Part shown: positions 1-64,000 of the stretch, piece by piece
How the letters are laid out: each line of letters starts with the position of its first letter
Position numbering within the stretch: position 1 is the first letter of the stretch
Origin: Lachnoanaerobaculum sp. OBRC5-5
GTDB taxonomy: Bacteria > Bacillota > Clostridia > Lachnospirales > Lachnospiraceae
Direction: 5' to 3'
Assembly: GCF_000296385.1 (NCBI RefSeq)
Contig: NZ_JH815185.1
Coordinates: 165,960-229,959 of the forward strand
Length of the DNA stretch: 64,000 nucleotides
Translations under genes and position numbers: made by a program
The notes under the pieces: generated by a model
What the model saw: only the letters and a program-made list of their open reading frames with translations
Database searches by the model: none
What the model was told of the DNA's origin: nothing

Positions 1-1
1 A

Positions 2-75
<74 letters not shown>

Positions 76-439
76 TGCATTGTTTTCTTAGCGAAGACGA
101 GCGAAAGCGAAGTCTGAGGTTAGAAAACAAGCACACCTTGCATAGCGAAGCGGAGCAATGGTGTTACCATAAGGAGAGACTACATCAGATATTCCTTTGG
201 AAAGGATGAAAGATGTTGAAGTTCGAATCTTTAAGTCTCATTTGCAGAGATATTCTCTACATGATGTACCTTGAAAACTGCATACCAAACGAGAAATTAT
301 ATAAATATTTTATAATTAGACATCCGAGGTATCAATTACTTTAAAGTAATTGATATTTAATAATAAAAATAAATTTTTAAACATAGTGTATGATACACGC
401 TAGTGTCATACATAAACACTAAATCTAAATGATTTAAGA
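76..439 (+). other. Distal 16S-23S internal transcribed spacer
   Basis: This 364-base stretch between tRNA-Ile and 23S has no gene. It holds a stem-loop formed by TTGTTTTCT (80-88) and AGAAAACAA (122-130). At 273-293 lies the 5' arm of the pre-23S processing stalk: GAAAACTGC, TACCAAA and CGAG here are complementary to sequence just after the 23S gene. The final 140 bases are AT-rich leader. Confidence 0.8.
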
Positions 440-3325
<2,886 letters not shown>

Positions 3326-3404
3326 AAAAGATAGGAAAAAATTTATAATAGCTCGGGATTTGGTAGGCAGTTTTGAGGGTGCATTCCCTTTTATAAAAAA
3401 ATAC
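3326..3404 (+). other. Pre-23S 3' processing arm; no 5S gene here
   Basis: CTCG (3352-3355), TTTGGTA (3359-3365) and GCAGTTTT (3367-3374) are the reverse complements of CGAG, TACCAAA and AAAACTGC at 274-293, so the two flanks of 23S can form the long stalk normally cut by RNase III. A weak GGGTGCATTCCC hairpin followed by TTTT (3377-3392) may end the rRNA transcript. A 5S gene, which usually follows 23S, is absent: the next gene is a tRNA with its own promoter. Confidence 0.75.
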
Positions 3405-3433
3405 TTGACAATTTATTCTTCACAGAGTAGAAT
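3405..3433 (+). promoter_or_regulatory. Promoter of the tRNA cluster
   Basis: TTGACA (3405-3410), a 17-base spacer and TAGAAT (3428-3433) form a near-consensus sigma-A promoter 12 bases before tRNA-Glu. It makes the five tRNAs independent of the rRNA operon promoter. Confidence 0.85.
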
Positions 3434-3445
3434 ATCACAGTATTC

Positions 3446-3517
3446 GGCCCCATGGTCAAGCGGTTAAGACATCGCCCTTTCACGGCGGTAACACGAGTTC
3501 AAATCTCGTTGGGGTCA
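3446..3517 (+). tRNA. tRNA-Glu (TTC)
   Basis: Acceptor GGCCCCA pairs with TGGGGTC with one G-U; the anticodon loop reads CTTTCAC with TTC; the T-arm is GAGTTCAAATCTC; discriminator A. First gene of the five-tRNA cluster. Confidence 0.95.
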
Positions 3518-3536
3518 TTGGCGAAAGCCTTTATTG

Positions 3537-3610
3537 GGAGCTTTAGCTCAGTTGGTTAGAGCAATCGGCTCATAACCGATCGGTCCCGGGTTCGAGTCCC
3601 TGAAGCTCCA
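3537..3610 (+). tRNA. tRNA with CAT anticodon (Met, or Ile2)
   Basis: Acceptor GGAGCTT pairs with AAGCTCC, the anticodon loop is CTCATAA, and the T-arm is GGGTTCGAGTCCC. The CAT anticodon fits elongator tRNA-Met. It could also be the lysidine-modified tRNA-Ile2 that reads AUA, because the body resembles the GGACCTTTAGCTCAG type seen for that tRNA in Firmicutes. It lacks initiator features. Confidence 0.85.
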
Positions 3611-3612
3611 CT

Positions 3613-3632
3613 GCCCTTAGTTTTCTAAGGGC
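3613..3632 (+). other. Spacer hairpin between tRNAs
   Basis: GCCCTTAG (3613-3620) and CTAAGGGC (3625-3632) form a perfect 8-bp stem with a TTTT loop. No T-run follows, so it is more likely a processing signal in the tRNA transcript than a terminator. Confidence 0.5.
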
Positions 3633-3637
3633 AATAT

Positions 3638-3710
3638 TCCTTGATAGCTCAGTCGGTAGAGCATGCGGCTGTTAACCGCAGTGTCGTAGGTTCAAGTCCT
3701 ACTCAGGGAG
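3638..3710 (+). tRNA. tRNA-Asn (GTT)
   Basis: Acceptor TCCTTGA pairs with TCAGGGA (one T-G), the anticodon loop CTGTTAA has GTT, the T-arm is AGGTTCAAGTCCT, and the discriminator is G. Confidence 0.95.
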
Positions 3711-3736
3711 CTGAGATATTTATATCTTAATATTAT

Positions 3737-3810
3737 GGCCCGATGGCTCAGTTGGTTAGAGCGCCGCCCTGTCACGGCGGAGGTCGTCGGTTCGAGTCCG
3801 ATTCGGGTCG
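3737..3810 (+). tRNA. tRNA-Asp (GTC)
   Basis: Acceptor GGCCCGA pairs with TCGGGTC, the anticodon loop CTGTCAC has GTC, the T-arm is CGGTTCGAGTCCG, and the discriminator is G, the main Asp identity base. Confidence 0.95.
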
Positions 3811-3817
3811 CTTTTAT

Positions 3818-3903
3818 GCCGTAGTGGCGGAACAGGCAGACGCCCGGGACTTAAAATCCCGTGGGTAGAAATACCCGTACCGGTTCGATTCCGGTCTGCG
3901 GCA
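3818..3903 (+). tRNA. tRNA-Leu (TAA)
   Basis: An 86-base class II tRNA with acceptor GCCGTAG pairing with CTGCGGC, anticodon TAA, a long variable arm (TGGGTAGAAATACCC region) and discriminator A. Last gene of the cluster. Confidence 0.95.
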
Positions 3904-3914
3904 GTTTGAAATTT

Positions 3915-3950
3915 AGCACAGTCCTTATAATAAAGGATTTGTGCTTTTTT
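3915..3950 (+). terminator. Terminator of the tRNA cluster
   Basis: AGCACAGTCCTT and AAGGATTTGTGCT form an imperfect stem around a short AT loop, followed by six T residues. It is a standard intrinsic terminator just after tRNA-Leu. Confidence 0.85.
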
Positions 3951-4061
3951 CGTACTTATTTTTAATTTATCTGTGATCTTGTCTTATATAAAATGCTGTC
4001 ATAATGTATCAAAGTAATATATACTAAAAGAATCAGAAAACAAAAATAAATTATATCCGAT

Positions 4062-4928
4062 TCAATTCTTAAGAATCTTAGGTAAAACTTCGGACAGTAT
4101 AAATGAAAATATTACAATTGCTCCACCTATAATGAGATTCTGAGTAAAAGACTCGTGTAAAAGTATTATTCCCATAACAGCAGCCATCACACTTTCAAGA
4201 GAGAGTAATACTCCGCTTGTTGTGGCGGATACATGTTTCATACCGTACAGTATTAAAAAGAAAGGTAAGGTTGTACAAAATACGGTAAGATATATTAACT
4301 GAAAGCTGTCTGAAAGATTTAAGGCAAAACTGTTATTTCCGATTAAAACTAATGACAGGATAGAAAGAATGGCCGTAGTGGAAACCTGCAATACATTCAA
4401 TATTCCGGAATCATAAAGTTTTGAGTACTTAGATGAAATAACAATATACAAAGCATAGTCAACAGCACAAAGTATGCAATATATATCACCGATATGAAAG
4501 CTTCCAAGATTATTACCTAAAATAAAGAATACGCCAATCATGCAGGTAACTGAAACAATTATATCGGATAATGAGGGTCTTTTTCTCATTATAAGAAGGT
4601 ATGCAAGTGGCATGAGTATAATATATGATGCAATAAGTAAAGATGAGCGTGAGGTTGTTGTATACTGTAAGCCGACTGTAAATGTAAAAAATTCTCCGAA
4701 AAGAAATATGCCCATTATTATACCGGCTTTTAATATTTCAAAATTTATCTTCAAGAGCTTTTTATTATAAATAAATACAAGTATTATTGCTGCAAAAGAA
4801 AATCTTAAAGACAATATCATATAAGGTGACACATCTTCTAAAAGCTGTTTTACAAAAATATAGGCTGAAGCCCAGAAGAATGTAGTAATAAATAATGCTA
4901 TAAAAGCCTGAATCTTTTCTCTATTCAT
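4062..4928 (-). CDS. EamA/DMT-family membrane transporter
   Basis: A 288-residue, highly hydrophobic protein with about ten membrane helices, the normal size of a drug/metabolite transporter built of two EamA repeats (about residues 8-140 and 150-285). The start has a GGGGGA ribosome site 7 bases upstream. The family exports amino acids, nucleobases or other small metabolites; nothing here fixes the substrate. It stands alone, divergent from the Hcp-linked operon and convergent to the tRNA cluster. Confidence 0.85.
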   Translation of the reverse strand: MNREKIQAFIALFITTFFWASAYIFVKQLLEDVSPYMILSLRFSFAAIILVFIYNKKLLKINFEILKAGIIMGIFLFGEFFTFTVGLQYTTTSRSSLLIASYIILMPLAYLLIMRKRPSLSDIIVSVTCMIGVFFILGNNLGSFHIGDIYCILCAVDYALYIVISSKYSKLYDSGILNVLQVSTTAILSILSLVLIGNNSFALNLSDSFQLIYLTVFCTTLPFFLILYGMKHVSATTSGVLLSLESVMAAVMGIILLHESFTQNLIIGGAIVIFSFILSEVLPKILKN

Positions 4929-5073
4929 TTTATTCCCCCAAATAATAAAAAAATATTGATATAAGCTTTATTATAACGCATATTTGTTGTAAAATATATA
5001 TTTCCTAATACAACCTTTTTAGACTGTCAAGCTGAATATTGTATACAATAAACAAAATAAATACTCTTTTGTT

Positions 5074-5115
5074 TTAACATCGGTTACAGATTTTTTGTTG
5101 TACTCAAACTAGAAT
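5074..5115 (+). promoter_or_regulatory. Crp/Fnr-type operator and activator-dependent promoter
   Basis: TTAAC-ATCG-GTTAC (5074-5087) is an inverted repeat with one mismatch to GTAAC-N4-GTTAC. A -10 hexamer TAGAAT sits at 5110-5115, so the repeat centre is 29.5 bases before the first -10 base, close to -41.5 from the expected start. The -35 position (5087-5092, CAGATT) is poor. This is class II activator geometry, and the same layout occurs upstream of hcp. Confidence 0.7.
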
Positions 5116-5183
5116 ATGATTTACCTATAGTATTAGCCGGGACTTACTTATCCGGCTTTGTTTAATCAGTTAAAGGAGTTTAT

Positions 5184-6404
5184 ATGAATAAATACTTTGA
5201 TATAAAAGATAAAGTATATGATGTTACAGAGAAGTACCCTGAGCTTATAGAAGTATTGTCAGGGGCAGGATTTGAGAATTTAAAGAATGACATGATGAGA
5301 AAATCAATGGGAAAACTTCTCAGTCTTGAAACCGCTTTAAAGAGTAAGAATATAAATGTTGAGGTATTTGAAAAGCAACTTGTAGAGGCCATTGAGAGAA
5401 AGACTGTGATGTCTGATAATAACGGCATTGTAAGAAATCAGGATGAAAATGCAAAGACCTCTATAAAGGGTATATTGCCATGTCCTGTAAGAATGCAGTT
5501 TATAGAAAAGTTTGAAAAGTTTGTGGAAAGTCAGGACTATGAAATAAACTACAATCTGAATGCTGCAAGTATGGGAATGGAAGCAATTGAAGAAGAAATA
5601 AGGAATGCAAAGACGGAAGACGATTTATCTGATGTATATATGTCGGCAGGGTTTAACTTGTTTTTTGATAAGAAATTGATGGGCAAGTTCAGAGATAAGG
5701 GTGTCTTTGTAGACTATAGACAGGGAAAATTAAATAAATCTCTAGATAACGGAATGATTTCCTTAAAGGATCCGAAAGGAGAATATTCTATAATAGGTGT
5801 TGTTCCTGCTATTTTTATTGTAAATAAGGATGTACTGGGAGACAGAAGTTTACCTGTTTCATGGGAAGATTTATTTAAGCCTGAGTTTGAAAACTCAATA
5901 GCACTTCCTACTTCAGATTTGGATATGTTTAATGCAATTATGCTTGGAATATATTCAAATTACGGAAGAAAAGCCGTTGAGGCGCTTGGAAGAGGGCTTT
6001 TAAAGTCAATGCATCCTGCACAGATGGTAAAGACCGGAGGAAGAAAAGATTTCAATACACCTGCAGTAAGTATTATGCCTTATTTCTTCTCAAAGACCAT
6101 AAAGGAAAATTCAAACCTTACAGTGGTTTGGCCAAAGGACGGAGCTATAATAAGCCCTGTATTCCTTTTGACAAGAAAGAAAAACTATGAAAACAGTAAA
6201 CCTTTAATAGATTTTCTGTTATCAAAAGAAGTGGCGGAAATATTGGGTGCAGACGGAAAATTCCCACAGACAAACCCTGAATATGATAATAAACTTGCAG
6301 ATGATCAAAACTTCCTTTGGGCAGGATGGGATTTTATTCATTCAAATGATATCGGAGAAATCCTTTCAAATACTGAAAAATGGTTTTACGGTCAGACAGA
6401 ATAA
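5184..6404 (+). CDS. DUF1858 domain plus binding-protein-like domain, cytosolic
   Basis: 406 residues. Residues 1-72 match the DUF1858 pattern (a small domain linked to hybrid cluster proteins). Residues about 90-400 resemble an iron-type periplasmic binding protein, with PVRMQF, VPAIFIVNKDVLG and the SWEDLFKPEF region typical of such folds. There is no signal peptide or lipobox: the protein begins directly with the DUF1858 domain, so it should stay in the cytoplasm. That is odd for a binding protein, and no permease is encoded nearby. An AAAGGAG site precedes the ATG. First gene of a four-gene operon ending in a Crp/Fnr regulator. I infer it carries a metal or cluster ligand inside the cell; the ligand is unknown. 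Confidence 0.75.
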   Translation: MNKYFDIKDKVYDVTEKYPELIEVLSGAGFENLKNDMMRKSMGKLLSLETALKSKNINVEVFEKQLVEAIERKTVMSDNNGIVRNQDENAKTSIKGILPCPVRMQFIEKFEKFVESQDYEINYNLNAASMGMEAIEEEIRNAKTEDDLSDVYMSAGFNLFFDKKLMGKFRDKGVFVDYRQGKLNKSLDNGMISLKDPKGEYSIIGVVPAIFIVNKDVLGDRSLPVSWEDLFKPEFENSIALPTSDLDMFNAIMLGIYSNYGRKAVEALGRGLLKSMHPAQMVKTGGRKDFNTPAVSIMPYFFSKTIKENSNLTVVWPKDGAIISPVFLLTRKKNYENSKPLIDFLLSKEVAEILGADGKFPQTNPEYDNKLADDQNFLWAGWDFIHSNDIGEILSNTEKWFYGQTE

Positions 6405-6418
6405 GGAGAGATTAATAT

Positions 6419-7117
6419 ATGAATTTAGTTATATTTTCAGGTCCTCCTTCATCGGGAAAGACCTCTGTTATTTTAAAAACTATTGAAGCAATGAAGGATA
6501 GAGGTATAAAGGCGGGAGTTGTAAAGTTTGACTGTTTATATACCGATGACGATATCATATATGAAAAGGCAAACATTCCTGTAAAGAAAGGACTTTCGGG
6601 AGGACTTTGTCCCGATCATTTCTTTGCATCAAATATTGAAGATGTTGTGAAATGGGGAAGGGAACAAGGTCTGGATCTGCTTATTACAGAGTCGGCAGGA
6701 CTTTGTAATCGCTGTTCACCTTATATTACAGATATAAAAGGTGTATGTGTAATAGATAATCTCTCAGGTATAAATACACCTAAAAAAATAGGACCTATGT
6801 TAAAGGCGGCGGATATCGTAGTCATAACAAAGGGAGATATAGTAAGTCAGGCGGAGAGAGAAGTATTCAGCGGTAGAGTAAGTGCGGTAAATCCGAGAGC
6901 CATGGTAATGAATGTAAACGGACTCAGCGGTCAGGGAGCATTCGAGTTGTCTACATTAATATATGACAATGAAGTAAATATTGAGTCGGTACAGGGAATG
7001 AAGCTCAGGTTTGCAATGCCTTCGGCAATGTGCTCTTATTGTCTGGGAGAAACCAGAATAGGAGAAGATTACCAATTAGGTAATACCAAGAAGATGCAAT
7101 GGGAGGCAAATAAATGA
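6419..7117 (+). CDS. HypB/UreG-like P-loop GTPase with Cys motifs
   Basis: 232 residues with a P-loop GPPSSGKTS (8-16), an ESAG segment (91-94) in the position of the G3 region, and TKGD (137-140) in place of the usual NKxD guanine-specificity motif. The end of the domain (GLSGQGAFEL) resembles HypB. Possible metal ligands are C64-P-D-H67 (compare the CPH of UreG), C96/C99 and C205-x2-C208. Such GTPases deliver nickel or other metals to enzyme active sites. It lies 14 bases after the binding-protein-like gene and overlaps the next gene by 4 bases. I infer a metal-insertion chaperone; the target is unproven. Confidence 0.75.
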   Translation: MNLVIFSGPPSSGKTSVILKTIEAMKDRGIKAGVVKFDCLYTDDDIIYEKANIPVKKGLSGGLCPDHFFASNIEDVVKWGREQGLDLLITESAGLCNRCSPYITDIKGVCVIDNLSGINTPKKIGPMLKAADIVVITKGDIVSQAEREVFSGRVSAVNPRAMVMNVNGLSGQGAFELSTLIYDNEVNIESVQGMKLRFAMPSAMCSYCLGETRIGEDYQLGNTKKMQWEANK

Positions 7118-8148
7118 GTGAAATAAAATTAAAAGAGTTACTGGAAAAATATCCTTTTGCTACAGATTTCTTTGAGAGCGCAGGCTTTGATATCACTGAA
7201 AGTTTGGATGCAACTTTTTCTGAATTTTTGGATGGATTTACCGAAGAAGAACTTGAAGAAACAGCAATAAATAAGGATGAATTAAAAATCCAGCTTGACA
7301 CATTCATCAAGCAAATGCTACAATTCCTTGGTGATAATAAAGAAAAAATAGAAAGTTTAACTATTTTTCCAGGTCATAACAAAAGTGGAGAAAGAGAAAA
7401 TTGTGAAAAATTTGACATTTTCTCTTCACAAATTGTGTCTATAGTTGGACCTACAGGATCCGGAAAGAGTAGATTGTTGGCTGACATTGAATGGGCAGCA
7501 CAAAATGATACCCCTACCGGTAGAACCATATATATAAATGGTAAAAAGCCGGATCCGAAATGGCGATATTCTACAAATAATAAATTGGTTGCACAATTGT
7601 CACAAAATATGAACTTTGTTATGGATCTTACAGCCCGTGAATTTATAACCATGCATGCGGAAAGCAGAATGGTCGAAGACATCGAGACTGTAGTTGAAAA
7701 GATCCTACATGAAGCAAATAAACTTGCCGGAGAAAGTTTTGCACCTGAGACAGCAGTCACAGCTCTAAGCGGAGGTCAATCCAGAGCTCTTATGATTGCG
7801 GATACGGCAGTTCTAAGTTCTTCACCAATCGTTTTGATTGATGAGATTGAAAATGCCGGAATAGACAGAAAGAAGGCTTTAGACCTTTTGATATCACAGG
7901 ATAAGATAGTCCTTATGGCTACTCATGATCCTCTGTTGGCATTGATGGCGGATAAGAGAATCGTTATCAAAAACGGCGGAATTGATAAGATAATAGAAAC
8001 TACGGCAGAAGAAAAAGAAGTTTTAGTGCAACTGAATTATATTGACGGAATTATGCAAGAATCTAGAAAAAGGTTGCGTGCGGGTATGACGCTTGAAGGA
8101 GATATATGTCAGGAAGTTATACACAGTCCCCACTCTTTAGGGGAATGA
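7114..8148 (+). CDS. Soluble ABC ATPase with DUF1858-like N-terminus
   Basis: 344 residues. Residues 1-70 form a helical region resembling a degenerate DUF1858 domain. The ABC domain has Walker A GPTGSGKS (112-119), LSGGQ (218-222), Walker B IVLIDE (239-244) and the switch His (MATHD, H271). It contains no membrane helices, and no permease gene is near, so ordinary import is unlikely. ABC ATPases without permeases act in Fe-S assembly (SufC) or other mechanochemical roles. The start ATG overlaps the upstream TGA, which implies translational coupling. Confidence 0.8.
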   Translation: MSEIKLKELLEKYPFATDFFESAGFDITESLDATFSEFLDGFTEEELEETAINKDELKIQLDTFIKQMLQFLGDNKEKIESLTIFPGHNKSGERENCEKFDIFSSQIVSIVGPTGSGKSRLLADIEWAAQNDTPTGRTIYINGKKPDPKWRYSTNNKLVAQLSQNMNFVMDLTAREFITMHAESRMVEDIETVVEKILHEANKLAGESFAPETAVTALSGGQSRALMIADTAVLSSSPIVLIDEIENAGIDRKKALDLLISQDKIVLMATHDPLLALMADKRIVIKNGGIDKIIETTAEEKEVLVQLNYIDGIMQESRKRLRAGMTLEGDICQEVIHSPHSLGE

Positions 8149-8777
8149 CTGAAGAAGAGATAGAGCTTTGCTTAAAAGAGGCAAAGGCCGATATCCTCGG
8201 TTTCAGAAAAGGTGAGATGATTTTCAATCAGGGAGACAAACCAAGATACATTACCATGTTGGTTGAGGGTAGTGTATCTGTAGGAAATGACTCCGTGAAC
8301 GGAAAAAGAAGTATATTAGGTATGTTTTCAAACCCCGGAGAGCTTTTCGGAGAGGTTTTTTTGTTTTTAAATCATGATGAGTATGCAAATTATGCATGTG
8401 CAAGTTCTCCAAGTAGGATTTTGGAGATACCAAAAGAGTATCTTACAAGACTTGGGGATAAGCCTTCACCGCTCCAAAATAAAATGCTCTCAAATTTGCT
8501 CACAATATTTGCGGAGAGGACATACTATTTAAATAACAGATTACAGGTATTGTCATGTTCAACATTGAAGCAAAAAATCGCAAGATTTATATTGCAGAAT
8601 ATGAATGACAGAGACAGGGTTACTCTTAAGATGAGCAGAGAAGAGTTTGCAGACTTTTTAAATGCCGCAAGACCTTCACTCTCAAGAGAACTTATGAAAA
8701 TGCAGGAAGACGGATATATAAAGGTCGTAAGAAAAGATCTTATAGTAAAAAATCTGGAAGGACTTAAAAGTCTTTAA
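8106..8777 (+). CDS. Crp/Fnr-family regulator, HcpR-like
   Basis: 223 residues: an N-terminal cyclic-nucleotide-type beta-barrel (about 10-125), a dimer helix, and a C-terminal winged helix whose recognition helix contains RPSLSRELMKM (near 195-205). There is no N-terminal Cys cluster like that of Fnr. The gene overlaps the ABC ATPase by 43 bases and has a GAAGGAG site before its ATG. Crp/Fnr proteins called HcpR are known to control hcp genes in anaerobes. The adjacent hcp and two matching inverted repeats make this a likely nitrosative-stress regulator that also controls its own operon. Confidence 0.85.
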   Translation: MSGSYTQSPLFRGMTEEEIELCLKEAKADILGFRKGEMIFNQGDKPRYITMLVEGSVSVGNDSVNGKRSILGMFSNPGELFGEVFLFLNHDEYANYACASSPSRILEIPKEYLTRLGDKPSPLQNKMLSNLLTIFAERTYYLNNRLQVLSCSTLKQKIARFILQNMNDRDRVTLKMSREEFADFLNAARPSLSRELMKMQEDGYIKVVRKDLIVKNLEGLKSL

Positions 8778-8793
8778 AAAAAAACATTGCTCG

Positions 8794-8835
8794 GTAACTA
8801 AAGTTACAGTTTTTGGATTTTATTTCTGCTATTAT
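8794..8835 (+). promoter_or_regulatory. Crp/Fnr-type operator and promoter of hcp
   Basis: GTAAC-TAAA-GTTAC (8794-8807) is a perfect inverted repeat. The -10 TATTAT is at 8830-8835, again with 29.5 bases from repeat centre to the first -10 base, and the -35 position (CAGTTT) is again weak. Both sites continue as GTTACAG followed by a T-rich stretch. This matches the site at 5074-5115 in sequence and geometry. Confidence 0.8.
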
Positions 8836-8931
8836 ACACTCATGCACAGGATGCAAGAGAAAATAAATTTAAATCTGTAAAGACAGATTGCTCATAGACT
8901 GTAGAACAGTCATAGTAAGAGGAGGTAAAAA

Positions 8932-10782
8932 ATGGAAAACAAAATGTTTTGTTATCAGTGTCAGGAGACAGCAGGAAATACAGGCTGTACTCAGGTAGGT
9001 GTTTGCGGTAAGAAGCCGGAAGTTGCAAATATGCAGGACTTGCTTATATATGTAAGTAAGGGTATATCAGCAGTTACAACAAGACTTCGTGCAGAAGGAA
9101 AAGAAATAAGCAAGGAAGTAAACCACCTTATTACTTTAAACCTTTTCATCACAATTACAAATGCAAACTTTGATAATGATGCTATTATTGCAAGAATCAA
9201 GAAGACTCTTGATGTTAAGAAGGAACTTTTAAATGAACTTTCAAACAAAGATAATCTTCCTGAGGCTGCTCTTTGGGAGTCATATGATGAGAGCGAGTAT
9301 CTTACAAAGGCTGCTACAGTAGGTGTACTTGCAACAGAAAACGAGGATATCAGAAGCCTTAGAGAGCTTATTATATACGGTCTTAAGGGACTTTCAGCAT
9401 ATTCAAAGCATGCAAATGCACTTTTACAGGATGACGGTGAGGTAGATGCATTCTTACAGAGAGCATTGGCTGCAACACTTGATGACAGCTTAACTGCAGA
9501 TGATTTAGTAGCACTTACACTTGAGACAGGTAAGTATGGTGTAAACGGAATGGCTTTACTTGATAAGGCAAACACAACAGCTTACGGAAACCCTGAGATT
9601 ACAACAGTTGATATCGGTGTAGGAACAAACCCTGGTATCCTTGTTTCAGGACATGATTTAAGAGATCTTGAGATGCTCTTAAAGCAGACACAGGGAACAG
9701 GAGTAGATGTTTATACTCACTCAGAGATGCTTGCAGGTCAGTATTATCCTGAGCTTAAGAAGTATCCAAACCTTAAGGGTAACTACGGTAATGCATGGTG
9801 GAAGCAGAAAGAAGAGTTCGAGAGCTTTAACGGACCGATCCTTATGACTACAAACTGTATCGTACCACCTAAGGCAAGTTATATTGACAGACTTTATACA
9901 ACAGGTTCAGCAGGTTATCCGGGATGTAAGCACATCGCAGGTGATATCGGTGAGGAGAAGGATTTCTCAGAGATTATTGAGCAGGCTAAGAAGTGTGCAC
10001 CTCCAACAGAGATAGAGAGCGGAAATATCGTAGGCGGTTTTGCACATGCACAGGTTCTTGCACTTGCAGATAAGGTAGTAGATGCTGTTAAATCAGGTGC
10101 TATTTCAAAGTTCGTTGTAATGGCAGGTTGTGACGGTCGTTCAAAGGCAAGAAACTACTACACAGATTTTGCAAAGGCTCTTCCAAAGGATGCCGTTATT
10201 CTTACAGCAGGATGTGCTAAGTACAAGTACAATAAGCTTGACCTTGGAGATATCGGTGGTATTCCAAGAGTTCTTGATGCAGGTCAGTGTAATGACTCTT
10301 ATTCATTGGCAGTTATCGCACTTAAGCTTAAGGAAGTATTCGGACTTGATGATATCAATGATCTTCCGCTTGAGTTCAACATTGCATGGTATGAGCAGAA
10401 GGCAGTTATCGTTTTACTTGCACTTTTATACTTAGGTGTAAAGAATATTCACCTCGGACCTACACTTCCGGGATTCCTTTCACCAAATGTAGCTAAGGTA
10501 TTGGTTGAGAACTTCGGTATTGCAGGTATCGGAACAGTTGAGGATGATATCGAGCTTTTCTTCGGAAAGGTTGAGAAGGAAGTTGCTGACGGAAAGTACA
10601 GACCTGATATGCTTATCGGTGAGGTACTCTCAGAGAACCCTGCTGCAGCAAGCGTTCTTATGGATATCGGTATGCACTGCCTCGGATGTCCTTCATCACA
10701 GATGGAGTCACTTGCAGAGGCTGCTATGGTACACGGTATCGATGTAAATGAACTTATCAGCAGATTAAATCAGTTAGGATAA
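8932..10782 (+). CDS. hcp: Hybrid cluster protein (Hcp) with C-terminal DUF1858 domain
   Basis: 616 residues. The N-terminal ligands C7-x2-C10-x8-C19-x5-C25 hold the ordinary Fe-S cluster. Motifs of the hybrid Fe-S-O site follow ([60 protein letters not shown]). Hcp acts in the cytoplasm as a nitric oxide or hydroxylamine reductase in nitrosative stress. After the normal end at about residue 550 comes an extra domain with CLGCP, the Hcp-associated redox-disulfide (DUF1858) type. AGAGGAGG precedes the ATG. Codon use looks optimised for high expression. It has its own promoter after the Crp/Fnr gene. Confidence 0.96.
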
Positions 10783-10800
10783 TTTATATAGATAAAAAGA

Positions 10801-10830
10801 TAGCCCGGATTTAAAAGTCCGGGCTATTTT
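10801..10830. terminator. Bidirectional terminator between hcp and the AraC gene
   Basis: TAGCCCGGA (10801-10809) and TCCGGGCTA (10818-10826) form a perfect 9-bp stem, flanked by A-rich sequence on the left and TTTT on the right. It serves hcp and overlaps the 3' end of the convergent AraC-type gene. Confidence 0.85.
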
Positions 10831-11725
10831 CATATTGTTTTTTATCCATATTTTTTATAAATCTGTTAAACTCAATATCCGACATTTTATCATTTTCATA
10901 CTTTAATTTTCTGTATGCTGAGGGTGTCAGACCGTATTTATGTTTGAAGGCCTTTGAAAAAACAGATAGGGAGTCATAGCCGCATGAATATGCGACATTT
11001 TCTACAGACAGAGCGGAGTCATCCAGCATATGGCAGGCTCTGTTAAGTCTGCAATATGTAAGATATTCAGATGGTGAATGTCCCATTGTATTTTTAAAAA
11101 GTGTAAAAAGATAATTTCTGCTTATACCTAAATGAGAGGAAACATCACTAACACCTATTTGATTGTAGAAATTATTCTGAATAAATTCTATGGCTCTTAC
11201 AAGATAATTATTATTCCTAAGCTCTGTCGATTGACTTAAAGATTCAGAATACATTGTATCGGGACATATAGTGCTTAAAAAATCATATAAAAGTGACTGC
11301 CTTTTTAATTCTTCTTTAAATCCGCTTGAATCCGTATCAAGTATCGCCTCGGTAATAGCTATTATTTTTTCTCTATCACCGGTTAAAACCGGGTTATCAG
11401 AACTTATACCGATACGGTTCATTATTTCAACGGCTTTATCGCCTTTAAATGCAATCCAAAGATAATGCCAAGGATCTTCAAAATCAGCCTGATAAAAAGT
11501 CATTGCGCTTGGCTCTATTAAAAAAGCTTGATTCTCACCCAAATCATACTCTACATTTGAGCAAAAAAACTTTCCTTTACCGCTTAATATAAAATGAATT
11601 ATATAGCAGGGTCTTATAGCCGGTCCGAATCTATGCCCGGGACTACATTCCTCATGGCCCGCAAAATTTATAAAGCAATCAGAGAATGTCTGATCGTTAA
11701 ACAGTTTAAAATTTATACCTTCCAT
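10811..11725 (-). CDS. AraC-family regulator of the alpha-galactoside operon
   Basis: 304 residues from the ATG at 11725, which has GGAGA just upstream; a longer reading from 11764 adds 13 residues without a good ribosome site. The N-terminal half is a cupin-like sugar-sensing domain (GPAIRPCYIIHFILSGKG). The C-terminal 100 residues hold two helix-turn-helix motifs (IGVSDVSSHLGISRNYL and VENVAYSCGYDSLSVFSKAF). It is divergent from the sugar ABC transporter and alpha-galactosidase genes, so it probably activates them in response to a galactoside. Confidence 0.85.
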   Translation of the reverse strand: MEGINFKLFNDQTFSDCFINFAGHEECSPGHRFGPAIRPCYIIHFILSGKGKFFCSNVEYDLGENQAFLIEPSAMTFYQADFEDPWHYLWIAFKGDKAVEIMNRIGISSDNPVLTGDREKIIAITEAILDTDSSGFKEELKRQSLLYDFLSTICPDTMYSESLSQSTELRNNNYLVRAIEFIQNNFYNQIGVSDVSSHLGISRNYLFTLFKNTMGHSPSEYLTYCRLNRACHMLDDSALSVENVAYSCGYDSLSVFSKAFKHKYGLTPSAYRKLKYENDKMSDIEFNRFIKNMDKKQYENSPDF

Positions 11726-11966
11726 AATTCTCCATTTTAATATAAATTCATATTTAAAATACATTCATGAGATATATTTTATTTTGTTCAAGTTTTAATT
11801 GCAATAATAAATCTTTGTAAGTGTATTCGATTTTATAGTTAGTTTACGAAATAACAATCATTGAATATGGTATAAAAGTTAAAACCACGTATAAATGTAG
11901 TTTAAACGGATAATAATAAACAAAGAACTTGAAATCAATTACAAATCGACAAATTTATATAACATT

Positions 11967-11995
11967 TTGAAATGCATGACAAAAATAATTATATT
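11967..11995 (+). promoter_or_regulatory. Promoter in the AraC/ABC divergent region
   Basis: The 305 bases from 11726 to 12030 hold no gene. TTGAAA (11967-11972), a 17-base spacer and TATATT (11990-11995) form a likely promoter 35 bases before the binding-protein gene. TAGTTTA occurs twice (near 11840 and 11898), which might be AraC half-sites; that is weak evidence. Confidence 0.55.
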
Positions 11996-12030
11996 ATTAT
12001 AAGACCATGAAATTTAAGGGAGGACTTAAA

Positions 12031-13341
12031 ATGATTAAGAAAAAATTACTTGGTTTAGCACTATCATCAATGATGGTATTATCTTTGGCGGCTTGTGGCG
12101 GATCATCAGGCGGAGCTGATAAATCATCTGCAGCTGCAGACAGCTCACAAAGCGGCGGTGAGGGTGGAAAGATAACAGTTGCTATATGGGATAACGGACA
12201 AAAGCCGGGATTACAGGAAATCATAAATGATTTTACTGCAGAAACAGGATATCAGGTAGATCTTCAGGTAATCTCATGGGACGCATATTGGACATTACTT
12301 GAGGCGGGTGCTTCAGGCGGAGATATGCCTGATGTATTCTGGATGCACTCAAATGAGTCACAAAAATATATGGAAAACGATATCCTTATGGATCTTACAG
12401 ACAAAATCAAGGCAAGCGATAAGCTTGAGATGGATAAATTCCCTGAAGATGTTAAGGAGTTATACGTAAGTGACGGTAAGACATATGCTATACCAAAGGA
12501 TGTGGATACAATAGCACTTTGGTACAATAAGACTATGTTTGATGAGGCAGGTCTTGCATATCCTGATGAAAACTGGACATGGGATGATTACTATGATGCG
12601 GCTGTAAAGCTCACAAAGCCTGACGGAAGCCAGTTCGGTACAGCTATGAATCCTTCAAACAACCAGGACGGATGGTACAATATAGTATATTCAATGGGTG
12701 GTAAGGTTATTTCAGATGATAAGAAAAAATCCGGAATGGATGACCCTAATACTATAAAGGCAATGGAGTTTGTTGATAAGCTCAGAAAAGATGCTATGCC
12801 TGATGCTACCGTAATGTCTGAGACAGGTACAGATGTACTCTTACAGTCAGGTAAAATCGCTATGCTCCCACAGGGCTCATGGATGGTTGCTCCATTTAAA
12901 GAGAATGAGTATCTTGTTGCAAACTGTGATGTAGCTGTACTTCCAAAGGATGCAACTACAGGTAAGAGAGTAAGTCTTTATAACGGTCTCGGATGGGCTG
13001 CAAATGCCGGTACAAAGAATCCTGAGGCTGCATGGAAGCTTATCGAGTGGTTCTCAACAAAGGATAATCAGGAGAAGCAGGCAAAGCTTGGTGTAACAAT
13101 GGCGGCATATGAGGGTGTATCTGATTTGTGGAAAAACAATACAGATAAGTTCAACCTTGAGCCATATTTGACAATGTTAAATGACAGTGACCTTGTAATC
13201 AGACCACACTCAAGAGCGACAGTAGTTTGGGAAAACAAGAACACAGCAAATCTTGTAGAGGCTTGGAGCAATAAGGTAAGTATAGATGAGGCATGTAAGA
13301 AGGCCGCATCCGATATGAATGAACTGTTGTCACAGGAATAA
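12031..13341 (+). CDS. Sugar ABC transporter substrate-binding lipoprotein
   Basis: 436 residues from the ATG at 12031, which has GGGAGGA 7 bases upstream (an in-frame ATG at 12007 lacks a site). A lipoprotein signal peptide ends in LSLAAC. A Ser/Gly-rich linker is followed by a family 1 binding domain (ITVAIWDNGQKPGLQEIIND..., then YAIPKDVDTIALWYNK). It should be anchored outside the membrane and capture oligosaccharides for the two permeases downstream. The neighbouring alpha-galactosidase suggests raffinose, melibiose or related substrates. No ATPase gene is present, so a shared MsmK-type ATPase elsewhere probably powers import. Confidence 0.9.
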   Translation: MIKKKLLGLALSSMMVLSLAACGGSSGGADKSSAAADSSQSGGEGGKITVAIWDNGQKPGLQEIINDFTAETGYQVDLQVISWDAYWTLLEAGASGGDMPDVFWMHSNESQKYMENDILMDLTDKIKASDKLEMDKFPEDVKELYVSDGKTYAIPKDVDTIALWYNKTMFDEAGLAYPDENWTWDDYYDAAVKLTKPDGSQFGTAMNPSNNQDGWYNIVYSMGGKVISDDKKKSGMDDPNTIKAMEFVDKLRKDAMPDATVMSETGTDVLLQSGKIAMLPQGSWMVAPFKENEYLVANCDVAVLPKDATTGKRVSLYNGLGWAANAGTKNPEAAWKLIEWFSTKDNQEKQAKLGVTMAAYEGVSDLWKNNTDKFNLEPYLTMLNDSDLVIRPHSRATVVWENKNTANLVEAWSNKVSIDEACKKAASDMNELLSQE

Positions 13342-13358
13342 TTGATGCATTTACCCGG

Positions 13359-13380
13359 AGCCGCTACATTTGTAGCGGCT
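13359..13380 (+). terminator. Hairpin between binding-protein and permease genes
   Basis: AGCCGCTAC and GTAGCGGCT form a perfect 9-bp stem with an ATTT loop; only a weak CTTTG follows. Such intercistronic hairpins usually give partial termination or protect the upstream mRNA, giving more binding protein than permease. Confidence 0.65.
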
Positions 13381-13400
13381 CTTTGTAATAAGGAGAATAT

Positions 13401-14291
13401 ATGAATAAAAGTAGGATGACACCAAGACAAAAGAGTGAGCTAAGATGGGGATGGGCTTTTATGTTTCCGACAGTCTTAGGACTATTGGTACTTAATATTT
13501 ACCCTACATTTAGAACGATATATCAAAGCTTTTTCAAAACAGGAGATTTTGGAAAAGGAAATAAATTTGTAGGATTCGGAAATTATATAAAACTTTTTCA
13601 AGGAACTGAGATATGGCAGGCAATTATAAATACCTTCAAATATGCTATAGTTGAAGTGCCTTTTTCAATAGCGATAGCTTTGGTACTTGCCGTATTCTTA
13701 AACGGAAAAATAAAGGGAAGAGGTATTTATCGTACCGTTTTCTTCCTTCCGATGGTTGCTGCACCTGCTGCAGTGGCAATGGTATGGAGATGGCTTTACA
13801 ATTCCGAGTTCGGTCTTATAAATAATATTTTCCATTTGAAAGTAAACTGGATATCAGACCCTAATCTGGCTGTATATTCTATTGCTATAATAGGTATATG
13901 GTCGATAATCGGTTATAATATGATACTTTTTATTTCCGGATTGCAGGAAATACCAAGTGACTACTACGAGGCGTCAAGTCTTGACGGTGCAAGCGGGATA
14001 CATCAGTTTTTTAATATTACAATACCTTTACTTTCACCTACTATATTCTTTGTAAGTATTACCAGAGTAATAGGCGGATTCATGGTGTTTGATCTTATAT
14101 ACATGGTAATGGACAGAGATAACCCTGCACTGCCAAAGACTCGGTCTTTAGTATTCTTATTCTATCAGTATGCTTTCAGAAATCAGGATAAGGGAATGGG
14201 AGCTGCAGTTGTGGTAATTTTATTGTTAATTATCATTATTATCACCGCATTACAGATGTTGGCACAGAAAAAATGGGTTCATTATAATTAG
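13401..14291 (+). CDS. Sugar ABC transporter permease, MalF type
   Basis: 296 residues with six predicted membrane helices and the cytoplasmic EAA loop (YEASSLDGASGIHQFF) that contacts the ATPase. It belongs to the MalF/UgpA-like group. An AAGGAGAA ribosome site precedes the ATG. It is the second gene of the alpha-galactoside operon and would pair with the next protein to form the membrane channel. Confidence 0.9.
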   Translation: MNKSRMTPRQKSELRWGWAFMFPTVLGLLVLNIYPTFRTIYQSFFKTGDFGKGNKFVGFGNYIKLFQGTEIWQAIINTFKYAIVEVPFSIAIALVLAVFLNGKIKGRGIYRTVFFLPMVAAPAAVAMVWRWLYNSEFGLINNIFHLKVNWISDPNLAVYSIAIIGIWSIIGYNMILFISGLQEIPSDYYEASSLDGASGIHQFFNITIPLLSPTIFFVSITRVIGGFMVFDLIYMVMDRDNPALPKTRSLVFLFYQYAFRNQDKGMGAAVVVILLLIIIIITALQMLAQKKWVHYN

Positions 14292-14299
14292 GAGGAGAT

Positions 14300-15112
14300 A
14301 TGAAATTAAATAAACTTTTAATTCATGTGATACTTATCATGGTATCCATAACTATGATCGTACCCTTTGCATGGATGGCACTTACAGCTTTTAAAACGGT
14401 AACAGAGTCTACATCTGTGAATCCGTTTACTATATTTCCTGCAAAATGGATAACTTCAAATTTCACTGAAGTCATCAACAATATGGACTTTATGAAATTA
14501 TATCTGAACACATTATTGCTTATAGTCGGAAGAGTATTTTTTGCGGTAATGACATCCACCATAGCAGGTTATGCATTGGCAAGACTTGATTTTCCGGGAA
14601 AAACTGTGTGCTTCGGACTTGTACTTTTCCAAATGATGGTTCCAAGTCAGATATTTATTATTCCGCAGTACCTTATGGTAAGTAAGCTTGGAATGCTTGA
14701 TACAATATTTGCCCTTATATTCCCGGGACTTGTATCGGCTTTTGGAACATTCCTTCTTAGACAGACATTTATGTCACTCCCAAGAGATCTGGAAGAGGCT
14801 GCAAGAATAGACGGATGCAATATCGGACAGACATTTTTGCTTATTATGATGCCGCTTGTTCGTTCGGGAATGATTGCACTGGGTATCTTCACAGCTGTTT
14901 TTGCATACAAGGATCTTATGTGGCCGATGATCGTAAATAAGAATGTTATGCCGCTTTCAGCAGCACTTGCCAAAATGCAGGGACAGTATACAAACAACTA
15001 TCCACAACTGATGGCAGCTTCACTACTTGCCTGTATTCCTATGATAATTCTATATCTGATATTCCAAAAGCAGTTTGTAGAAGGTATAGCGACATCAGGT
15101 GGAAAATTATAA
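14300..15112 (+). CDS. Sugar ABC transporter permease, MalG type
   Basis: 270 residues, six membrane helices, and an EAA loop (EEAARIDGCNIGQTFLLIM) near residue 160. It has an AGGAGG site and begins 8 bases after the MalF-type gene, so the two are translated together as a heterodimeric permease. Confidence 0.9.
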   Translation: MKLNKLLIHVILIMVSITMIVPFAWMALTAFKTVTESTSVNPFTIFPAKWITSNFTEVINNMDFMKLYLNTLLLIVGRVFFAVMTSTIAGYALARLDFPGKTVCFGLVLFQMMVPSQIFIIPQYLMVSKLGMLDTIFALIFPGLVSAFGTFLLRQTFMSLPRDLEEAARIDGCNIGQTFLLIMMPLVRSGMIALGIFTAVFAYKDLMWPMIVNKNVMPLSAALAKMQGQYTNNYPQLMAASLLACIPMIILYLIFQKQFVEGIATSGGKL

Positions 15113-15128
15113 AACAAATGAGGTTTTT

Positions 15129-17309
15129 ATGTCTATTAAATTAAACGGTAATTTAATTACTCTTTCAACAAAGAATACATCATATCAGATGAAGTTTGAT
15201 GACTTAGGTTATCTCTTCCACACATGGTATGGTGAAAGAATAGAAGACAGTGACGATATGTCCTATAGAATCAGCAGTATAGACAGAGGTTTTAGCGGAA
15301 ATCCGTATGAGACAATGGATAGAAGCTATTCTTTGGATGTATATCCACAGGAATATCCTACTTTTGGAAACGGGGATTACAGAGTCGACTGCATTCAGGT
15401 AATAAATCCTGACGGTACAAATGTAGTGGAATTAAAATATGACTCATGTGAAATCAAAAAGGGAAAATATGATTTGCCGGGACTTCCTGCATTTTTTTGG
15501 AATGAGGAAGAGGGTGAGAGTCTTAAAGTAAATCTTATAGATAAGGTAAGCGGAGTAAGAGTAGAGCTTTTGTATGGTGTACTTGAAAAATATGATATTA
15601 TTACAAGAGCTGTTAGAATAGTAAATACATCTGCAAATGAACTCAAAATAGAAAAGGCACTTTCAGCATGTATAGATATGGTGGACGGTGATTTTGATCT
15701 TATACACTTCCATGGAAAGCATGCTATGGAAAGAGAGTTTGAGAGAAGTCCTCTGTTACACGGAAAGATGGTACTTGAAAGCAAGAGAGGTACCTCAAGC
15801 CATCAGCAAAATCCTTTTGCAATACTTGCAAAAAAGGATGCTACAGAAACTTTTGGTGAATGTGTGGGTGTTGCATTTGTATATAGCGGTTCATTTATAA
15901 TTGAAGCGGAAATAGATCAGGTAAATCAGACAAGGCTTGTCGTAGGTCTTCATCCTGAGCAGTTTGAATATATATTGAATGCAGGTGAAGAGCTTGTACT
16001 TCCTGAGGTTGCATTTACATATTCAAATGCAGGCTTTGAGAAAATGACACATTCATTCCATGATGCCGTAAGACAAAATCTTCAGCAGGGAGAATTTGTA
16101 CATAAGCACAGACCGATACTTATAAATAACTGGGAAGCTACATATTTTGACTTTAATGCAGACAAGATCTTCGATATCGCATCAAAGGCAAAGAGCCTTG
16201 GAATAGAGCTTTTGGTTATGGATGACGGATGGTTCGGAGAAAGATATGATGATCTTAGAGGGCTCGGTGACTGGTATGTAAACGAGGAGAAACTCGGTTC
16301 ATCATTAAAGGAATTGGTTGATCGTATCAATGCAATAGATATGAAATTCGGTATCTGGTTTGAGCCTGAGATGATAAATGAGGATTCAAGACTTTACAGA
16401 GAGCATCCTGATTTTATGATTAGAGTGCCAAACAGAAAGGGTGTAAAGGCAAGAAGCCAGTATGTACTTGATTTTACCAGGAAAGATGTCAGAGAATATA
16501 TTAAAGATATGATGGTGAAAATACTTGACAATGCAAATATCGAGTATATCAAATGGGATATGAACAGAAGCTTGTCTGCGGTATATTCTGCTAATCTTTC
16601 CGCAAAGAGTATGGGAGAGTTCCATTACAGATATGTTCTCGGCCTTTATGACTTACTTGGTGAACTTACAAAGAAGTATCCGAATATTATGTTTGAGGGC
16701 TGTTCAGGCGGCGGCGGAAGATATGATCTCGGTATGCTTTACTACTATCCTCAAATCTGGTTAAGTGATGATACCGACGCTGTTGAAAGATTGAAAATAC
16801 AGTATGGAAGTTCATTTGCATACCCTATCGGAAGTGCAGGTGCACATGTATCCGCATCACCTAATCATCAAACTACAAGGAAAACACCTTTTGAAACAAG
16901 AGCTACCGTAGCCATGGGAGGCACTTTCGGATATGAGCTTGATTTGAACAAGGTATCTGAAAAAGAGCAGGAGCAGGTGAAGTCTCAGGTTAAGGATTAT
17001 CTGAAATATGATGAGCTTATACATGAAGGCGATTACTACAGAATTACAAGTCCATACGATAAATCAAGAGTAACTGCTTGGCAGGTTCTTTCAAAGGATA
17101 AATCATTCGGTCTTTTAAGTGCGGTGGTACAGGCTGCAGAGGCGAATGAGTCAAATATCTATATTTATCCGAGAGGCCTTGAAGACAATGCTTATTATGA
17201 GATAGCAGGTGAAAAAAGGCGAGGAAAAGTTTGGATGAAGGGTGGAGTTTTAATTCCGAGAATTAAAGAAGAGTACGAGTCATTCAGATTCGAAATAAAA
17301 AGAGTATAG
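15129..17309 (+). CDS. Alpha-galactosidase, glycoside hydrolase family 36
   Basis: 726 residues from the ATG at 15129 (an in-frame GTG at 15099 overlaps the permease gene and has no clear ribosome site). The N-terminal beta-sandwich is followed by a catalytic barrel with MDDGWFGERYDD, KWDMNR (likely nucleophile Asp477), GCSGGGGRYD and LSDDTDA (likely acid/base Asp547). No signal peptide is seen, so it should hydrolyse imported alpha-1,6-galactosides such as melibiose or raffinose in the cytoplasm. The length matches the bacterial AgaA/AgaB type. Last gene of the operon. Confidence 0.95.
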   Translation: MSIKLNGNLITLSTKNTSYQMKFDDLGYLFHTWYGERIEDSDDMSYRISSIDRGFSGNPYETMDRSYSLDVYPQEYPTFGNGDYRVDCIQVINPDGTNVVELKYDSCEIKKGKYDLPGLPAFFWNEEEGESLKVNLIDKVSGVRVELLYGVLEKYDIITRAVRIVNTSANELKIEKALSACIDMVDGDFDLIHFHGKHAMEREFERSPLLHGKMVLESKRGTSSHQQNPFAILAKKDATETFGECVGVAFVYSGSFIIEAEIDQVNQTRLVVGLHPEQFEYILNAGEELVLPEVAFTYSNAGFEKMTHSFHDAVRQNLQQGEFVHKHRPILINNWEATYFDFNADKIFDIASKAKSLGIELLVMDDGWFGERYDDLRGLGDWYVNEEKLGSSLKELVDRINAIDMKFGIWFEPEMINEDSRLYREHPDFMIRVPNRKGVKARSQYVLDFTRKDVREYIKDMMVKILDNANIEYIKWDMNRSLSAVYSANLSAKSMGEFHYRYVLGLYDLLGELTKKYPNIMFEGCSGGGGRYDLGMLYYYPQIWLSDDTDAVERLKIQYGSSFAYPIGSAGAHVSASPNHQTTRKTPFETRATVAMGGTFGYELDLNKVSEKEQEQVKSQVKDYLKYDELIHEGDYYRITSPYDKSRVTAWQVLSKDKSFGLLSAVVQAAEANESNIYIYPRGLEDNAYYEIAGEKRRGKVWMKGGVLIPRIKEEYESFRFEIKRV

Positions 17310-17317
17310 TAATAAAA

Positions 17318-17348
17318 AAACAGTAAGCAAAATCGGCTTACTGTTTTT
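17318..17348. terminator. Bidirectional terminator after the alpha-galactosidase gene
   Basis: AAACAGTAAGC (17318-17328) and GCTTACTGTTT (17336-17346) form an 11-bp stem with A-run and T-run flanks. It serves the operon on the left and the convergent esterase gene on the right. Confidence 0.85.
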
Positions 17349-17353
17349 TAATA

Positions 17354-18151
17354 TTAAACTTTAAGTTTTTCACTTAGCCATATGCACAGATTACTATATC
17401 TGCTTTCAAGATTTTCATGATGTCCGTAATTGTCAAATACAGAGGTAACATCCATAATCTTTTCTTTAATTATACTGTGTAAATCTGCAGCAATCTTTGG
17501 AGCATTTTCTAAAATATTATTATGTTTATCTCCCTCATTTTTTCCGTTCAGCAAATAAACGGAAGCTTTTTTGTTTTTAAAATCTGTATCTTCACAGTAT
17601 TTTATAAAATCCGGATACCAGAATGAACCGCAAAGTGAAAATACCATACCCGGTATATCAATAGTTGAAAGTGAATATACTGCTGCCAGTCCGCCAAGAG
17701 AATATCCGCCATATACAATTCTTTCATAATCTATATTGTACTCGGACAAAATTTCAGGCAAAAAAGTTTCAAAAATCAGATGGTGATATTTATCGGCACT
17801 TCCGCCAAAATCAGGCATACCGGGTCTTATATTTTTGGCAGGCTTAGGTGTAAAAGCGTCCAATCTGTTTTCGGCTTTTAACCCTATAATTATTGCTTTA
17901 TCTTTTAAAGCTTTTAAACGGAATATTTCACCGTCATTTAAAAGTATAAGCGGATAACTCTTTGTTTTATCATAATTTTTTGGTAAGCTTATTTCCATTT
18001 TAAACATTTTATTATTTGCTATTGCAGGTACATCACTTAAAACAGTATTATTCTTCATAAGTTCCACAGCATTTGCATCCAAATCTTTATTTCTGTCATT
18101 TGTAACATAGAGCTTGTAAGCATCGAAGGTTGAATCATTGTATGCACACAT
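17354..18151 (-). CDS. Alpha/beta-hydrolase (esterase D/Fes-like), probable damaged 5' end
   Basis: 265 residues from the first ATG. The nucleophile elbow GGYSLGG, preceded by YERIVYGG, and the late GHHENLESRY segment holding the likely catalytic His fit the putative esterase family that includes enterochelin-type esterases. The hydrolase core seems to start near residue 70. The ATG at 18151 has no ribosome site, and coding-like sequence continues in frame upstream to a stop near 18246 without a better start. This suggests that the true 5' end is missing. It faces a truncated AraC gene head to head. Substrate unknown. Confidence 0.65.
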   Translation of the reverse strand: MCAYNDSTFDAYKLYVTNDRNKDLDANAVELMKNNTVLSDVPAIANNKMFKMEISLPKNYDKTKSYPLILLNDGEIFRLKALKDKAIIIGLKAENRLDAFTPKPAKNIRPGMPDFGGSADKYHHLIFETFLPEILSEYNIDYERIVYGGYSLGGLAAVYSLSTIDIPGMVFSLCGSFWYPDFIKYCEDTDFKNKKASVYLLNGKNEGDKHNNILENAPKIAADLHSIIKEKIMDVTSVFDNYGHHENLESRYSNLCIWLSEKLKV

Positions 18152-18231
18152 AATGAGGGCATTTTTTAATTCAACTGAGTTCTTATTATCTGAAGATACT
18201 ACAGCATTTATCTTTTTGTCAAGTTCATAGG

Positions 18232-18606
18232 CATAACAGCATTATTGCTCAACAACTTATTCTAAGTTCGTTCGGCTATTCTATGATAAATAAGGAGATA
18301 TTACAGATAGAAAATGCCGTGGAATTTATGGAAAAATCCTATAATAAAAATTTGTGCCTTGAAGATCTGGCCGATATTGCAGGTATGAACAAGGCTCATT
18401 TTTCTTATACATTTAATAAGATTTACCATATAAGACCTATAGATTATCTTATAAGATTACGCCTAAAAAAGGCTGTAAATATGCTGTTGTCGGGGGTATC
18501 CGTTACTGAAACGGCTATAAATGTGGGGTATCGTGACCCGCTTTATTTCAGTAGACTATATAAAAAATATTTTGGTATATCACCAAGTCAAACATTAAGG
18601 AAATAG
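18232..18606 (+). pseudogene. AraC-family regulator remnant (DNA-binding half only)
   Basis: From the ATG at 18283 only 107 residues are readable, and they are just the double helix-turn-helix of an AraC protein (LCLEDLADIAGMNKAHFSY and VSVTETAINVGYRDPLYFS). Full members have 250-300 residues. The frame stays open upstream of that ATG, and residues such as AQQLILSSFGYS look like the linker before an AraC DNA-binding domain, so coding similarity extends to about 18232. No ribosome site precedes the ATG. I read it as a 5'-truncated gene, though a stand-alone small regulator cannot be excluded. Confidence 0.6.
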
Positions 18607-18912
18607 GGCAAAATGTTGCTTATTATCGAATACATAAATAAAATAAAGTTTATTTATTCTAAAAATTATGCTATAATGTCGACAATACATTGTTGAAAAA
18701 TGTGAATAAGATTACGGGATATTTTCTTTAAGGAAGATATATCTAAAATTTTTTTTGGCAAAAATAGCATTTAGATCTTGAGTTCAATAATCTGAAATTA
18801 AATGTTATAAACCCGAATTAAATTTACAAACAATCATATATGCCGCGATTTTAAAAAGATAAAATCAGCAACGTATTTAATGGCATATAAATACATCGTG
18901 GAGGGAATTTTG
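18607..18912 (+). other. Intergenic leader before the molybdenum hydroxylase
   Basis: 306 AT-rich bases without a gene. A TATAAT hexamer at 18672-18677 is a possible -10, but the -35 region is weak. I see no purine riboswitch core and no recognisable molybdenum-cofactor RNA. The ribosome site GGAGGG lies at 18900-18905. Confidence 0.4.
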
Positions 18913-21492
18913 ATGTACAGTTTTACAGTTAACGGTAAATTGGTTGAAACTGAAAAAGAAGTGTCACTTTTAAGATTTTTACGTGACGATTTAAAGCTCA
19001 AATCTATAAAAGACGGATGTAGTCAGGGAGCTTGCGGTACTTGTACCATTATAATTGACGGAAAAGCTACCAGAGCCTGTGTTATGACTACAAAAAGAGC
19101 ACAGGGAATGAACATTGTTTCTGTTGAGGGATTAAGCGACTTTGAAAAAGAGGCATTTGTATATGCATTCGGATCAAAAGGTGCTGTACAGTGCGGATTC
19201 TGTATTCCGGGTATGGTAATGTCAGGTAAAGCTCTTATTGACAGAAATCCTAATCCTACAGAAGACGAAATCAAAGAGGCGATAAAGGGAAATATCTGTA
19301 GATGTACAGGATATAAGAAGATTATTGAGGGTATTGACCTTACGGCTCAGATACTTAGAGGCGATAGAAAGATTGATGAAGAGCTTGAAAAGGGTGATGA
19401 CTACGGTGTAGGTTCAAATGCTTTCAGAATTGATGTAAGAGACAAGGTTCTCGGTATCGGTGAGTATGTTGATGATGTGGAACTTGAAGATATGCTTCAT
19501 GTTTCAGCAGTAAGAACAAAATACCCTAGAGCAAGAGTACTTGATATCGACTTCTCAGAGGCTTTGGCACTTGAAGGTGTAGTTGCGGTATATACAGCAG
19601 AGGATGTACCTAACAATAAGGTGGGACATATTCAGCAGGACTGGGATGTAATGATCGCAAAGGGTGACGTTACAAGATGTATGGGTGATGCTATTTGTCT
19701 CGTAGTTGCTGAGAGTGAAGAAATATTAAAGAAGGCTAAGGCGCTTGTTAAGGTTGAATATGAGGTGCTTGAGCCTGTAAGAAATATAGATGAGGCTAAG
19801 GCGGAGAATGCACCTAAGGTTCATCCAAACGGAAACCTTTGTCAGTCAAGACATGTTAAAAGAGGTGATGCAAAGGAAGCAATCGCAAATTCAAAGTATA
19901 CTGTTACCGAGACATTTGATACACCTTTTACAGAGCATGCCTTCCTTGAGCCGGAGTGTGCTATAGCAATGCCGTATAAGGACGGTGTAAAGATTTTCAG
20001 TACCGATCAGAGTGTATTCGATACAAGAAAAGAAGTAGCTATAATGTTCGGCTGGGATCCGTCAAAAGTTGTTGTAGAGAACAAGTATGTAGGTGGCGGA
20101 TTCGGTGGAAAAGAGGACGTTTCCGTTCAGCATATAGCGGCACTTTGTGCATATAAGCTTGGAAGAACCGTTAAGGCGAAGTTTAGCAGAGACGAGTCGC
20201 TTGCATTCCATCCGAAGCGTCATGCAATGCACGGTACATTTACTCTTGGATGTGATGAAAACGGTATATTTACAGGACTTGACTGTGATATCTATTTTGA
20301 TACAGGTGCATATGCGTCTCTTTGCGGACCTGTACTTGAGCGTGCATGTACTCATGCGGTAGGACCATATTGCTATCAGAATCATGACATTAGAGGATAC
20401 GGATACTATACAAATAATCCTCCTGCAGGCGCTTTCAGAGGATTCGGAGTGTGCCAGAGTGAGTTTGCGCTTGAGTCCATTATAGATTTACTTGCAGAAA
20501 AGGTTGGAATATCACCTTGGGAAATCAGATACAGAAATGCTATCGAACCGGGCAAGGTATTGCCTAACGGACAGATAGCAGACTGTTCAACAGCTCTTAA
20601 AGAGACATTGGAAGCTGTAAAAGAGGCATATGAAGCAAACTATCCGAATGTAGGCTTGGCATGTGCTATGAAGAATGCCGGCGTAGGTGTAGGACTTCCT
20701 GATACAGGACGTGCAAAACTTATTGTTAATGACGGTGTTATAGAGATATATTGCGGTGCTTCCGATATCGGTCAGGGTTGTGCAACAATATTTATACAGA
20801 TGGCGGCGGAAACTTTGAATTTGCCGAAGTACAAGTTTAAAAATATGGGATGTAACTCTGAATTTGACCCTGATTCAGGTACTACTTCAGGATCAAGACA
20901 GACTCTTATAAGCGGTGAGGCCATAAGAAGAGTTTCTATTGAACTTAAAAAGGACCTTGATGCTGTTGGCGGAGATTTAAATAAGCTTAACGGTAAAGAC
21001 TACTATGCAGAGTACTTTGAGCCTACAGATAAGCTCGGTGCAGATGTACCTTTCCCTAAGTCTCATGTTGCATACGGATTCGCTACACATCTTGTTGTAC
21101 TTGATGATGACGGTAAGGTTAAAAAGGTTTACGCGGCTCATGACTCAGGAAAGGTGGTAAACCCTATTTCAATACAGGGTCAGATAGAGGGTGGAGTGCT
21201 TATGTCACTCGGATATGCACTTACAGAGGACTTTAAGCTTCAAGATTGTATGGTTAAGTCAAAGTATGGAACACTTGGTCTTATGAGAGCTACAGATATA
21301 CCTGAGATTGAGGCGATATATGTGGAGAAGGAAGAGCTCCTTGGAGTGGCATACGGTTCAAAGGGTATCGGTGAGATTGCAACAATTCCTACCGCACCGG
21401 CAGTACAGAATGCATACTATAAGAGAGACGGCAAATTAAGACCGAAATTACCTATGGATGACACATATTATACAAATAAAAAGAAAAAATAA
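18913..21492 (+). CDS. Molybdenum hydroxylase, selenium-dependent xanthine dehydrogenase type
   Basis: 859 residues from the ATG at 18913 (GGAGGG site); an ATG at 18880 adds 11 residues without a site. Residues 1-75 form a plant-type 2Fe-2S domain (CSQGACGTC), followed by the second 2Fe-2S domain (QCGFCIPGM, ICRCTGY). The rest is a molybdopterin domain with GGGFGGKED, AFRGFGV and the catalytic Glu in GSKGIGEIA. There is no FAD domain. Fusion of both parts in one chain of this size fits the selenium-dependent xanthine dehydrogenase group; an aldehyde oxidoreductase is the alternative. No cofactor or selenium genes are near. Confidence 0.8.
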   Translation: MYSFTVNGKLVETEKEVSLLRFLRDDLKLKSIKDGCSQGACGTCTIIIDGKATRACVMTTKRAQGMNIVSVEGLSDFEKEAFVYAFGSKGAVQCGFCIPGMVMSGKALIDRNPNPTEDEIKEAIKGNICRCTGYKKIIEGIDLTAQILRGDRKIDEELEKGDDYGVGSNAFRIDVRDKVLGIGEYVDDVELEDMLHVSAVRTKYPRARVLDIDFSEALALEGVVAVYTAEDVPNNKVGHIQQDWDVMIAKGDVTRCMGDAICLVVAESEEILKKAKALVKVEYEVLEPVRNIDEAKAENAPKVHPNGNLCQSRHVKRGDAKEAIANSKYTVTETFDTPFTEHAFLEPECAIAMPYKDGVKIFSTDQSVFDTRKEVAIMFGWDPSKVVVENKYVGGGFGGKEDVSVQHIAALCAYKLGRTVKAKFSRDESLAFHPKRHAMHGTFTLGCDENGIFTGLDCDIYFDTGAYASLCGPVLERACTHAVGPYCYQNHDIRGYGYYTNNPPAGAFRGFGVCQSEFALESIIDLLAEKVGISPWEIRYRNAIEPGKVLPNGQIADCSTALKETLEAVKEAYEANYPNVGLACAMKNAGVGVGLPDTGRAKLIVNDGVIEIYCGASDIGQGCATIFIQMAAETLNLPKYKFKNMGCNSEFDPDSGTTSGSRQTLISGEAIRRVSIELKKDLDAVGGDLNKLNGKDYYAEYFEPTDKLGADVPFPKSHVAYGFATHLVVLDDDGKVKKVYAAHDSGKVVNPISIQGQIEGGVLMSLGYALTEDFKLQDCMVKSKYGTLGLMRATDIPEIEAIYVEKEELLGVAYGSKGIGEIATIPTAPAVQNAYYKRDGKLRPKLPMDDTYYTNKKKK

Positions 21493-21508
21493 ATAAGGAA
21501 TACTTTTT

Positions 21509-21539
21509 GTTGGGATTCGATATGGATCCCAACTTTTTT
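21509..21539 (+). terminator. Terminator after the molybdenum hydroxylase
   Basis: GTTGGGAT (21509-21516) and ATCCCAAC (21526-21533) form a perfect 8-bp stem followed by six T residues. Confidence 0.88.
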
Positions 21540-21562
21540 ATTTCAAAAATAATAAACATATG

Positions 21563-21591
21563 TTGAAAAAAGTCCCGAGATGTATTATAAT
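21563..21591 (+). promoter_or_regulatory. Promoter of the MMPL transporter operon
   Basis: TTGAAA (21563-21568), a 17-base spacer and TATAAT (21586-21591) give a near-consensus sigma-A promoter 61 bases before the gene. Confidence 0.8.
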
Positions 21592-21652
21592 ACCGAAATA
21601 ATAGTCATATGTCTAAAAATATACATAAGTATAAAGAATAGGAGAGAGAAAG

Positions 21653-23989
21653 ATGTTTGAAAAGATTGCTTCATTTATAGTGAATAAAAGAAAAGCTTTT
21701 CTGGTATTTTTTATTCTTGCCGCAGTATTCGGAGTATTCAGTTCATCATGGGTAAAGGTAAGTGATAAATTATCAGACTATTTACCGCAAACCTCCGAAA
21801 CTAAGCAGGGACTTGATATTATGGACGAGAGCTTTACAACTTTCGGAACGGCAAAAGTTATGATTTACAATGTTGATTACGAAAAAGCTCTTGAAGTATC
21901 AAAAGAAATTGCGGATATTAAGGGAGTTTCAAAAGTAGATTTTTATGATAAGTCCGATAAGGATTATGAAAATAAGAATATCGAAGATTATTATAAGAAT
22001 TTTTCAGCCCTTTATACCATCAGCTTTGATGATGTTGAAAGCTCAAAATTGGTTCAGGACGCAATAGTTAAGGTCAGAGACTCGGTCTCACCCTATGACA
22101 ATGTTGTATATACAACTATTGATAAGGATGATGCCAAAGATTTGAACAAGGATATGAAGGTTATATTTGTCCTTGTAATAATCATAATAATTGCAGTGTT
22201 ATTGTTCACCTCACAAACATATATGGAAATATTGATTTTCATGCTTACATTCGGAATAGCGATAGTACTGAATATAGGTACAAATTTTATATTCGGAAGA
22301 ATCTCGTTTGTAACAAAGGCTGTAGGTGTAGTATTGCAGCTGGCACTTGCTATTGACTATGCAATAATACTTTTCCACAGATTTATGGAGGAAAGAAGGG
22401 AGTATAAGCCTAAGCATGCTCTTATAAAAGCACTTGCAAAGGCTATACCAGAGATATCATCAAGCTCTCTGACCACTATGGCAGGTATGGTGGCACTCAT
22501 GACAATGCAGTTTCAGATAGGTATGGACCTTGGAAGAGTTTTGCTTAAGTCAATTATATTCAGTATGCTTGCGGTATTTGCATTTATGCCTGCACTTATA
22601 ATGATGTTTGAAAAACAGATTGAAAAATCAATGCATAAAAATTTTGTACCGAATATAGAAGTATTTGGAAGCGGAATTTTAAAGTTGAAAAGAATTATAC
22701 TTCCTTTATTTATAGTTATTACAGTAGGTGGAGCTATACTTTCAAGCAAAACCGGATATATATTTGATGTAAATTCCATAGAGTCTGATAAGAAGACGGA
22801 ATATCTTGAGGCGAAGGAAAAGATAGAGGAGCAGTTTGGAAGAAGCAATATAATGGCGATAGTTATTCCGAAAGAGGACTATTTGCGAGAGGCCGCACTG
22901 CTTAAAGAGGTTTCAAATATTCAGGGAGTAAAGAGTGTCACAGGACTTGCGAATATTGAAGTAGGTAATAACGGCGAATATGTACTTACAGACAGTTTAA
23001 ATCCGAGGGAGCTGGCGGAGATTGCAGATGTTGATGTGGATCTTGTAAAGGCCGCATACAGATTCTATGCATTAAAGAATGAGCAGTATGGTGCGTTTAT
23101 GAAGAGCATTGACAGCTATAAAATACCTGTAATAAATATGGTGGACTTTTTATATAACCAAATTGAAGAGGGCGGTCTTGATATAGATGAGGATACTATC
23201 AGCGATATAGAAGATATACATAAGAGTATAACAGATGCAAGAAAACAGCTGGAAAGTGAAAAGTATTCAAGAATTTTACTTATATGGGATAAGCCTCTTG
23301 AAGGTGAAGATACCTTTAGCAATATAGATAATGTGCGAGAAATAGCAAAAAAATATTATGATGAAGCATATGTTGTCGGCGACAGTTCAAGTGATTATGA
23401 TATCAGCAAATCATTTGGAGGTGACAATTTAAGGATCAGTATTGTAACGGCACTTTTGGTTGGTGTTATATTACTTTTTACATTCCAAAATGCGGCATTG
23501 CCTTTTATATTGGTACTTACCATACAGGGAAGTATATGGATAAACTTCAGTTTGCCATATATTACAGGAGAAAATATGTTCTTCTTAAGTTATTTGATAG
23601 TAAGTTCAATACAGATGGGAGCGACAATTGATTATGCAATTGTTATCACAAGCAGATATCTGGCTCTGAGAGAAGAGATTTCGGACAGAAAGAATGTAAT
23701 ATCAAGAACTTTAAATGAAGCCTTCCCTACGATAGTTACATCGGGAAGTATTATGGCGGCTTCAGGATTTGTAATAGGAAATATCACATCAAATCCGACC
23801 ATTGCATCTCTCGGAAAAACTCTTGGAAAGGGAGTTGTTATTTCAATGATAATGGTAATGGTGGTGTTGCCGATATTGCTTTATACTTTTGATTTCATTA
23901 TTGACAAGACATCGTTTTCAAGAAAAATAAATGAGGAGGAGAATAAGAGAGAAGATGAAGAAGAAAACAGCATTATTACTGAGTCTTAG
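21653..23989 (+). CDS. MMPL/RND-family membrane transporter
   Basis: 778 residues with the RND layout: a first helix (about 13-30), a large outside domain, five more helices with VVLQLALAIDYAIILFHRFM in the middle of the first half, then a second similar half (SSIQMGATIDYAIVITSRYL). The Asp in each ALAIDYA/GATIDYA motif marks the proton-relay helices. The family exports lipids or other hydrophobic compounds, or controls wall assembly. An AGGAGAGAG site precedes the ATG. The downstream surface-protein gene begins inside its 3' end, so the two are coupled. Confidence 0.9.
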   Translation: MFEKIASFIVNKRKAFLVFFILAAVFGVFSSSWVKVSDKLSDYLPQTSETKQGLDIMDESFTTFGTAKVMIYNVDYEKALEVSKEIADIKGVSKVDFYDKSDKDYENKNIEDYYKNFSALYTISFDDVESSKLVQDAIVKVRDSVSPYDNVVYTTIDKDDAKDLNKDMKVIFVLVIIIIIAVLLFTSQTYMEILIFMLTFGIAIVLNIGTNFIFGRISFVTKAVGVVLQLALAIDYAIILFHRFMEERREYKPKHALIKALAKAIPEISSSSLTTMAGMVALMTMQFQIGMDLGRVLLKSIIFSMLAVFAFMPALIMMFEKQIEKSMHKNFVPNIEVFGSGILKLKRIILPLFIVITVGGAILSSKTGYIFDVNSIESDKKTEYLEAKEKIEEQFGRSNIMAIVIPKEDYLREAALLKEVSNIQGVKSVTGLANIEVGNNGEYVLTDSLNPRELAEIADVDVDLVKAAYRFYALKNEQYGAFMKSIDSYKIPVINMVDFLYNQIEEGGLDIDEDTISDIEDIHKSITDARKQLESEKYSRILLIWDKPLEGEDTFSNIDNVREIAKKYYDEAYVVGDSSSDYDISKSFGGDNLRISIVTALLVGVILLFTFQNAALPFILVLTIQGSIWINFSLPYITGENMFFLSYLIVSSIQMGATIDYAIVITSRYLALREEISDRKNVISRTLNEAFPTIVTSGSIMAASGFVIGNITSNPTIASLGKTLGKGVVISMIMVMVVLPILLYTFDFIIDKTSFSRKINEEENKREDEEENSIITES

Positions 23990-26942
23990 TTTAATATTCG
24001 GAAATGTTTTACCGGTATATGCGACTGCAAATGTCGATATCAACTCTGTGCAAAATACACAGGATATTATAAATATAAGCAGCGCCGATGAACTCATAAG
24101 TCTTTCAAAGGGTTCTACAGTTGAGAATTTCACATTAAATAAGACCTATGTTTTAACAAATGATATTGACTTGTCAGATAAGGACTTTAAGCCTGTTTCA
24201 ATATTCTCCGGAACTCTTGACGGCAGCGGATATACAATAAAGGGACTTAATGTAAGCGAAAAAAGTACCGGTGCAGGTCTTATAAGTGTACTCGGTACAA
24301 AGGGAAGCATTAAGAATCTTAATGTAGAAGGAAATATAAGCCCTGACGGAGGTAAGACGGTTGTAGGAGGAGTTGTAGGAACCAATAAAGGCGTTATAGA
24401 GAATGTGAGTTTTGCCGGATATGTAACAGCTTATAAAAGAGTAGGAGGTATAGCCGGTGTAAATGATGAAAGCGGATTTATAATCAACTCAAAAAATCAT
24501 GCTGCCATAACAGGCACAAAAATAGTCGGAGGTATCTGCGGATATAATAAGGGAAGTATCGTAGGCTCACAAAACCTTGGAAGAATTGCAGGTGATAATG
24601 AAAGTGTACTTCCTGATGATGATAAAATGAAAAGTATACCAAGTATTTCCGTTTCAAATGCCGTTACAGATGATGTTAAACAGGAGATGACAGGCGGAAT
24701 TGCAGGAGTATCAAGCGGAATTATAAGAGATTGTACAAACAGTGAAAAGGTAGGATACTCTCATATAGGATATAAAGTAGGAGGTATAGTAGGCTTACAG
24801 ACAGGTGCTGTAAATAATTGTATAAATGAAGCTTCCGTCTACGGCAGAAAGGATATTGGAGGTATAGCCGGATTATTAAAGCCTTATATAGAGATTTCAT
24901 ATGAAGGTGATACTATAGACAGCCTTGAAAGACAGACGGAAACACTGTCAAAGCTATTGGATGCTTTTGAGGCCGAGGTGGATAGGAATGCAACTATATT
25001 GGAGAATAATGTAGACGGCATTGATTCTAAAAAAAATGAGCTTGAAGACAGCATAAAAGAAAGAAAAAATTTCCACAGTGAAGAGGCGGATAAATTTGAT
25101 GCCGGGTTGAAAGAAAAAAATAATGATATAAAGAGTATAACCGGTAATATAAACTCCGATATTTCAGATATAGGAGATAATGTTGGAGATTTAAGGCATG
25201 GAGAGAGCTATAAGGATATCATCAATGACAGAAATACCAAACTTCAAAATCTTATTGCAGCTATAAAAAATATCAATGAGATATCTAAAAGAATGAAAAG
25301 TGATATTGAAGATAAAAAAGAAAGTGCCGACAATATTGCAGACGACTTTCAGGCAATTACTCATGAGATTGACGATTTGTACTCAAAATCAAATGAGTTA
25401 CTTGACTATCTGGATGATGAGAAAAGTGACTTAAGACAGAATCTTGATAATTCCTATGACACTGTAAGCACAAAAAAAGATGAGCTTGAAGCTGAGATAA
25501 ATAAAGCAAGGCAAGACTTAAGAAGCAGTAGACAGGATATAAAGGGCAGTGTTGACGGAGTAAGGAATGAAATTGACAATATAAGAGGAACTATTCAAAA
25601 CGGAGGGGACAGACTAAAAGAAAAGATAGATGACGGAAAAATTTATTTTGACGTATCTGTGAATCCGCCTAAGGAATATGTATACGGCAGACTGGAAAAC
25701 TCTGCAAACAGGGCAATTATAAACGGTGATATAAATACAGCAGGGATTGTAGGTAGGGTCGGTATAGATCCGGAGGACAGCATTATCACGGAAACAGACA
25801 TTAAAGATGATGTTGATAAAAGAGGAGAGACATCTCTTAATTTTTCAAATAATGTATATGCTCTGATACAGTCAAATACAAATGAAGGTGAAATAAATGT
25901 AAAAAATGACTACGCAGGAGGCATAGTGGCAAAAGCCGATTATGGGGCAGTCATTGCAAACAAAAACTTTGCCGATGTCAGTTCACAAAACGGATCTTAT
26001 ATAGGAGGAATTGCAGGTTACAGCAAAAACCTTATTAAAGATTCTTATATGCTTGGAGATGTAAAAGGAACCGATTATATAGGAGGAATTGCAGGAATTG
26101 CAAAAGATTTGATTGGAAATACCGCCATGAGTACTGTAGTCAGCAGTAATTCCGGAAGATTCGGAAGTATTGCAGGAGATGTTTTAAAAGACTCCTATGT
26201 AAGTGCAAACAGATATGTTGATGAAGGCGTCGGAGCGATAAATGATATAACTCTAAACTCCGAAGCAGGTATTGTCTCATATGAGGAACTTTTACAGGAT
26301 AATAATACTCCTGAAGGATTTAAAACGCTAAGAGTAAATTACTTTGTGGGAGATGATATTATAAAGACTGTAAATGTAGCCTATAATTCATATGTCAGCG
26401 GTGTCGATATTCCGAAGGCTCCGGAGGTTGAAGGGTATAATACATACTGGGAGAATAAGGAATTAAACAATATAAAGAGAAATATAAATATACATTTGGT
26501 TGAGGAAAGATGGAATAAAAATATTTCGGCAAATACAAATGTAAACGGTAAGCCTGTTTTACTTGCAAGTGCATTATTCTATGAAGGGACAAGTATTCAA
26601 GTGGAAGAGACCGGTATACCTGAAACAGATAAAGATGTGATTAAGGCATATAAATACAGCATAATACCTGGAGGAAAATATATTAATGAGGGCATTGAGC
26701 TTAGAGTTTTAAATGAGGACGGTAAGGCAAATGCTGTAGGAATAAAGACTGAAAACGGTATTATAAAAGCAGATACAACCAAAGTCGGGTCTTATCTGAG
26801 CTTTAAAGTAGACAGTCCACAGGGAGAAATTGTTCTGATCAGGACTGAGAGTATAAATAAATATATTATTATACTTTCATTTATAGGGGCTGTCGCCGTA
26901 ATAATTTCAGGATATCTTTATTATAAGAAGAAAAAGAAATAA
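23955..26942 (+). CDS. Large GLUG-repeat, coiled-coil surface protein
   Basis: 995 residues from the ATG at 23955; an ATG at 23931 in the same frame is possible. A signal peptide (cleavage near VYA) is followed by beta-helical GLUG-type repeats (VGGVVGTNKG, VGGIAGVND, VGGICGYNKG, TGGIAGVSSG, VGGIVGLQTG), a long charged coiled coil (about residues 320-570), more GLUG repeats (AGGIVAK, IGGIAGY, IGGIAGIAKD), a beta-rich part and a C-terminal membrane helix with a KKKKK tail. It is probably a membrane-anchored outer protein. It starts 35 bases before the end of the MMPL gene. Function unknown; I infer a partner of the transporter. Confidence 0.8.
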   Translation: MKKKTALLLSLSLIFGNVLPVYATANVDINSVQNTQDIINISSADELISLSKGSTVENFTLNKTYVLTNDIDLSDKDFKPVSIFSGTLDGSGYTIKGLNVSEKSTGAGLISVLGTKGSIKNLNVEGNISPDGGKTVVGGVVGTNKGVIENVSFAGYVTAYKRVGGIAGVNDESGFIINSKNHAAITGTKIVGGICGYNKGSIVGSQNLGRIAGDNESVLPDDDKMKSIPSISVSNAVTDDVKQEMTGGIAGVSSGIIRDCTNSEKVGYSHIGYKVGGIVGLQTGAVNNCINEASVYGRKDIGGIAGLLKPYIEISYEGDTIDSLERQTETLSKLLDAFEAEVDRNATILENNVDGIDSKKNELEDSIKERKNFHSEEADKFDAGLKEKNNDIKSITGNINSDISDIGDNVGDLRHGESYKDIINDRNTKLQNLIAAIKNINEISKRMKSDIEDKKESADNIADDFQAITHEIDDLYSKSNELLDYLDDEKSDLRQNLDNSYDTVSTKKDELEAEINKARQDLRSSRQDIKGSVDGVRNEIDNIRGTIQNGGDRLKEKIDDGKIYFDVSVNPPKEYVYGRLENSANRAIINGDINTAGIVGRVGIDPEDSIITETDIKDDVDKRGETSLNFSNNVYALIQSNTNEGEINVKNDYAGGIVAKADYGAVIANKNFADVSSQNGSYIGGIAGYSKNLIKDSYMLGDVKGTDYIGGIAGIAKDLIGNTAMSTVVSSNSGRFGSIAGDVLKDSYVSANRYVDEGVGAINDITLNSEAGIVSYEELLQDNNTPEGFKTLRVNYFVGDDIIKTVNVAYNSYVSGVDIPKAPEVEGYNTYWENKELNNIKRNINIHLVEERWNKNISANTNVNGKPVLLASALFYEGTSIQVEETGIPETDKDVIKAYKYSIIPGGKYINEGIELRVLNEDGKANAVGIKTENGIIKADTTKVGSYLSFKVDSPQGEIVLIRTESINKYIIILSFIGAVAVIISGYLYYKKKKK

Positions 26943-26959
26943 ATAGATTAAATACAATC

Positions 26960-26990
26960 GAGCTGTACAAAGTTTTGTACAGCTCATTTT
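26960..26990 (+). terminator. Terminator after the GLUG protein gene
   Basis: GAGCTGTACAA (26960-26970) and TTGTACAGCTC (26975-26985) form an 11-bp stem with a short loop, followed by ATTTTG. Confidence 0.8.
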
Positions 26991-27005
26991 GATAATTTAC
27001 CTGTA

Positions 27006-27035
27006 TTGAAAAAGACTGTGAAGTTTTAGTATAAT
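27006..27035 (+). promoter_or_regulatory. Promoter of the SGNH hydrolase-LysR-proC group
   Basis: TTGAAA (27006-27011), an 18-base spacer and TATAAT (27030-27035), 33 bases before the hydrolase gene. Confidence 0.7.
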
Positions 27036-27068
27036 AGAAGAAAACTATGATAACAGATAGGAAGTAAT

Positions 27069-27719
27069 ATGAAAAAGAGAGTTGTTATTTTTGGAGATTC
27101 AAATACCTGGGGATATGATGCTGCTACAGGGGGCAGATTTAACGAAGAAATCAGATGGCCTATGGTAGCTGCAAATCTTCTTGGCAATGAATATAGAATA
27201 TTGGAAGAGGGGCTTTGCGGAAGAACCACCTGTCTTGACGATCCTTTCAATGAGGGACTGTCAGGACTTACATATCTTTTGCCATGCTTACAGACTCATT
27301 CACCTGTTGATATGCTTGTTATTATGCTTGGAACAAATGACTGCAAGCAAAGATTTTCTTTGACTGCCGCAAATATTGCTCTCGGAATGAGAAGACTTGT
27401 AAAGAAGGCTCTTGAGGCGGAAGTTTGGAGGGATAAGCCGAATATACTTGTAATTGCACCGGGACCGATATTAAAGGAGTGTGAACTTTCAGATGTAGGC
27501 AAAAATATGGGTATATGCTCCGATAAATCCTATGAAATTGCAAAAGAGTATGAAATTATAGCAAAGGAACTTGGAGTGGGATTTTTTGATTCGGCTTCAT
27601 GTGTCACTATGAATGATATCGACTTTATGCATTTAACTGCAGACTCACATAAATCACTTGCAAAGAAGGTAAGCGAAAATATAAAGAATACTTTGGAAAG
27701 TAAAGAATTGAAGGCATAG
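27069..27719 (+). CDS. SGNH/GDSL-type hydrolase
   Basis: 216 residues with the block I nucleophile GDSNTWG (near residue 8), block III GTND and a C-terminal DSH pair in HLTADSHKSLA, where Asp and His complete the triad. There is no signal peptide. Family members are esterases, arylesterases or carbohydrate deacetylases; the substrate is not visible. The LysR gene begins one base after the stop codon, so the two are cotranscribed. Confidence 0.85.
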   Translation: MKKRVVIFGDSNTWGYDAATGGRFNEEIRWPMVAANLLGNEYRILEEGLCGRTTCLDDPFNEGLSGLTYLLPCLQTHSPVDMLVIMLGTNDCKQRFSLTAANIALGMRRLVKKALEAEVWRDKPNILVIAPGPILKECELSDVGKNMGICSDKSYEIAKEYEIIAKELGVGFFDSASCVTMNDIDFMHLTADSHKSLAKKVSENIKNTLESKELKA

Positions 27720-27720
27720 T

Positions 27721-28632
27721 ATGACTTTAACCCAATTAAAATATGCTATAGAAGTGGCAAATGCCGGCTCAATAAATAAGGCCGCAGGAAATCTGTTTAT
27801 TACACAGCCAAGCCTTTCATCGGCAATTGCAGAGTTGGAATCTGAAATAGGAATAAAACTTTTTTCAAGGAATAACAGAGGCATATTTCTTACACCGGAA
27901 GGCAGTGAATTTGTAGGATATGCAAGGCAGGTAGTTGAGCAGTTTGATTTGATAGAGGCAAAATATATTTCAAGTCCGAAGCTAAAAAAGAAATTCAGTG
28001 TATCAATGCAGCACTATACTTTTGCAGTAAGTGCTTTTGTAAATCTGGTAAAGCAATTCGGTATGGATGAATATGAATTTGCGGTACATGAGACAAAGAC
28101 ATTTGATGTTATCAATGATGTAAAGACATTTAAAAGTGAGATAGGAATACTTTATTTGAATGATTTTAATAAAAATATTCTGACAAAACTTTTTAATGAA
28201 TCAAATCTTGTCTTTGCTCCGCTTATGGAGTGCAGTATTTATGTTTATTTGTACAGAAATCATCCTTTGGCAAATAAGAGTAAGATAAAAATGGAAGAAC
28301 TTATGGATTATCCATGCCTTTCTTTTGAACAGGGAGAGTACAACTCTTTTTATTTTGCTGAAGAGGTACTTTCAACCTATGAATACCATAAACTTATAAA
28401 GGCAAATGACAGAGCGACCTTGCTTAATCTCATGGTAGGCTTAAACGGATATACACTTTGCTCAGGTATAATATGTGAAGAGTTAAACGGTGACGAGTAC
28501 ATGGCCGTAAAGCTTGATTCTGATGAGAAGATGACTATAGGCTATATTATGAGAAAAGATATAGCAATAAGTGAACTTGGTAAAAAGTATTTGGAAGAGG
28601 TATCCAAGTTTAAAGATAAGATATTGGAATAG
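27721..28632 (+). CDS. LysR-family transcriptional regulator
   Basis: 303 residues. Residues 1-60 are the LysR winged helix-turn-helix (MTLTQLKYAIEVANAGSINK, then ITQPSLSSAIAELE), followed by a linker helix and an effector-binding domain of normal length. It sits between the SGNH hydrolase and proC genes with gaps of 1 and 8 bases. The effector is unknown. It is unusual in being cotranscribed with its neighbours rather than divergent. Confidence 0.9.
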   Translation: MTLTQLKYAIEVANAGSINKAAGNLFITQPSLSSAIAELESEIGIKLFSRNNRGIFLTPEGSEFVGYARQVVEQFDLIEAKYISSPKLKKKFSVSMQHYTFAVSAFVNLVKQFGMDEYEFAVHETKTFDVINDVKTFKSEIGILYLNDFNKNILTKLFNESNLVFAPLMECSIYVYLYRNHPLANKSKIKMEELMDYPCLSFEQGEYNSFYFAEEVLSTYEYHKLIKANDRATLLNLMVGLNGYTLCSGIICEELNGDEYMAVKLDSDEKMTIGYIMRKDIAISELGKKYLEEVSKFKDKILE

Positions 28633-28640
28633 GAGATACA

Positions 28641-29426
28641 ATGAAATTAGGTGTAATAGGTTTCGGAAACATGGGCTCAGCCATTGCCAAAGGTTTTGTT
28701 TCAAAAAAGGCGATGGACATAAAAGATATAGGTGCTTTTGATACATATAAAAAGACAATGGAAAAAGCAAAAGAAGACGGTTTTAATATATACAATGACG
28801 AGTTGGATCTTGTAAAAAATTCGGATGCAATACTTGTAGCTGTAAAGCCGATACATGCAAAAGAGCTTTTTGAAAAAATTGCAAAAAATCTGAAAGATAA
28901 ATTGATTATATCAATAGTGGCAGGACTTGAGAGTGCAACTATAAAGTCGTGGATTGGAAGTGATAAAAGAATACTTAGAATAATGCCGAATACTCCGGCC
29001 ATAGTTGGAGAAGGAGTATTTGCTCTTGACAGTGACAGCAATGCACTTGATGAGGAAAAGAAAACTGTTGAAGAAATGTTTTCGGCAATAGGACTTGTGG
29101 AATGGGTGGAAGAGAGACTTTTCCCGGTAGTTACAGGTCTTTCAGGCGGAGGCCCGGCATATGTTGCAATGTTTATAGAGGCATTGGCCGATGCAGGTGT
29201 ACTTCATGGTTTAAAAAGAGATGTGGCAATAAAGATGGCCGCAAAAACGGTACTTGGAAGTGCGACACAATTGCTTGAGACAGGCATCCATCCGGCGGTA
29301 CTAAAGGATATGGTTTGCTCACCTGCAGGCACTACAATAGAAGGTGTAAAAGCACTTGAAGATTACAGCTTCAGAGCAGGAGTGATAGAAGCGATAAGTG
29401 CAGCCACATTAAAATCGAAGAAATAA
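28641..29426 (+). CDS. proC: Pyrroline-5-carboxylate reductase
   Basis: 261 residues, the family length. The N-terminal Rossmann motif is GFGNMGSAIAKGF, and the C-terminal dimer domain carries the signature region LSGGGPAYVAMFIEA through VLGSATQLLE and CSPAGTT. It reduces 1-pyrroline-5-carboxylate with NAD(P)H in the last step of proline synthesis, in the cytoplasm. TAGGAGAT precedes the ATG. Confidence 0.95.
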   Translation: MKLGVIGFGNMGSAIAKGFVSKKAMDIKDIGAFDTYKKTMEKAKEDGFNIYNDELDLVKNSDAILVAVKPIHAKELFEKIAKNLKDKLIISIVAGLESATIKSWIGSDKRILRIMPNTPAIVGEGVFALDSDSNALDEEKKTVEEMFSAIGLVEWVEERLFPVVTGLSGGGPAYVAMFIEALADAGVLHGLKRDVAIKMAAKTVLGSATQLLETGIHPAVLKDMVCSPAGTTIEGVKALEDYSFRAGVIEAISAATLKSKK

Positions 29427-29430
29427 AAAA

Positions 29431-29461
29431 AGCCGGCTGCATAATGCAGCCTGACTTTTTT
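29431..29461. terminator. Bidirectional terminator between proC and the lipoprotein
   Basis: GGCTGCA (29435-29441) and TGCAGCC (29445-29451) form the core stem with A-run and T-run flanks on the two sides. It serves both convergent genes. Confidence 0.8.
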
Positions 29462-29479
29462 ACTCGATTTATTCTTATA

Positions 29480-29866
29480 TCAGTTGCCCTTTGTAGCAGC
29501 TTCTGCAGCAGATGAAGCAATATTTGCAGCATCATTAGCAAGGCTTGAAGCCATCTCATTTGCAGCGTCATTAATGCTTGAAACATCAACACCTGCAGAC
29601 TCCAAAGCTGAAGCAGCCTCTGACAAACCTGACTCTAAAGCTGAAGAAGCCTCGCTGTTTGCAGACTCGATAGCTGAAGAAGCATCAGCCTTACCTGCCT
29701 CAACACCTGAAGAAGCCTCTGAAGCTGCTGATTCCATAGCTGAAGAAACTTCGCTTGCAGCTGACTCTACAGCAGATGAAGCATCAGCCTTTTGTGAGCT
29801 TGAACCGCAAGCAGTGAAAGCAAGCATAGCTATTGCAGCGATTGAAAATAATTTTAATTTTAACAT
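29480..29866 (-). CDS. Small lipoprotein made of 11-residue Ala/Ser/Glu repeats
   Basis: 128 residues from the ATG at 29866, with GGGAGG upstream (a longer frame to 29896 lacks a site). A lipoprotein signal peptide ends in AFTAC at Cys20. The mature part is nearly all Ala, Ser, Glu, Asp and Gly, arranged as six consecutive 11-residue units of the type SEASSALESAx (residues 27-92), then a less regular helical tail. An 11-residue period suggests a long straight amphipathic helix. I do not recognise a family. It stands alone, with a strong promoter and a leader hairpin, so it may be abundant. Confidence 0.8.
   Translation of the reverse strand: MLKLKLFSIAAIAMLAFTACGSSSQKADASSAVESAASEVSSAMESAASEASSGVEAGKADASSAIESANSEASSALESGLSEAASALESAGVDVSSINDAANEMASSLANDAANIASSAAEAATKGN
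29591..29788 (-). repeat. Six tandem 33-base coding repeats
   Basis: Six in-frame units of 33 bases encode ADASSAVESAA, SEVSSAMESAA, SEASSGVEAGK, ADASSAIESAN, SEASSALESGL and SEAASALESAG. The sequence is diverged at the DNA level but keeps the protein pattern. Confidence 0.85.
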
Positions 29867-29921
29867 TTTAAATACCTCCCAAAACAGACTGAGCAATCAG
29901 TCTTAAGTTTAACAAGAAACG

Positions 29922-29950
29922 ATTTTATACCTATTTATCAAAAATGTCAA
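29922..29950 (-). promoter_or_regulatory. Promoter and leader hairpin of the repeat lipoprotein
   Basis: On the minus strand TTGACA (29950-29945), a 17-base spacer and TAAAAT (29927-29922) form a good promoter. Between it and the ribosome site, AGACTGA/TCAGTCT (29886-29903) makes a perfect 7-bp hairpin in the 5' leader, perhaps stabilising the mRNA. Confidence 0.7.
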
Positions 29951-30108
29951 ACAAAATAGCATTTTATATCTAAAAAAAAGAAAAATAGTTTCGAAAGATT
30001 GAATTAAAATTCTTAAATGAAACATTTACGACTCATTATGTCGGTACGTGGAGTAATAAAGAAAAGATATGGTAGCGAATAAAAGCCATGTTTTCGGATA
30101 GGAGAATA

Positions 30109-31260
30109 ATGATCAGATTTGAGATAATAGATGAGAATACAAAAAACTTGGAAGAAATAAAACAACTTTACTTTGATGCCTTCCCTTTTGAAGAGAGAAT
30201 ACCTTTTTATATCATGGTGTTGGTCGGCAATGACAGAGGTGTGGAGTTTTTGTCAATTTATGATGATGATATATGGCTCGGGTTTATACATACATTGGTG
30301 GGGGATGAGCTTTCATATATTTTCTATTTTGCTATTGAGAATTCATTGAGGCAGAGCGGATACGGAAGTAAAATATTGCGTGAGTACAAGAAGATGCATC
30401 CGAGGCTTTCGCTGGCGATAGAACCGGTTGAAGAAGAAAGCGATAATTTTAAACAGAGAAAGAAAAGACTGGATTTTTACAGAAAAAACGGTTTTGAAAC
30501 ACTTGACACAAGAGTTGTGGAAATGGGTGTTGAGTTTGAACTTATGGGTGCCAAGGGAATGAAAATAAAGGAGAGAGATTACAGAAAACTTGTAAAAAAG
30601 TTCTTTGATTCTTTTGAGCAAAAAAAAGTGCTGTCTGTAAAAGAGATGAGAGATGCCGACAGCTATACAATTGCAAATTTTGTAGACAGCAAAGAACTTA
30701 TGTACAGAGCAGGTGAAGCCATATTTTATGTAGGTGACTGGAATATAGGTGATAAGGTACTTGTAGTTGCCGGAAGCGGAAATAATGCAGGTGACGGATA
30801 TGTGGTTGCGGATTTGTTGAATACGGAAGAAATAGATGTGGAGATACTCTTGATAAAGGATAAGTTCTCGGAGGACGGGCAGTATTATTTCAATATTTGT
30901 AAGCAAAACGGTATAAAGTACACTGTTTTGGATGAAGGTATGGACTATGCCGCTTTGCTTGAAAAATTTAATTCATATGATTATATTCTTGACTGTATAT
31001 ACGGTACAGGTTTTAGCGGTGAGGTAAAAGAACCGGTATATTCCCTTATAAAAGCTATAAATGATTCAAATGCAAGTGTGGTAAGTGCCGATATAAACTC
31101 CGGAATGAACGGTGATACGGGGGAGGCGGATATATGTGTGAACTCGGATATTACGGTAAGTATAGGCTTTTTAAAGAAAGGTCTTATTACGAATGAAGCT
31201 TCAAAACATATAGGTGAACTTGTAAATATGGATATAGGTATAGTAATAGAAGATAAATAA
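30109..31260 (+). CDS. Fusion of GNAT acetyltransferase and NAD(P)HX epimerase domain
   Basis: 383 residues from the ATG at 30109 (GGAGA site). Residues 1-about 160 have the GNAT layout (YIFYFAIENSLRQSGYGSKIL for strand 4 and the acetyl-CoA loop, then the FYRKNGFETLDT ending). Residues about 170-383 match the YjeF N-terminal epimerase (VVAGSGNNAGDGYVVA, then ILDCIYGTGFSG and VSADINSGMNGDTGE). The epimerase repairs hydrated NAD(P)H; its usual partner, the ADP/ATP-dependent dehydratase domain, is absent, and GNAT is in its place. The acetyl acceptor is unknown. Confidence 0.8.
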   Translation: MIRFEIIDENTKNLEEIKQLYFDAFPFEERIPFYIMVLVGNDRGVEFLSIYDDDIWLGFIHTLVGDELSYIFYFAIENSLRQSGYGSKILREYKKMHPRLSLAIEPVEEESDNFKQRKKRLDFYRKNGFETLDTRVVEMGVEFELMGAKGMKIKERDYRKLVKKFFDSFEQKKVLSVKEMRDADSYTIANFVDSKELMYRAGEAIFYVGDWNIGDKVLVVAGSGNNAGDGYVVADLLNTEEIDVEILLIKDKFSEDGQYYFNICKQNGIKYTVLDEGMDYAALLEKFNSYDYILDCIYGTGFSGEVKEPVYSLIKAINDSNASVVSADINSGMNGDTGEADICVNSDITVSIGFLKKGLITNEASKHIGELVNMDIGIVIEDK

Positions 31261-31269
31261 TGCAAAATA

Positions 31270-31298
31270 TTGCAAATGATTTCCATATTATGTATACT
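31270..31298 (+). promoter_or_regulatory. Promoter of ftsK
   Basis: TTGCAA (31270-31275), a 17-base spacer and TATACT (31293-31298), 33 bases before the GTG start. Confidence 0.6.
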
Positions 31299-31331
31299 TA
31301 AGAGTAGACTTTATGGAAGTGGAGAATTGAA

Positions 31332-34300
31332 GTGGCAGGTCGAAAACAAACAACTAAAAAAACAGGTAAAACAAGTAGCCGCAGCAGGGCTAAGAAAAAA
31401 ATAGATAATAATGAGCAGTTGGATTTCCTTAATTCGGAAATTCTGATGATTGCACTTGTTTGTATATCATTGGTACTTTTTTTAAGTCATTTCGGGCTTA
31501 TGGGAGTAGTGGGGAAATATCTTAGAATATTTCAGTTAGGAGTATTCGGCATACTGGGATTTGCAGTGCCTATGTTTGTATTTGTAGGTGGAGCATTTTT
31601 ACTGTCAAATATCGGATCAAGTCTTGCAAAAATTAAATTTGCGGGTGTTTTGATGGCCGTGCTTGCTGTTGATGCACTTATATCACTTTTCGGAATACCA
31701 AATCTTAAAGAATTCGGACTTATGAGATTTTACACTGAAGGATGGTATGGCGGATTTATAGGCGGAGGATTAGGACTTCTTATATCATCCGTACTTGGAA
31801 AAATCGGTGCTATTATCTTCTTTATTGCCGTACTTATAATATCAATTGTAATATTAACCGGAAAATCATTTGTTTCCATAGTAAAAACCGGGGGACAGAT
31901 GACCATATCAAGAGCTAAGACAGATATGGCAAGAGTAATGGAGCAAAGAAAACAAAGAAAAGAACAGCAGACTGTTGAAGAATTCGAATATGAAGAAGAT
32001 CCCGAGTATGAGGAGGAGTTTGAAGAACTGGACCTTGAAAATAAGAGCGAAGGATATATTGAAGAACTTTTAGGATATAATTACCGCCCGAATAGGGGAA
32101 ATATTAATCTAGGTGCTATAGATTTTTCAAAGAAGAAAAAGAAGCATGTAGTGGATCTTCCAACTGCAAATGCAGATATGCATGAGCCGATAGGAGGGAT
32201 CTTTGATGCTAAAAATGATGAAAACTTTGGAAAAAACGCTTCGGATGTAGGTGCTTCAAACGACATTGCAATTAACAGTAAATACGAGGCAAGTTATGAG
32301 CCGAGAAAATCAAATACACAGTCTTCAATTATTGTAAATAAAAGACCTGATACCTTCTATGGTAATATAAACAGAGGAAAAGAAGAGTTAAAGTTTGAAA
32401 ATGATATTGATGAAGAGACATTGAGAAGAGCCAATGAGATACTGGCAAGAAAAGATGAAATAGATATCTATGAGCAGCCGGTGTCAACTATCAGAATCAC
32501 AGATGACGATACACATGAAGACTTCAGATATATTGATGATGCAAACAGTTTATCCGGTGGAGACGGAAAAGCGGAAAACTCTGAAAGCAGTATTGAGTTT
32601 ATAAAAGCTTATGACGATGTATATGATGAGCCTATAAGCGGATTACACAGCGATAATTCTTATAATGATACTTACACATATAACAAGGCAGGGCAAAATG
32701 AGCCTGTAAATAATGAATATGTAAAAAAGGAAGAGATTCGCACCGAGAATAGAAATGAAAACACTCTGGTAAGTAATGACGGTGAGAGAACCTTGGTAAC
32801 TGCAGGTGGAAAAGTTATAGTTTCGGATACTTCAGCATTGCAAAAGAAGATGGAGGAGCAAAGAGCCAATTCACCACAGGGAAAGATAAGAAATGAAATT
32901 GCAAAGAAAGTTCAAAGACCTTATACATATCCGGGTACATTTTTGTTAAACAAGAATACTGAAGCGGGAGAGGCAATATCGGACAGCGAATACAGAAATA
33001 CCGCAATCACATTGCAGGAGACATTGGCAAGCTTTGATGTAAATGTAACGGTGGAAGATATAAGTGTGGGACCGTCTGTAACACTTTATGAGTTAAAACC
33101 TGAACAGGGCGTAAAGGTATCTAAAGTACTCTCACTTGCAAATGATATTAAACTTGCATTGGCGGCAAGTGATATAAGAATTGAGGCACCTATACCGGGC
33201 AAATCCGCCATAGGTATAGAGGTACCGAATAAGCAAAAGCAGACGGTATTCTTAAGAGATCTTTTTGAGAGCAGAGCTTTTAAAAACGGAAATGAAAGTA
33301 TCGGATTTGCGGTAGGTAAGGACATTTCGGGTAAAGTAATAGTTTCGGATATTGCAAAAATGCCTCATGTACTTATTGCAGGTGCTACGGGTTCCGGAAA
33401 ATCGGTATGTATCAATACTTTGATAATGAGTATTATATACAAATATTCACCTGAAGATGTAAAACTTATCATGGTGGACCCTAAGGTTGTAGAGCTTTCG
33501 GTATACAACGGCATACCTCATCTTTTGATACCTGTTGTAACGGAGCCTAAGAAGGCGGCTTCGGCACTCAACTGGGCCGTTGCCGAGATGGGTGAGAGAT
33601 ATAAGAAGTTTGCGGCTACAGGTGTAAGGGATCTTACAGCATATAATAAGAGAATAGAAGAGGCGAGAAGAAGAGGCAATATTGAAGGCTTGCCTGAGAA
33701 ATTGCCGAAGATAGTTATAATTATAGACGAGTTGGCAGATCTTATGATGGTTGCAAACAATGAGGTTGAAGATGCAATAGTAAGACTTGCACAGCTTGCA
33801 AGAGCATGCGGAATTCACCTTGTTATAGCTACACAAAGACCAAGCGTAAATGTCATTACAGGTATAATAAAGGCCAATATACCTTCAAGAATTGCCTTTG
33901 CTGTATCTTCAGGTACAGACTCCAGAACCATACTGGACAGTAACGGTGCCGAAAAGCTTCTTGGAAAGGGTGATATGCTGTTTGCACCATATGGTTCGTC
34001 AACACCTATGAGAATACAGGGTGCGTTTGTATCCGATGAAGAGGTGTCTGCAGTAGTTGATTTCCTTAAAAATCAAGGAATGCAGGCGGCATATGATGAG
34101 AATACAATCAAACAGATTGAAGAGACACAGAATGCATTAAGTGCCGGAAGTGATATTTCTGAAAGAGATGAGCTGTTTGAGGCTGCAGGAAGATATATAA
34201 TAGAAAAGGACAAATCTTCTATAGGTAATCTTCAAAGAAACTTTAAAATAGGCTTTAACAGAGCCGCAAGAATAATGGATCAGCTTGCAAGTGCGGGGGT

Positions 34301-34373
34301 TGTAGGTGGTGAAGCCGGAACAAAGAAAAGAGAAATATTGATGAATATGGACGAGTTCTTGGATATTTTATAA
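31332..34373 (+). CDS. ftsK: DNA translocase FtsK/SpoIIIE
   Basis: 1013 residues with a GTG start preceded by GTGGAG. A basic N-terminus is followed by about four membrane helices (35-180), a long acidic low-complexity linker (about 215-500), and the motor domain with Walker A GATGSGKS (684-691) and IIIDELADLMMV. The C-terminal gamma winged helix (about 945-1013) recognises polar DNA sequences. It pumps chromosomal DNA through the closing septum in division or sporulation. It is longer than B. subtilis SpoIIIE because of the linker. Confidence 0.95.
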   Translation: MAGRKQTTKKTGKTSSRSRAKKKIDNNEQLDFLNSEILMIALVCISLVLFLSHFGLMGVVGKYLRIFQLGVFGILGFAVPMFVFVGGAFLLSNIGSSLAKIKFAGVLMAVLAVDALISLFGIPNLKEFGLMRFYTEGWYGGFIGGGLGLLISSVLGKIGAIIFFIAVLIISIVILTGKSFVSIVKTGGQMTISRAKTDMARVMEQRKQRKEQQTVEEFEYEEDPEYEEEFEELDLENKSEGYIEELLGYNYRPNRGNINLGAIDFSKKKKKHVVDLPTANADMHEPIGGIFDAKNDENFGKNASDVGASNDIAINSKYEASYEPRKSNTQSSIIVNKRPDTFYGNINRGKEELKFENDIDEETLRRANEILARKDEIDIYEQPVSTIRITDDDTHEDFRYIDDANSLSGGDGKAENSESSIEFIKAYDDVYDEPISGLHSDNSYNDTYTYNKAGQNEPVNNEYVKKEEIRTENRNENTLVSNDGERTLVTAGGKVIVSDTSALQKKMEEQRANSPQGKIRNEIAKKVQRPYTYPGTFLLNKNTEAGEAISDSEYRNTAITLQETLASFDVNVTVEDISVGPSVTLYELKPEQGVKVSKVLSLANDIKLALAASDIRIEAPIPGKSAIGIEVPNKQKQTVFLRDLFESRAFKNGNESIGFAVGKDISGKVIVSDIAKMPHVLIAGATGSGKSVCINTLIMSIIYKYSPEDVKLIMVDPKVVELSVYNGIPHLLIPVVTEPKKAASALNWAVAEMGERYKKFAATGVRDLTAYNKRIEEARRRGNIEGLPEKLPKIVIIIDELADLMMVANNEVEDAIVRLAQLARACGIHLVIATQRPSVNVITGIIKANIPSRIAFAVSSGTDSRTILDSNGAEKLLGKGDMLFAPYGSSTPMRIQGAFVSDEEVSAVVDFLKNQGMQAAYDENTIKQIEETQNALSAGSDISERDELFEAAGRYIIEKDKSSIGNLQRNFKIGFNRAARIMDQLASAGVVGGEAGTKKREILMNMDEFLDIL

Positions 34374-34403
34374 ATATCCGGGAACTTATCTTTAGGAGGA
34401 TAT

Positions 34404-36074
34404 ATGCGTAGCGATATCGAGATTGCAAGAAGTATAGAAATGAAAAATATTGCCGAAGTGGCAAAAGAATACGGGATAGATGCTGATGACCTGGAGATGT
34501 ACGGAAAGTACAAGGCAAAGCTTAGCGAAGAGTTTTTAAAAGCTCATGAAGATAAAAAAAGAGGTAAGCTTGTACTTGTAACGGCAATAAATCCTACTCC
34601 TGCAGGAGAGGGTAAGACTACAACACTTGTAGGTCTTGGACAGGCATTTAAAGAGATGGGAAAGAGTGCTGTAATAGCGCTTAGAGAGCCTTCTCTCGGA
34701 CCATGTTTCGGTGTAAAAGGCGGAGCTGCCGGAGGCGGATATGCGCAGGTGGTACCTATGGATGAGTTAAATCTGCATTTTACAGGAGATTTTCATGCCA
34801 TTACATCTGCAAACAATCTTCTGGCTGCTATGTTGGACAACCATATTCAGCAAGGAAATGCACTTGGAATAGATACAGGAGCAATCATTCATAAAAGATG
34901 CATAGATATGAATGACAGAGTACTTAGAAACATAGTAGTAGGTCTGGGAAATAAGACCGACGGAGTTGTAAGAGAAGATCATTTTGTAATATCGGTGGCA
35001 TCAGAGATAATGGCAATTCTATGTCTGGCAAAGGATATGGCTGATTTGAAGGAAAGACTTTCAAATATTATAGTGGCATATAATTTTAAAGGAGAGCCTG
35101 TATTTGCCAAAGATTTAAAAGCTGTGGGAGCTATGGCGGCGCTTTTAAAAGATGCAATAAAGCCGAATATCGTACAGACTCTTAATCATTCACTTGCACT
35201 TGTTCACGGCGGACCTTTTGCAAATATAGCACATGGATGTAATTCACTTAGAGCTACAAAGATTGCAATGGGAATGGCCGATATAGCACTTACAGAGGCG
35301 GGATTCGGCGCGGACCTTGGAGCGGAGAAGTTCTTTGATATAAAATGCAGAAAGGCGGGAATTGCCCCCGATTGTGTGGTAATAGTAGCTACTGTAAGAG
35401 CGCTTAAATATAACGGCGGAGTGGCAAAGGAAGATTTATCAAATGAAAATCTTGAAGCCTTAAAAAAAGGTATAGTAAATCTTGAAAAGCATATAGAAAA
35501 TATAAAACTTTTCGGAGTTCCTGTAGTGGTTACTTTAAATAATTTTGTCAGTGATACAAAGGCTGAAGTAGACTTTATAAGAGATTTTTGTGAAAGCAGA
35601 AATTGCGAGTTTGCCGTTTCAAAGGTATGGGAAGACGGCGGAAAGGGCGGCGTAGAGTTGGCCCAAAAGATTCTTTATACACTTGAAAACAAAAAGAGCG
35701 AGTTTACTTTGCTTTACCCTGATGATATGAGTCTTGAAGATAAGCTTTACACTATTGCAACAAAAATATACGGAGCAAAGAATGTAGTGTATTCACCTGC
35801 GGCAAAGAAGGCTCTTGATAGGGCAAAAGCACTTGGCTTTAATAAATTGCCGATATGTGTGGCAAAGAATCAGTATTCACTTTCAGATGATCCGAAGAAA
35901 CTTGGAAGACCTGAGGACTTTGAGATAAATGTAAGGGAAGTATATGTGAATGCCGGAGCAGGTTTTGTGGTTGCAATAACAGGAAATATTATGACCATGC
36001 CGGGACTTCCGAAGGTCCCTGCTGCAGAAGCGGTAGATGTGGATGATAACGGAAATATAGTAGGATTGTTCTAA
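34404..36074 (+). CDS. fhs: Formate-tetrahydrofolate ligase
   Basis: 556 residues, the family length, with the ATP-binding loop [10 protein letters not shown] (64-73) and the conserved [20 protein letters not shown] and [13 protein letters not shown] regions. It makes 10-formyl-tetrahydrofolate from formate, ATP and tetrahydrofolate, feeding purine synthesis and the Met-tRNA formylation done by fmt downstream. AGGAGG lies just before the ATG, 30 bases after ftsK. Confidence 0.97.
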
Positions 36075-36111
36075 AAGACCTTAAAGTAAACATCTGTAAA
36101 AGGGAGAAAAG

Positions 36112-37599
36112 ATGAAACTGATTGAAAATGCCAAGGGACTTGATATGGAGATAATATCGGGAGAATTACATGACGATTTTTCCGATTTGGTATTTAATAC
36201 AAAGAAAATAGTAAAGGATTGTATCTTTGTATGTATAAAGGGTGCGAGATTTGATACTCATGATGTAATCGATGAGATAGTTAAGCAAGGTACAAAGGCG
36301 ATAGTGGTGGAAAGAGATATAAAAAGAGATGATGTATGTGTTATAAAGGTAGCAGATACCAGAGTGGCACTTGCAAGACTTTCTGCTGCATTTTTCTCAC
36401 ATCCGGCTGAAAAAATGAAGATTATAGGTATTACCGGTACAAAAGGAAAGACAACTTCATCTCATATGTTAAAAAACCTTCTTGAGCAAAATGCCAAGGT
36501 AGGACTTATAGGTACAAACGGAATTACCATAGGAGATATACACAGACCTACATTGAATACCACGCCTGAGTCATATGAGCTGCATAAGACATTTAAAGAG
36601 TGTCTGGACGCAGGCTGTGAATATGTGGTTATGGAAGTTTCTTCACAGGCGGTAAAGATGAAGAGAACGGAAGGTATCCGCTTTGACACCGGAATATTTA
36701 CAAATATTTCACATGATCATATAGGGCCTGATGAACATAAAGATTTTGATGAGTATCTGATGTATAAATCACTTTTCTTTACACAATGTGATAAAACAAT
36801 TGTAAATATAGAAGACGAACATTCGGATTTTGTTTTAAAACAGTCCACATCAGCCGAAAAGTATACATTCGGAAAAGGCGGAGATTTTGAAGCAAAAAAT
36901 ATTGAATATATATCAAACAAGGATTTCTTAGGCACAAAGATAGCTATAAGCTGTTCAAATAACGTCAGAGAAAAATATAATGTAGCTGAAACAGTTTCAG
37001 ATATTTACATCGGAATTCCGGGAGAATTTAATGTATATAATGCAATATCTGCGCTTGCTGCAGCCATTATACTTGGAGTAAAAGCTGATGATTTAAAGAC
37101 GGCACTAAAGAATACAAGAGTGAACGGAAGAATGGAAGTGGCATATACTTCACATGAATTCAATGTTGTAATTGACTATGCACATAATGCAATCAGTACC
37201 GAAAGCCTTATACATACTTTGAGACATTATAATCCTAAGAGACTTGTAATAGTATTCGGTTCCGGAGGAAACAGATCAAAGGACAGAAGATATTCAATGG
37301 GAGAAATCTGCGGAAAACTGGCCGATTTTTCAATAGTGACTGCCGATAATTCCAGATATGAAAAAACAGAGGATATAATCGCAGATATAATATCAAAACT
37401 TAAGCCTACAGGCGGTGATTATATTACAATTCCCGACAGAAGAGAGGCAATTTATTATTCTATAGAGAATGCAAAGCAGGGAGATCTTATCGCTATAATC
37501 GGAAAAGGACATGAGGACTATCAGGAAATAAACGGAGTCAGAACTCATTTCTTAGACAGAGAAGTGGTGGATGAGTGCTTGGAGAAGATAAAAAGATGA
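36112..37599 (+). CDS. murE: UDP-MurNAc-tripeptide synthetase
   Basis: 495 residues. P-loop GTKGKTT (109-115), the central ligase domain with EVSSQAVKMKR, and the substrate motif DNSR (412-415) in place of the DNPR usual in meso-diaminopimelate enzymes. The Arg that binds diaminopimelate is kept while Pro becomes Ser, so diaminopimelate is the probable amino acid added, less certainly than with the canonical motif. It acts in the cytoplasm, and the next gene adds D-Ala-D-Ala to its product. ATGA overlap with murF. Confidence 0.93.
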   Translation: MKLIENAKGLDMEIISGELHDDFSDLVFNTKKIVKDCIFVCIKGARFDTHDVIDEIVKQGTKAIVVERDIKRDDVCVIKVADTRVALARLSAAFFSHPAEKMKIIGITGTKGKTTSSHMLKNLLEQNAKVGLIGTNGITIGDIHRPTLNTTPESYELHKTFKECLDAGCEYVVMEVSSQAVKMKRTEGIRFDTGIFTNISHDHIGPDEHKDFDEYLMYKSLFFTQCDKTIVNIEDEHSDFVLKQSTSAEKYTFGKGGDFEAKNIEYISNKDFLGTKIAISCSNNVREKYNVAETVSDIYIGIPGEFNVYNAISALAAAIILGVKADDLKTALKNTRVNGRMEVAYTSHEFNVVIDYAHNAISTESLIHTLRHYNPKRLVIVFGSGGNRSKDRRYSMGEICGKLADFSIVTADNSRYEKTEDIIADIISKLKPTGGDYITIPDRREAIYYSIENAKQGDLIAIIGKGHEDYQEINGVRTHFLDREVVDECLEKIKR

Positions 37600-38975
37600 A
37601 TGACACAACAATAAAGGAACTTGCATTTGCCACAGGCGGAGAAATTATCTCGGGAAATGAAAATGCTGTATTTTCAAATATAGTCATCGACTCCAGACAG
37701 GCTGATAAAGACAGTCTTTTTGTTCCGTTAGTCGGAGAGAAAAATGATGCCCATAAATTTTTGGAGTCTGTATACGACATGGGCTGCAGAGTGGCAATAA
37801 GTTCAAAAAAAGATATTTTTCTTAAAGACGATTTCAATATAGTACTTGTAAATGATACGACAGAGGCACTTCAAAAGCTTGGAAAGTATATCAGAAGCAA
37901 GCTTACATTGCCTTTGGTCGGAGTTACAGGAAGCGTAGGTAAGACTACAACAAGAGAAATGGTGGCACTTGCCCTTTCTGATTTGAAAGTCTTTAAGACA
38001 CCTAATAACTTCAATTCACAGGTGGGTGTACCGATTACCTTAAGCAGAATAAATGACGAAGAGATAGGCGTAATAGAGCTTGGAATGAGTCAGTTCGGCG
38101 AGATGGAAAGAATTGCAAAAATAGTAAACTGTGACTGCGCTCTTGTCACCAATATAGGTACGGCACATATTGAAAATTTGCATACAAGAGAAAATATAAG
38201 AGCCGAGAAGTTCCATATTATGGACGGGATGAAGAACGGCAGTGTGGTATTTTTAAATGCCGATAATGATATGCTTTTTGATCCGCCTAAAGAAAAGGGT
38301 ATAGAATATAAGTATTTCAGTGCAAAGGGAAATACATTATGTGATTACTATGCGACCGATATAGTGTTTAATAATGCAATGCCTGAGTTCACAGCTCATA
38401 TTGGAGAAAAGAAGGTAAGAGTGCATTTGAATGTTTTCGGTGAGCATCAGATTTCAAATGCTTTGGCGGCAATTGCAGTAGCTAATCACTACAATCTTTC
38501 GGTAGAATCTGCGGCAAAACATTTGGAGGAGTTTAGGGGATTTTCTCACAGACAGGAGCTGATAAAATTAAAAGAGCTGACTGTTATAGATGACACCTAT
38601 AATGCCTCACCTGATTCCATGAAAGCCTCTATTTCAATACTTAAAGATTTTAATGCACAAAGAAAAATTGCAATATTGGCGGATATGAAGGAACTGGGTA
38701 CAGATGAGAGAATACTTCACAGAGAAATCGGTGATTTTATCAATGAGAATGTGAAGCTTGATGCTGTATTTACTGTTGGAGAATTGGCAAAGGAAATTAT
38801 AAAAGATATCAATAAAGATATTTATACAAAGAGCTTTGAAGACAACGAGAGTTTGGAGAGATTTATTTCCGGATATCTCGATGCAGGAGATGTATGTCTT
38901 TTAAAGGGCTCAAACAGTATGAGACTTTTTGATGTCGTAGATAAAATAAAAAATTATGAAAGATTTATTCGCTGA
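37596..38975 (+). CDS. murF: UDP-MurNAc-tripeptide D-Ala-D-Ala ligase
   Basis: 459 residues from the ATG at 37596, whose ATGA overlaps the murE stop (an in-frame upstream start at 37575 is unlikely). It has TGSVGKTT (111-118), NNFNSQVGVPIT and DDTYNASPDSM, all family marks. It completes the cytoplasmic pentapeptide precursor of peptidoglycan. The last 20 bases overlap priA. Confidence 0.95.
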   Translation: MNDTTIKELAFATGGEIISGNENAVFSNIVIDSRQADKDSLFVPLVGEKNDAHKFLESVYDMGCRVAISSKKDIFLKDDFNIVLVNDTTEALQKLGKYIRSKLTLPLVGVTGSVGKTTTREMVALALSDLKVFKTPNNFNSQVGVPITLSRINDEEIGVIELGMSQFGEMERIAKIVNCDCALVTNIGTAHIENLHTRENIRAEKFHIMDGMKNGSVVFLNADNDMLFDPPKEKGIEYKYFSAKGNTLCDYYATDIVFNNAMPEFTAHIGEKKVRVHLNVFGEHQISNALAAIAVANHYNLSVESAAKHLEEFRGFSHRQELIKLKELTVIDDTYNASPDSMKASISILKDFNAQRKIAILADMKELGTDERILHREIGDFINENVKLDAVFTVGELAKEIIKDINKDIYTKSFEDNESLERFISGYLDAGDVCLLKGSNSMRLFDVVDKIKNYERFIR

Positions 38976-41187
38976 TATAATAATAGCAAATACAAATGTG
39001 GACAGACCATTTACATATATTATCCCTGAAAACTTGAGGGATAATATAATTCCGGGCTGTCCTGTTTTGATTGAATTCGGAAAAACAGTAAAAAAAGGCT
39101 ATGTAATTGATATAAGAGAGAGTACAAATGTAGATACTTCAAAATTAAAATCCATACTTTCAATACCTGAAAGAGAACTTAGTACTGATGAAAATCTCTT
39201 AAGCCTTGCCATATGGATAAAACACAGATATGGTGTTAGCTTTGACAAGGCAATAGCAACGGTAATGCCTGTAAAGTCGGAGGCGGAGGAAAGAGTCAGT
39301 AATGAGATTTTCTTAAATATTGATGCAGAGGGTCTTGATATAAAAATAGAAGAACTTATAAATTCAAGAAAAACTGCACAGGCAAGAGTTTTAAAAGAGC
39401 TGAAATCAAAAATGAGCCTGCCGCAAAGCTTTATAAATAAAGAACTTAAAGTAAACTCAACCACATTAAAGAGAATGGAGGAGGAAGGCTATATTGTAAT
39501 AGGCTCCAAGAAAAGAAAGGCAAATCCCTTGTTGCCAATACTTCGTTCTCTGGGAATAGAGGACTTTAATGAAGTAATAAAGCCAAAGGAGTATACTTTA
39601 AATGTCGAGCAGGAAGATGCTGTAAATACTTTTAAATCAGACTTTGAAATTTGCAGCAGGAATACCTATCTTTTACACGGTATTACCGGTAGCGGAAAGA
39701 CTTTGGTTTTTATAAATATGATAAAGTATGTAATATCAAAAGGATATAAGGCAATAGTGCTTATACCGGAGATATCATTAACATATCAGACAGTGCTTAG
39801 GATGGCGGAGCATTTCGGCGACAGAGTTGCAATCATAAATTCAAAACTTTCAAAGAATGAAAAATTCTATCAGTTTGAAAGAATAAAAAACGATGATGCG
39901 GATGTAATAATAGGACCAAGGTCTGCAATATTTGCACCGGTAAAAAATCTGGGGCTTATAGTAATAGATGAGGAGCATGATTCGGCCTATAAAAATGAGA
40001 ATGTACCTACATTCAATGTAAGAGATGTGGCACAAAAGCTTTCGGAAATCACCGATGCATCCCTGGTTTTGGCATCGGCGACTCCAACACCGGAGACATA
40101 TAACAGGGCAATGGAAAAAGAGATAAAGCTTTTGGAATTAAAAACGAGAGCTAAGAATACATCTTTGCCGAAAGTAAGTATAGTTGATATGAGGGATGAG
40201 CTGAAGCGAGGCAACAGAAGTATTTTCAGTGAAAAACTTAGAACTCTTATAGAGGACAGGTTAAAAAAGCATGAGCAGATTATGCTGTTTATGAACAGAA
40301 GAGGTTATTCAAGCTTTGTATCATGCAGATCTTGCGGTGAAGCTATAAAATGTAAGCACTGTGATGTTACCATGACATTACACAATAATAACAAACTTGT
40401 ATGTCATTACTGCGGATATTCAATAGACCTGCCAAAAACCTGTCCAAGCTGCGGTTCAAAGTATATTGCAAATTTCGGTACCGGAACACAGAAGCTTGAA
40501 GCGATGACAAGGGCGGAATTCCCGAATGCAAAGGTACTCAGAATGGATACCGACAGTGTTTCAAAAAAGAACAGCGCCAATGATATGATAAGAGATTTTG
40601 CAAACGGTGATGCGGATATTTTGATAGGCACTCAGATGATAGTAAAAGGTCATGACTTTTCAAATGTAACCTTGGTCGGAATAATGGCCGCGGATACCTC
40701 GCTGTATGTAAGTAATTATACAAGTGCACAAAGGACATTTGAACTTTTGACACAGGCTGCAGGCAGAGCGGGAAGAGCAAAGGACGGAGAGGCCGTTATA
40801 CAGACTTACAAGCCTGAAAACTATGCAATTGTGGCGGCAGCGGCACAGGATTATAAAAGATATTTTGACAATGAGATAGCTTACAGAAGCCTTGGAGGAT
40901 ACCCGCCCGCCTGTCATATGCTTACGGTAATGTTTAGCAGTATCAAGGAAGAAGAGTTAAATAAATGTGCAAGTGAGACTGTAAAAGTTATAAAGTCGGA
41001 AGCCGCATTTAAAAAATCAATGATAATAGGACCTACAGATTCAAGCGTAAGCAAGGTCAAGGACTATTACAGAAAACTGGTATACATAAAAAATGCTAAT
41101 TATGATATACTTTTAGATATACAAAAAAAGATAGAAGAAAGTCTTGGCACTTACAGAAATGTCGGTGCGATATATGACTTTAATTAA
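38956..41187 (+). CDS. priA: Primosomal replication-restart helicase PriA
   Basis: 743 residues. The N-terminal DNA-binding part is followed by a helicase core with Walker A GITGSGKT (242-249) and DEEHD, eight cysteines in four CxxC-type pairs (about 457-499) for two zinc ions, and a C-terminal helicase half with TQAAGRAGR. It reloads the replisome at stalled forks. It starts inside the end of murF and has no separate promoter. Confidence 0.96.
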   Translation: MKDLFADIIIANTNVDRPFTYIIPENLRDNIIPGCPVLIEFGKTVKKGYVIDIRESTNVDTSKLKSILSIPERELSTDENLLSLAIWIKHRYGVSFDKAIATVMPVKSEAEERVSNEIFLNIDAEGLDIKIEELINSRKTAQARVLKELKSKMSLPQSFINKELKVNSTTLKRMEEEGYIVIGSKKRKANPLLPILRSLGIEDFNEVIKPKEYTLNVEQEDAVNTFKSDFEICSRNTYLLHGITGSGKTLVFINMIKYVISKGYKAIVLIPEISLTYQTVLRMAEHFGDRVAIINSKLSKNEKFYQFERIKNDDADVIIGPRSAIFAPVKNLGLIVIDEEHDSAYKNENVPTFNVRDVAQKLSEITDASLVLASATPTPETYNRAMEKEIKLLELKTRAKNTSLPKVSIVDMRDELKRGNRSIFSEKLRTLIEDRLKKHEQIMLFMNRRGYSSFVSCRSCGEAIKCKHCDVTMTLHNNNKLVCHYCGYSIDLPKTCPSCGSKYIANFGTGTQKLEAMTRAEFPNAKVLRMDTDSVSKKNSANDMIRDFANGDADILIGTQMIVKGHDFSNVTLVGIMAADTSLYVSNYTSAQRTFELLTQAAGRAGRAKDGEAVIQTYKPENYAIVAAAAQDYKRYFDNEIAYRSLGGYPPACHMLTVMFSSIKEEELNKCASETVKVIKSEAAFKKSMIIGPTDSSVSKVKDYYRKLVYIKNANYDILLDIQKKIEESLGTYRNVGAIYDFN

Positions 41188-41198
41188 GGAGATAGATA

Positions 41199-41699
41199 AT
41201 GGCAATAAGAGCAATACGAGTAATGGGCGACAGCGTGTTAAACAAAAAATGTAAAGAAGTAAAAGAAGTAAATGACAGAACGAAAGTTTTGATAGATGAT
41301 ATGATAGACACTATGAGAGAGGCTAACGGTGTAGGCCTTGCGGCACCTCAGATAGGAGTTTTAAAGCGTATAGTCGTAATAGAGACAGAGCCTGAAAATG
41401 TACATGTACTTATAAATCCCGTTATACTTGAACAGGACGGTGAGCAGGTAGGATATGAGGGCTGTCTTAGTGTTCCGGGAAAGAGCGGAGTGGTTAAAAG
41501 ACCCAACCATGTTGTGGTAAAAGCATTCGATATAGATATGAATGAATATACTCTTGAAGGAGAAGGATTACTTGCAAGAGCTATATGTCATGAATGCGGA
41601 CATCTCGAGGGTGAGTTGTATGTGGACCTTGTAGAAGGCGAACTTATAGACAATGAAGAGCTTGAAAGAATGTACGAAGATGAGGAAGATGAAGAATGA
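41199..41699 (+). CDS. def: Peptide deformylase
   Basis: 166 residues with the three active-site motifs: GVGLAAPQ, EGCLS and HECGH. The last is usually HExDH; here Gly replaces the Asp, while the metal-binding Cys and both His and the catalytic Glu are kept, so it should be active. It removes the formyl group from new proteins. It has a short acidic C-terminal tail. GGAGAT site; overlaps fmt by 4 bases, and fmt adds the same formyl group. Confidence 0.95.
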   Translation: MAIRAIRVMGDSVLNKKCKEVKEVNDRTKVLIDDMIDTMREANGVGLAAPQIGVLKRIVVIETEPENVHVLINPVILEQDGEQVGYEGCLSVPGKSGVVKRPNHVVVKAFDIDMNEYTLEGEGLLARAICHECGHLEGELYVDLVEGELIDNEELERMYEDEEDEE

Positions 41700-42634
41700 A
41701 AATAGTTTTTATGGGAACGCCGGACTTTTCGGTTGAACCGCTTAAAGCACTTGTAAAGGCAGGACATGAGGTAAGCCTTGTGCTTACAAGAGAAGATAAG
41801 AAAAGAAACAGAGGAGAATTAAGTCCTACGCCTGTAAAGGAACTGGCATTAAGTCTTAATATTCCGGTGCTTACACCTTCAAAGATGAAGGAAGAAGCAC
41901 TTATTGACAGACTTAAGTCTGAGAATGCCGATTTTTTTGTGGTGGTGGCGTATGGAAAGATTTTACCGAAGGCTGTTCTTGATATACCGAAATTCGGATG
42001 TATAAATATTCATGCCTCACTCTTGCCTGAATACAGAGGCGCCGCTCCTATACAGTGGTCAATTGTAGACGGAAAAGAAAAAACAGGTATTACAACCATG
42101 TTGATGGATGAAGGTCTGGATACAGGTGATATTTTAAAACAGTATGAAATTAATATAGACAAAAAGGAGACCGGAGGTTCACTGTTTGACAAACTGGCGG
42201 TACTTGGCGGCGAGGCTATAGTGGATACTATAGCAAATTTTGACAGCATTGTGCCTACACCTCAAGGAGAGGCGACTACCGAATATGCAAAGATGATCTC
42301 AAAGAACATGGGTGAGATAGACTTTAATAAAAGTGCAGTTGAGATAGAGAGATTGATAAGAGGAATGAATCCGTGGCCAAGTGCATATACAAGGTATCAG
42401 GGCAAGGTGCTTAAGATATGGGAAGCCGAGGTGGCAGAGAATATATCTGAATTACCAAATATAAACTTAAGTGAAAATTACGGCAAAATATATAGCTTTA
42501 ACAGCAGGATTTTTATAATATGTAATCAAAGTATCCTGGAAGTTTTATCTTTGCAGCTTGAAGGTAAAAAAAGGATGTCTGCAAAGGACTTCCTGATGGG
42601 AAGAGAAATAGAACAGGGATATAAGCTGGGATAA
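41696..42634 (+). CDS. fmt: Methionyl-tRNA formyltransferase
   Basis: 312 residues, the family length. The N-terminal transferase domain has GTPDFS, HASLLPEYRGAAPIQW and the catalytic segment ending in DTGDIL; the C-terminal part is the tRNA-binding beta-barrel (GMNPWPSAYT). It formylates initiator Met-tRNA with 10-formyl-tetrahydrofolate, a product of the fhs gene upstream. Confidence 0.96.
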   Translation: MKIVFMGTPDFSVEPLKALVKAGHEVSLVLTREDKKRNRGELSPTPVKELALSLNIPVLTPSKMKEEALIDRLKSENADFFVVVAYGKILPKAVLDIPKFGCINIHASLLPEYRGAAPIQWSIVDGKEKTGITTMLMDEGLDTGDILKQYEINIDKKETGGSLFDKLAVLGGEAIVDTIANFDSIVPTPQGEATTEYAKMISKNMGEIDFNKSAVEIERLIRGMNPWPSAYTRYQGKVLKIWEAEVAENISELPNINLSENYGKIYSFNSRIFIICNQSILEVLSLQLEGKKRMSAKDFLMGREIEQGYKLG

Positions 42635-42660
42635 CAGACCTGATATAAGAGGAGGAGCTT

Positions 42661-43368
42661 ATGTATTACGGATTTGATATAACCTATATTTTTGTGATTA
42701 TAGGTATGCTGATAACACTTATTGCCTCATGGAGAATGAAGGCAACATTTGCAAAATATGAAAGAGTGGCATCACAGTCAAGACTTACAGGAAGAGAAGT
42801 TGCCGAGAGAATCTTAAGAGCAAACGGAATATACGATGTTTCCGTAAGACCGGTTTCAGGCAGACTTACAGATCACTATGATCCGAGAGATAAGACTGTA
42901 AGTTTAAGCGAAGCGATTTACGGATCGACATCCGTAGCGGCAATTGCAGTTGCGGCACATGAATGCGGACATGCAATACAGGATAATGTCGGATATGTAC
43001 CTTTAAACTTAAGAAGTGCATTTGTACCCGTGGCAAACTTTGGAAGCAGACTTTCATGGCCTCTTATATGTATAGGCTTTATACTTGGATATGGAAATAT
43101 ATCAAATATACTTATTCAGATAGGTATAGCGATGTTTTTGCTTGCAGTAATCTTCCAGATTATTACTTTGCCTGTAGAGTTTGATGCTTCAAGAAGGGCT
43201 TTAATAGAGCTTGAAAACAACGAAATTCTGCTTGATAAGGAAGATAAGAGTGCAAGAAAGGTGCTTTTTGCGGCGGCTATGACATATGTTGCGGCAGCGG
43301 CTGCAGGAGTATTGCAAATGCTTAGACTTATGCTTTTATTCAGCGGTAGAAGCAGAAGAAGGAACTGA
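42661..43368 (+). CDS. Membrane zinc metallopeptidase, YugP family
   Basis: 235 residues with an N-terminal membrane helix, the zinc motif HECGH (100-104) in AAHECGHAIQ, two central helices and a C-terminal helix. The size and arrangement match YugP-type neutral zinc peptidases. The function in the cell is not well known. Its place between fmt and rsmB is common in clostridia. GAGGAGG site. Confidence 0.88.
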   Translation: MYYGFDITYIFVIIGMLITLIASWRMKATFAKYERVASQSRLTGREVAERILRANGIYDVSVRPVSGRLTDHYDPRDKTVSLSEAIYGSTSVAAIAVAAHECGHAIQDNVGYVPLNLRSAFVPVANFGSRLSWPLICIGFILGYGNISNILIQIGIAMFLLAVIFQIITLPVEFDASRRALIELENNEILLDKEDKSARKVLFAAAMTYVAAAAAGVLQMLRLMLLFSGRSRRRN

Positions 43369-43370
43369 TA

Positions 43371-44705
43371 ATGGAAAAAACAAATATAAGGGCTTTAGCT
43401 TTGGAAGCTCTGTTATTGATAGATGTAGAAAAAGAGTACAGTCATAAGGTGATTGATATGGCTCTTGAAAAATATTCATACTTATCAAAGGCTGACAGAG
43501 GATTTTTTTCAAAAGTGGTCCATGGAGTGGTTGAGTACAGACTGCAGCTGGATGATATTATAAAAAAATACAACAACGGAAAGCGTGTAAAACCTGTAAT
43601 CAGAGAGATACTGAGAATGTCTGTATATCAAATGCTTTATATGGACAGAGTTCCTGACAGAGCGGTAATAAATGAGGCGGTCAATCTTGTCAAGATTAAA
43701 AGACTGCAGGGACTTACAGGCTTTGTAAACGGAATACTCAGAAAAATAAGCAGTGAAAAAGAAGAACTGAAATTTGACGATTTAAGTATCAGGTACTCAA
43801 TGCCCGAACTCATTTTAAATATAGTAAGAGATAATACCGGTAAGTATTTCAATGAAACTTTGGAATACTTTCTTAAGAACGGGCATTTGTCGGTAAGAGT
43901 AAATACTTCAAAATCAAGTGTTGAAGATGTAATAAAAGAGCTGGAAGCTAAGAATATTAAGACCAAAAGATCCGGGCTTAATCCGGATATATTATATATT
44001 ACAGGATTTGACAGAGTGGATGATATTGAGGCTATAAGGTCCGGAAAATGCTATATCACAGATACATCATCATCTATGATATCAAAGGTACTTGGAGCCC
44101 GAGATATTAAAAAATGCGTGGATGTATGTGCCGCACCGGGAGGAAAGTCATTTTTACTTGCAGATAAGCTTGATAAAAACTCAAAGATATATTCCTGTGA
44201 TGTAAGTGAAAATAAAGTTGAATTGATAAGAGAAAATGCAAAAGTACAGGGATTTTCAAATATTATTCCGGTTGTTGCGGATGCAAGAATTTTTGATGAG
44301 AGATTTTGTGATGCCGATTTGATTTTGGCCGATTTACCATGCAGCGGAATAGGTATTATAGGAAAAAAGCCGGATATAAAGTATCGACTTGAAGAGGAAG
44401 ACTTAAAATCACTTTCAAATTTACAAAAAGAGATACTTGATAATGTGTCCAGGTATGTTAAGAAAAACGGTGAGTTGATTTTTTCCACCTGTACACTGAA
44501 TAAAGCGGAAAATGAAGACAATATGCTTTTGTTTCTGAAAAATCACACAGATTTTAAAGCTGTGGATCTTACTGAGAGAATGGACAAAGAAACGATAAAA
44601 ATGCTTGAAGAGAGCGAACTGAAAAACGGGTATATGAAACTGATACCCGGAAGAGACAACTGCGACGGATTTTTTATTGCAGTATTTAGGAGAGATAATG
44701 ACTGA
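43371..44705 (+). CDS. rsmB: 16S rRNA m5C967 methyltransferase RsmB
   Basis: 444 residues: an N-terminal NusB-like RNA-binding domain (1-140) and a Rossmann methyltransferase domain with VCAAPGGKSF for S-adenosylmethionine and the two cysteines in ADLPCSG and FSTCTLN. It modifies 16S rRNA. It starts 2 bases after the peptidase gene and overlaps rlmN by 8 bases. Confidence 0.94.
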   Translation: MEKTNIRALALEALLLIDVEKEYSHKVIDMALEKYSYLSKADRGFFSKVVHGVVEYRLQLDDIIKKYNNGKRVKPVIREILRMSVYQMLYMDRVPDRAVINEAVNLVKIKRLQGLTGFVNGILRKISSEKEELKFDDLSIRYSMPELILNIVRDNTGKYFNETLEYFLKNGHLSVRVNTSKSSVEDVIKELEAKNIKTKRSGLNPDILYITGFDRVDDIEAIRSGKCYITDTSSSMISKVLGARDIKKCVDVCAAPGGKSFLLADKLDKNSKIYSCDVSENKVELIRENAKVQGFSNIIPVVADARIFDERFCDADLILADLPCSGIGIIGKKPDIKYRLEEEDLKSLSNLQKEILDNVSRYVKKNGELIFSTCTLNKAENEDNMLLFLKNHTDFKAVDLTERMDKETIKMLEESELKNGYMKLIPGRDNCDGFFIAVFRRDND

Positions 44706-45738
44706 TATTAAGTCAATGGATTTAGATGAATTAAAGACATTTGTAAAGGAGATGAATGAGCCTGAGTTTAGGGCAAAGCAATTGTTTGAGTGGATGCGTA
44801 AATCACTTATATCCTCCTTTGATGAATGTACAAACCTGTCAAAGGCATTCAGAGAAAAGCTGAAGGAAAGTACAAGCCTGACAAATCTTAAGGCTGTAGA
44901 GGTATTTAAGTCAAAGCTTGACGGTACACAAAAATATCTTTTTGCACTTGAGGATGGAAATATCATAGAGAGTGTAAGAATGAAATATGAGCATGGAAAC
45001 TCGGTATGTATATCATCTCAGGTGGGGTGCAGAATGGGATGTAAGTTTTGTGCTTCCACTCTTGACGGACTTGTACGAAATCTTTCGGCTTCGGAAATGC
45101 TTGATCAGATATACAGTATACAAAAACTTCTCGGAGAGAGAATATCAAATATTGTTGTAATGGGTTCGGGAGAGCCTATGGACAATTATGATAATATAGT
45201 GAAATTTGTAAAAATTATAAGCAGTGAAATGGGGCTTAATATAAGCCAGAGAAATATTACCGTATCAACTTGCGGTATTGTACCGAAAATAAGGGCTTTG
45301 GCAGATGAAGGTCTGAGTATTACTTTGGCGCTTTCCCTACATGCACCGAATGATGAAATAAGGAAGACTATAATGCCTGTTGCAAATAAATATGCATTAA
45401 AGGATGTTATTTCAGCCTGTGATTATTATTTTAAAAAGACCGGAAGAAGAGTATCATATGAGTATTCACTTGTGGCAGGTGTAAATGATAATATAAAAGA
45501 GGCGATGAATCTTGTAAAACTTGTAAACGGAAGAAATATTCACATCAATCTGATTCCGGTAAATCCTATAAAAGAGAGAGATTTTAAACAGTCCGACAAG
45601 CTTAAGATAAAAGCTTTTAGGGATTTCTTGGAGAAACATAGGGTAAATGCAACAGTTAGAAGAGAGATGGGTAGAGATATAGACGGTGCCTGTGGACAAT
45701 TAAGAAGGAGATTTATTCAATCAGAAACGAATTCTTAA
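44698..45738 (+). CDS. rlmN: 23S rRNA m2A2503 / tRNA m2A37 methyltransferase RlmN
   Basis: 346 residues from the ATG at 44698 (AGGAGAG site). The radical-SAM motif is C111-x3-C115-x2-C118 (CRMGCKFC), with GSGEPMDNYDN after it and the methyl-carrying Cys in GACGQL near the end. It overlaps rsmB, grouping two rRNA methylases. Confidence 0.96.
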   Translation: MTDIKSMDLDELKTFVKEMNEPEFRAKQLFEWMRKSLISSFDECTNLSKAFREKLKESTSLTNLKAVEVFKSKLDGTQKYLFALEDGNIIESVRMKYEHGNSVCISSQVGCRMGCKFCASTLDGLVRNLSASEMLDQIYSIQKLLGERISNIVVMGSGEPMDNYDNIVKFVKIISSEMGLNISQRNITVSTCGIVPKIRALADEGLSITLALSLHAPNDEIRKTIMPVANKYALKDVISACDYYFKKTGRRVSYEYSLVAGVNDNIKEAMNLVKLVNGRNIHINLIPVNPIKERDFKQSDKLKIKAFRDFLEKHRVNATVRREMGRDIDGACGQLRRRFIQSETNS

Positions 45739-45754
45739 AAATTGGAGGTGTAAT

Positions 45755-46483
45755 ATGTATTCGGTTGCTTTGACCGATGTAGGCAGAAAAAGACTTGTAA
45801 ATCAGGATACGGTATATATAAGTGATACGCCGGTAGGGGTATTGCCGAATTTATATATTGTGGCTGACGGAATGGGAGGAGAAAAGGCCGGAGACTATGC
45901 GTCAAAGTCTTTGATAGGCTATATGCTTACATATATTGAACATACAATAAAAATGCCGGTGACGGCAATACAAGGAGCCATAGAATATGCAAATGCAAAT
46001 CTGTTTGCGGAGGGGAGTAAAAATCCCAATCTGTCGGGAATGGGAACAACCGTTGTGGCGGCAAGCATTATAGATAATACTTTGCATGTATTCAATGTAG
46101 GCGATTCCAGATGCTATGTACTTGATGAGAACAGTATTTCACAGATAACAAAGGATCATTCCCTTGTGGAAATGCTTGTTTCAAAAGGTGAAATAACAAG
46201 AGAGAGTGCTGAATATAAAGAGAATAAGAGTAAGATAACCAGAGCTGTAGGTGCGGAAGAAAGGGTACTGATAGACAGCTTTGAGGTGGATCTTGCCGGC
46301 AATGAGTATGTATTATTGTGTTCGGACGGACTTACAAATATGGTGGATGACAGGAAGATTTTCAATATAATATCTTCAAGTGCCGGTGTAAAGTCAAGTG
46401 CAAAAAGACTAGTAGAGGAGGCAAATCTATCAGGCGGAAGTGACAATATATCAATTTTGCTTATAGATATAAATGAGGGGTAG
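45755..46483 (+). CDS. prpC: PP2C-type protein phosphatase
   Basis: 242 residues with the metal-binding PP2C motifs RLVNQDTVYI, VADGMGGEKAG, GDSRCY and CSDGLTNMV, and SGGSDNISIL near the end. It removes phosphate from Ser/Thr of proteins modified by the kinase encoded next. GGAGGTG site. Confidence 0.95.
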   Translation: MYSVALTDVGRKRLVNQDTVYISDTPVGVLPNLYIVADGMGGEKAGDYASKSLIGYMLTYIEHTIKMPVTAIQGAIEYANANLFAEGSKNPNLSGMGTTVVAASIIDNTLHVFNVGDSRCYVLDENSISQITKDHSLVEMLVSKGEITRESAEYKENKSKITRAVGAEERVLIDSFEVDLAGNEYVLLCSDGLTNMVDDRKIFNIISSSAGVKSSAKRLVEEANLSGGSDNISILLIDINEG

Positions 46484-46487
46484 TATT

Positions 46488-48593
46488 ATGAATCTTGAAT
46501 CAGTTGTTTTGCAAGGAAGATATGAAATTATAGAAAAAATAGGCTCGGGAGGCATGTCAAATGTATTCAGAGCCAAGGATTTAAAGCTTGGCAGAGCTGT
46601 AGCAATAAAAGTTTTAAAGGAAGAATTTTGCTCGGATGCCGAGTTCGTAGAAAAGTTTAAAAGAGAAGCTCAGGCGGCTGCAGGACTTTTAGGAGAGAAT
46701 ATTGTTAATATCTACGATGTTGTGGATGAGGGCAAGTATCATTTTATAGTTATGGAGCTTGTAGACGGTATCACTCTGAAAGAATATATAAAAATAAAGG
46801 GTAAGCTGGATATCACAGAGGGTGTAAGTATTGCCATACAGGTGGCAAAGGCCTTAAAACTGGCACATACACAGCATATAGTGCATAGAGATATAAAGCC
46901 GCAAAATATACTTATAACCGATGAGAGTAAGATAAAAGTTGCGGATTTCGGTATAGCAAGAGCGGTATCCGAACAGACATTGAATGCAAACGCTATAGGT
47001 TCCGTGCATTATATTTCGCCGGAACAGGCCAGAGGCGGAAGATGCGATGCAAGGAGTGATATCTATTCTTTGGGTATCACAATGTATGAGATGTTTACAG
47101 GAAGAGTCCCGTTTACAGGAGATTCCACTGTTTCAATAGCTCTGGCACATCTTGAGCAGGCTATAACACCTCCGCATATATATAATAATCAGATATCCGC
47201 AAATCTGGAAAGAGTTATATTAAAATGTACAAAGAAGGATCCGGCAAACAGATATCAAAATATCACTGAAGTTTTGGATGATTTGGAAAATGTATTGCTA
47301 AATCCGGATGAGCCGTATGCACTTACAGGAGCTACAAAGGTAATAAAGTCTGAGGATACTGCAGTTTTAAATCAGGTAGAGCCTATAGATGATATGGAAG
47401 ATGAAGAATATGACGATGATGAAGTTGATAATGATGACGATGATTATGATGAGGAAGATGAAAAGATGGACAGAATCATGTCCATTGTCGGAGTCATTGT
47501 AGCTGTAATCATAGTTATACTTTTAGTATTCTTTGTCGGAAGATTTACCGGAGTATTCGGAGGTAAAAAGAGTGATACTTCTCAAAGTACGCTTGACTCC
47601 ACACAGACTGTAATGCCTGATGTAGTGGGACTTTCAGAGAAGATGGCCGACAAGAAGCTTTCAGACAACAATCTTCAGATGCAGGTAAAATCAAGTGAAT
47701 ATTCAGATACTGTAGAAAAGGGAAATGTTATTTCACAGGATCCTAAGGCCGATGAGGTGGTTTCAAAGTATTCAAAGGTAAGTGTCGTAATAAGTCTCGG
47801 TTCCGATACGGTGGATATAACAAAGCTCGGTATTGCAGGAAAGACTAAGGAGGCGGCTGAAGCTCTTTTAAAGGAAAACGGTTTTTCAGTAGAATCAAAA
47901 GAGGAGAATTCAGATACTATTGAAAAGGGAAAGGTAATATCCTACAGCCCGACAAAGCCTAAAAACGGTGACAGAATTACTCTGATTGTCAGTAGCGGTA
48001 AGAAGGTTACAAAGGTTATTGTGCCTAATATTATAAATATGAGTGAAGCGGATGCAAAAGCTTTACTTGAGAGCAACGGACTTGTTCTTGGAACAAGAGC
48101 TGAACAAAACAGCCAAAGTATAGCGGCCGGAATTATAGCCGGACAGTCGATAGCGGCAGGCTCAAGTGTGGACAGCGGTACAAGTATCGACTATGCTGTA
48201 AGTACAGGTGTGGCCGAGTCAAGCGAATCACAGAGTGAGAGTTCAGAGCAGGCACAGACTACAAAGGCCACGGTTACGCCTGCAACCACAGCCGCAAGCT
48301 ACAGATATGTGGCATCAATAGATACGAATTACTCATTGCAGGATGTTATAGGACCGAGTTCGGGATTTACAAGTGTAAAGGTCATGATAAGACTTAAGCA
48401 GACTGTAAACGGAAGTGATGTATATTCCACATTGATGGAAGCAAGAACAGTTACAGGTGATACCATACTTCCGGTAAGATTTCGAACAATTGTAGGAGCC
48501 AACGGTGTAGACCAGGGACAGGTGGAAATCGTAAACGTAGACAGTGGTGAGGTAATGAAATCATATACAGTGGAGTTCTTTAGAGTTGAGTAA
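46488..48593 (+). CDS. prkC: PASTA-domain serine/threonine kinase
   Basis: 701 residues from the ATG at 46488 (GAGGGG site; an upstream ATG at 46473 is inside prpC). The kinase domain (1-270) has GSGGMSNV, HRDIKPQN and DFG. A very acidic stretch follows, then a membrane helix (about 331-353) and three outside PASTA domains starting MPDVVGLS, ITKLGIAG and VPNIINMS, which sense peptidoglycan fragments. A Ser/Thr-rich linker and a further beta-rich domain of about 95 residues end the protein; this last part is not in the standard PrkC. Confidence 0.94.
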   Translation: MNLESVVLQGRYEIIEKIGSGGMSNVFRAKDLKLGRAVAIKVLKEEFCSDAEFVEKFKREAQAAAGLLGENIVNIYDVVDEGKYHFIVMELVDGITLKEYIKIKGKLDITEGVSIAIQVAKALKLAHTQHIVHRDIKPQNILITDESKIKVADFGIARAVSEQTLNANAIGSVHYISPEQARGGRCDARSDIYSLGITMYEMFTGRVPFTGDSTVSIALAHLEQAITPPHIYNNQISANLERVILKCTKKDPANRYQNITEVLDDLENVLLNPDEPYALTGATKVIKSEDTAVLNQVEPIDDMEDEEYDDDEVDNDDDDYDEEDEKMDRIMSIVGVIVAVIIVILLVFFVGRFTGVFGGKKSDTSQSTLDSTQTVMPDVVGLSEKMADKKLSDNNLQMQVKSSEYSDTVEKGNVISQDPKADEVVSKYSKVSVVISLGSDTVDITKLGIAGKTKEAAEALLKENGFSVESKEENSDTIEKGKVISYSPTKPKNGDRITLIVSSGKKVTKVIVPNIINMSEADAKALLESNGLVLGTRAEQNSQSIAAGIIAGQSIAAGSSVDSGTSIDYAVSTGVAESSESQSESSEQAQTTKATVTPATTAASYRYVASIDTNYSLQDVIGPSSGFTSVKVMIRLKQTVNGSDVYSTLMEARTVTGDTILPVRFRTIVGANGVDQGQVEIVNVDSGEVMKSYTVEFFRVE

Positions 48594-48600
48594 AGAAGAT

Positions 48601-49503
48601 ATGAGCAAAATTTATTTTGCAAAGATAATAAAGGGTATTGCAGGTTTTTATTATTGTATAATCCTTGATGAAGGAGAGAGAAAAGGTCAGATTTTTGAAT
48701 GCAAGGCAAAGGGCATTTTCAGAAAATTAGGAGTAAAGCCTTTGGTAGGTGACAATGTAGACTTTGAAATCACTGATACAAAAGATTTTGAAGGGAATAT
48801 TGTGAAGATACATAAAAGAAAAAATGCCCTGATAAGACCTGCAGTAGCCAATATAGATAAAGTTGTGCTTGTTTTGGCGGTGGAATCACCTTCGCCTGCA
48901 TTTTACTATTTGGATAAATATCTGATAAATATGTCAAATGCCGGTATAAAGGTGGAGATATGCTGGAACAAGACTGATCTTAACATGGATAAAGCCTTAA
49001 AATATGCAAAAATATATACTGATGCGGGATTTAAAAATATTATAGCTTCAACCTTTGAAGAAAACGGACTTGAAGATTTAAAAGAAGCTCTTAAAGGAGA
49101 GGTAAGTGTACTTGCCGGAGCATCGGGAGTGGGAAAGTCCTCTATAACAAATATACTTGCACCGAAAGCAAATATGGATACAAATACCGTCAGCAGAAAA
49201 ATAGAAAGAGGAAGGCATACTACAAGACACTCAGAGCTTTTCATGATTGACAGTGATACCTTTGTATTTGATACTCCGGGATTTACAAGTGTGGAGTCAC
49301 CTGCATTTGATAAAGAGGAGCTGAGGTTTCACTTTCATGAGTTTGAAGAATATGAGGGTAAATGCAGATTCGCAGGTTGTATGCATATAAATGAGCCGGA
49401 TTGTGCCGTAAAGCAGGCTTTAGAAGAAAACCTGATAGGTGAATCAAGGTATCAAAGCTATAAAAAAATGTATGAAGAGCTTTCTGAAAGGAGAAAGTAT
49501 TGA
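48601..49503 (+). CDS. rsgA: Ribosome small-subunit GTPase RsgA
   Basis: 300 residues from the ATG at 48601; a TTG at 48586 would add 5 residues. An N-terminal OB fold, then a circularly permuted GTPase with WNKTD before GASGVGKS and DTPGFTS, and a C-terminal zinc knuckle (CRFAGCMHINEPDC). It assists late 30S assembly. It begins 7 bases after prkC. Confidence 0.95.
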   Translation: MSKIYFAKIIKGIAGFYYCIILDEGERKGQIFECKAKGIFRKLGVKPLVGDNVDFEITDTKDFEGNIVKIHKRKNALIRPAVANIDKVVLVLAVESPSPAFYYLDKYLINMSNAGIKVEICWNKTDLNMDKALKYAKIYTDAGFKNIIASTFEENGLEDLKEALKGEVSVLAGASGVGKSSITNILAPKANMDTNTVSRKIERGRHTTRHSELFMIDSDTFVFDTPGFTSVESPAFDKEELRFHFHEFEEYEGKCRFAGCMHINEPDCAVKQALEENLIGESRYQSYKKMYEELSERRKY

Positions 49504-50159
49504 AAAAGAATATTGCACCATCACTACTTGCAGCTGACTTCTTTGATTTATCATCACAGATGAAGCTTTTAAAAGAGGGGAATATAGAAGTATTACATCT
49601 GGATGTAATGGACGGAATGTTTGTACCGAGTATTTCATTCGGAATGCCTGTTATAAGTTCATTAAGAAAGTCGGTAGATTTTTTCTTTGATGTACATATG
49701 ATGGTAGAAAATCCCGAGAGATATATTGAAGATTTTTATAATAGCGGAGCCGACGGTATAACTATACATTTTGAGGCTTGCAAGCATATAGACAGAACTA
49801 TATCACAAATAAAGTCACTGGGGCTTAGAAGCGGTATATCCATAAATCCGGCAACCCCTGTTTCACTCCTGGAAAATATCGTTTCCGAAGTAGATATGGT
49901 ACTTATAATGAGTGTAAATCCGGGATTCGGGGGTCAAAAATTTATTCCCTACAGTTTGGATAAGATAAGAGAACTCTCAAAAATGAGAGAAAAGAAAAAT
50001 CCTAAACTTTTGATACAGGTGGACGGAGGAGTAGGTGTAGATAATATAAAAGCTCTTTCAGATGCAGGAGTCGATGAGTTTGTGGCAGGTTCTTCAGTGT
50101 TTAAAGGTGATATTTTAAAGAATATAAAAGCTTTAAATGATGCACTTGGAGAGGTATAG
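49500..50159 (+). CDS. rpe: Ribulose-phosphate 3-epimerase
   Basis: 219 residues with a TTG start overlapping the rsgA stop; GAAAGGAG lies upstream. TIM-barrel marks: SLLAADF, LDVMDGMFVPSISFG, HMMVENP, VNPGFGGQ and VDGGVG. It interconverts ribulose-5-phosphate and xylulose-5-phosphate in the pentose phosphate pathway. Confidence 0.96.
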   Translation: MKKNIAPSLLAADFFDLSSQMKLLKEGNIEVLHLDVMDGMFVPSISFGMPVISSLRKSVDFFFDVHMMVENPERYIEDFYNSGADGITIHFEACKHIDRTISQIKSLGLRSGISINPATPVSLLENIVSEVDMVLIMSVNPGFGGQKFIPYSLDKIRELSKMREKKNPKLLIQVDGGVGVDNIKALSDAGVDEFVAGSSVFKGDILKNIKALNDALGEV

Positions 50160-50168
50160 ATATTGTAA

Positions 50169-50819
50169 ATGAATGCAATAATTGTTACAGGCGGAGATAT
50201 AGATATATCATTATTGGAAAATTATATAGCCGAAAATAAAGAAGATGTTATTATCAGTGTGGATGCGGCAATTACAAAGCTTGAAAAAATAAATGTAATC
50301 CCCCATATAATGGTCGGAGATTTTGATACACTCTCTGATTGGGAGAGGCTGAAAAAATATTCAGACCTTTCTGTTGAGATAGTAAAGCATGACCCTATAA
50401 AGGATTTTTCAGACAGCGAACTTGCTGTTGACAGGGCTGTAAAAGACGGTATAAAAAACATAGCAGTTTTCGGGGCTCTCGGAAAAAGGTTTGATCATGC
50501 TTTTGCCAATATTTTGATACTACAAAAGTATAAAAAACTTGGAGCGAATATAACCATATATGACAGGTATAATAAAATATATGTCAAATCAAATCATTTC
50601 ACATTGGAAAGAGAGAAACTTTGGGGAAAATACATAAGCTTTTTTTCACTTGAAGGAAAAAACTTTATGGAGAAACTTGAGGGAGTTAAGTATCCCATAA
50701 AAAACAGAATAATTGACAATATAGCTACGCCAAGTCTTTATATAAGTAATGAGATTAAAGATGATAAGCTGGAAGCCGCTTTTAGCGGAGACTTATTGGT
50801 GGTTGAGAGCAGAGATTAG
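50169..50819 (+). CDS. thiN: Thiamine pyrophosphokinase
   Basis: 216 residues with ISVDAAI, the catalytic GDFDTLSD and DFSDSELAVD acidic motifs, and GALGKRFDHAFANI. It turns thiamine and ATP into thiamine diphosphate. The C-terminal beta-sheet domain is shorter in conserved sites than the core. Last gene of the long housekeeping run, before a terminator. Confidence 0.93.
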   Translation: MNAIIVTGGDIDISLLENYIAENKEDVIISVDAAITKLEKINVIPHIMVGDFDTLSDWERLKKYSDLSVEIVKHDPIKDFSDSELAVDRAVKDGIKNIAVFGALGKRFDHAFANILILQKYKKLGANITIYDRYNKIYVKSNHFTLEREKLWGKYISFFSLEGKNFMEKLEGVKYPIKNRIIDNIATPSLYISNEIKDDKLEAAFSGDLLVVESRD

Positions 50820-50829
50820 ATAATAAAAG

Positions 50830-50858
50830 CAGATTTTCATTTTGAAAGTCTGTTTTTT
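50830..50858 (+). terminator. Terminator after thiN
   Basis: CAGATTTTC (50830-50838) pairs with GAAAGTCTG (50844-50852) with one G-T pair, followed by six T residues. Ends the priA-thiN run. Confidence 0.8.
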
Positions 50859-50922
50859 ATTATACTTTTTAATATGATATAGTATAATAAATACAGAGAG
50901 CAAATGCCTACAGGAGAATACT

Positions 50923-51780
50923 ATGTTTACCGAGATGATAAAGAGTGAATTTAAGCAATTAATGGGACCGTTAAAATATACATTGTTATCAATAGCTATA
51001 ATTACAGTAATCATTTGCTTTATTACGCATCTTATATTTTTAATTACAGGAGTAAAGAGCACCGGAGCAATTGTACTATGGTATTTTATCACCGGTGTTA
51101 TTAATATGTTTTTGCAGTTTCCATACCCTTTCGTAGCATTATGTCTGTATATACTGGGAGGAGATATTTTTTACAAAAATATGTATTCTGCAAATACTGT
51201 ATCTGCAAATAAACTTATTTTAAGTAAATTTATTCCTATGGCAATATTTCAGATATCGGTAAGAGTTGCACTGCTTGTAGCGACAGAAAGAATAATGGGT
51301 GGACTCGATGCAATAAGATATGGCTATGGATATGGAATTTCTTTTGGTGATATAGTGGGTTATTCTGAGATTGCTTTTATGGATATTTATGATGTAAGTT
51401 ACGGAACATGGGGGATTGCATTTGAGATTTTTATGGCCAAACTTGTCGCAATTTTTGCGACTACATTGCTTTTGTGGTTATGTGTCTCTATAGAAAAACT
51501 ATTTAAAAAAACAGGAGGTGTGATTGCGTTAATTCTTTTTCCGGCTATATGTTTTTTGCTTTTTGCCGAGCCGTTTACAGAATCTTTGATTATGAGTGTA
51601 ATTCGCAGTTACCCGAAAGAACTGACGTATGTTAGATTAAGAGAAATCACCTGTTATGTACGAACAACGGCATCAATATTAAAAAATACTGTATTGATAA
51701 TAATATATTACATTCTAAGCTATATTATTGTCAAAATAGGACTGAAAAGAAAGAAGGAACAAGGTAATACGGCCAAATAA
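50923..51780 (+). CDS. ABC-2-type membrane protein, first paralogue
   Basis: 285 residues with about six membrane helices and no ATPase motifs. The N-terminus (IKSEFKQLMG...) and helix pattern resemble the protein encoded at 52940-53779. It precedes a GntR regulator and an ABC ATPase gene, so it is probably a permease subunit of the same exporter or bacteriocin/cell-envelope stress system. A TATAAT at 50883-50888 may be its -10. Substrate unknown. Confidence 0.7.
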   Translation: MFTEMIKSEFKQLMGPLKYTLLSIAIITVIICFITHLIFLITGVKSTGAIVLWYFITGVINMFLQFPYPFVALCLYILGGDIFYKNMYSANTVSANKLILSKFIPMAIFQISVRVALLVATERIMGGLDAIRYGYGYGISFGDIVGYSEIAFMDIYDVSYGTWGIAFEIFMAKLVAIFATTLLLWLCVSIEKLFKKTGGVIALILFPAICFLLFAEPFTESLIMSVIRSYPKELTYVRLREITCYVRTTASILKNTVLIIIYYILSYIIVKIGLKRKKEQGNTAK

Positions 51781-51884
51781 TTAATGTAAATCATTATTAA
51801 TAAAAAGTTCATTTACAAATATTAAAAATTTGGTTATTCTTATAGTGTATTAAAGAGGCAGTACAATAAACGGAAGGGGAGTAT

Positions 51885-52256
51885 ATGGAATGGAAGGTGA
51901 AATCCGACAGAGCCGTGTATTTGCAGATTATTGATTATATAAGAATGCAGATATTTTCAGGTGAGATAGGATGTGGAGATAAGCTTTTAAGCGTAAGAGA
52001 GCTTTCAAATGTATTGAATGTAAATCCCAATACTGTCCAAAGGGCGTATGCGGAGCTTGAAAGAGAGGGGCTTGTAGATACTATAAGAAATACAGGCCGT
52101 GAAGTTACAACTAATTTAGAAATAATTAAGCAAAGCAAAGAAGAACTGGCAAAAGAATATACCACGGAATATTTTTTAAATATGGTCAATATGGGCTTTT
52201 CAAAAGAGGAAATACTTAATAATATACAGAAGATGGAGGAAAATAAAAATGCTTGA
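51885..52256 (+). CDS. GntR-family regulator, YtrA subgroup
   Basis: 123 residues: the winged helix of the GntR type (LLSVRELSNVLNVNPNTVQRA at about 35-55) and only a short C-terminal helical part, as in YtrA. Such regulators usually repress the ABC genes next to them, here the ATPase gene that begins 8 bases before its stop. GGAAGGGGAG site. Confidence 0.9.
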   Translation: MEWKVKSDRAVYLQIIDYIRMQIFSGEIGCGDKLLSVRELSNVLNVNPNTVQRAYAELEREGLVDTIRNTGREVTTNLEIIKQSKEELAKEYTTEYFLNMVNMGFSKEEILNNIQKMEENKNA

Positions 52257-52950
52257 TTTACTTAGTTTAAAGTCTGTCAGTAAAAAATATGGAATTAAAC
52301 AGGCACTGAATAATATAAACCTGAATATACCGGCCGGAAAAATTGTTGGACTGTTCGGTCCGAAGGGTGGAGGAAGAACTACCTTAATGAAGATAATTAC
52401 AGGTGTATTAAATCAGACTGAGGGCGTAGTGAGTATTGACGGAGTTGAACCGAATGAAATAACAAAATCCTATGTTGCGTATCTTCCGGATAAAATTTTT
52501 CTCGAGGAAAATATGACTATAAAAGATACAATATCTATGCATGCCGATTTTTATGAGGATTTCTCCAAAGACAGAGCCTACGAAATGTTTAATGATTTAA
52601 AGATTCCGGATAAATTCAAGATAAAAGCTTTGTCAAAAGAAAACAGAAGAAAGTTGCAAGCTATACTTATTATGAGTAGAAATGCGAAGCTCTATGTTTT
52701 GGACGAACCTTTTCTTGATACAGATAATAATGCAAGGGATTATATACTGAAAATAATTTTAAGCAACTATAACAGGAATGCTACTGTTTTGATATCTACA
52801 ATTCTTACTCCGGAGGTGGAAAGGATAATTGATGAAGTTGTATTTATAAAAGACGGAGAAATCGTACTATATGATGCGGCGGAAAAGATAAGAAATGAAA
52901 AAGGTTGTTCTATAGACGAATATTTCAAGGAGGTATTTAATGTCTCGTAA
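52249..52950 (+). CDS. ABC ATPase with altered Walker A and signature
   Basis: 233 residues. The ABC fold is clear (KYGIKQALNNINLNI, LYVLDEPFLDTD). Walker A, however, reads GPKGGGRTT, with Arg43 (codon AGA at 52375) where Lys is nearly invariant. The signature is LSKENRRKL instead of LSGGQ, and the switch His is not evident (STILTPE). It may bind ATP but hydrolyse it poorly or not at all. It overlaps the GntR gene by 8 bases and the next permease by 11. Confidence 0.8.
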   Translation: MLDLLSLKSVSKKYGIKQALNNINLNIPAGKIVGLFGPKGGGRTTLMKIITGVLNQTEGVVSIDGVEPNEITKSYVAYLPDKIFLEENMTIKDTISMHADFYEDFSKDRAYEMFNDLKIPDKFKIKALSKENRRKLQAILIMSRNAKLYVLDEPFLDTDNNARDYILKIILSNYNRNATVLISTILTPEVERIIDEVVFIKDGEIVLYDAAEKIRNEKGCSIDEYFKEVFNVS

Positions 52951-53779
52951 ATTGATAAAATATGAATTTAAGCAAATGAAATCTGCACTTTTACTCACTG
53001 CAATAGCGATTGCTGTTATTACTGTAATAATTTTCTGTATAGGAATACTTCCGATGTTGGTTTTCGGAATTAATGACTCGACTGCAGGTATATTATCGTT
53101 TTTTTTGGCAAATATATCTGTTCTTTTATACGCAGTTGTACTGATTGTTACAGGAATAGGTATGAATATATATATAGGAGTCAGGTTTTATAAAACCATG
53201 TATTCAGGTATAGGATATTTTACAAATACATTGCCTTTAAAGAAACATGAGATTATTTTGAGCAAGATAATACCTGCAGCAATAGCACAAACAATTGTAA
53301 CGCTGATGGTTATCGTATCGGGAGGTATTATTTTCTGCGGTTTTATATTGGCAACAGACGGATTTGGAGATTTGATGCTTTATATAGCAAGGTTTAAAGG
53401 CGCAGTACTGGGTGATTTTACAATGTTAAACGGTATGGGAATTGTACTTGGAATAGTCTTTGGCTGTTTGTTTGCAATTATACAAACAGTTTCCAATACA
53501 TTGCTTTTATTTTTAGCAGTTTCAATCGGGCAGCTGTTTAATTCAAATAAAATCCTGATGAGTGTAATAATATGTATAGTTATGAACAGAGTATTTAATG
53601 CTGTTGACGCAATAATAGAAGTGATAACAAAAGCATTTGTATACGGGCCTTTTATACATAGTCCAAGTATATATAGTGTTATTACAATGATTTTAATCAG
53701 TGCAAAGAATATAATAATAGCTGTAATTGCCTATTTAATAAGCTATCGCATACTCAGATACAAACTGAATTTGGAATAA
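52940..53779 (+). CDS. ABC-2-type membrane protein, second paralogue
   Basis: 279 residues, about six membrane helices. The start (LIKYEFKQMKSALLLTAIAI) parallels the protein of 50923-51780, so the two are likely diverged copies flanking the regulator and ATPase. AAGGAGG site inside the ATPase gene end. Substrate unknown. Confidence 0.72.
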   Translation: MSRKLIKYEFKQMKSALLLTAIAIAVITVIIFCIGILPMLVFGINDSTAGILSFFLANISVLLYAVVLIVTGIGMNIYIGVRFYKTMYSGIGYFTNTLPLKKHEIILSKIIPAAIAQTIVTLMVIVSGGIIFCGFILATDGFGDLMLYIARFKGAVLGDFTMLNGMGIVLGIVFGCLFAIIQTVSNTLLLFLAVSIGQLFNSNKILMSVIICIVMNRVFNAVDAIIEVITKAFVYGPFIHSPSIYSVITMILISAKNIIIAVIAYLISYRILRYKLNLE

Positions 53780-53820
53780 TAATTAAAATAAAAAAGGATA
53801 AAATATATTAAAACATTATA

Positions 53821-53873
53821 AGTGGTATGATTAAAACTATTCAAACTGGATATTTTAATCATACCACTATTTT
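53821..53873 (+). terminator. Terminator after the GntR/ABC cluster
   Basis: AGTGGTATGATTAAAA (53821-53836) and TTTTAATCATACCACT (53853-53868) are perfect 16-base reverse complements around a 16-base loop, followed by ATTTTTA. Likely an intrinsic terminator; an operator role is possible. Confidence 0.75.
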
Positions 53874-53912
53874 TATATACTGATATCAGCCCAAAATGAT
53901 GGAGGAAAGATC

Positions 53913-54509
53913 ATGGAAAGAACAAAAGACAGTACGGTTTTTAAACTTGTAGCAACAGCACTTATGGCGGCATTATGTTATGTGAGCTTCACATATTTAA
54001 AGATACCGATTCCTACAATATCAGGCGATATGACGGCCTTACATATCGGAAACGCTTTTTGTGTTATTGCGGCGATATTGCTTGGAGGAGTATATGGCGG
54101 TATAGCGGGAAGCCTTGGAATGACCATAGCCGATATTTTAGATCCGGTATATATAACTTCAGCACCTAAAACATTTATATTAAAGCTTTGCATCGGACTT
54201 ATCGCAGGCTTTGTGGCACATAAAATTGCTCATATTACAGAAAATCATGATACAAAGTACATTATGAAGTGGACTGCAATATCTTCAATCTGCGGACTTG
54301 GATTTAATGTTATATTCGATCCTATAGTGGGATATTTGTATAAGGTATATATTTTGGGAGTTCAGGCGGATGCCGCAAAGATCATGGCTACATGGGCGGC
54401 AGGTACAACTCTTATAAATGCAATAGTAAGTACCGTATTGATAGTAATACTTTATGCGGCACTTAGACCGGTGCTTATTAAGTCGGGATTATTCCTTAAA
54501 ATAAAATAG
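53913..54509 (+). CDS. ECF transporter S component
   Basis: 198 residues, about six membrane helices, with the family start (LVATALMAALCYVSF) and a middle GGVYGGIAGSLGMTIADIL segment. It captures a vitamin or similar micronutrient and works with a shared energising module (EcfA, EcfA', EcfT) encoded elsewhere. The substrate cannot be told, and no riboswitch is visible upstream. GGAGGAAAG site. Confidence 0.82.
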   Translation: MERTKDSTVFKLVATALMAALCYVSFTYLKIPIPTISGDMTALHIGNAFCVIAAILLGGVYGGIAGSLGMTIADILDPVYITSAPKTFILKLCIGLIAGFVAHKIAHITENHDTKYIMKWTAISSICGLGFNVIFDPIVGYLYKVYILGVQADAAKIMATWAAGTTLINAIVSTVLIVILYAALRPVLIKSGLFLKIK

Positions 54510-54524
54510 CATACTCCGTTTTAG

Positions 54525-54571
54525 AGGATATTTCTATTTGCTCTCGGGTGAATAGAGATATCCTTTTTTTT
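54525..54571 (+). terminator. Terminator after the ECF S-component gene
   Basis: AGGATATTTCTATT and AATAGAGATATCCT form a 14-bp stem with one G-T pair, followed by a long T-run. Confidence 0.88.
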
Positions 54572-54579
54572 CTAATATA

Positions 54580-54608
54580 TTGCCACATCCTTTATAGTGG
54601 TATATAAT
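54580..54608 (+). promoter_or_regulatory. Promoter of purC-purB-purA
   Basis: TTGCCA (54580-54585), a 17-base spacer and TATAAT (54603-54608). A leader of about 74 bases to the purC start follows; I do not find a purine riboswitch core in it. Confidence 0.75.
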
Positions 54609-54688
54609 ACAACCGTGGTATCTGCCCGCTTTGTTTTATCGGTGGACAGAGGGATATTGTAGATTTTGAAAGCAAATGGAGGTGTACA

Positions 54689-55396
54689 ATGGAGAAGTTG
54701 GAGCAACTGTATGAAGGAAAAGCCAAGAAAGTATTTAAGACTGCGGACCCTGATGTGCTCATAGTTTCTTATAAGGATGATGCCACAGCATTTAACGGAG
54801 AGAAAAAAGGAACAATAGTGGGAAAAGGTGCGATTAATAATCGTATGACAAATCATTTGTTTAAACTATTGGAAAAGAAGGGAGTTCCTACTCATTATAT
54901 CGAAGAGCTTAACGACAGAGAGACTGCTGTAAAAGCTGTAAAGATAGTACCGCTTGAGGTAATAGTGAGAAATTACTCTGCAGGAAGCTTTGCCAAAAAG
55001 CTCGGTATGGAAGAGGGAATCAAGCTAAAAACTCCTACTTTGGAATTCTCCTATAAGGATGACGATCTTGGAGATCCTTTTATAAACGGTTATTATGCAT
55101 TGGCGCTTGATCTTGCAACTCAGGATGAGATTGACAAGATTGCCTCATACGCTTTCAAAGTAAATGAAACACTGATTGATTATTTTGACGGACTTGGAAT
55201 AGACCTGATAGATTTTAAAATAGAATTCGGCAGATATAAGGGAGATATAATTCTTGCTGATGAGATATCACCGGATACCTGCAGATTATGGGATAAACAA
55301 ACCCATGAAAAACTGGATAAGGACAGATTCAGAAGAGATTTGGGCGGAGTGGAAGATGCCTACGCCGAAGTATTTAAAAGACTTGGTATACAATAG
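54689..55396 (+). CDS. purC: SAICAR synthase
   Basis: 235 residues starting [10 protein letters not shown], with [24 protein letters not shown] and [13 protein letters not shown]. It joins aspartate to CAIR in purine synthesis, the step before purB acts. AATGGAGGTG site. Confidence 0.97.
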
Positions 55397-55405
55397 GAGG
55401 AAGGC

Positions 55406-56836
55406 TTGAAAGATAGATATATTAGTCCGCTTTCAGAAAGATATGCAAGTGCAAAGATGCAGTATATTTTTTCACAGGACAAAAAGTTTAAAACCTGGAG
55501 AAAACTTTGGATTGCTCTTGCAGAGACGGAGAAAGAGCTCGGCCTGAATATTACTGATGAACAGATAGAAGAACTAAAGAAATTTCAGGATGATATAAAT
55601 TTTGATGTGGCAAAGGAAAGGGAAAAAGAAGTAAGACATGATGTTATGAGTCATGTATATGCTTACGGAGTACAATGTCCAAAGGCAAAGGGAATTATCC
55701 ATCTTGGGGCAACCAGCTGTTATGTGGGTGATAATACTGATATTATCATAATGAAAGAAGCATTGGAGCTTGTAAAAGAAAAGCTTGTAAATGTAATCAA
55801 TGAGCTTTCAAAGTTTGCTTTAAAATATAAGGATCTGCCTACTTTGGCATTTACTCATTTCCAACCGGCACAGCCTACCACGGTAGGAAAGAGGGCTACA
55901 CTTTGGATAAATGAGCTTTTGCTTGATTATGAAGATGTAAATTATACTCTTGAGAATTTGAAACTTTTGGGCTGTAAGGGTACTACAGGTACTCAAGCCT
56001 CTTTTGTGGAGCTTTTTGACGGAGATGATGAGAAGATAAATAAAATAGATCCTATGATAGCAAATAAGATGGGATTTAAAGAATGTTATCCTGTTTCAGG
56101 GCAGACATACTCAAGAAAAGTGGATATCAAGGTATTAAATGTGCTTGCAGGTATTGCAGCTTCGGCACATAAGTTCTCAAATGATATCAGACTTTTGCAG
56201 CATTTAAAAGAGATTGAAGAGCCTTTTGAAAAGTCACAGATAGGTTCATCAGCTATGGCGTATAAGAGAAATCCGATGCGAAGCGAGAGGATTGCATCCT
56301 TGGCAAATTATGTAATGAGTGATGTTATGAATCCTATGATGGTGGCATCCACTCAGTGGTTTGAAAGGACACTTGACGATTCCGCAAATAAGAGACTTTC
56401 AATACCTGAAGGCTTTTTGAGCATAGACGGTATACTTGATTTATATTTGAATGTAGTGGACGGATTGGTAGTATATCCAAAAGTTATAGAAAAACATTTG
56501 ATGTCAGAATTGCCTTTTATGGCTACAGAGAATATAATGATGGATGCAGTAAAAGCCGGTGGAGACAGACAGGAGCTGCATGAAAGAATCAGAGAGCTTT
56601 CAATGATTGCCGGAAGAAATGTAAAGGAACTTGGAGAAGAAAACAATTTGCTTGATTTGATTGCAAATGATCCTATGTTCAATCTTTCAAAAGAAGAATT
56701 GAAAGAGTCTATGAAGCCTGAAAAATATATCGGAAGAAGCAGTGTTCAGGTGGAAGATTTTATAAAAAGAATTATCAAGCCTATCTTAGATGAAAATAAA
56801 GATATTCTGGGATTGAAGGCTGATATAAATGTGTAA
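55406..56836 (+). CDS. purB: Adenylosuccinate lyase
   Basis: 476 residues with a TTG start and a perfect AGGAGG. The fumarase-family signature GSSAMAYKRNP (near residue 290) is present, with HDVMSHVYAYG and HLGATSCYVGDN. It splits SAICAR and adenylosuccinate, serving both the preceding and following genes. The length is that of the long, animal-like PurB group. Confidence 0.96.
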   Translation: MKDRYISPLSERYASAKMQYIFSQDKKFKTWRKLWIALAETEKELGLNITDEQIEELKKFQDDINFDVAKEREKEVRHDVMSHVYAYGVQCPKAKGIIHLGATSCYVGDNTDIIIMKEALELVKEKLVNVINELSKFALKYKDLPTLAFTHFQPAQPTTVGKRATLWINELLLDYEDVNYTLENLKLLGCKGTTGTQASFVELFDGDDEKINKIDPMIANKMGFKECYPVSGQTYSRKVDIKVLNVLAGIAASAHKFSNDIRLLQHLKEIEEPFEKSQIGSSAMAYKRNPMRSERIASLANYVMSDVMNPMMVASTQWFERTLDDSANKRLSIPEGFLSIDGILDLYLNVVDGLVVYPKVIEKHLMSELPFMATENIMMDAVKAGGDRQELHERIRELSMIAGRNVKELGEENNLLDLIANDPMFNLSKEELKESMKPEKYIGRSSVQVEDFIKRIIKPILDENKDILGLKADINV

Positions 56837-56846
56837 GGAGAATTAA

Positions 56847-58124
56847 ATGGTAAGAGCTATTGTAGGCGCCAACTGGGGCGACGAAGGTAAGGGCAAAATC
56901 ACGGATATGCTTGCGGCTAAGGCGGATATTATTATTCGTTTTCAGGGCGGCAGCAATGCAGGTCATACAATTATAAACAATTACGGTAAATTTGCTTTGC
57001 ATCTGTTGCCGTCAGGAGTATTTTATGATCATACAACAAGCATTATAGGAAACGGTGTTGCACTTAATATTCCATATCTTGTTAAAGAGATAAATGAGTT
57101 GGTTGAAAAAGGTGTACCGAGACCTAAGATTTTGGTTTCGGACAGAGCACAACTTCTGATGCCATATCATATTTTGCAGGATACCTATGAGGAGGCAAGA
57201 CTTGCCGGAAAGGCATATGGCTCTACCAAGTCGGGAATAGCTCCTTTTTATTCAGATAAGTTTGCAAAAATCGGAATACAGGTAAGCGAGCTTTTTGACG
57301 ATGAAATATTGGAAGAAAAGGTTGAAAAAATCTGCACATTGAAAAATGTTATGTTCAAGCATCTTTACAATATGCCTGAGCTTGATAAGACAGAACTTAT
57401 GAATACACTTCATGAGTACAGAGATATGGTTGAACCTTTTGTATGTGATGTGAGTGCATATCTTTACAAGGCTATAAAAGAAGGAAAGAATATTCTCCTT
57501 GAGGGTCAGCTCGGTTCATTAAAGGATCCGGATCACGGAATATATCCAATGGTTACATCATCTTCCACATTGGCTGCATACGGTGCTATAGGAGCAGGTA
57601 TTGCTCCATATGAGATAAAGGAAATCACAACAGTGGTTAAGGCATACTCATCAGCGGTTGGAGCCGGAGAGTTTGTCAGCGAGATAGAGGATGAGGCTGC
57701 TGCAGATGAACTTAGAAGAAGAGGCGGAGACGGTGGTGAGTTCGGTGCTACCACAGGAAGACCTAGAAGAATGGGATGGTTTGATGCTGTAGCATCCAGA
57801 TACGGTGTAAGAATTCAGGGTACTACAGAGGTCGCACTTACAGTACTTGATGTACTGGGATATCTAAAAGAGATTCCTGTATGTGTAGGCTATGATATAA
57901 ATGGTGAGATAACCAAGGACTTCCCTACAACAAATAAATTAAAGATTGCAAAACCTGTATATGAATATCTTCCGGGATGGAATTGTGATATCAGAGGTAT
58001 AAAGAAGTATGAGGAATTGCCTGAGAATTGTAGGAAGTATATTGAGTTTATAGAAAAAGAACTTGAAGTACCTGTAAAGTTGGTAAGCAATGGACCGGGT
58101 AGAGATGATATTATCTATAGATAG
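56847..58124 (+). CDS. purA: Adenylosuccinate synthase
   Basis: 425 residues with the GTP loop GANWGDEGKGK at the start, GGSNAGHT, STKSGIAPFYSDK and GTTGRPRRMGW. It makes adenylosuccinate from IMP, GTP and aspartate, and purB then yields AMP. AAGGAG site 10 bases after purB. Confidence 0.97.
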   Translation: MVRAIVGANWGDEGKGKITDMLAAKADIIIRFQGGSNAGHTIINNYGKFALHLLPSGVFYDHTTSIIGNGVALNIPYLVKEINELVEKGVPRPKILVSDRAQLLMPYHILQDTYEEARLAGKAYGSTKSGIAPFYSDKFAKIGIQVSELFDDEILEEKVEKICTLKNVMFKHLYNMPELDKTELMNTLHEYRDMVEPFVCDVSAYLYKAIKEGKNILLEGQLGSLKDPDHGIYPMVTSSSTLAAYGAIGAGIAPYEIKEITTVVKAYSSAVGAGEFVSEIEDEAAADELRRRGGDGGEFGATTGRPRRMGWFDAVASRYGVRIQGTTEVALTVLDVLGYLKEIPVCVGYDINGEITKDFPTTNKLKIAKPVYEYLPGWNCDIRGIKKYEELPENCRKYIEFIEKELEVPVKLVSNGPGRDDIIYR

Positions 58125-58135
58125 GACTTTTGCCT

Positions 58136-58167
58136 TGCCCCATATTAGTTTAAACTGATATGGGGCA
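58136..58167 (+). terminator. Strong hairpin between purA and pheS
   Basis: TGCCCCATAT (58136-58145) and ATATGGGGCA (58158-58167) pair, and the loop TAGTTTAAACTG is itself nearly self-complementary. No T-run follows, so termination may be partial or it may only stabilise mRNA. Confidence 0.6.
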
Positions 58168-58194
58168 TGACTATTCATTAAATAAGGAGAAAAA

Positions 58195-59214
58195 ATGCTG
58201 GACATAATAGAGAAACTTCAAAAAGAAGCTTTAGAAAAGATAAACAGTGCAGAAAATAAAGAAAGATTAAATGAGCTTAAGGTAGCATATCTTGGTAAAA
58301 AGGGAGAGCTTACCGCACTTCTTAAAAATATGAAGAATGTAGCTCCGGAAGAGAGAGCGGAATTCGGTAAGGTAGTAAATGAAGCAAGAGAAGCTATTGA
58401 AAATACATTAAATAATGTCGGAAGTGAGCTTGCAAAGCTTGCACTTGAGGCCAGATTAAAGGCGGAGACCATAGATGTTACACTGCCTGCAAACAAGAGA
58501 GAGTTCGGTCACAGCCATCCAAATATTATTGCATTACATGAGGTTGAAAAAATCTTTACAAGCATGGGATATGAGGTTGTGGAAGGACCTGAGATAGAGT
58601 TTGACGAATATAACTTTACAAAATTGAATATCCCTGAGGATCATCCGGCAAAGGATGAACAGGATACATTCTATATTACAAAGGATATAGTGCTTCGTAC
58701 ACAGACATCACCTGTACAGGCAAGAACAATGGAAACAGGAAAGCTTCCTATAAAGATGATAAGCCCGGGAAGAGTTTATCGTTCAGATGAAGTGGATGCC
58801 ACTCATTCACCTACTTTTAACCAGATAGAGGGACTTATTGTAGATAAGGATATTACATTTGCCGATCTTAAGGGAACACTTGAAGTATTCGCTAAAAAGC
58901 TTTTCGGTGAAGAAACAAAGGTTAAGTTCAGACCTCACCACTTCCCATTCACAGAGCCAAGTGCCGAGATGGATGTGACATGTTTTAAATGTCATGGAAG
59001 CGGATGCAGATTCTGTAAAGGCAGCGGCTGGATAGAGATCCTCGGTTGCGGAATGGTTCATCCTCATGTATTTGATATGTGTGGTGTAGATAAGAATGAA
59101 TATAACGGTTTTGCATTCGGTATAGGACTTGAGAGAATAGCTCTATTGAAGTATGAAATCGATGATATGAGACTTTTATACGAGAATGATATCAGATTCT
59201 TAAAGCAATTCTAA
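58195..59214 (+). CDS. pheS: Phenylalanyl-tRNA synthetase alpha subunit
   Basis: 339 residues: an N-terminal coiled coil (1-90), class II catalytic core with the motif 2 region GRVYRSDEVDATHSP and motif 3 FGIGLERIALL. With PheT it charges tRNA-Phe. No T-box leader is seen upstream. AAGGAG site. Confidence 0.97.
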   Translation: MLDIIEKLQKEALEKINSAENKERLNELKVAYLGKKGELTALLKNMKNVAPEERAEFGKVVNEAREAIENTLNNVGSELAKLALEARLKAETIDVTLPANKREFGHSHPNIIALHEVEKIFTSMGYEVVEGPEIEFDEYNFTKLNIPEDHPAKDEQDTFYITKDIVLRTQTSPVQARTMETGKLPIKMISPGRVYRSDEVDATHSPTFNQIEGLIVDKDITFADLKGTLEVFAKKLFGEETKVKFRPHHFPFTEPSAEMDVTCFKCHGSGCRFCKGSGWIEILGCGMVHPHVFDMCGVDKNEYNGFAFGIGLERIALLKYEIDDMRLLYENDIRFLKQF

Positions 59215-59263
59215 TAAAGCTTTTACATGAGATTATATTTACAGTAAATAACAGAGGTGAAGA

Positions 59264-61684
59264 ATGGATACAGCATTATCATGGATAAAGGCCTATGTGC
59301 CTGACTTGGATGTGACTCCAAGTGAATATACAGATGCAATGACTCTTACCGGAACAAAGGTAGAGGGTTATAAAGAACTGGATAAAAATCTTGAAAAAAT
59401 AGTAGTCGGTGAGATACTTTCAATAGATAAGCATCCTGATGCCGACAAGCTTATTATTTGTCAGGTGGATGTCGGAAATGAAAAAATACAGATAGTTACA
59501 GGAGCACCTAATGTTTCAGTGGGTGATAAGGTACCTGTAGTTTTAGACGGTGGAAAAGTTGCAGGCGGACATGACGGAAGTCCGTTGACTGAAAACGGTA
59601 TCAAAATAAAGAAGGGTAAGCTTCGTGGAGTTGAGTCATTCGGTATGATGTGCTCTATTGACGAGCTTGGTCAAGATAAGAACTATTTCCCGGATGCACC
59701 TGAAAACGGAATATATATCCTGCCAAAGGATGCGAAAGTCGGTAGCGATGCTATAGAGCTTTTGGGACTTAGAGATACCGTATTTGAGTATGAAATTACA
59801 TCAAACAGAGTGGACTGCTATGGAGTAATAGGAATTGCAAGAGAGGCTGCGGCTACATTCAAGAAAAAATTTGTTATGCCCCAGGTAAAAACAACAGGAA
59901 ATAATGAGAATGTAAATGATTACTTATCTGTGGAAGTAAAGGATGAGACTCTTTGCAAGAGATATGTTGCAAGAGTTGTTAAAAATATAAAGCTTGCACC
60001 TTCACCGTCTTGGATGCAGGAGAGACTTCGTGCAGTGGGAATCAGACCGATAAATAATATAGTCGATATTACAAACTATGTTATGGCGGAGTACGGTCAG
60101 CCTATGCATGCCTTTGATTACAATCTTATTGAAGGACAAAAAATAGTTGTAGACAGAGCAAAGGACGGAGATGAGTTTGAAACTCTTGACGGAGTTGTGA
60201 GAAAGCTTGACAGCAATATTTTAATGATAAATGATGCCAAAAAAGCTGTAGCTATTGCCGGAATCATGGGTGGTGAGAACTCAAAGATTACAGATGATGT
60301 AAGTACAATGATATTTGAATGTGCTACTTTTGACGGTACAAATATCAGACTTTCATCAAAGAGAATAGGACTTCGTACAGATTCATCAGGAAAGTTTGAA
60401 AAGGGCCTTGATCCTAATAATGCTTATGATGCTATGATGAGAGCATGTTCTTTGGTGGAAGAACTTGGGGCAGGAGAAGTAGTAGGTGGAACAATTGATG
60501 TTTATCCGGTAAAGGCGGTAGAGTCAAGAGTAGCTTTTGAGCCTGAAAGAATCAATAAATTGCTTGGAACTTCCATATCAAAAGAAGATATGCTTGAAAT
60601 CTTTGACAGAATTGAGTTAAAATACGATAAAGAGACTAATGAGATTGTGGCTCCTACATTCAGACAGGATATTCACTTCATGGCGGATTTGGCTGAGGAA
60701 GTGGCAAGATTCTTTGGATATGACAAGATACCTACAACATTGCCGAAAGCAAGCGCAACCATAGGCGGTATCAGCATGAAGCTTGAAATAGAAGAGCTTG
60801 CAAGAGAAGTGGCAAAGTTTTTGGGATTCTCAGAGGCAATGAACTATTCATTTGAGAGTGCCAAGGTATTTGACAAGCTCGGATTGTCAAAAAACAGCCA
60901 CTATAGAAATGCTATTGAAATATCAAATCCTCTTGGTGAAGATTTCAGAATGATGAGAACTCAGGCTGTAAACGGTATACTTAATTCTCTTTCAACAAAT
61001 TACAACAGAAGAAATAAGGATGTGCATTTATTTGAGCTTGCAAACATCTATATTCCAAAGGAGCTTCCTTTAAAGGAATTGCCTGATGAGAGAATGCAGT
61101 TTGTACTTGGATTCTACGGTAAGGAAAACTTCTTTGATATGAAGGGTGTGGTAGAGGAATTCTTATATACAATAGGAATTGTCGGTAAACTTCACTATGA
61201 TCCAAGTTGCAAGGAAGAGTTTTTACATCCGGGAAGAAAGGCCGATATAGTGCTTGACGGAGTTCGCCTCGGATATTTGGGCGAAGTGCATCCGATTGTA
61301 TGTGAAAATTATAAATTGGGTGATAAGACCTATATAGCTGTACTTGATTTGCCGAATGTAATTCCTTTTGTAAATTTTGATATCAAATATACAGGAATAG
61401 CAAAATATCCTGCAATTTCAAGAGATATTTCATTGGTAGTGCCAAGAAGCGTTTTGGTAGGTGAGATTGAGGATATAATTTCTGAAAACGGCGGAAGCAA
61501 TCTTGAATCCTTCAATTTGTTTGATATCTATGAGGGTGATCAGATAGAGGCAGGATTTAAGTCGGTAGCTTATTCACTTACATTCAGAAACAAGGAGAGA
61601 ACTCTTCTTGATGCCGATGTTAATGAGGTGATGGATAAGATATTAAAGAAGCTTGAGGAAAAGAATATCAGAATCAGATCCTAG
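59264..61684 (+). CDS. pheT: Phenylalanyl-tRNA synthetase beta subunit
   Basis: 806 residues, normal length: tRNA-binding EMAP-like domain (about 40-150), B3/B4 editing domain, B5 domain, catalytic-like core, and a C-terminal anticodon-binding domain (YPAISRDISLV onward). GAGGTGA site. Cotranscribed with pheS. Confidence 0.97.
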   Translation: MDTALSWIKAYVPDLDVTPSEYTDAMTLTGTKVEGYKELDKNLEKIVVGEILSIDKHPDADKLIICQVDVGNEKIQIVTGAPNVSVGDKVPVVLDGGKVAGGHDGSPLTENGIKIKKGKLRGVESFGMMCSIDELGQDKNYFPDAPENGIYILPKDAKVGSDAIELLGLRDTVFEYEITSNRVDCYGVIGIAREAAATFKKKFVMPQVKTTGNNENVNDYLSVEVKDETLCKRYVARVVKNIKLAPSPSWMQERLRAVGIRPINNIVDITNYVMAEYGQPMHAFDYNLIEGQKIVVDRAKDGDEFETLDGVVRKLDSNILMINDAKKAVAIAGIMGGENSKITDDVSTMIFECATFDGTNIRLSSKRIGLRTDSSGKFEKGLDPNNAYDAMMRACSLVEELGAGEVVGGTIDVYPVKAVESRVAFEPERINKLLGTSISKEDMLEIFDRIELKYDKETNEIVAPTFRQDIHFMADLAEEVARFFGYDKIPTTLPKASATIGGISMKLEIEELAREVAKFLGFSEAMNYSFESAKVFDKLGLSKNSHYRNAIEISNPLGEDFRMMRTQAVNGILNSLSTNYNRRNKDVHLFELANIYIPKELPLKELPDERMQFVLGFYGKENFFDMKGVVEEFLYTIGIVGKLHYDPSCKEEFLHPGRKADIVLDGVRLGYLGEVHPIVCENYKLGDKTYIAVLDLPNVIPFVNFDIKYTGIAKYPAISRDISLVVPRSVLVGEIEDIISENGGSNLESFNLFDIYEGDQIEAGFKSVAYSLTFRNKERTLLDADVNEVMDKILKKLEEKNIRIRS

Positions 61685-61751
61685 TTTAAATTAAGCTGTG
61701 GGATAATCTTTGATAGATATGTGTTTTATTTTAGAAAAGTGAGAGATAGAT

Positions 61752-63236
61752 ATGGTTAGAAGTAGAGGAAGGAAAAAGAAAAGTAAAGCTTTCATCAGGT
61801 ACTTTTGTCTTTTTGTGTTTTCAGTTATATTGCTTACTTCTGCGCTAATCGGAGATGACACCAGAGCTTATGGAGAAGGAAGAAATGCCGTATTTAAAAA
61901 TCCTATAAATCCGGATTATGAAAGCAATGATAACGGAGTCAAGACATCATTCAGAATTAGAGTACTTAATAATCTGAGTGGAGAAACCGAATATGGTTCA
62001 AATGCTATGTCCTTGATTTCCGTGAGCGAGAATGATAATAGAAGAAGTATTATAAAAAATTTTGCTGATATACTGGATATGGATATTTACAGTAATCTCT
62101 GTCTAAGTGCAAATATTGAAAACAGTTCGGATGTGGAAAGAGATATAAGTTTTGATATAACACTGCCTCCTAAGACGGAGGGCAGTGTGTCTGAGCTTAG
62201 ACTTATAAACTCAAGTCTTGATATTTTTACCGGAGATCTATCAGGTGTTGATATAAAGTATGTGACTGACGGAAAGACTGTCACAGAGACTGAAAGAAAG
62301 TCCGGAAAAAAGGTGGATTTTAATAAGGTTAATTCTGTAAAGATAGATGGGAAATTAGCTGCAGGACAAAAATTTGAAGGCATTTTGCCTATGGAAATCA
62401 TAGAGCGAAGAATGGTAATAGAAAAAAAAGATGATTTTGTGGATGATTTGAAGACTATTAAAGAAGTTAATACAAATAATATCTTTGTTTTCAAATTGGA
62501 TTACAGATATCCTATCAAGAAAGAACTTAATATGAGTATAGCAACCTGCCACGGAAGTGACAGGGCGGAAGATTTTTTAAACGGAAAAACAGTAGGTATA
62601 GTAAGGCGTGATGAGGAAAGCTATGATATATTGCCGAATGATATAATTGAAAAGCTTCCGGGAGCCAATGCGGCATTCTGTTCGATGTTTACTACAGATG
62701 AAAAGAAAGACGCATTTGTAAACGATTACAGCTATATCAGTGTCAATACAAAGGATTTACAGAGCCTTGTAAATGACAGAGGATATTCCCTCCTTATAAA
62801 AAACGGTTCATTACAGGATAAATACAGTTTTATAGTCGGAGAAAAAAAGCATATATACGATGAAGGACTTGAATTACATCTTGGTAAAAAGGATAAGTAT
62901 AATCATTCTCTTTCAAAGGTATATGTAGAGTTTCAAAAGATTCTTGATTGTAAAGACCTTGAGATTACAGTCGGAAGTGAGTGGAAAAACTTTGACAATC
63001 TTGTAACCGCAAAGATTCAAAATGATGATGAGATTACGGAAATTGACAGGAGAAAAATAAAGGTTGAGTCTAATGTGAACACAAGTAAAACAGGTGACTA
63101 CTCTGTAAAATATTCTTATGAAATTTTGCCGAGTATATGGGTAAGTAACAGTGCTAAGGTAAAGGTCACAGGAAACAAAGAGTCTTCACAGACTGAGAAA
63201 GAGAAAAACAGTGACAGCAATGTAAGGATTGAGTAA
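61752..63236 (+). CDS. Secreted or membrane-anchored protein of unknown function
   Basis: 494 residues. A very basic start (RSRGRKKKSK) and a hydrophobic helix (about 15-35) form a signal peptide or anchor. The rest is hydrophilic and beta-rich, without catalytic motifs I recognise. The final 90 residues look like a bacterial Ig-like domain, with the pattern VTAKIQNDDEITEIDRRKI and TGDYSVKYSYE, then a polar tail. No LPxTG motif. It stands between pheT and secG with a GAGAGA site. A role at the cell surface is inferred from the layout only. Confidence 0.65.
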   Translation: MVRSRGRKKKSKAFIRYFCLFVFSVILLTSALIGDDTRAYGEGRNAVFKNPINPDYESNDNGVKTSFRIRVLNNLSGETEYGSNAMSLISVSENDNRRSIIKNFADILDMDIYSNLCLSANIENSSDVERDISFDITLPPKTEGSVSELRLINSSLDIFTGDLSGVDIKYVTDGKTVTETERKSGKKVDFNKVNSVKIDGKLAAGQKFEGILPMEIIERRMVIEKKDDFVDDLKTIKEVNTNNIFVFKLDYRYPIKKELNMSIATCHGSDRAEDFLNGKTVGIVRRDEESYDILPNDIIEKLPGANAAFCSMFTTDEKKDAFVNDYSYISVNTKDLQSLVNDRGYSLLIKNGSLQDKYSFIVGEKKHIYDEGLELHLGKKDKYNHSLSKVYVEFQKILDCKDLEITVGSEWKNFDNLVTAKIQNDDEITEIDRRKIKVESNVNTSKTGDYSVKYSYEILPSIWVSNSAKVKVTGNKESSQTEKEKNSDSNVRIE

Positions 63237-63246
63237 AAAATCCGGC

Positions 63247-63275
63247 TTGCAATTAGTACTGTTTAGTGATATTAT
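63247..63275 (+). promoter_or_regulatory. Promoter of secG
   Basis: TTGCAA (63247-63252), a 17-base spacer and TATTAT (63270-63275), 33 bases before the start codon. Confidence 0.6.
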
Positions 63276-63308
63276 AAGAACAGTTTTGTATTTTAATGGA
63301 GTGTAAAT

Positions 63309-63545
63309 ATGTTAATGTTAAACAGGATTATTTCAATAATATTTATTTTAGTATGCGTTTTCCTGACTGCAGTAGTATTATTTCAGGAAGGAAATGAGCA
63401 GGGACTTGGTTCAATAGGCGGTATTGCCGATACATATTGGGGTAAGAACAGAGGCCGTTCAGTTGAAGGCTTACTTGAGAAGCTTACAAAGGTTGCTGCG
63501 GCATTATTTTTGATTTTATCATTGGTTTTAAATATTGTTAAATAA
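63309..63545 (+). CDS. secG: Preprotein translocase subunit SecG
   Basis: 78 residues with two membrane helices (about 5-25 and 57-77) joined by a Gly-rich cytoplasmic loop (GNEQGLGSIGGIADTYWGKN), the standard SecG layout. It assists SecYE in protein export. SecG followed by RNase R is the usual order in Firmicutes. An in-frame ATG at 63315 is an alternative start. Confidence 0.93.
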   Translation: MLMLNRIISIIFILVCVFLTAVVLFQEGNEQGLGSIGGIADTYWGKNRGRSVEGLLEKLTKVAAALFLILSLVLNIVK

Positions 63546-63547
63546 CA

Positions 63548-63573
63548 AAAAGCACTCAAAAGAGTGCTTTTTA
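63548..63573 (+). terminator. Terminator between secG and rnr
   Basis: AAAAGCACTC (63548-63557) and GAGTGCTTTT (63562-63571) form a 10-bp stem with an AAAA loop and a T-rich end. Confidence 0.8.
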
Positions 63574-63588
63574 TTTATAAAGGTTTAT

Positions 63589-64000
63589 ATGGATAAGAAT
63601 TTAGAAAAAAGAAAAAAGATAGTGATGGACTTTATAGAAAGCCCTCTGTACGTGCCTATGAAGGCAAAAGAACTGGCGGTTTTTTTTAACGTTGATAAAG
63701 AAAGAAGACCTGAGCTGGATGAAGTATTGAAAGAGTTGCTGCTTGAAGGCGGACTTGAAATAAGCAAAAGAGGTAAGTATAAAAAGCCTGAGAATAAGTT
63801 TTTAATCGGTGAGTTTATGGCAAATCCAAAGGGATTCGGTTTTGTAAGAGTGGAAGGAAGAGATTCGGATATATTTATTCCTGCCGATTATACAGCAAAT
63901 GCCATGAACGGAGATCAGGTAAAAGTTGTTATAGATATTGAAAGCGGCGAAAAAAGAGCTGAAGGACATATTATAGGTATAGAAAAGCATGCCAATATTC
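63589..64000 (+). CDS. rnr: Ribonuclease R, 5' part (runs off the window)
   Basis: 137 residues are readable from the ATG at 63589, in one open frame to the window end. An N-terminal winged-helix part (MDFIESPLYVPMKAKEL, then LLLEGGLEISKRGKYKK) is followed by the first cold-shock domain with NPKGFGFVRVEG and DIFIPADYTANAMNGDQV, typical of RNase R. The catalytic domain lies beyond the end. It is a 3'-5' exoribonuclease that degrades structured RNA. GGTTT precedes the start, so the ribosome site is weak. Confidence 0.9.
   Translation, partial: MDKNLEKRKKIVMDFIESPLYVPMKAKELAVFFNVDKERRPELDEVLKELLLEGGLEISKRGKYKKPENKFLIGEFMANPKGFGFVRVEGRDSDIFIPADYTANAMNGDQVKVVIDIESGEKRAEGHIIGIEKHANI

Follow-up and report, generated by a model that had tools for sequence, protein, structure and literature searches.

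What is the role of the three proteins encoded ahead of the hybrid cluster protein gene (hcp) in Lachnoanaerobaculum sp. OBRC5-5? The window, a DNA stretch of 64,000 nucleotides, carries four genes, called here A to D, followed by hcp. All five are present and open in the order given by the initial annotation:

5074-5087, forward strand: HcpR2-like operator TTAACATCGGTTAC upstream of A, matching 9 of the 10 consensus positions of GTAACnnnnGTTAC with one mismatch
5184-6404, forward strand: gene A (open reading frame, Pfam match, predicted fold)
6419-7117, forward strand: gene B (open reading frame, Pfam match, motif alignment)
7114-8148, forward strand: gene C (open reading frame, Pfam match, profile comparison, predicted fold)
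8106-8777, forward strand: gene D, a Crp/Fnr regulator of the HcpR2 kind
8794-8807, forward strand: HcpR2 operator GTAACTAAAGTTAC upstream of hcp, an exact consensus match
8932-10782, forward strand: hcp, hybrid cluster protein
10797-10830, forward strand: intrinsic terminator-like hairpin 3' of hcp, with 15 pairs and a T tail

A gap of 14 nt separates A from B, B and C overlap by 4 nt, C and D overlap by 43 nt, and 154 nt separate D from hcp. The coupling of the trio goes beyond chance, as A adjoins B in 77 of the 78 loci scored in anaerobes, and C does likewise in 77; in one locus (L039) B and C are fused. The trio probably handles metal or Fe-S clusters during nitric oxide (NO) stress in many anaerobic bacteria. 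The preferred reading, to which a probability of about 45% is given, is that A, B and C form an NO-induced soluble machine using two nucleotides for metal or Fe-S servicing within the HcpR regulon, with Hcp as the most likely client or co-worker.

Protein A matches the Pfam families DUF1858 (59.8 bits, residues 7-61) and SBP_bac_6 (255.4 bits). Its predicted fold resembles FbpA/FutA, and near matches in the fold search also include binders of sugar-phosphate, pyridoxal-phosphate and polyamines. A PCP motif and a cysteine close to the start of the binding domain are invariant. The binding-protein fold without signal peptide recognized earlier is upheld: no signal peptide is seen in A, which opens directly with DUF1858, and in the near-identical locus L033 a rough scan shows A and C free of hydrophobic segments. 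An ABC importer calls for an exported or lipid-anchored binding protein, and A has the features of neither.

Protein B, a P-loop GTPase of HypB/UreG-like type, carries a cobW/HypB/UreG domain (Pfam, 47.5 bits). A trimmed query was used for its searches, as phmmer and hmmsearch runs with the whole protein produced repeat-summing artefacts (PPR, fused RecA chains). The motifs C64-P-D-H67, C96/C99 and C205/C208 singled out initially are invariant in 34 aligned sequences, the window included; the C-terminal cysteine motif reads CSYC, and CPDH aligns with the CPH of UreG, a predicted metal motif. B stays below the equivalog cut-offs of HypB (48.4 versus 121.2 bits) and UreG (30.7 versus 204.2 bits). 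Its G4 motif is TKGD, with T137, K138 and D140 invariant, instead of NKxD, which makes its GTP specificity uncertain.

Protein C is an ABC ATPase (ABC_tran, 55.6 bits) with no transmembrane region and a helical amino-terminal domain of about residues 1-75. This domain scores 15.9 bits against Pfam DUF1858, under the 32.2-bit cut-off; profile comparison with the DUF1858 domain of A gives P = 2e-4 and a probability of 46% over 61 columns, and the predicted helices of the two follow a matching order. It is likely DUF1858-like, so that of the DUF1858 set described initially the members in A and at the carboxyl terminus of Hcp stand and the one in C is likely, below the Pfam cut-off. A chain of a SUF-like (SMS) Fe-S complex ranks second in the fold search of C among many transporter ATPases scoring alike; this search was dropped as evidence of identity because it is not specific. 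The best 25 NCBIfam matches of C are transporter-type ATPases with no sufC model among them.

A binding-protein fold combined with an ABC ATPase could also belong to an ABC importer with its permease gene at another site, and in sister subfamilies ABC permease genes do adjoin the B-C pair. In the sister loci with a readable set (L187, L188, L190, L194, L201 and L203) the permease has, however, its own ATPase and binding protein, and no permease is conserved among 85 hcp-type loci. Homologues beside an ABC permease, proposed initially as grounds for abandoning a permease-free machine, thus exist in the sister subfamilies and not as a conserved trait of the hcp type. The importer reading is rejected for the hcp type and is highly improbable overall, given the DUF1858 start of A, the lack of hydrophobic segments in L033 and the lack of a conserved permease.

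The sister B-C pairs neighbour FecBCD, molybdenum/tungsten-type genes or an Fe-S-domain protein. It is conceivable, at somewhat less than even odds, that the B-C core represents a new class of metallocluster machine which works with exchangeable binding subunits and loads or repairs clusters sensitive to NO, above all the hybrid cluster of Hcp. The subunits exchanged would be a DUF1858 carrier with Hcp in the NO regulon, other carriers alongside FecBCD or genes of molybdenum/tungsten type, and the Fe-S-domain protein.

In the survey hcp lies within 9 kb of the trio in 34 of 78 loci, a lower bound since some contigs end near the trio, and only A and C are more frequent neighbours. The segment between C and hcp varies and holds an HcpR gene, a zinc-ribbon-like protein of 83 amino acids, or nothing. 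On the B tree 40 of 118 rows bear the hcp label, requiring 16 changes, at least 4 of them on starred branches, and the two sister groups have no hcp label; the tree holds too few supported pairs for an independent-pairs comparison of linkage with site.

The strongest evidence for coupling of A-B-C to hcp is their common regulation. Protein D has cNMP_binding and HTH_Crp_2 domains (Pfam), and its recognition helix NAARPSLSREL features a proline corresponding to position 181 of CRP, as in the HcpR2 kind. D in the window has the residues RPS, as do 13 of the 23 Crp/Fnr genes present at the loci retrieved; of the other ten, six read RET, three differ and one is gapped. All six Crp/Fnr genes from Halanaerobiales have the CRP-like RET residues, and CRP-like palindromes precede both A and hcp in this order. 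Within the 300 nt preceding a gene, the exact HcpR2 site GTAACnnnnGTTAC, a published consensus (PMC1274295), is found for A in 32 of 74 cases, for hcp in 25 of 36 and for other genes in 14 of 901 (p = 1e-28, an overstated value because related loci are not independent). The site also accompanies hcp genes that lie apart from the trio: of ten genomes with hcp but none at the retrieved trio locus, eight have an exact site before their hcp elsewhere. Five of the ten, with 8 kb or more covered on both sides, have trio and hcp clearly separate, and four of these five carry the site before the remote hcp. As operators are common to trio and hcp even when the two are apart, A-B-C is predicted from sequence to be part of the HcpR (nitric oxide) regulon.

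No recognisable HcpR2 site precedes the trio in Lacrimispora and several other loci. The number of exact sites per genome is no higher than that of a control pattern (50 versus 60 forward matches in 13 genomes), so that only the positions of sites count as evidence, and in a genome-wide search allowing one mismatch the reversed control is commoner. A flavodiiron gene was discarded as regulon member because its site overlaps codons 3-7 of the gene (L250) and may be due to chance. Recurrent linkage, high co-occurrence and common HcpR-type operators nevertheless bear out the initial view of a soluble A-B-C unit coupled to hcp and without its own permease.

Does the trio then serve Hcp only? The initial annotation proposed a machine that loads, repairs or reduces the hybrid Fe-S-O cluster of Hcp. 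A dedicated maturase, which would construct or mend this cluster and serve no other client, would be in line with the shared operators, the recurrent linkage, the occurrence of Hcp in most trio genomes and the DUF1858 domains found both in A and at the end of some Hcps. The window Hcp qualifies as a hybrid cluster protein (TIGR01703, 764.2 bits for a cut-off of 360.8; Prismane, 596.5 bits; full-length match to the closest solved structure 1gn9, 916 bits over residues 3-545) with a carboxyl-terminal DUF1858 (73.7 bits; DUF1858/TIGR03980 tail at residues 558-613). Among 33 linked Hcps longer than 500 amino acids only four, all from Lachnoanaerobaculum, exceed 600 amino acids and bear the tail. 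Ten more Hcps, taken from genomes with the trio or B and in six cases chosen for long open frames, include five with the tail. The tail is therefore neither constant nor specific of the genus, and its dismissal as a genus-specific oddity is ruled out. The idea that the small domain is a docking or redox element retains its presence in A and some Hcp tails and is otherwise weak, as the tail is inconstant and the DUF1858 or corresponding domains of A and C in the window have no cysteine.

In two sets of 50 and 38 genomes (two genomes counted twice), 46 and 36 respectively have an Hcp above its curated cut-off, so most trio genomes have it. A within-phylum sample of 398 genomes gives a Hcp match in 279, and in 46 of 51 genomes with a B of any subfamily versus 233 of 347 without B (Fisher p = 5e-4, likewise overstated); all ten genomes with hcp-type B have Hcp. 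Five of the 51 lack a Hcp match, and B is missing from 233 of the 279 Hcp-positive genomes. In the complete genome of Leptotrichia hongkongensis the trio is present with no Hcp match, and within the family of the window six trio loci (L034-L038 and L040) show no hcp across 13-19 kb. The neighbourhood survey thus supports the association in 34 of 78 loci, with the genes found also in some genomes without hcp. In Clostridioides difficile, compared here by its HcpR targets, one study describes frdX and hcp as the only direct ones found, both required for NO tolerance (PMC12915319). Obligatory loading of the hybrid cluster by A-B-C is not supported, given a B match in only 46 of 279 Hcp-positive genomes, the trio without Hcp in L. 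hongkongensis and Hcp protecting C. difficile with frdX as sole other direct target found. A dedicated Hcp maturase is accordingly unlikely.

Some of these observations speak for a broader module, parallel to RIC/YtfE, that would repair metalloproteins damaged by NO or manage their iron under the regulator it shares with Hcp. Such a module accounts for the trio without Hcp and for operators held in common where linkage is not strict. Its neighbours are suggestive: sufCBDSU follows C immediately in the hcp-type locus L074, and Halanaerobium (L075) has a ScdA/RIC gene near hcp. The SUF neighbourhood belongs to one lineage, however, and the rank of hcp as commonest neighbour after A and C suggests a link beyond a common regulator. 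This alternative is a serious one, held with reserve.

Molybdenum or tungsten trafficking recruited into the NO regulon would explain another set of neighbours. Sister loci carry DUF364 (L190), a ModE-like domain (L204) or a WtpA-like binding protein with MOT1 (L198), while MoeA-like and DUF364 genes lie near a hcp-type trio (L035) and FdhD with a MobA-like gene (L107) or a MoaD-like gene (L105) upstream of others. A MoaC match is missing, though, in 13 of 40 hcp-type genomes tested, including complete Treponema parvum and a single-contig genome (G456); this absence weakens the molybdenum-cofactor reading, because the hcp-type trio then does not generally require the cofactor, and makes trafficking quite improbable.

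A sensing role, in which cytoplasmic A would bind a metal or a ligand derived from NO and B and C would signal to HcpR or another factor, is favoured by the 43-nt overlap of D with C in the window, and cytosolic binding-protein folds are able to act as sensors. A Crp/Fnr gene is near the trio in only 21 of 78 loci, and two NTPases are unusual in a sensor. Such a module is even a little less probable than trafficking.

A metal or Fe-S function of A-B-C is plausible in view of the CPDH motif of B, the FbpA/FutA-like fold of A, the SUF genes after C in L074 and the metal-related or Fe-S-domain neighbours of the sister B-C pairs, and servicing by an NO-induced machine might proceed as follows. NO would activate HcpR, the product of D or a homologue encoded elsewhere in the genome, leading to joint transcription of A-B-C and hcp. 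A would act as a cytoplasmic carrier, similar to ferric-binding proteins, holding as ligand a metal or a small iron(-sulfur) species. B with its Cys/His motifs as metal sites and C, working like SufC without membrane partner, possibly in one complex with A, would drive the transfer of this species to or from metalloproteins damaged by NO, with Hcp as the most likely client or co-worker.

The titles, abstract openings and passages covered by the literature search, from which bioRxiv, most subscription journals and supplementary tables were beyond reach, contain no description of the trio and name no factor that builds or keeps the unusual Fe-S-O cluster of Hcp under NO; the A-B-C genes may be included in Table S1 of PMC1274295 or in RegPrecise. 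A conserved operon that shares the hcp operator across distant anaerobes, even apart from hcp, offers three candidate proteins amenable to genetic tests. The B-C pair with its varied partners, hidden at present under the annotations "ABC transporter" and "GTPase", would represent an energy-coupled device of general use at metal sites in anaerobes.

Comparison with known systems shows likenesses and differences. The HcpR/HcpR2 regulon (Rodionov et al. 2005, PMC1274295) shares with the window the regulator branch with proline at position 181 and the operator GTAACnnnnGTTAC before hcp; the passages covered, Table S1 and figures aside, name as members hcp, frdX and ferredoxin-, hemerythrin- or cytochrome-like genes and not A-B-C. 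The ferric-binding proteins FbpA/FutA have the predicted fold of A, a likeness of fold and not of iron ligands, while A differs by its amino-terminal DUF1858, its PCP motif and the lack of signal peptide and cognate permease. B has in common with the metallochaperone GTPases HypB and UreG a P-loop, E-S-x-G, a C-P-x-H-like motif and the cobW Pfam domain; it departs from them by TKGD in place of NKxD, the additional C-terminal CSYC, an ABC ATPase partner and scores far under the equivalog cut-offs. Like SufC/SmsC, permease-free ABC ATPases of Fe-S assembly, C is soluble and has an SMS-complex chain as second-best fold match, but it carries an extra amino-terminal domain and the conserved A-B-C unit has no SufB/SufD partner; SufC/SufB do lie 4 kb beyond the trio in L085. 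RIC/YtfE (ScdA) is a hemerythrin-like protein with ScdA_N whose fold is unlike B or C, and DUF1858 matches its amino terminus weakly (17.6 bits). Like the machine proposed here, this NO-damage repair protein is NO-responsive and Fe-S related (PMC8593673), and it is encoded near hcp in Halanaerobium.

The five genes ending with hcp, which codes for the hybrid cluster protein, are open, co-directional and have the domains ascribed to them in the initial annotation. They are termed here A, B, C, D and hcp, A-B-C forming the trio:

A, 5184-6404, same direction as B, C, D and hcp: open frame, DUF1858 and SBP_bac_6 domains (FbpA/FutA-like)
B, 6419-7117, same direction as A, C, D and hcp: open frame, CobW/HypB/UreG P-loop protein
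C, 7114-8148, same direction as A, B, D and hcp: open frame, ABC ATPase
D, 8106-8777, same direction as A, B, C and hcp: open frame, Crp/Fnr regulator
hcp, 8932-10782, same direction as A-D: open frame, C-terminal DUF1858/TIGR03980 domain

Domain search recovered DUF1858 in both A and the Hcp carboxyl terminus. Residues 3-545 of the window's Hcp align with the solved structure 1gn9 (916 bits). The top B matches among those listed are Lachnoanaerobaculum contigs with 95-100% identity, which places the window in this genus. A second Prismane-family gene of this genome (L042:7563-9722; L-numbers denote fetched loci) codes for a CO dehydrogenase with a histidine-rich amino terminus. In Lachnoanaerobaculum an EamA-type transporter gene (window 4062-4928) is divergent from A, and its relatives lie downstream of C in L052, L059 and L063; further upstream, the open-frame pattern of window 1-3500 hints at a possible ribosomal RNA operon.

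Scanning a species-genome collection with the alignment of B yielded at least 588 stretches, at least 571 of them with relatives of B. Among the best 80 of these relatives the ORF picker called B in 78; A immediately precedes B in 77/78 and C immediately follows it in 77/78. The next commonest neighbours are hcp within 9 kb (34/78), a Crp/Fnr gene (21/78) and an 83-aa protein (17/78), with hcp found anywhere in the fetched stretch at 35 of the 80 loci; the hcp counts are lower bounds because several contigs end near the trio. The order is A-B-C-hcpR-hcp in Lachnoanaerobaculum, Johnsonella, Pectinatus and Treponema parvum, A-B-C-83aa-hcp in Tissierellia and A-B-C-hcp in Petrocella, Tepidimicrobium, Clostridium ultunense and three further genomes of one family, while in Halanaerobium hcp is upstream of the trio and crp divergent. 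No hcp was found in 13-19 kb of six trio loci from the family to which the window belongs (L034-L038, L040). On a quick tree of 118 B proteins, which contains long branches, the hcp-linked label (40 rows) requires 16 changes, at least four forced by starred branches, and is absent from both sister groups, the B-C relatives with other partners. The small neighbour is:

83-aa protein, L087:11801-12052 and 16 further loci, directly after C and often before hcp: MHEGCSG... CxxC

It matches a HypA-like zinc ribbon weakly (20.2 of 28.9 bits), as would suit a member of a metallochaperone set.

At genome level the trio mostly occurs together with Hcp. Hcp scored above the curated cut-off in 46/50 and 36/38 trio genomes, two being counted twice (L060 = G144, L118 = G003; G-numbers denote searched genomes). 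The six without such a match are L049, L071, L082, L094, L103 and L108; four are MAG records and L071 has an hcp fragment at a contig end. The complete Leptotrichia hongkongensis chromosome (L108) is a true exception, with the trio and no Hcp match. An evenly drawn phylum sample of 398 genomes (B of any subfamily, E <=1e-20; Hcp, E <=1e-60) had B in 51 and Hcp in 279, 275 of the latter above cut-off. Hcp is present in 46/51 B-positive versus 233/347 B-negative genomes (p = 5e-4, relatedness ignored), and in 10/10 genomes with B of the window's kind, termed hcp-type (E <1e-126). The B-positive genomes without Hcp are G411, G445, G541, G576 and G612, and most Hcp-positive genomes of this sample are without B. 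Among 150 genomes of the family, a Prismane-family protein accompanies B matches <1e-50 in 9/9 versus 65/141 others; the Prismane family also takes in CO dehydrogenase.

The trio might instead be a transporter whose permease is encoded elsewhere, as the initial annotation allowed. Within five genes of B at 85 hcp-type loci there are 95 membrane proteins with four or more predicted segments and <900 aa, and no family is consistent: an ABC exporter region is seen in 16, EamA accounts for 7 and BPD_transp_1 for 5, and FecCD is outside the 25 commonest families. The trio has other ABC transporter sets within a few kb in L034, L035 and L037. Sister subfamilies have 12 BPD_transp_1 and 5 FecCD among 34 membrane proteins (20 loci), and the readable sets of L187, L188, L190, L194, L201 and L203 combine permease with their own ATPase and binding protein. 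Regular permease neighbours, which would count against a cytosolic machine, are thus a feature of the sister groups only, and on the 85 loci covered the transporter reading was rejected for the hcp-type trio.

C adjoins B in all but one of 40 phylum-wide stretches, the exception (L196) being cut by a contig end; L193 has a called 89-aa ORF between them. One sister group has a binding protein without DUF1858, with FecBCD in single loci (L039, L187, L188, L190, L194). DUF364 and NTPase_1 are found in L190, a ModE-like domain in L204 and a WtpA-like binding protein with MOT1 in L198. Together with FecBCD, these neighbours suggest that the B-C pairs concerned (L187, L188, L190, L194, L198, L204, L039) are a version for molybdenum/tungsten or another metal. 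In a distant group the usual order is C-B and then a ~220-aa protein (L208, L209, L210, L211, L213, L216, L218), a separate conserved trio of anaerobes. This protein carries a PF04060 Fe-S motif in L208 (7007-7672), the only locus scanned, and shares the start PPGKNCGxCG elsewhere.

Two hcp-type loci have Fe-S assembly genes nearby:

L074, 11910-16811, same strand as C: sufC, sufB, SufD-like gene, sufS and sufU, ~190 nt after C
L085, 15711-17880: SufC and SufB, 4 kb on from the trio, past an opposite-strand operon

Their neighbour clusters are common to five other Lacrimispora-type loci. FdhD and a MobA-like gene lie upstream of the trio in L107 and a MoaD-like gene in L105. MoaC was not found in 13/40 hcp-type genomes tested, so that molybdenum cofactor is no general requirement of the hcp-type trio; MoaC is present in 11/11 genomes of the first sister group and 5/6 of the distant group.

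The cysteine motifs noted earlier in B held up: C64-P-D-H67, C96/C99 and C205/C208, together with C39 and C110, are invariant in 34 aligned sequences, and CPH of UreG aligns with CPDH. The G4 motif is TKGD, which makes a GTP preference of B uncertain. P99-C100-P101 is invariant in A (42-row alignment), whose predicted model (mean pLDDT 87) resembles P5PA, FbpA, FutA and AfuA. The Walker A (GPTGSGKS) and LSGGQ signature motifs are retained in C, whose helical amino-terminal domain, by profile and predicted-structure comparison, probably resembles that of A. From these features, A would hold a metal or small iron species whose transfer would be driven by B and C. DUF1858 tails occur on 4/33 trio-linked Hcps and on 5/10 further Hcps, six of these ten having been picked for long frames; C-terminal DUF1858-like tails are seen on trio-unlinked Hcps of five trio genomes (L255-L259). 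A survey of 1,476 HCP genes found neighbours too varied to interpret and, in the text available, does not mention the trio (PMC13056359, eLife 2026); the available portions of PMC10502027 and PMC8593673 name no HCP maturation factor.

Predicted transcriptional signals link the trio to hcp. The HcpR2 operator GTAACnnnnGTTAC was defined, and associated with Pro at CRP position 181, by Rodionov et al. 2005 (PMC1274295), and by our alignment to CRP numbering D carries the equivalent Pro within NAARPSLSREL. TAACnnnnGTTA occurs in the window only at 5075-5086 before A and 8795-8806 before hcp; two copies is an ordinary count (at least 2 in 31/100 shuffles), while the positions are unusual. Within 300 nt upstream of A the exact operator is found at 32/74 loci, namely 22/32 hcp-linked and 10/42 others, seven of these ten running out less than 2.8 kb past C, too close for linkage to be judged. 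Lacrimispora, Faecalispora and some other trio loci showed no such site upstream. Across fetched loci it precedes hcp in 25/36 cases, and 14 of 901 other genes with 90 aa or more have it upstream, several of the 14 being divergent partners that share the intergenic site. The contrast of A and hcp with the other genes gives p = 1e-28, resting on non-independent cases because the loci are related.

Exact sites were also searched in 13 genomes: the window's own, G152 and G185 (no Hcp match) and ten hcp-bearing genomes whose fetched trio locus is without hcp. The distant hcp has a site ~90-175 nt upstream in eight of the ten (G153, G154, G158, G160, G162, G166, G170, G192) and none in G163 and G182; in G166 it lies ~12 kb from the trio on the same contig. 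In the five where >8 kb was read to either side of the trio (L050, L051, L057, L060, L063), the site precedes the trio in 5/5 and the separate hcp in 4/5. The 13 genomes have 2-6 sites each, not above the control pattern. The site is present in 19 of a further 20 stretches, in 14 of the 19 within a called ORF. In L250 a flavodiiron-type gene (2006-3232) has it across codons 3-7, as a regulon member or by chance.

In Halanaerobiales each of the six regulators encoded close to the trio carries a CRP-like RET helix, and TGTGACnnnnGTCACA matches with at most three mismatches lie upstream of A in 12/12 loci, three of them weak (L086, L094, L099), and of hcp in 8/8, the background being 0.25 per kb with these sites themselves counted. 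Because the loci are related, this counts as one switch, one that altered the regulator and both promoters, of A and hcp. CRP-like regulator/promoter specificity was observed in L066, L073, L075, L081, L086, L097 and L180-L182. Among studied systems, NO-dependent induction of hcp and frdX in C. difficile is reported to require HcpR, knockdown of either gene leading to NO sensitivity (PMC12915319), and in a 2025 report (PMC12750200) HcpR of P. gingivalis is described as binding NO at its heme.
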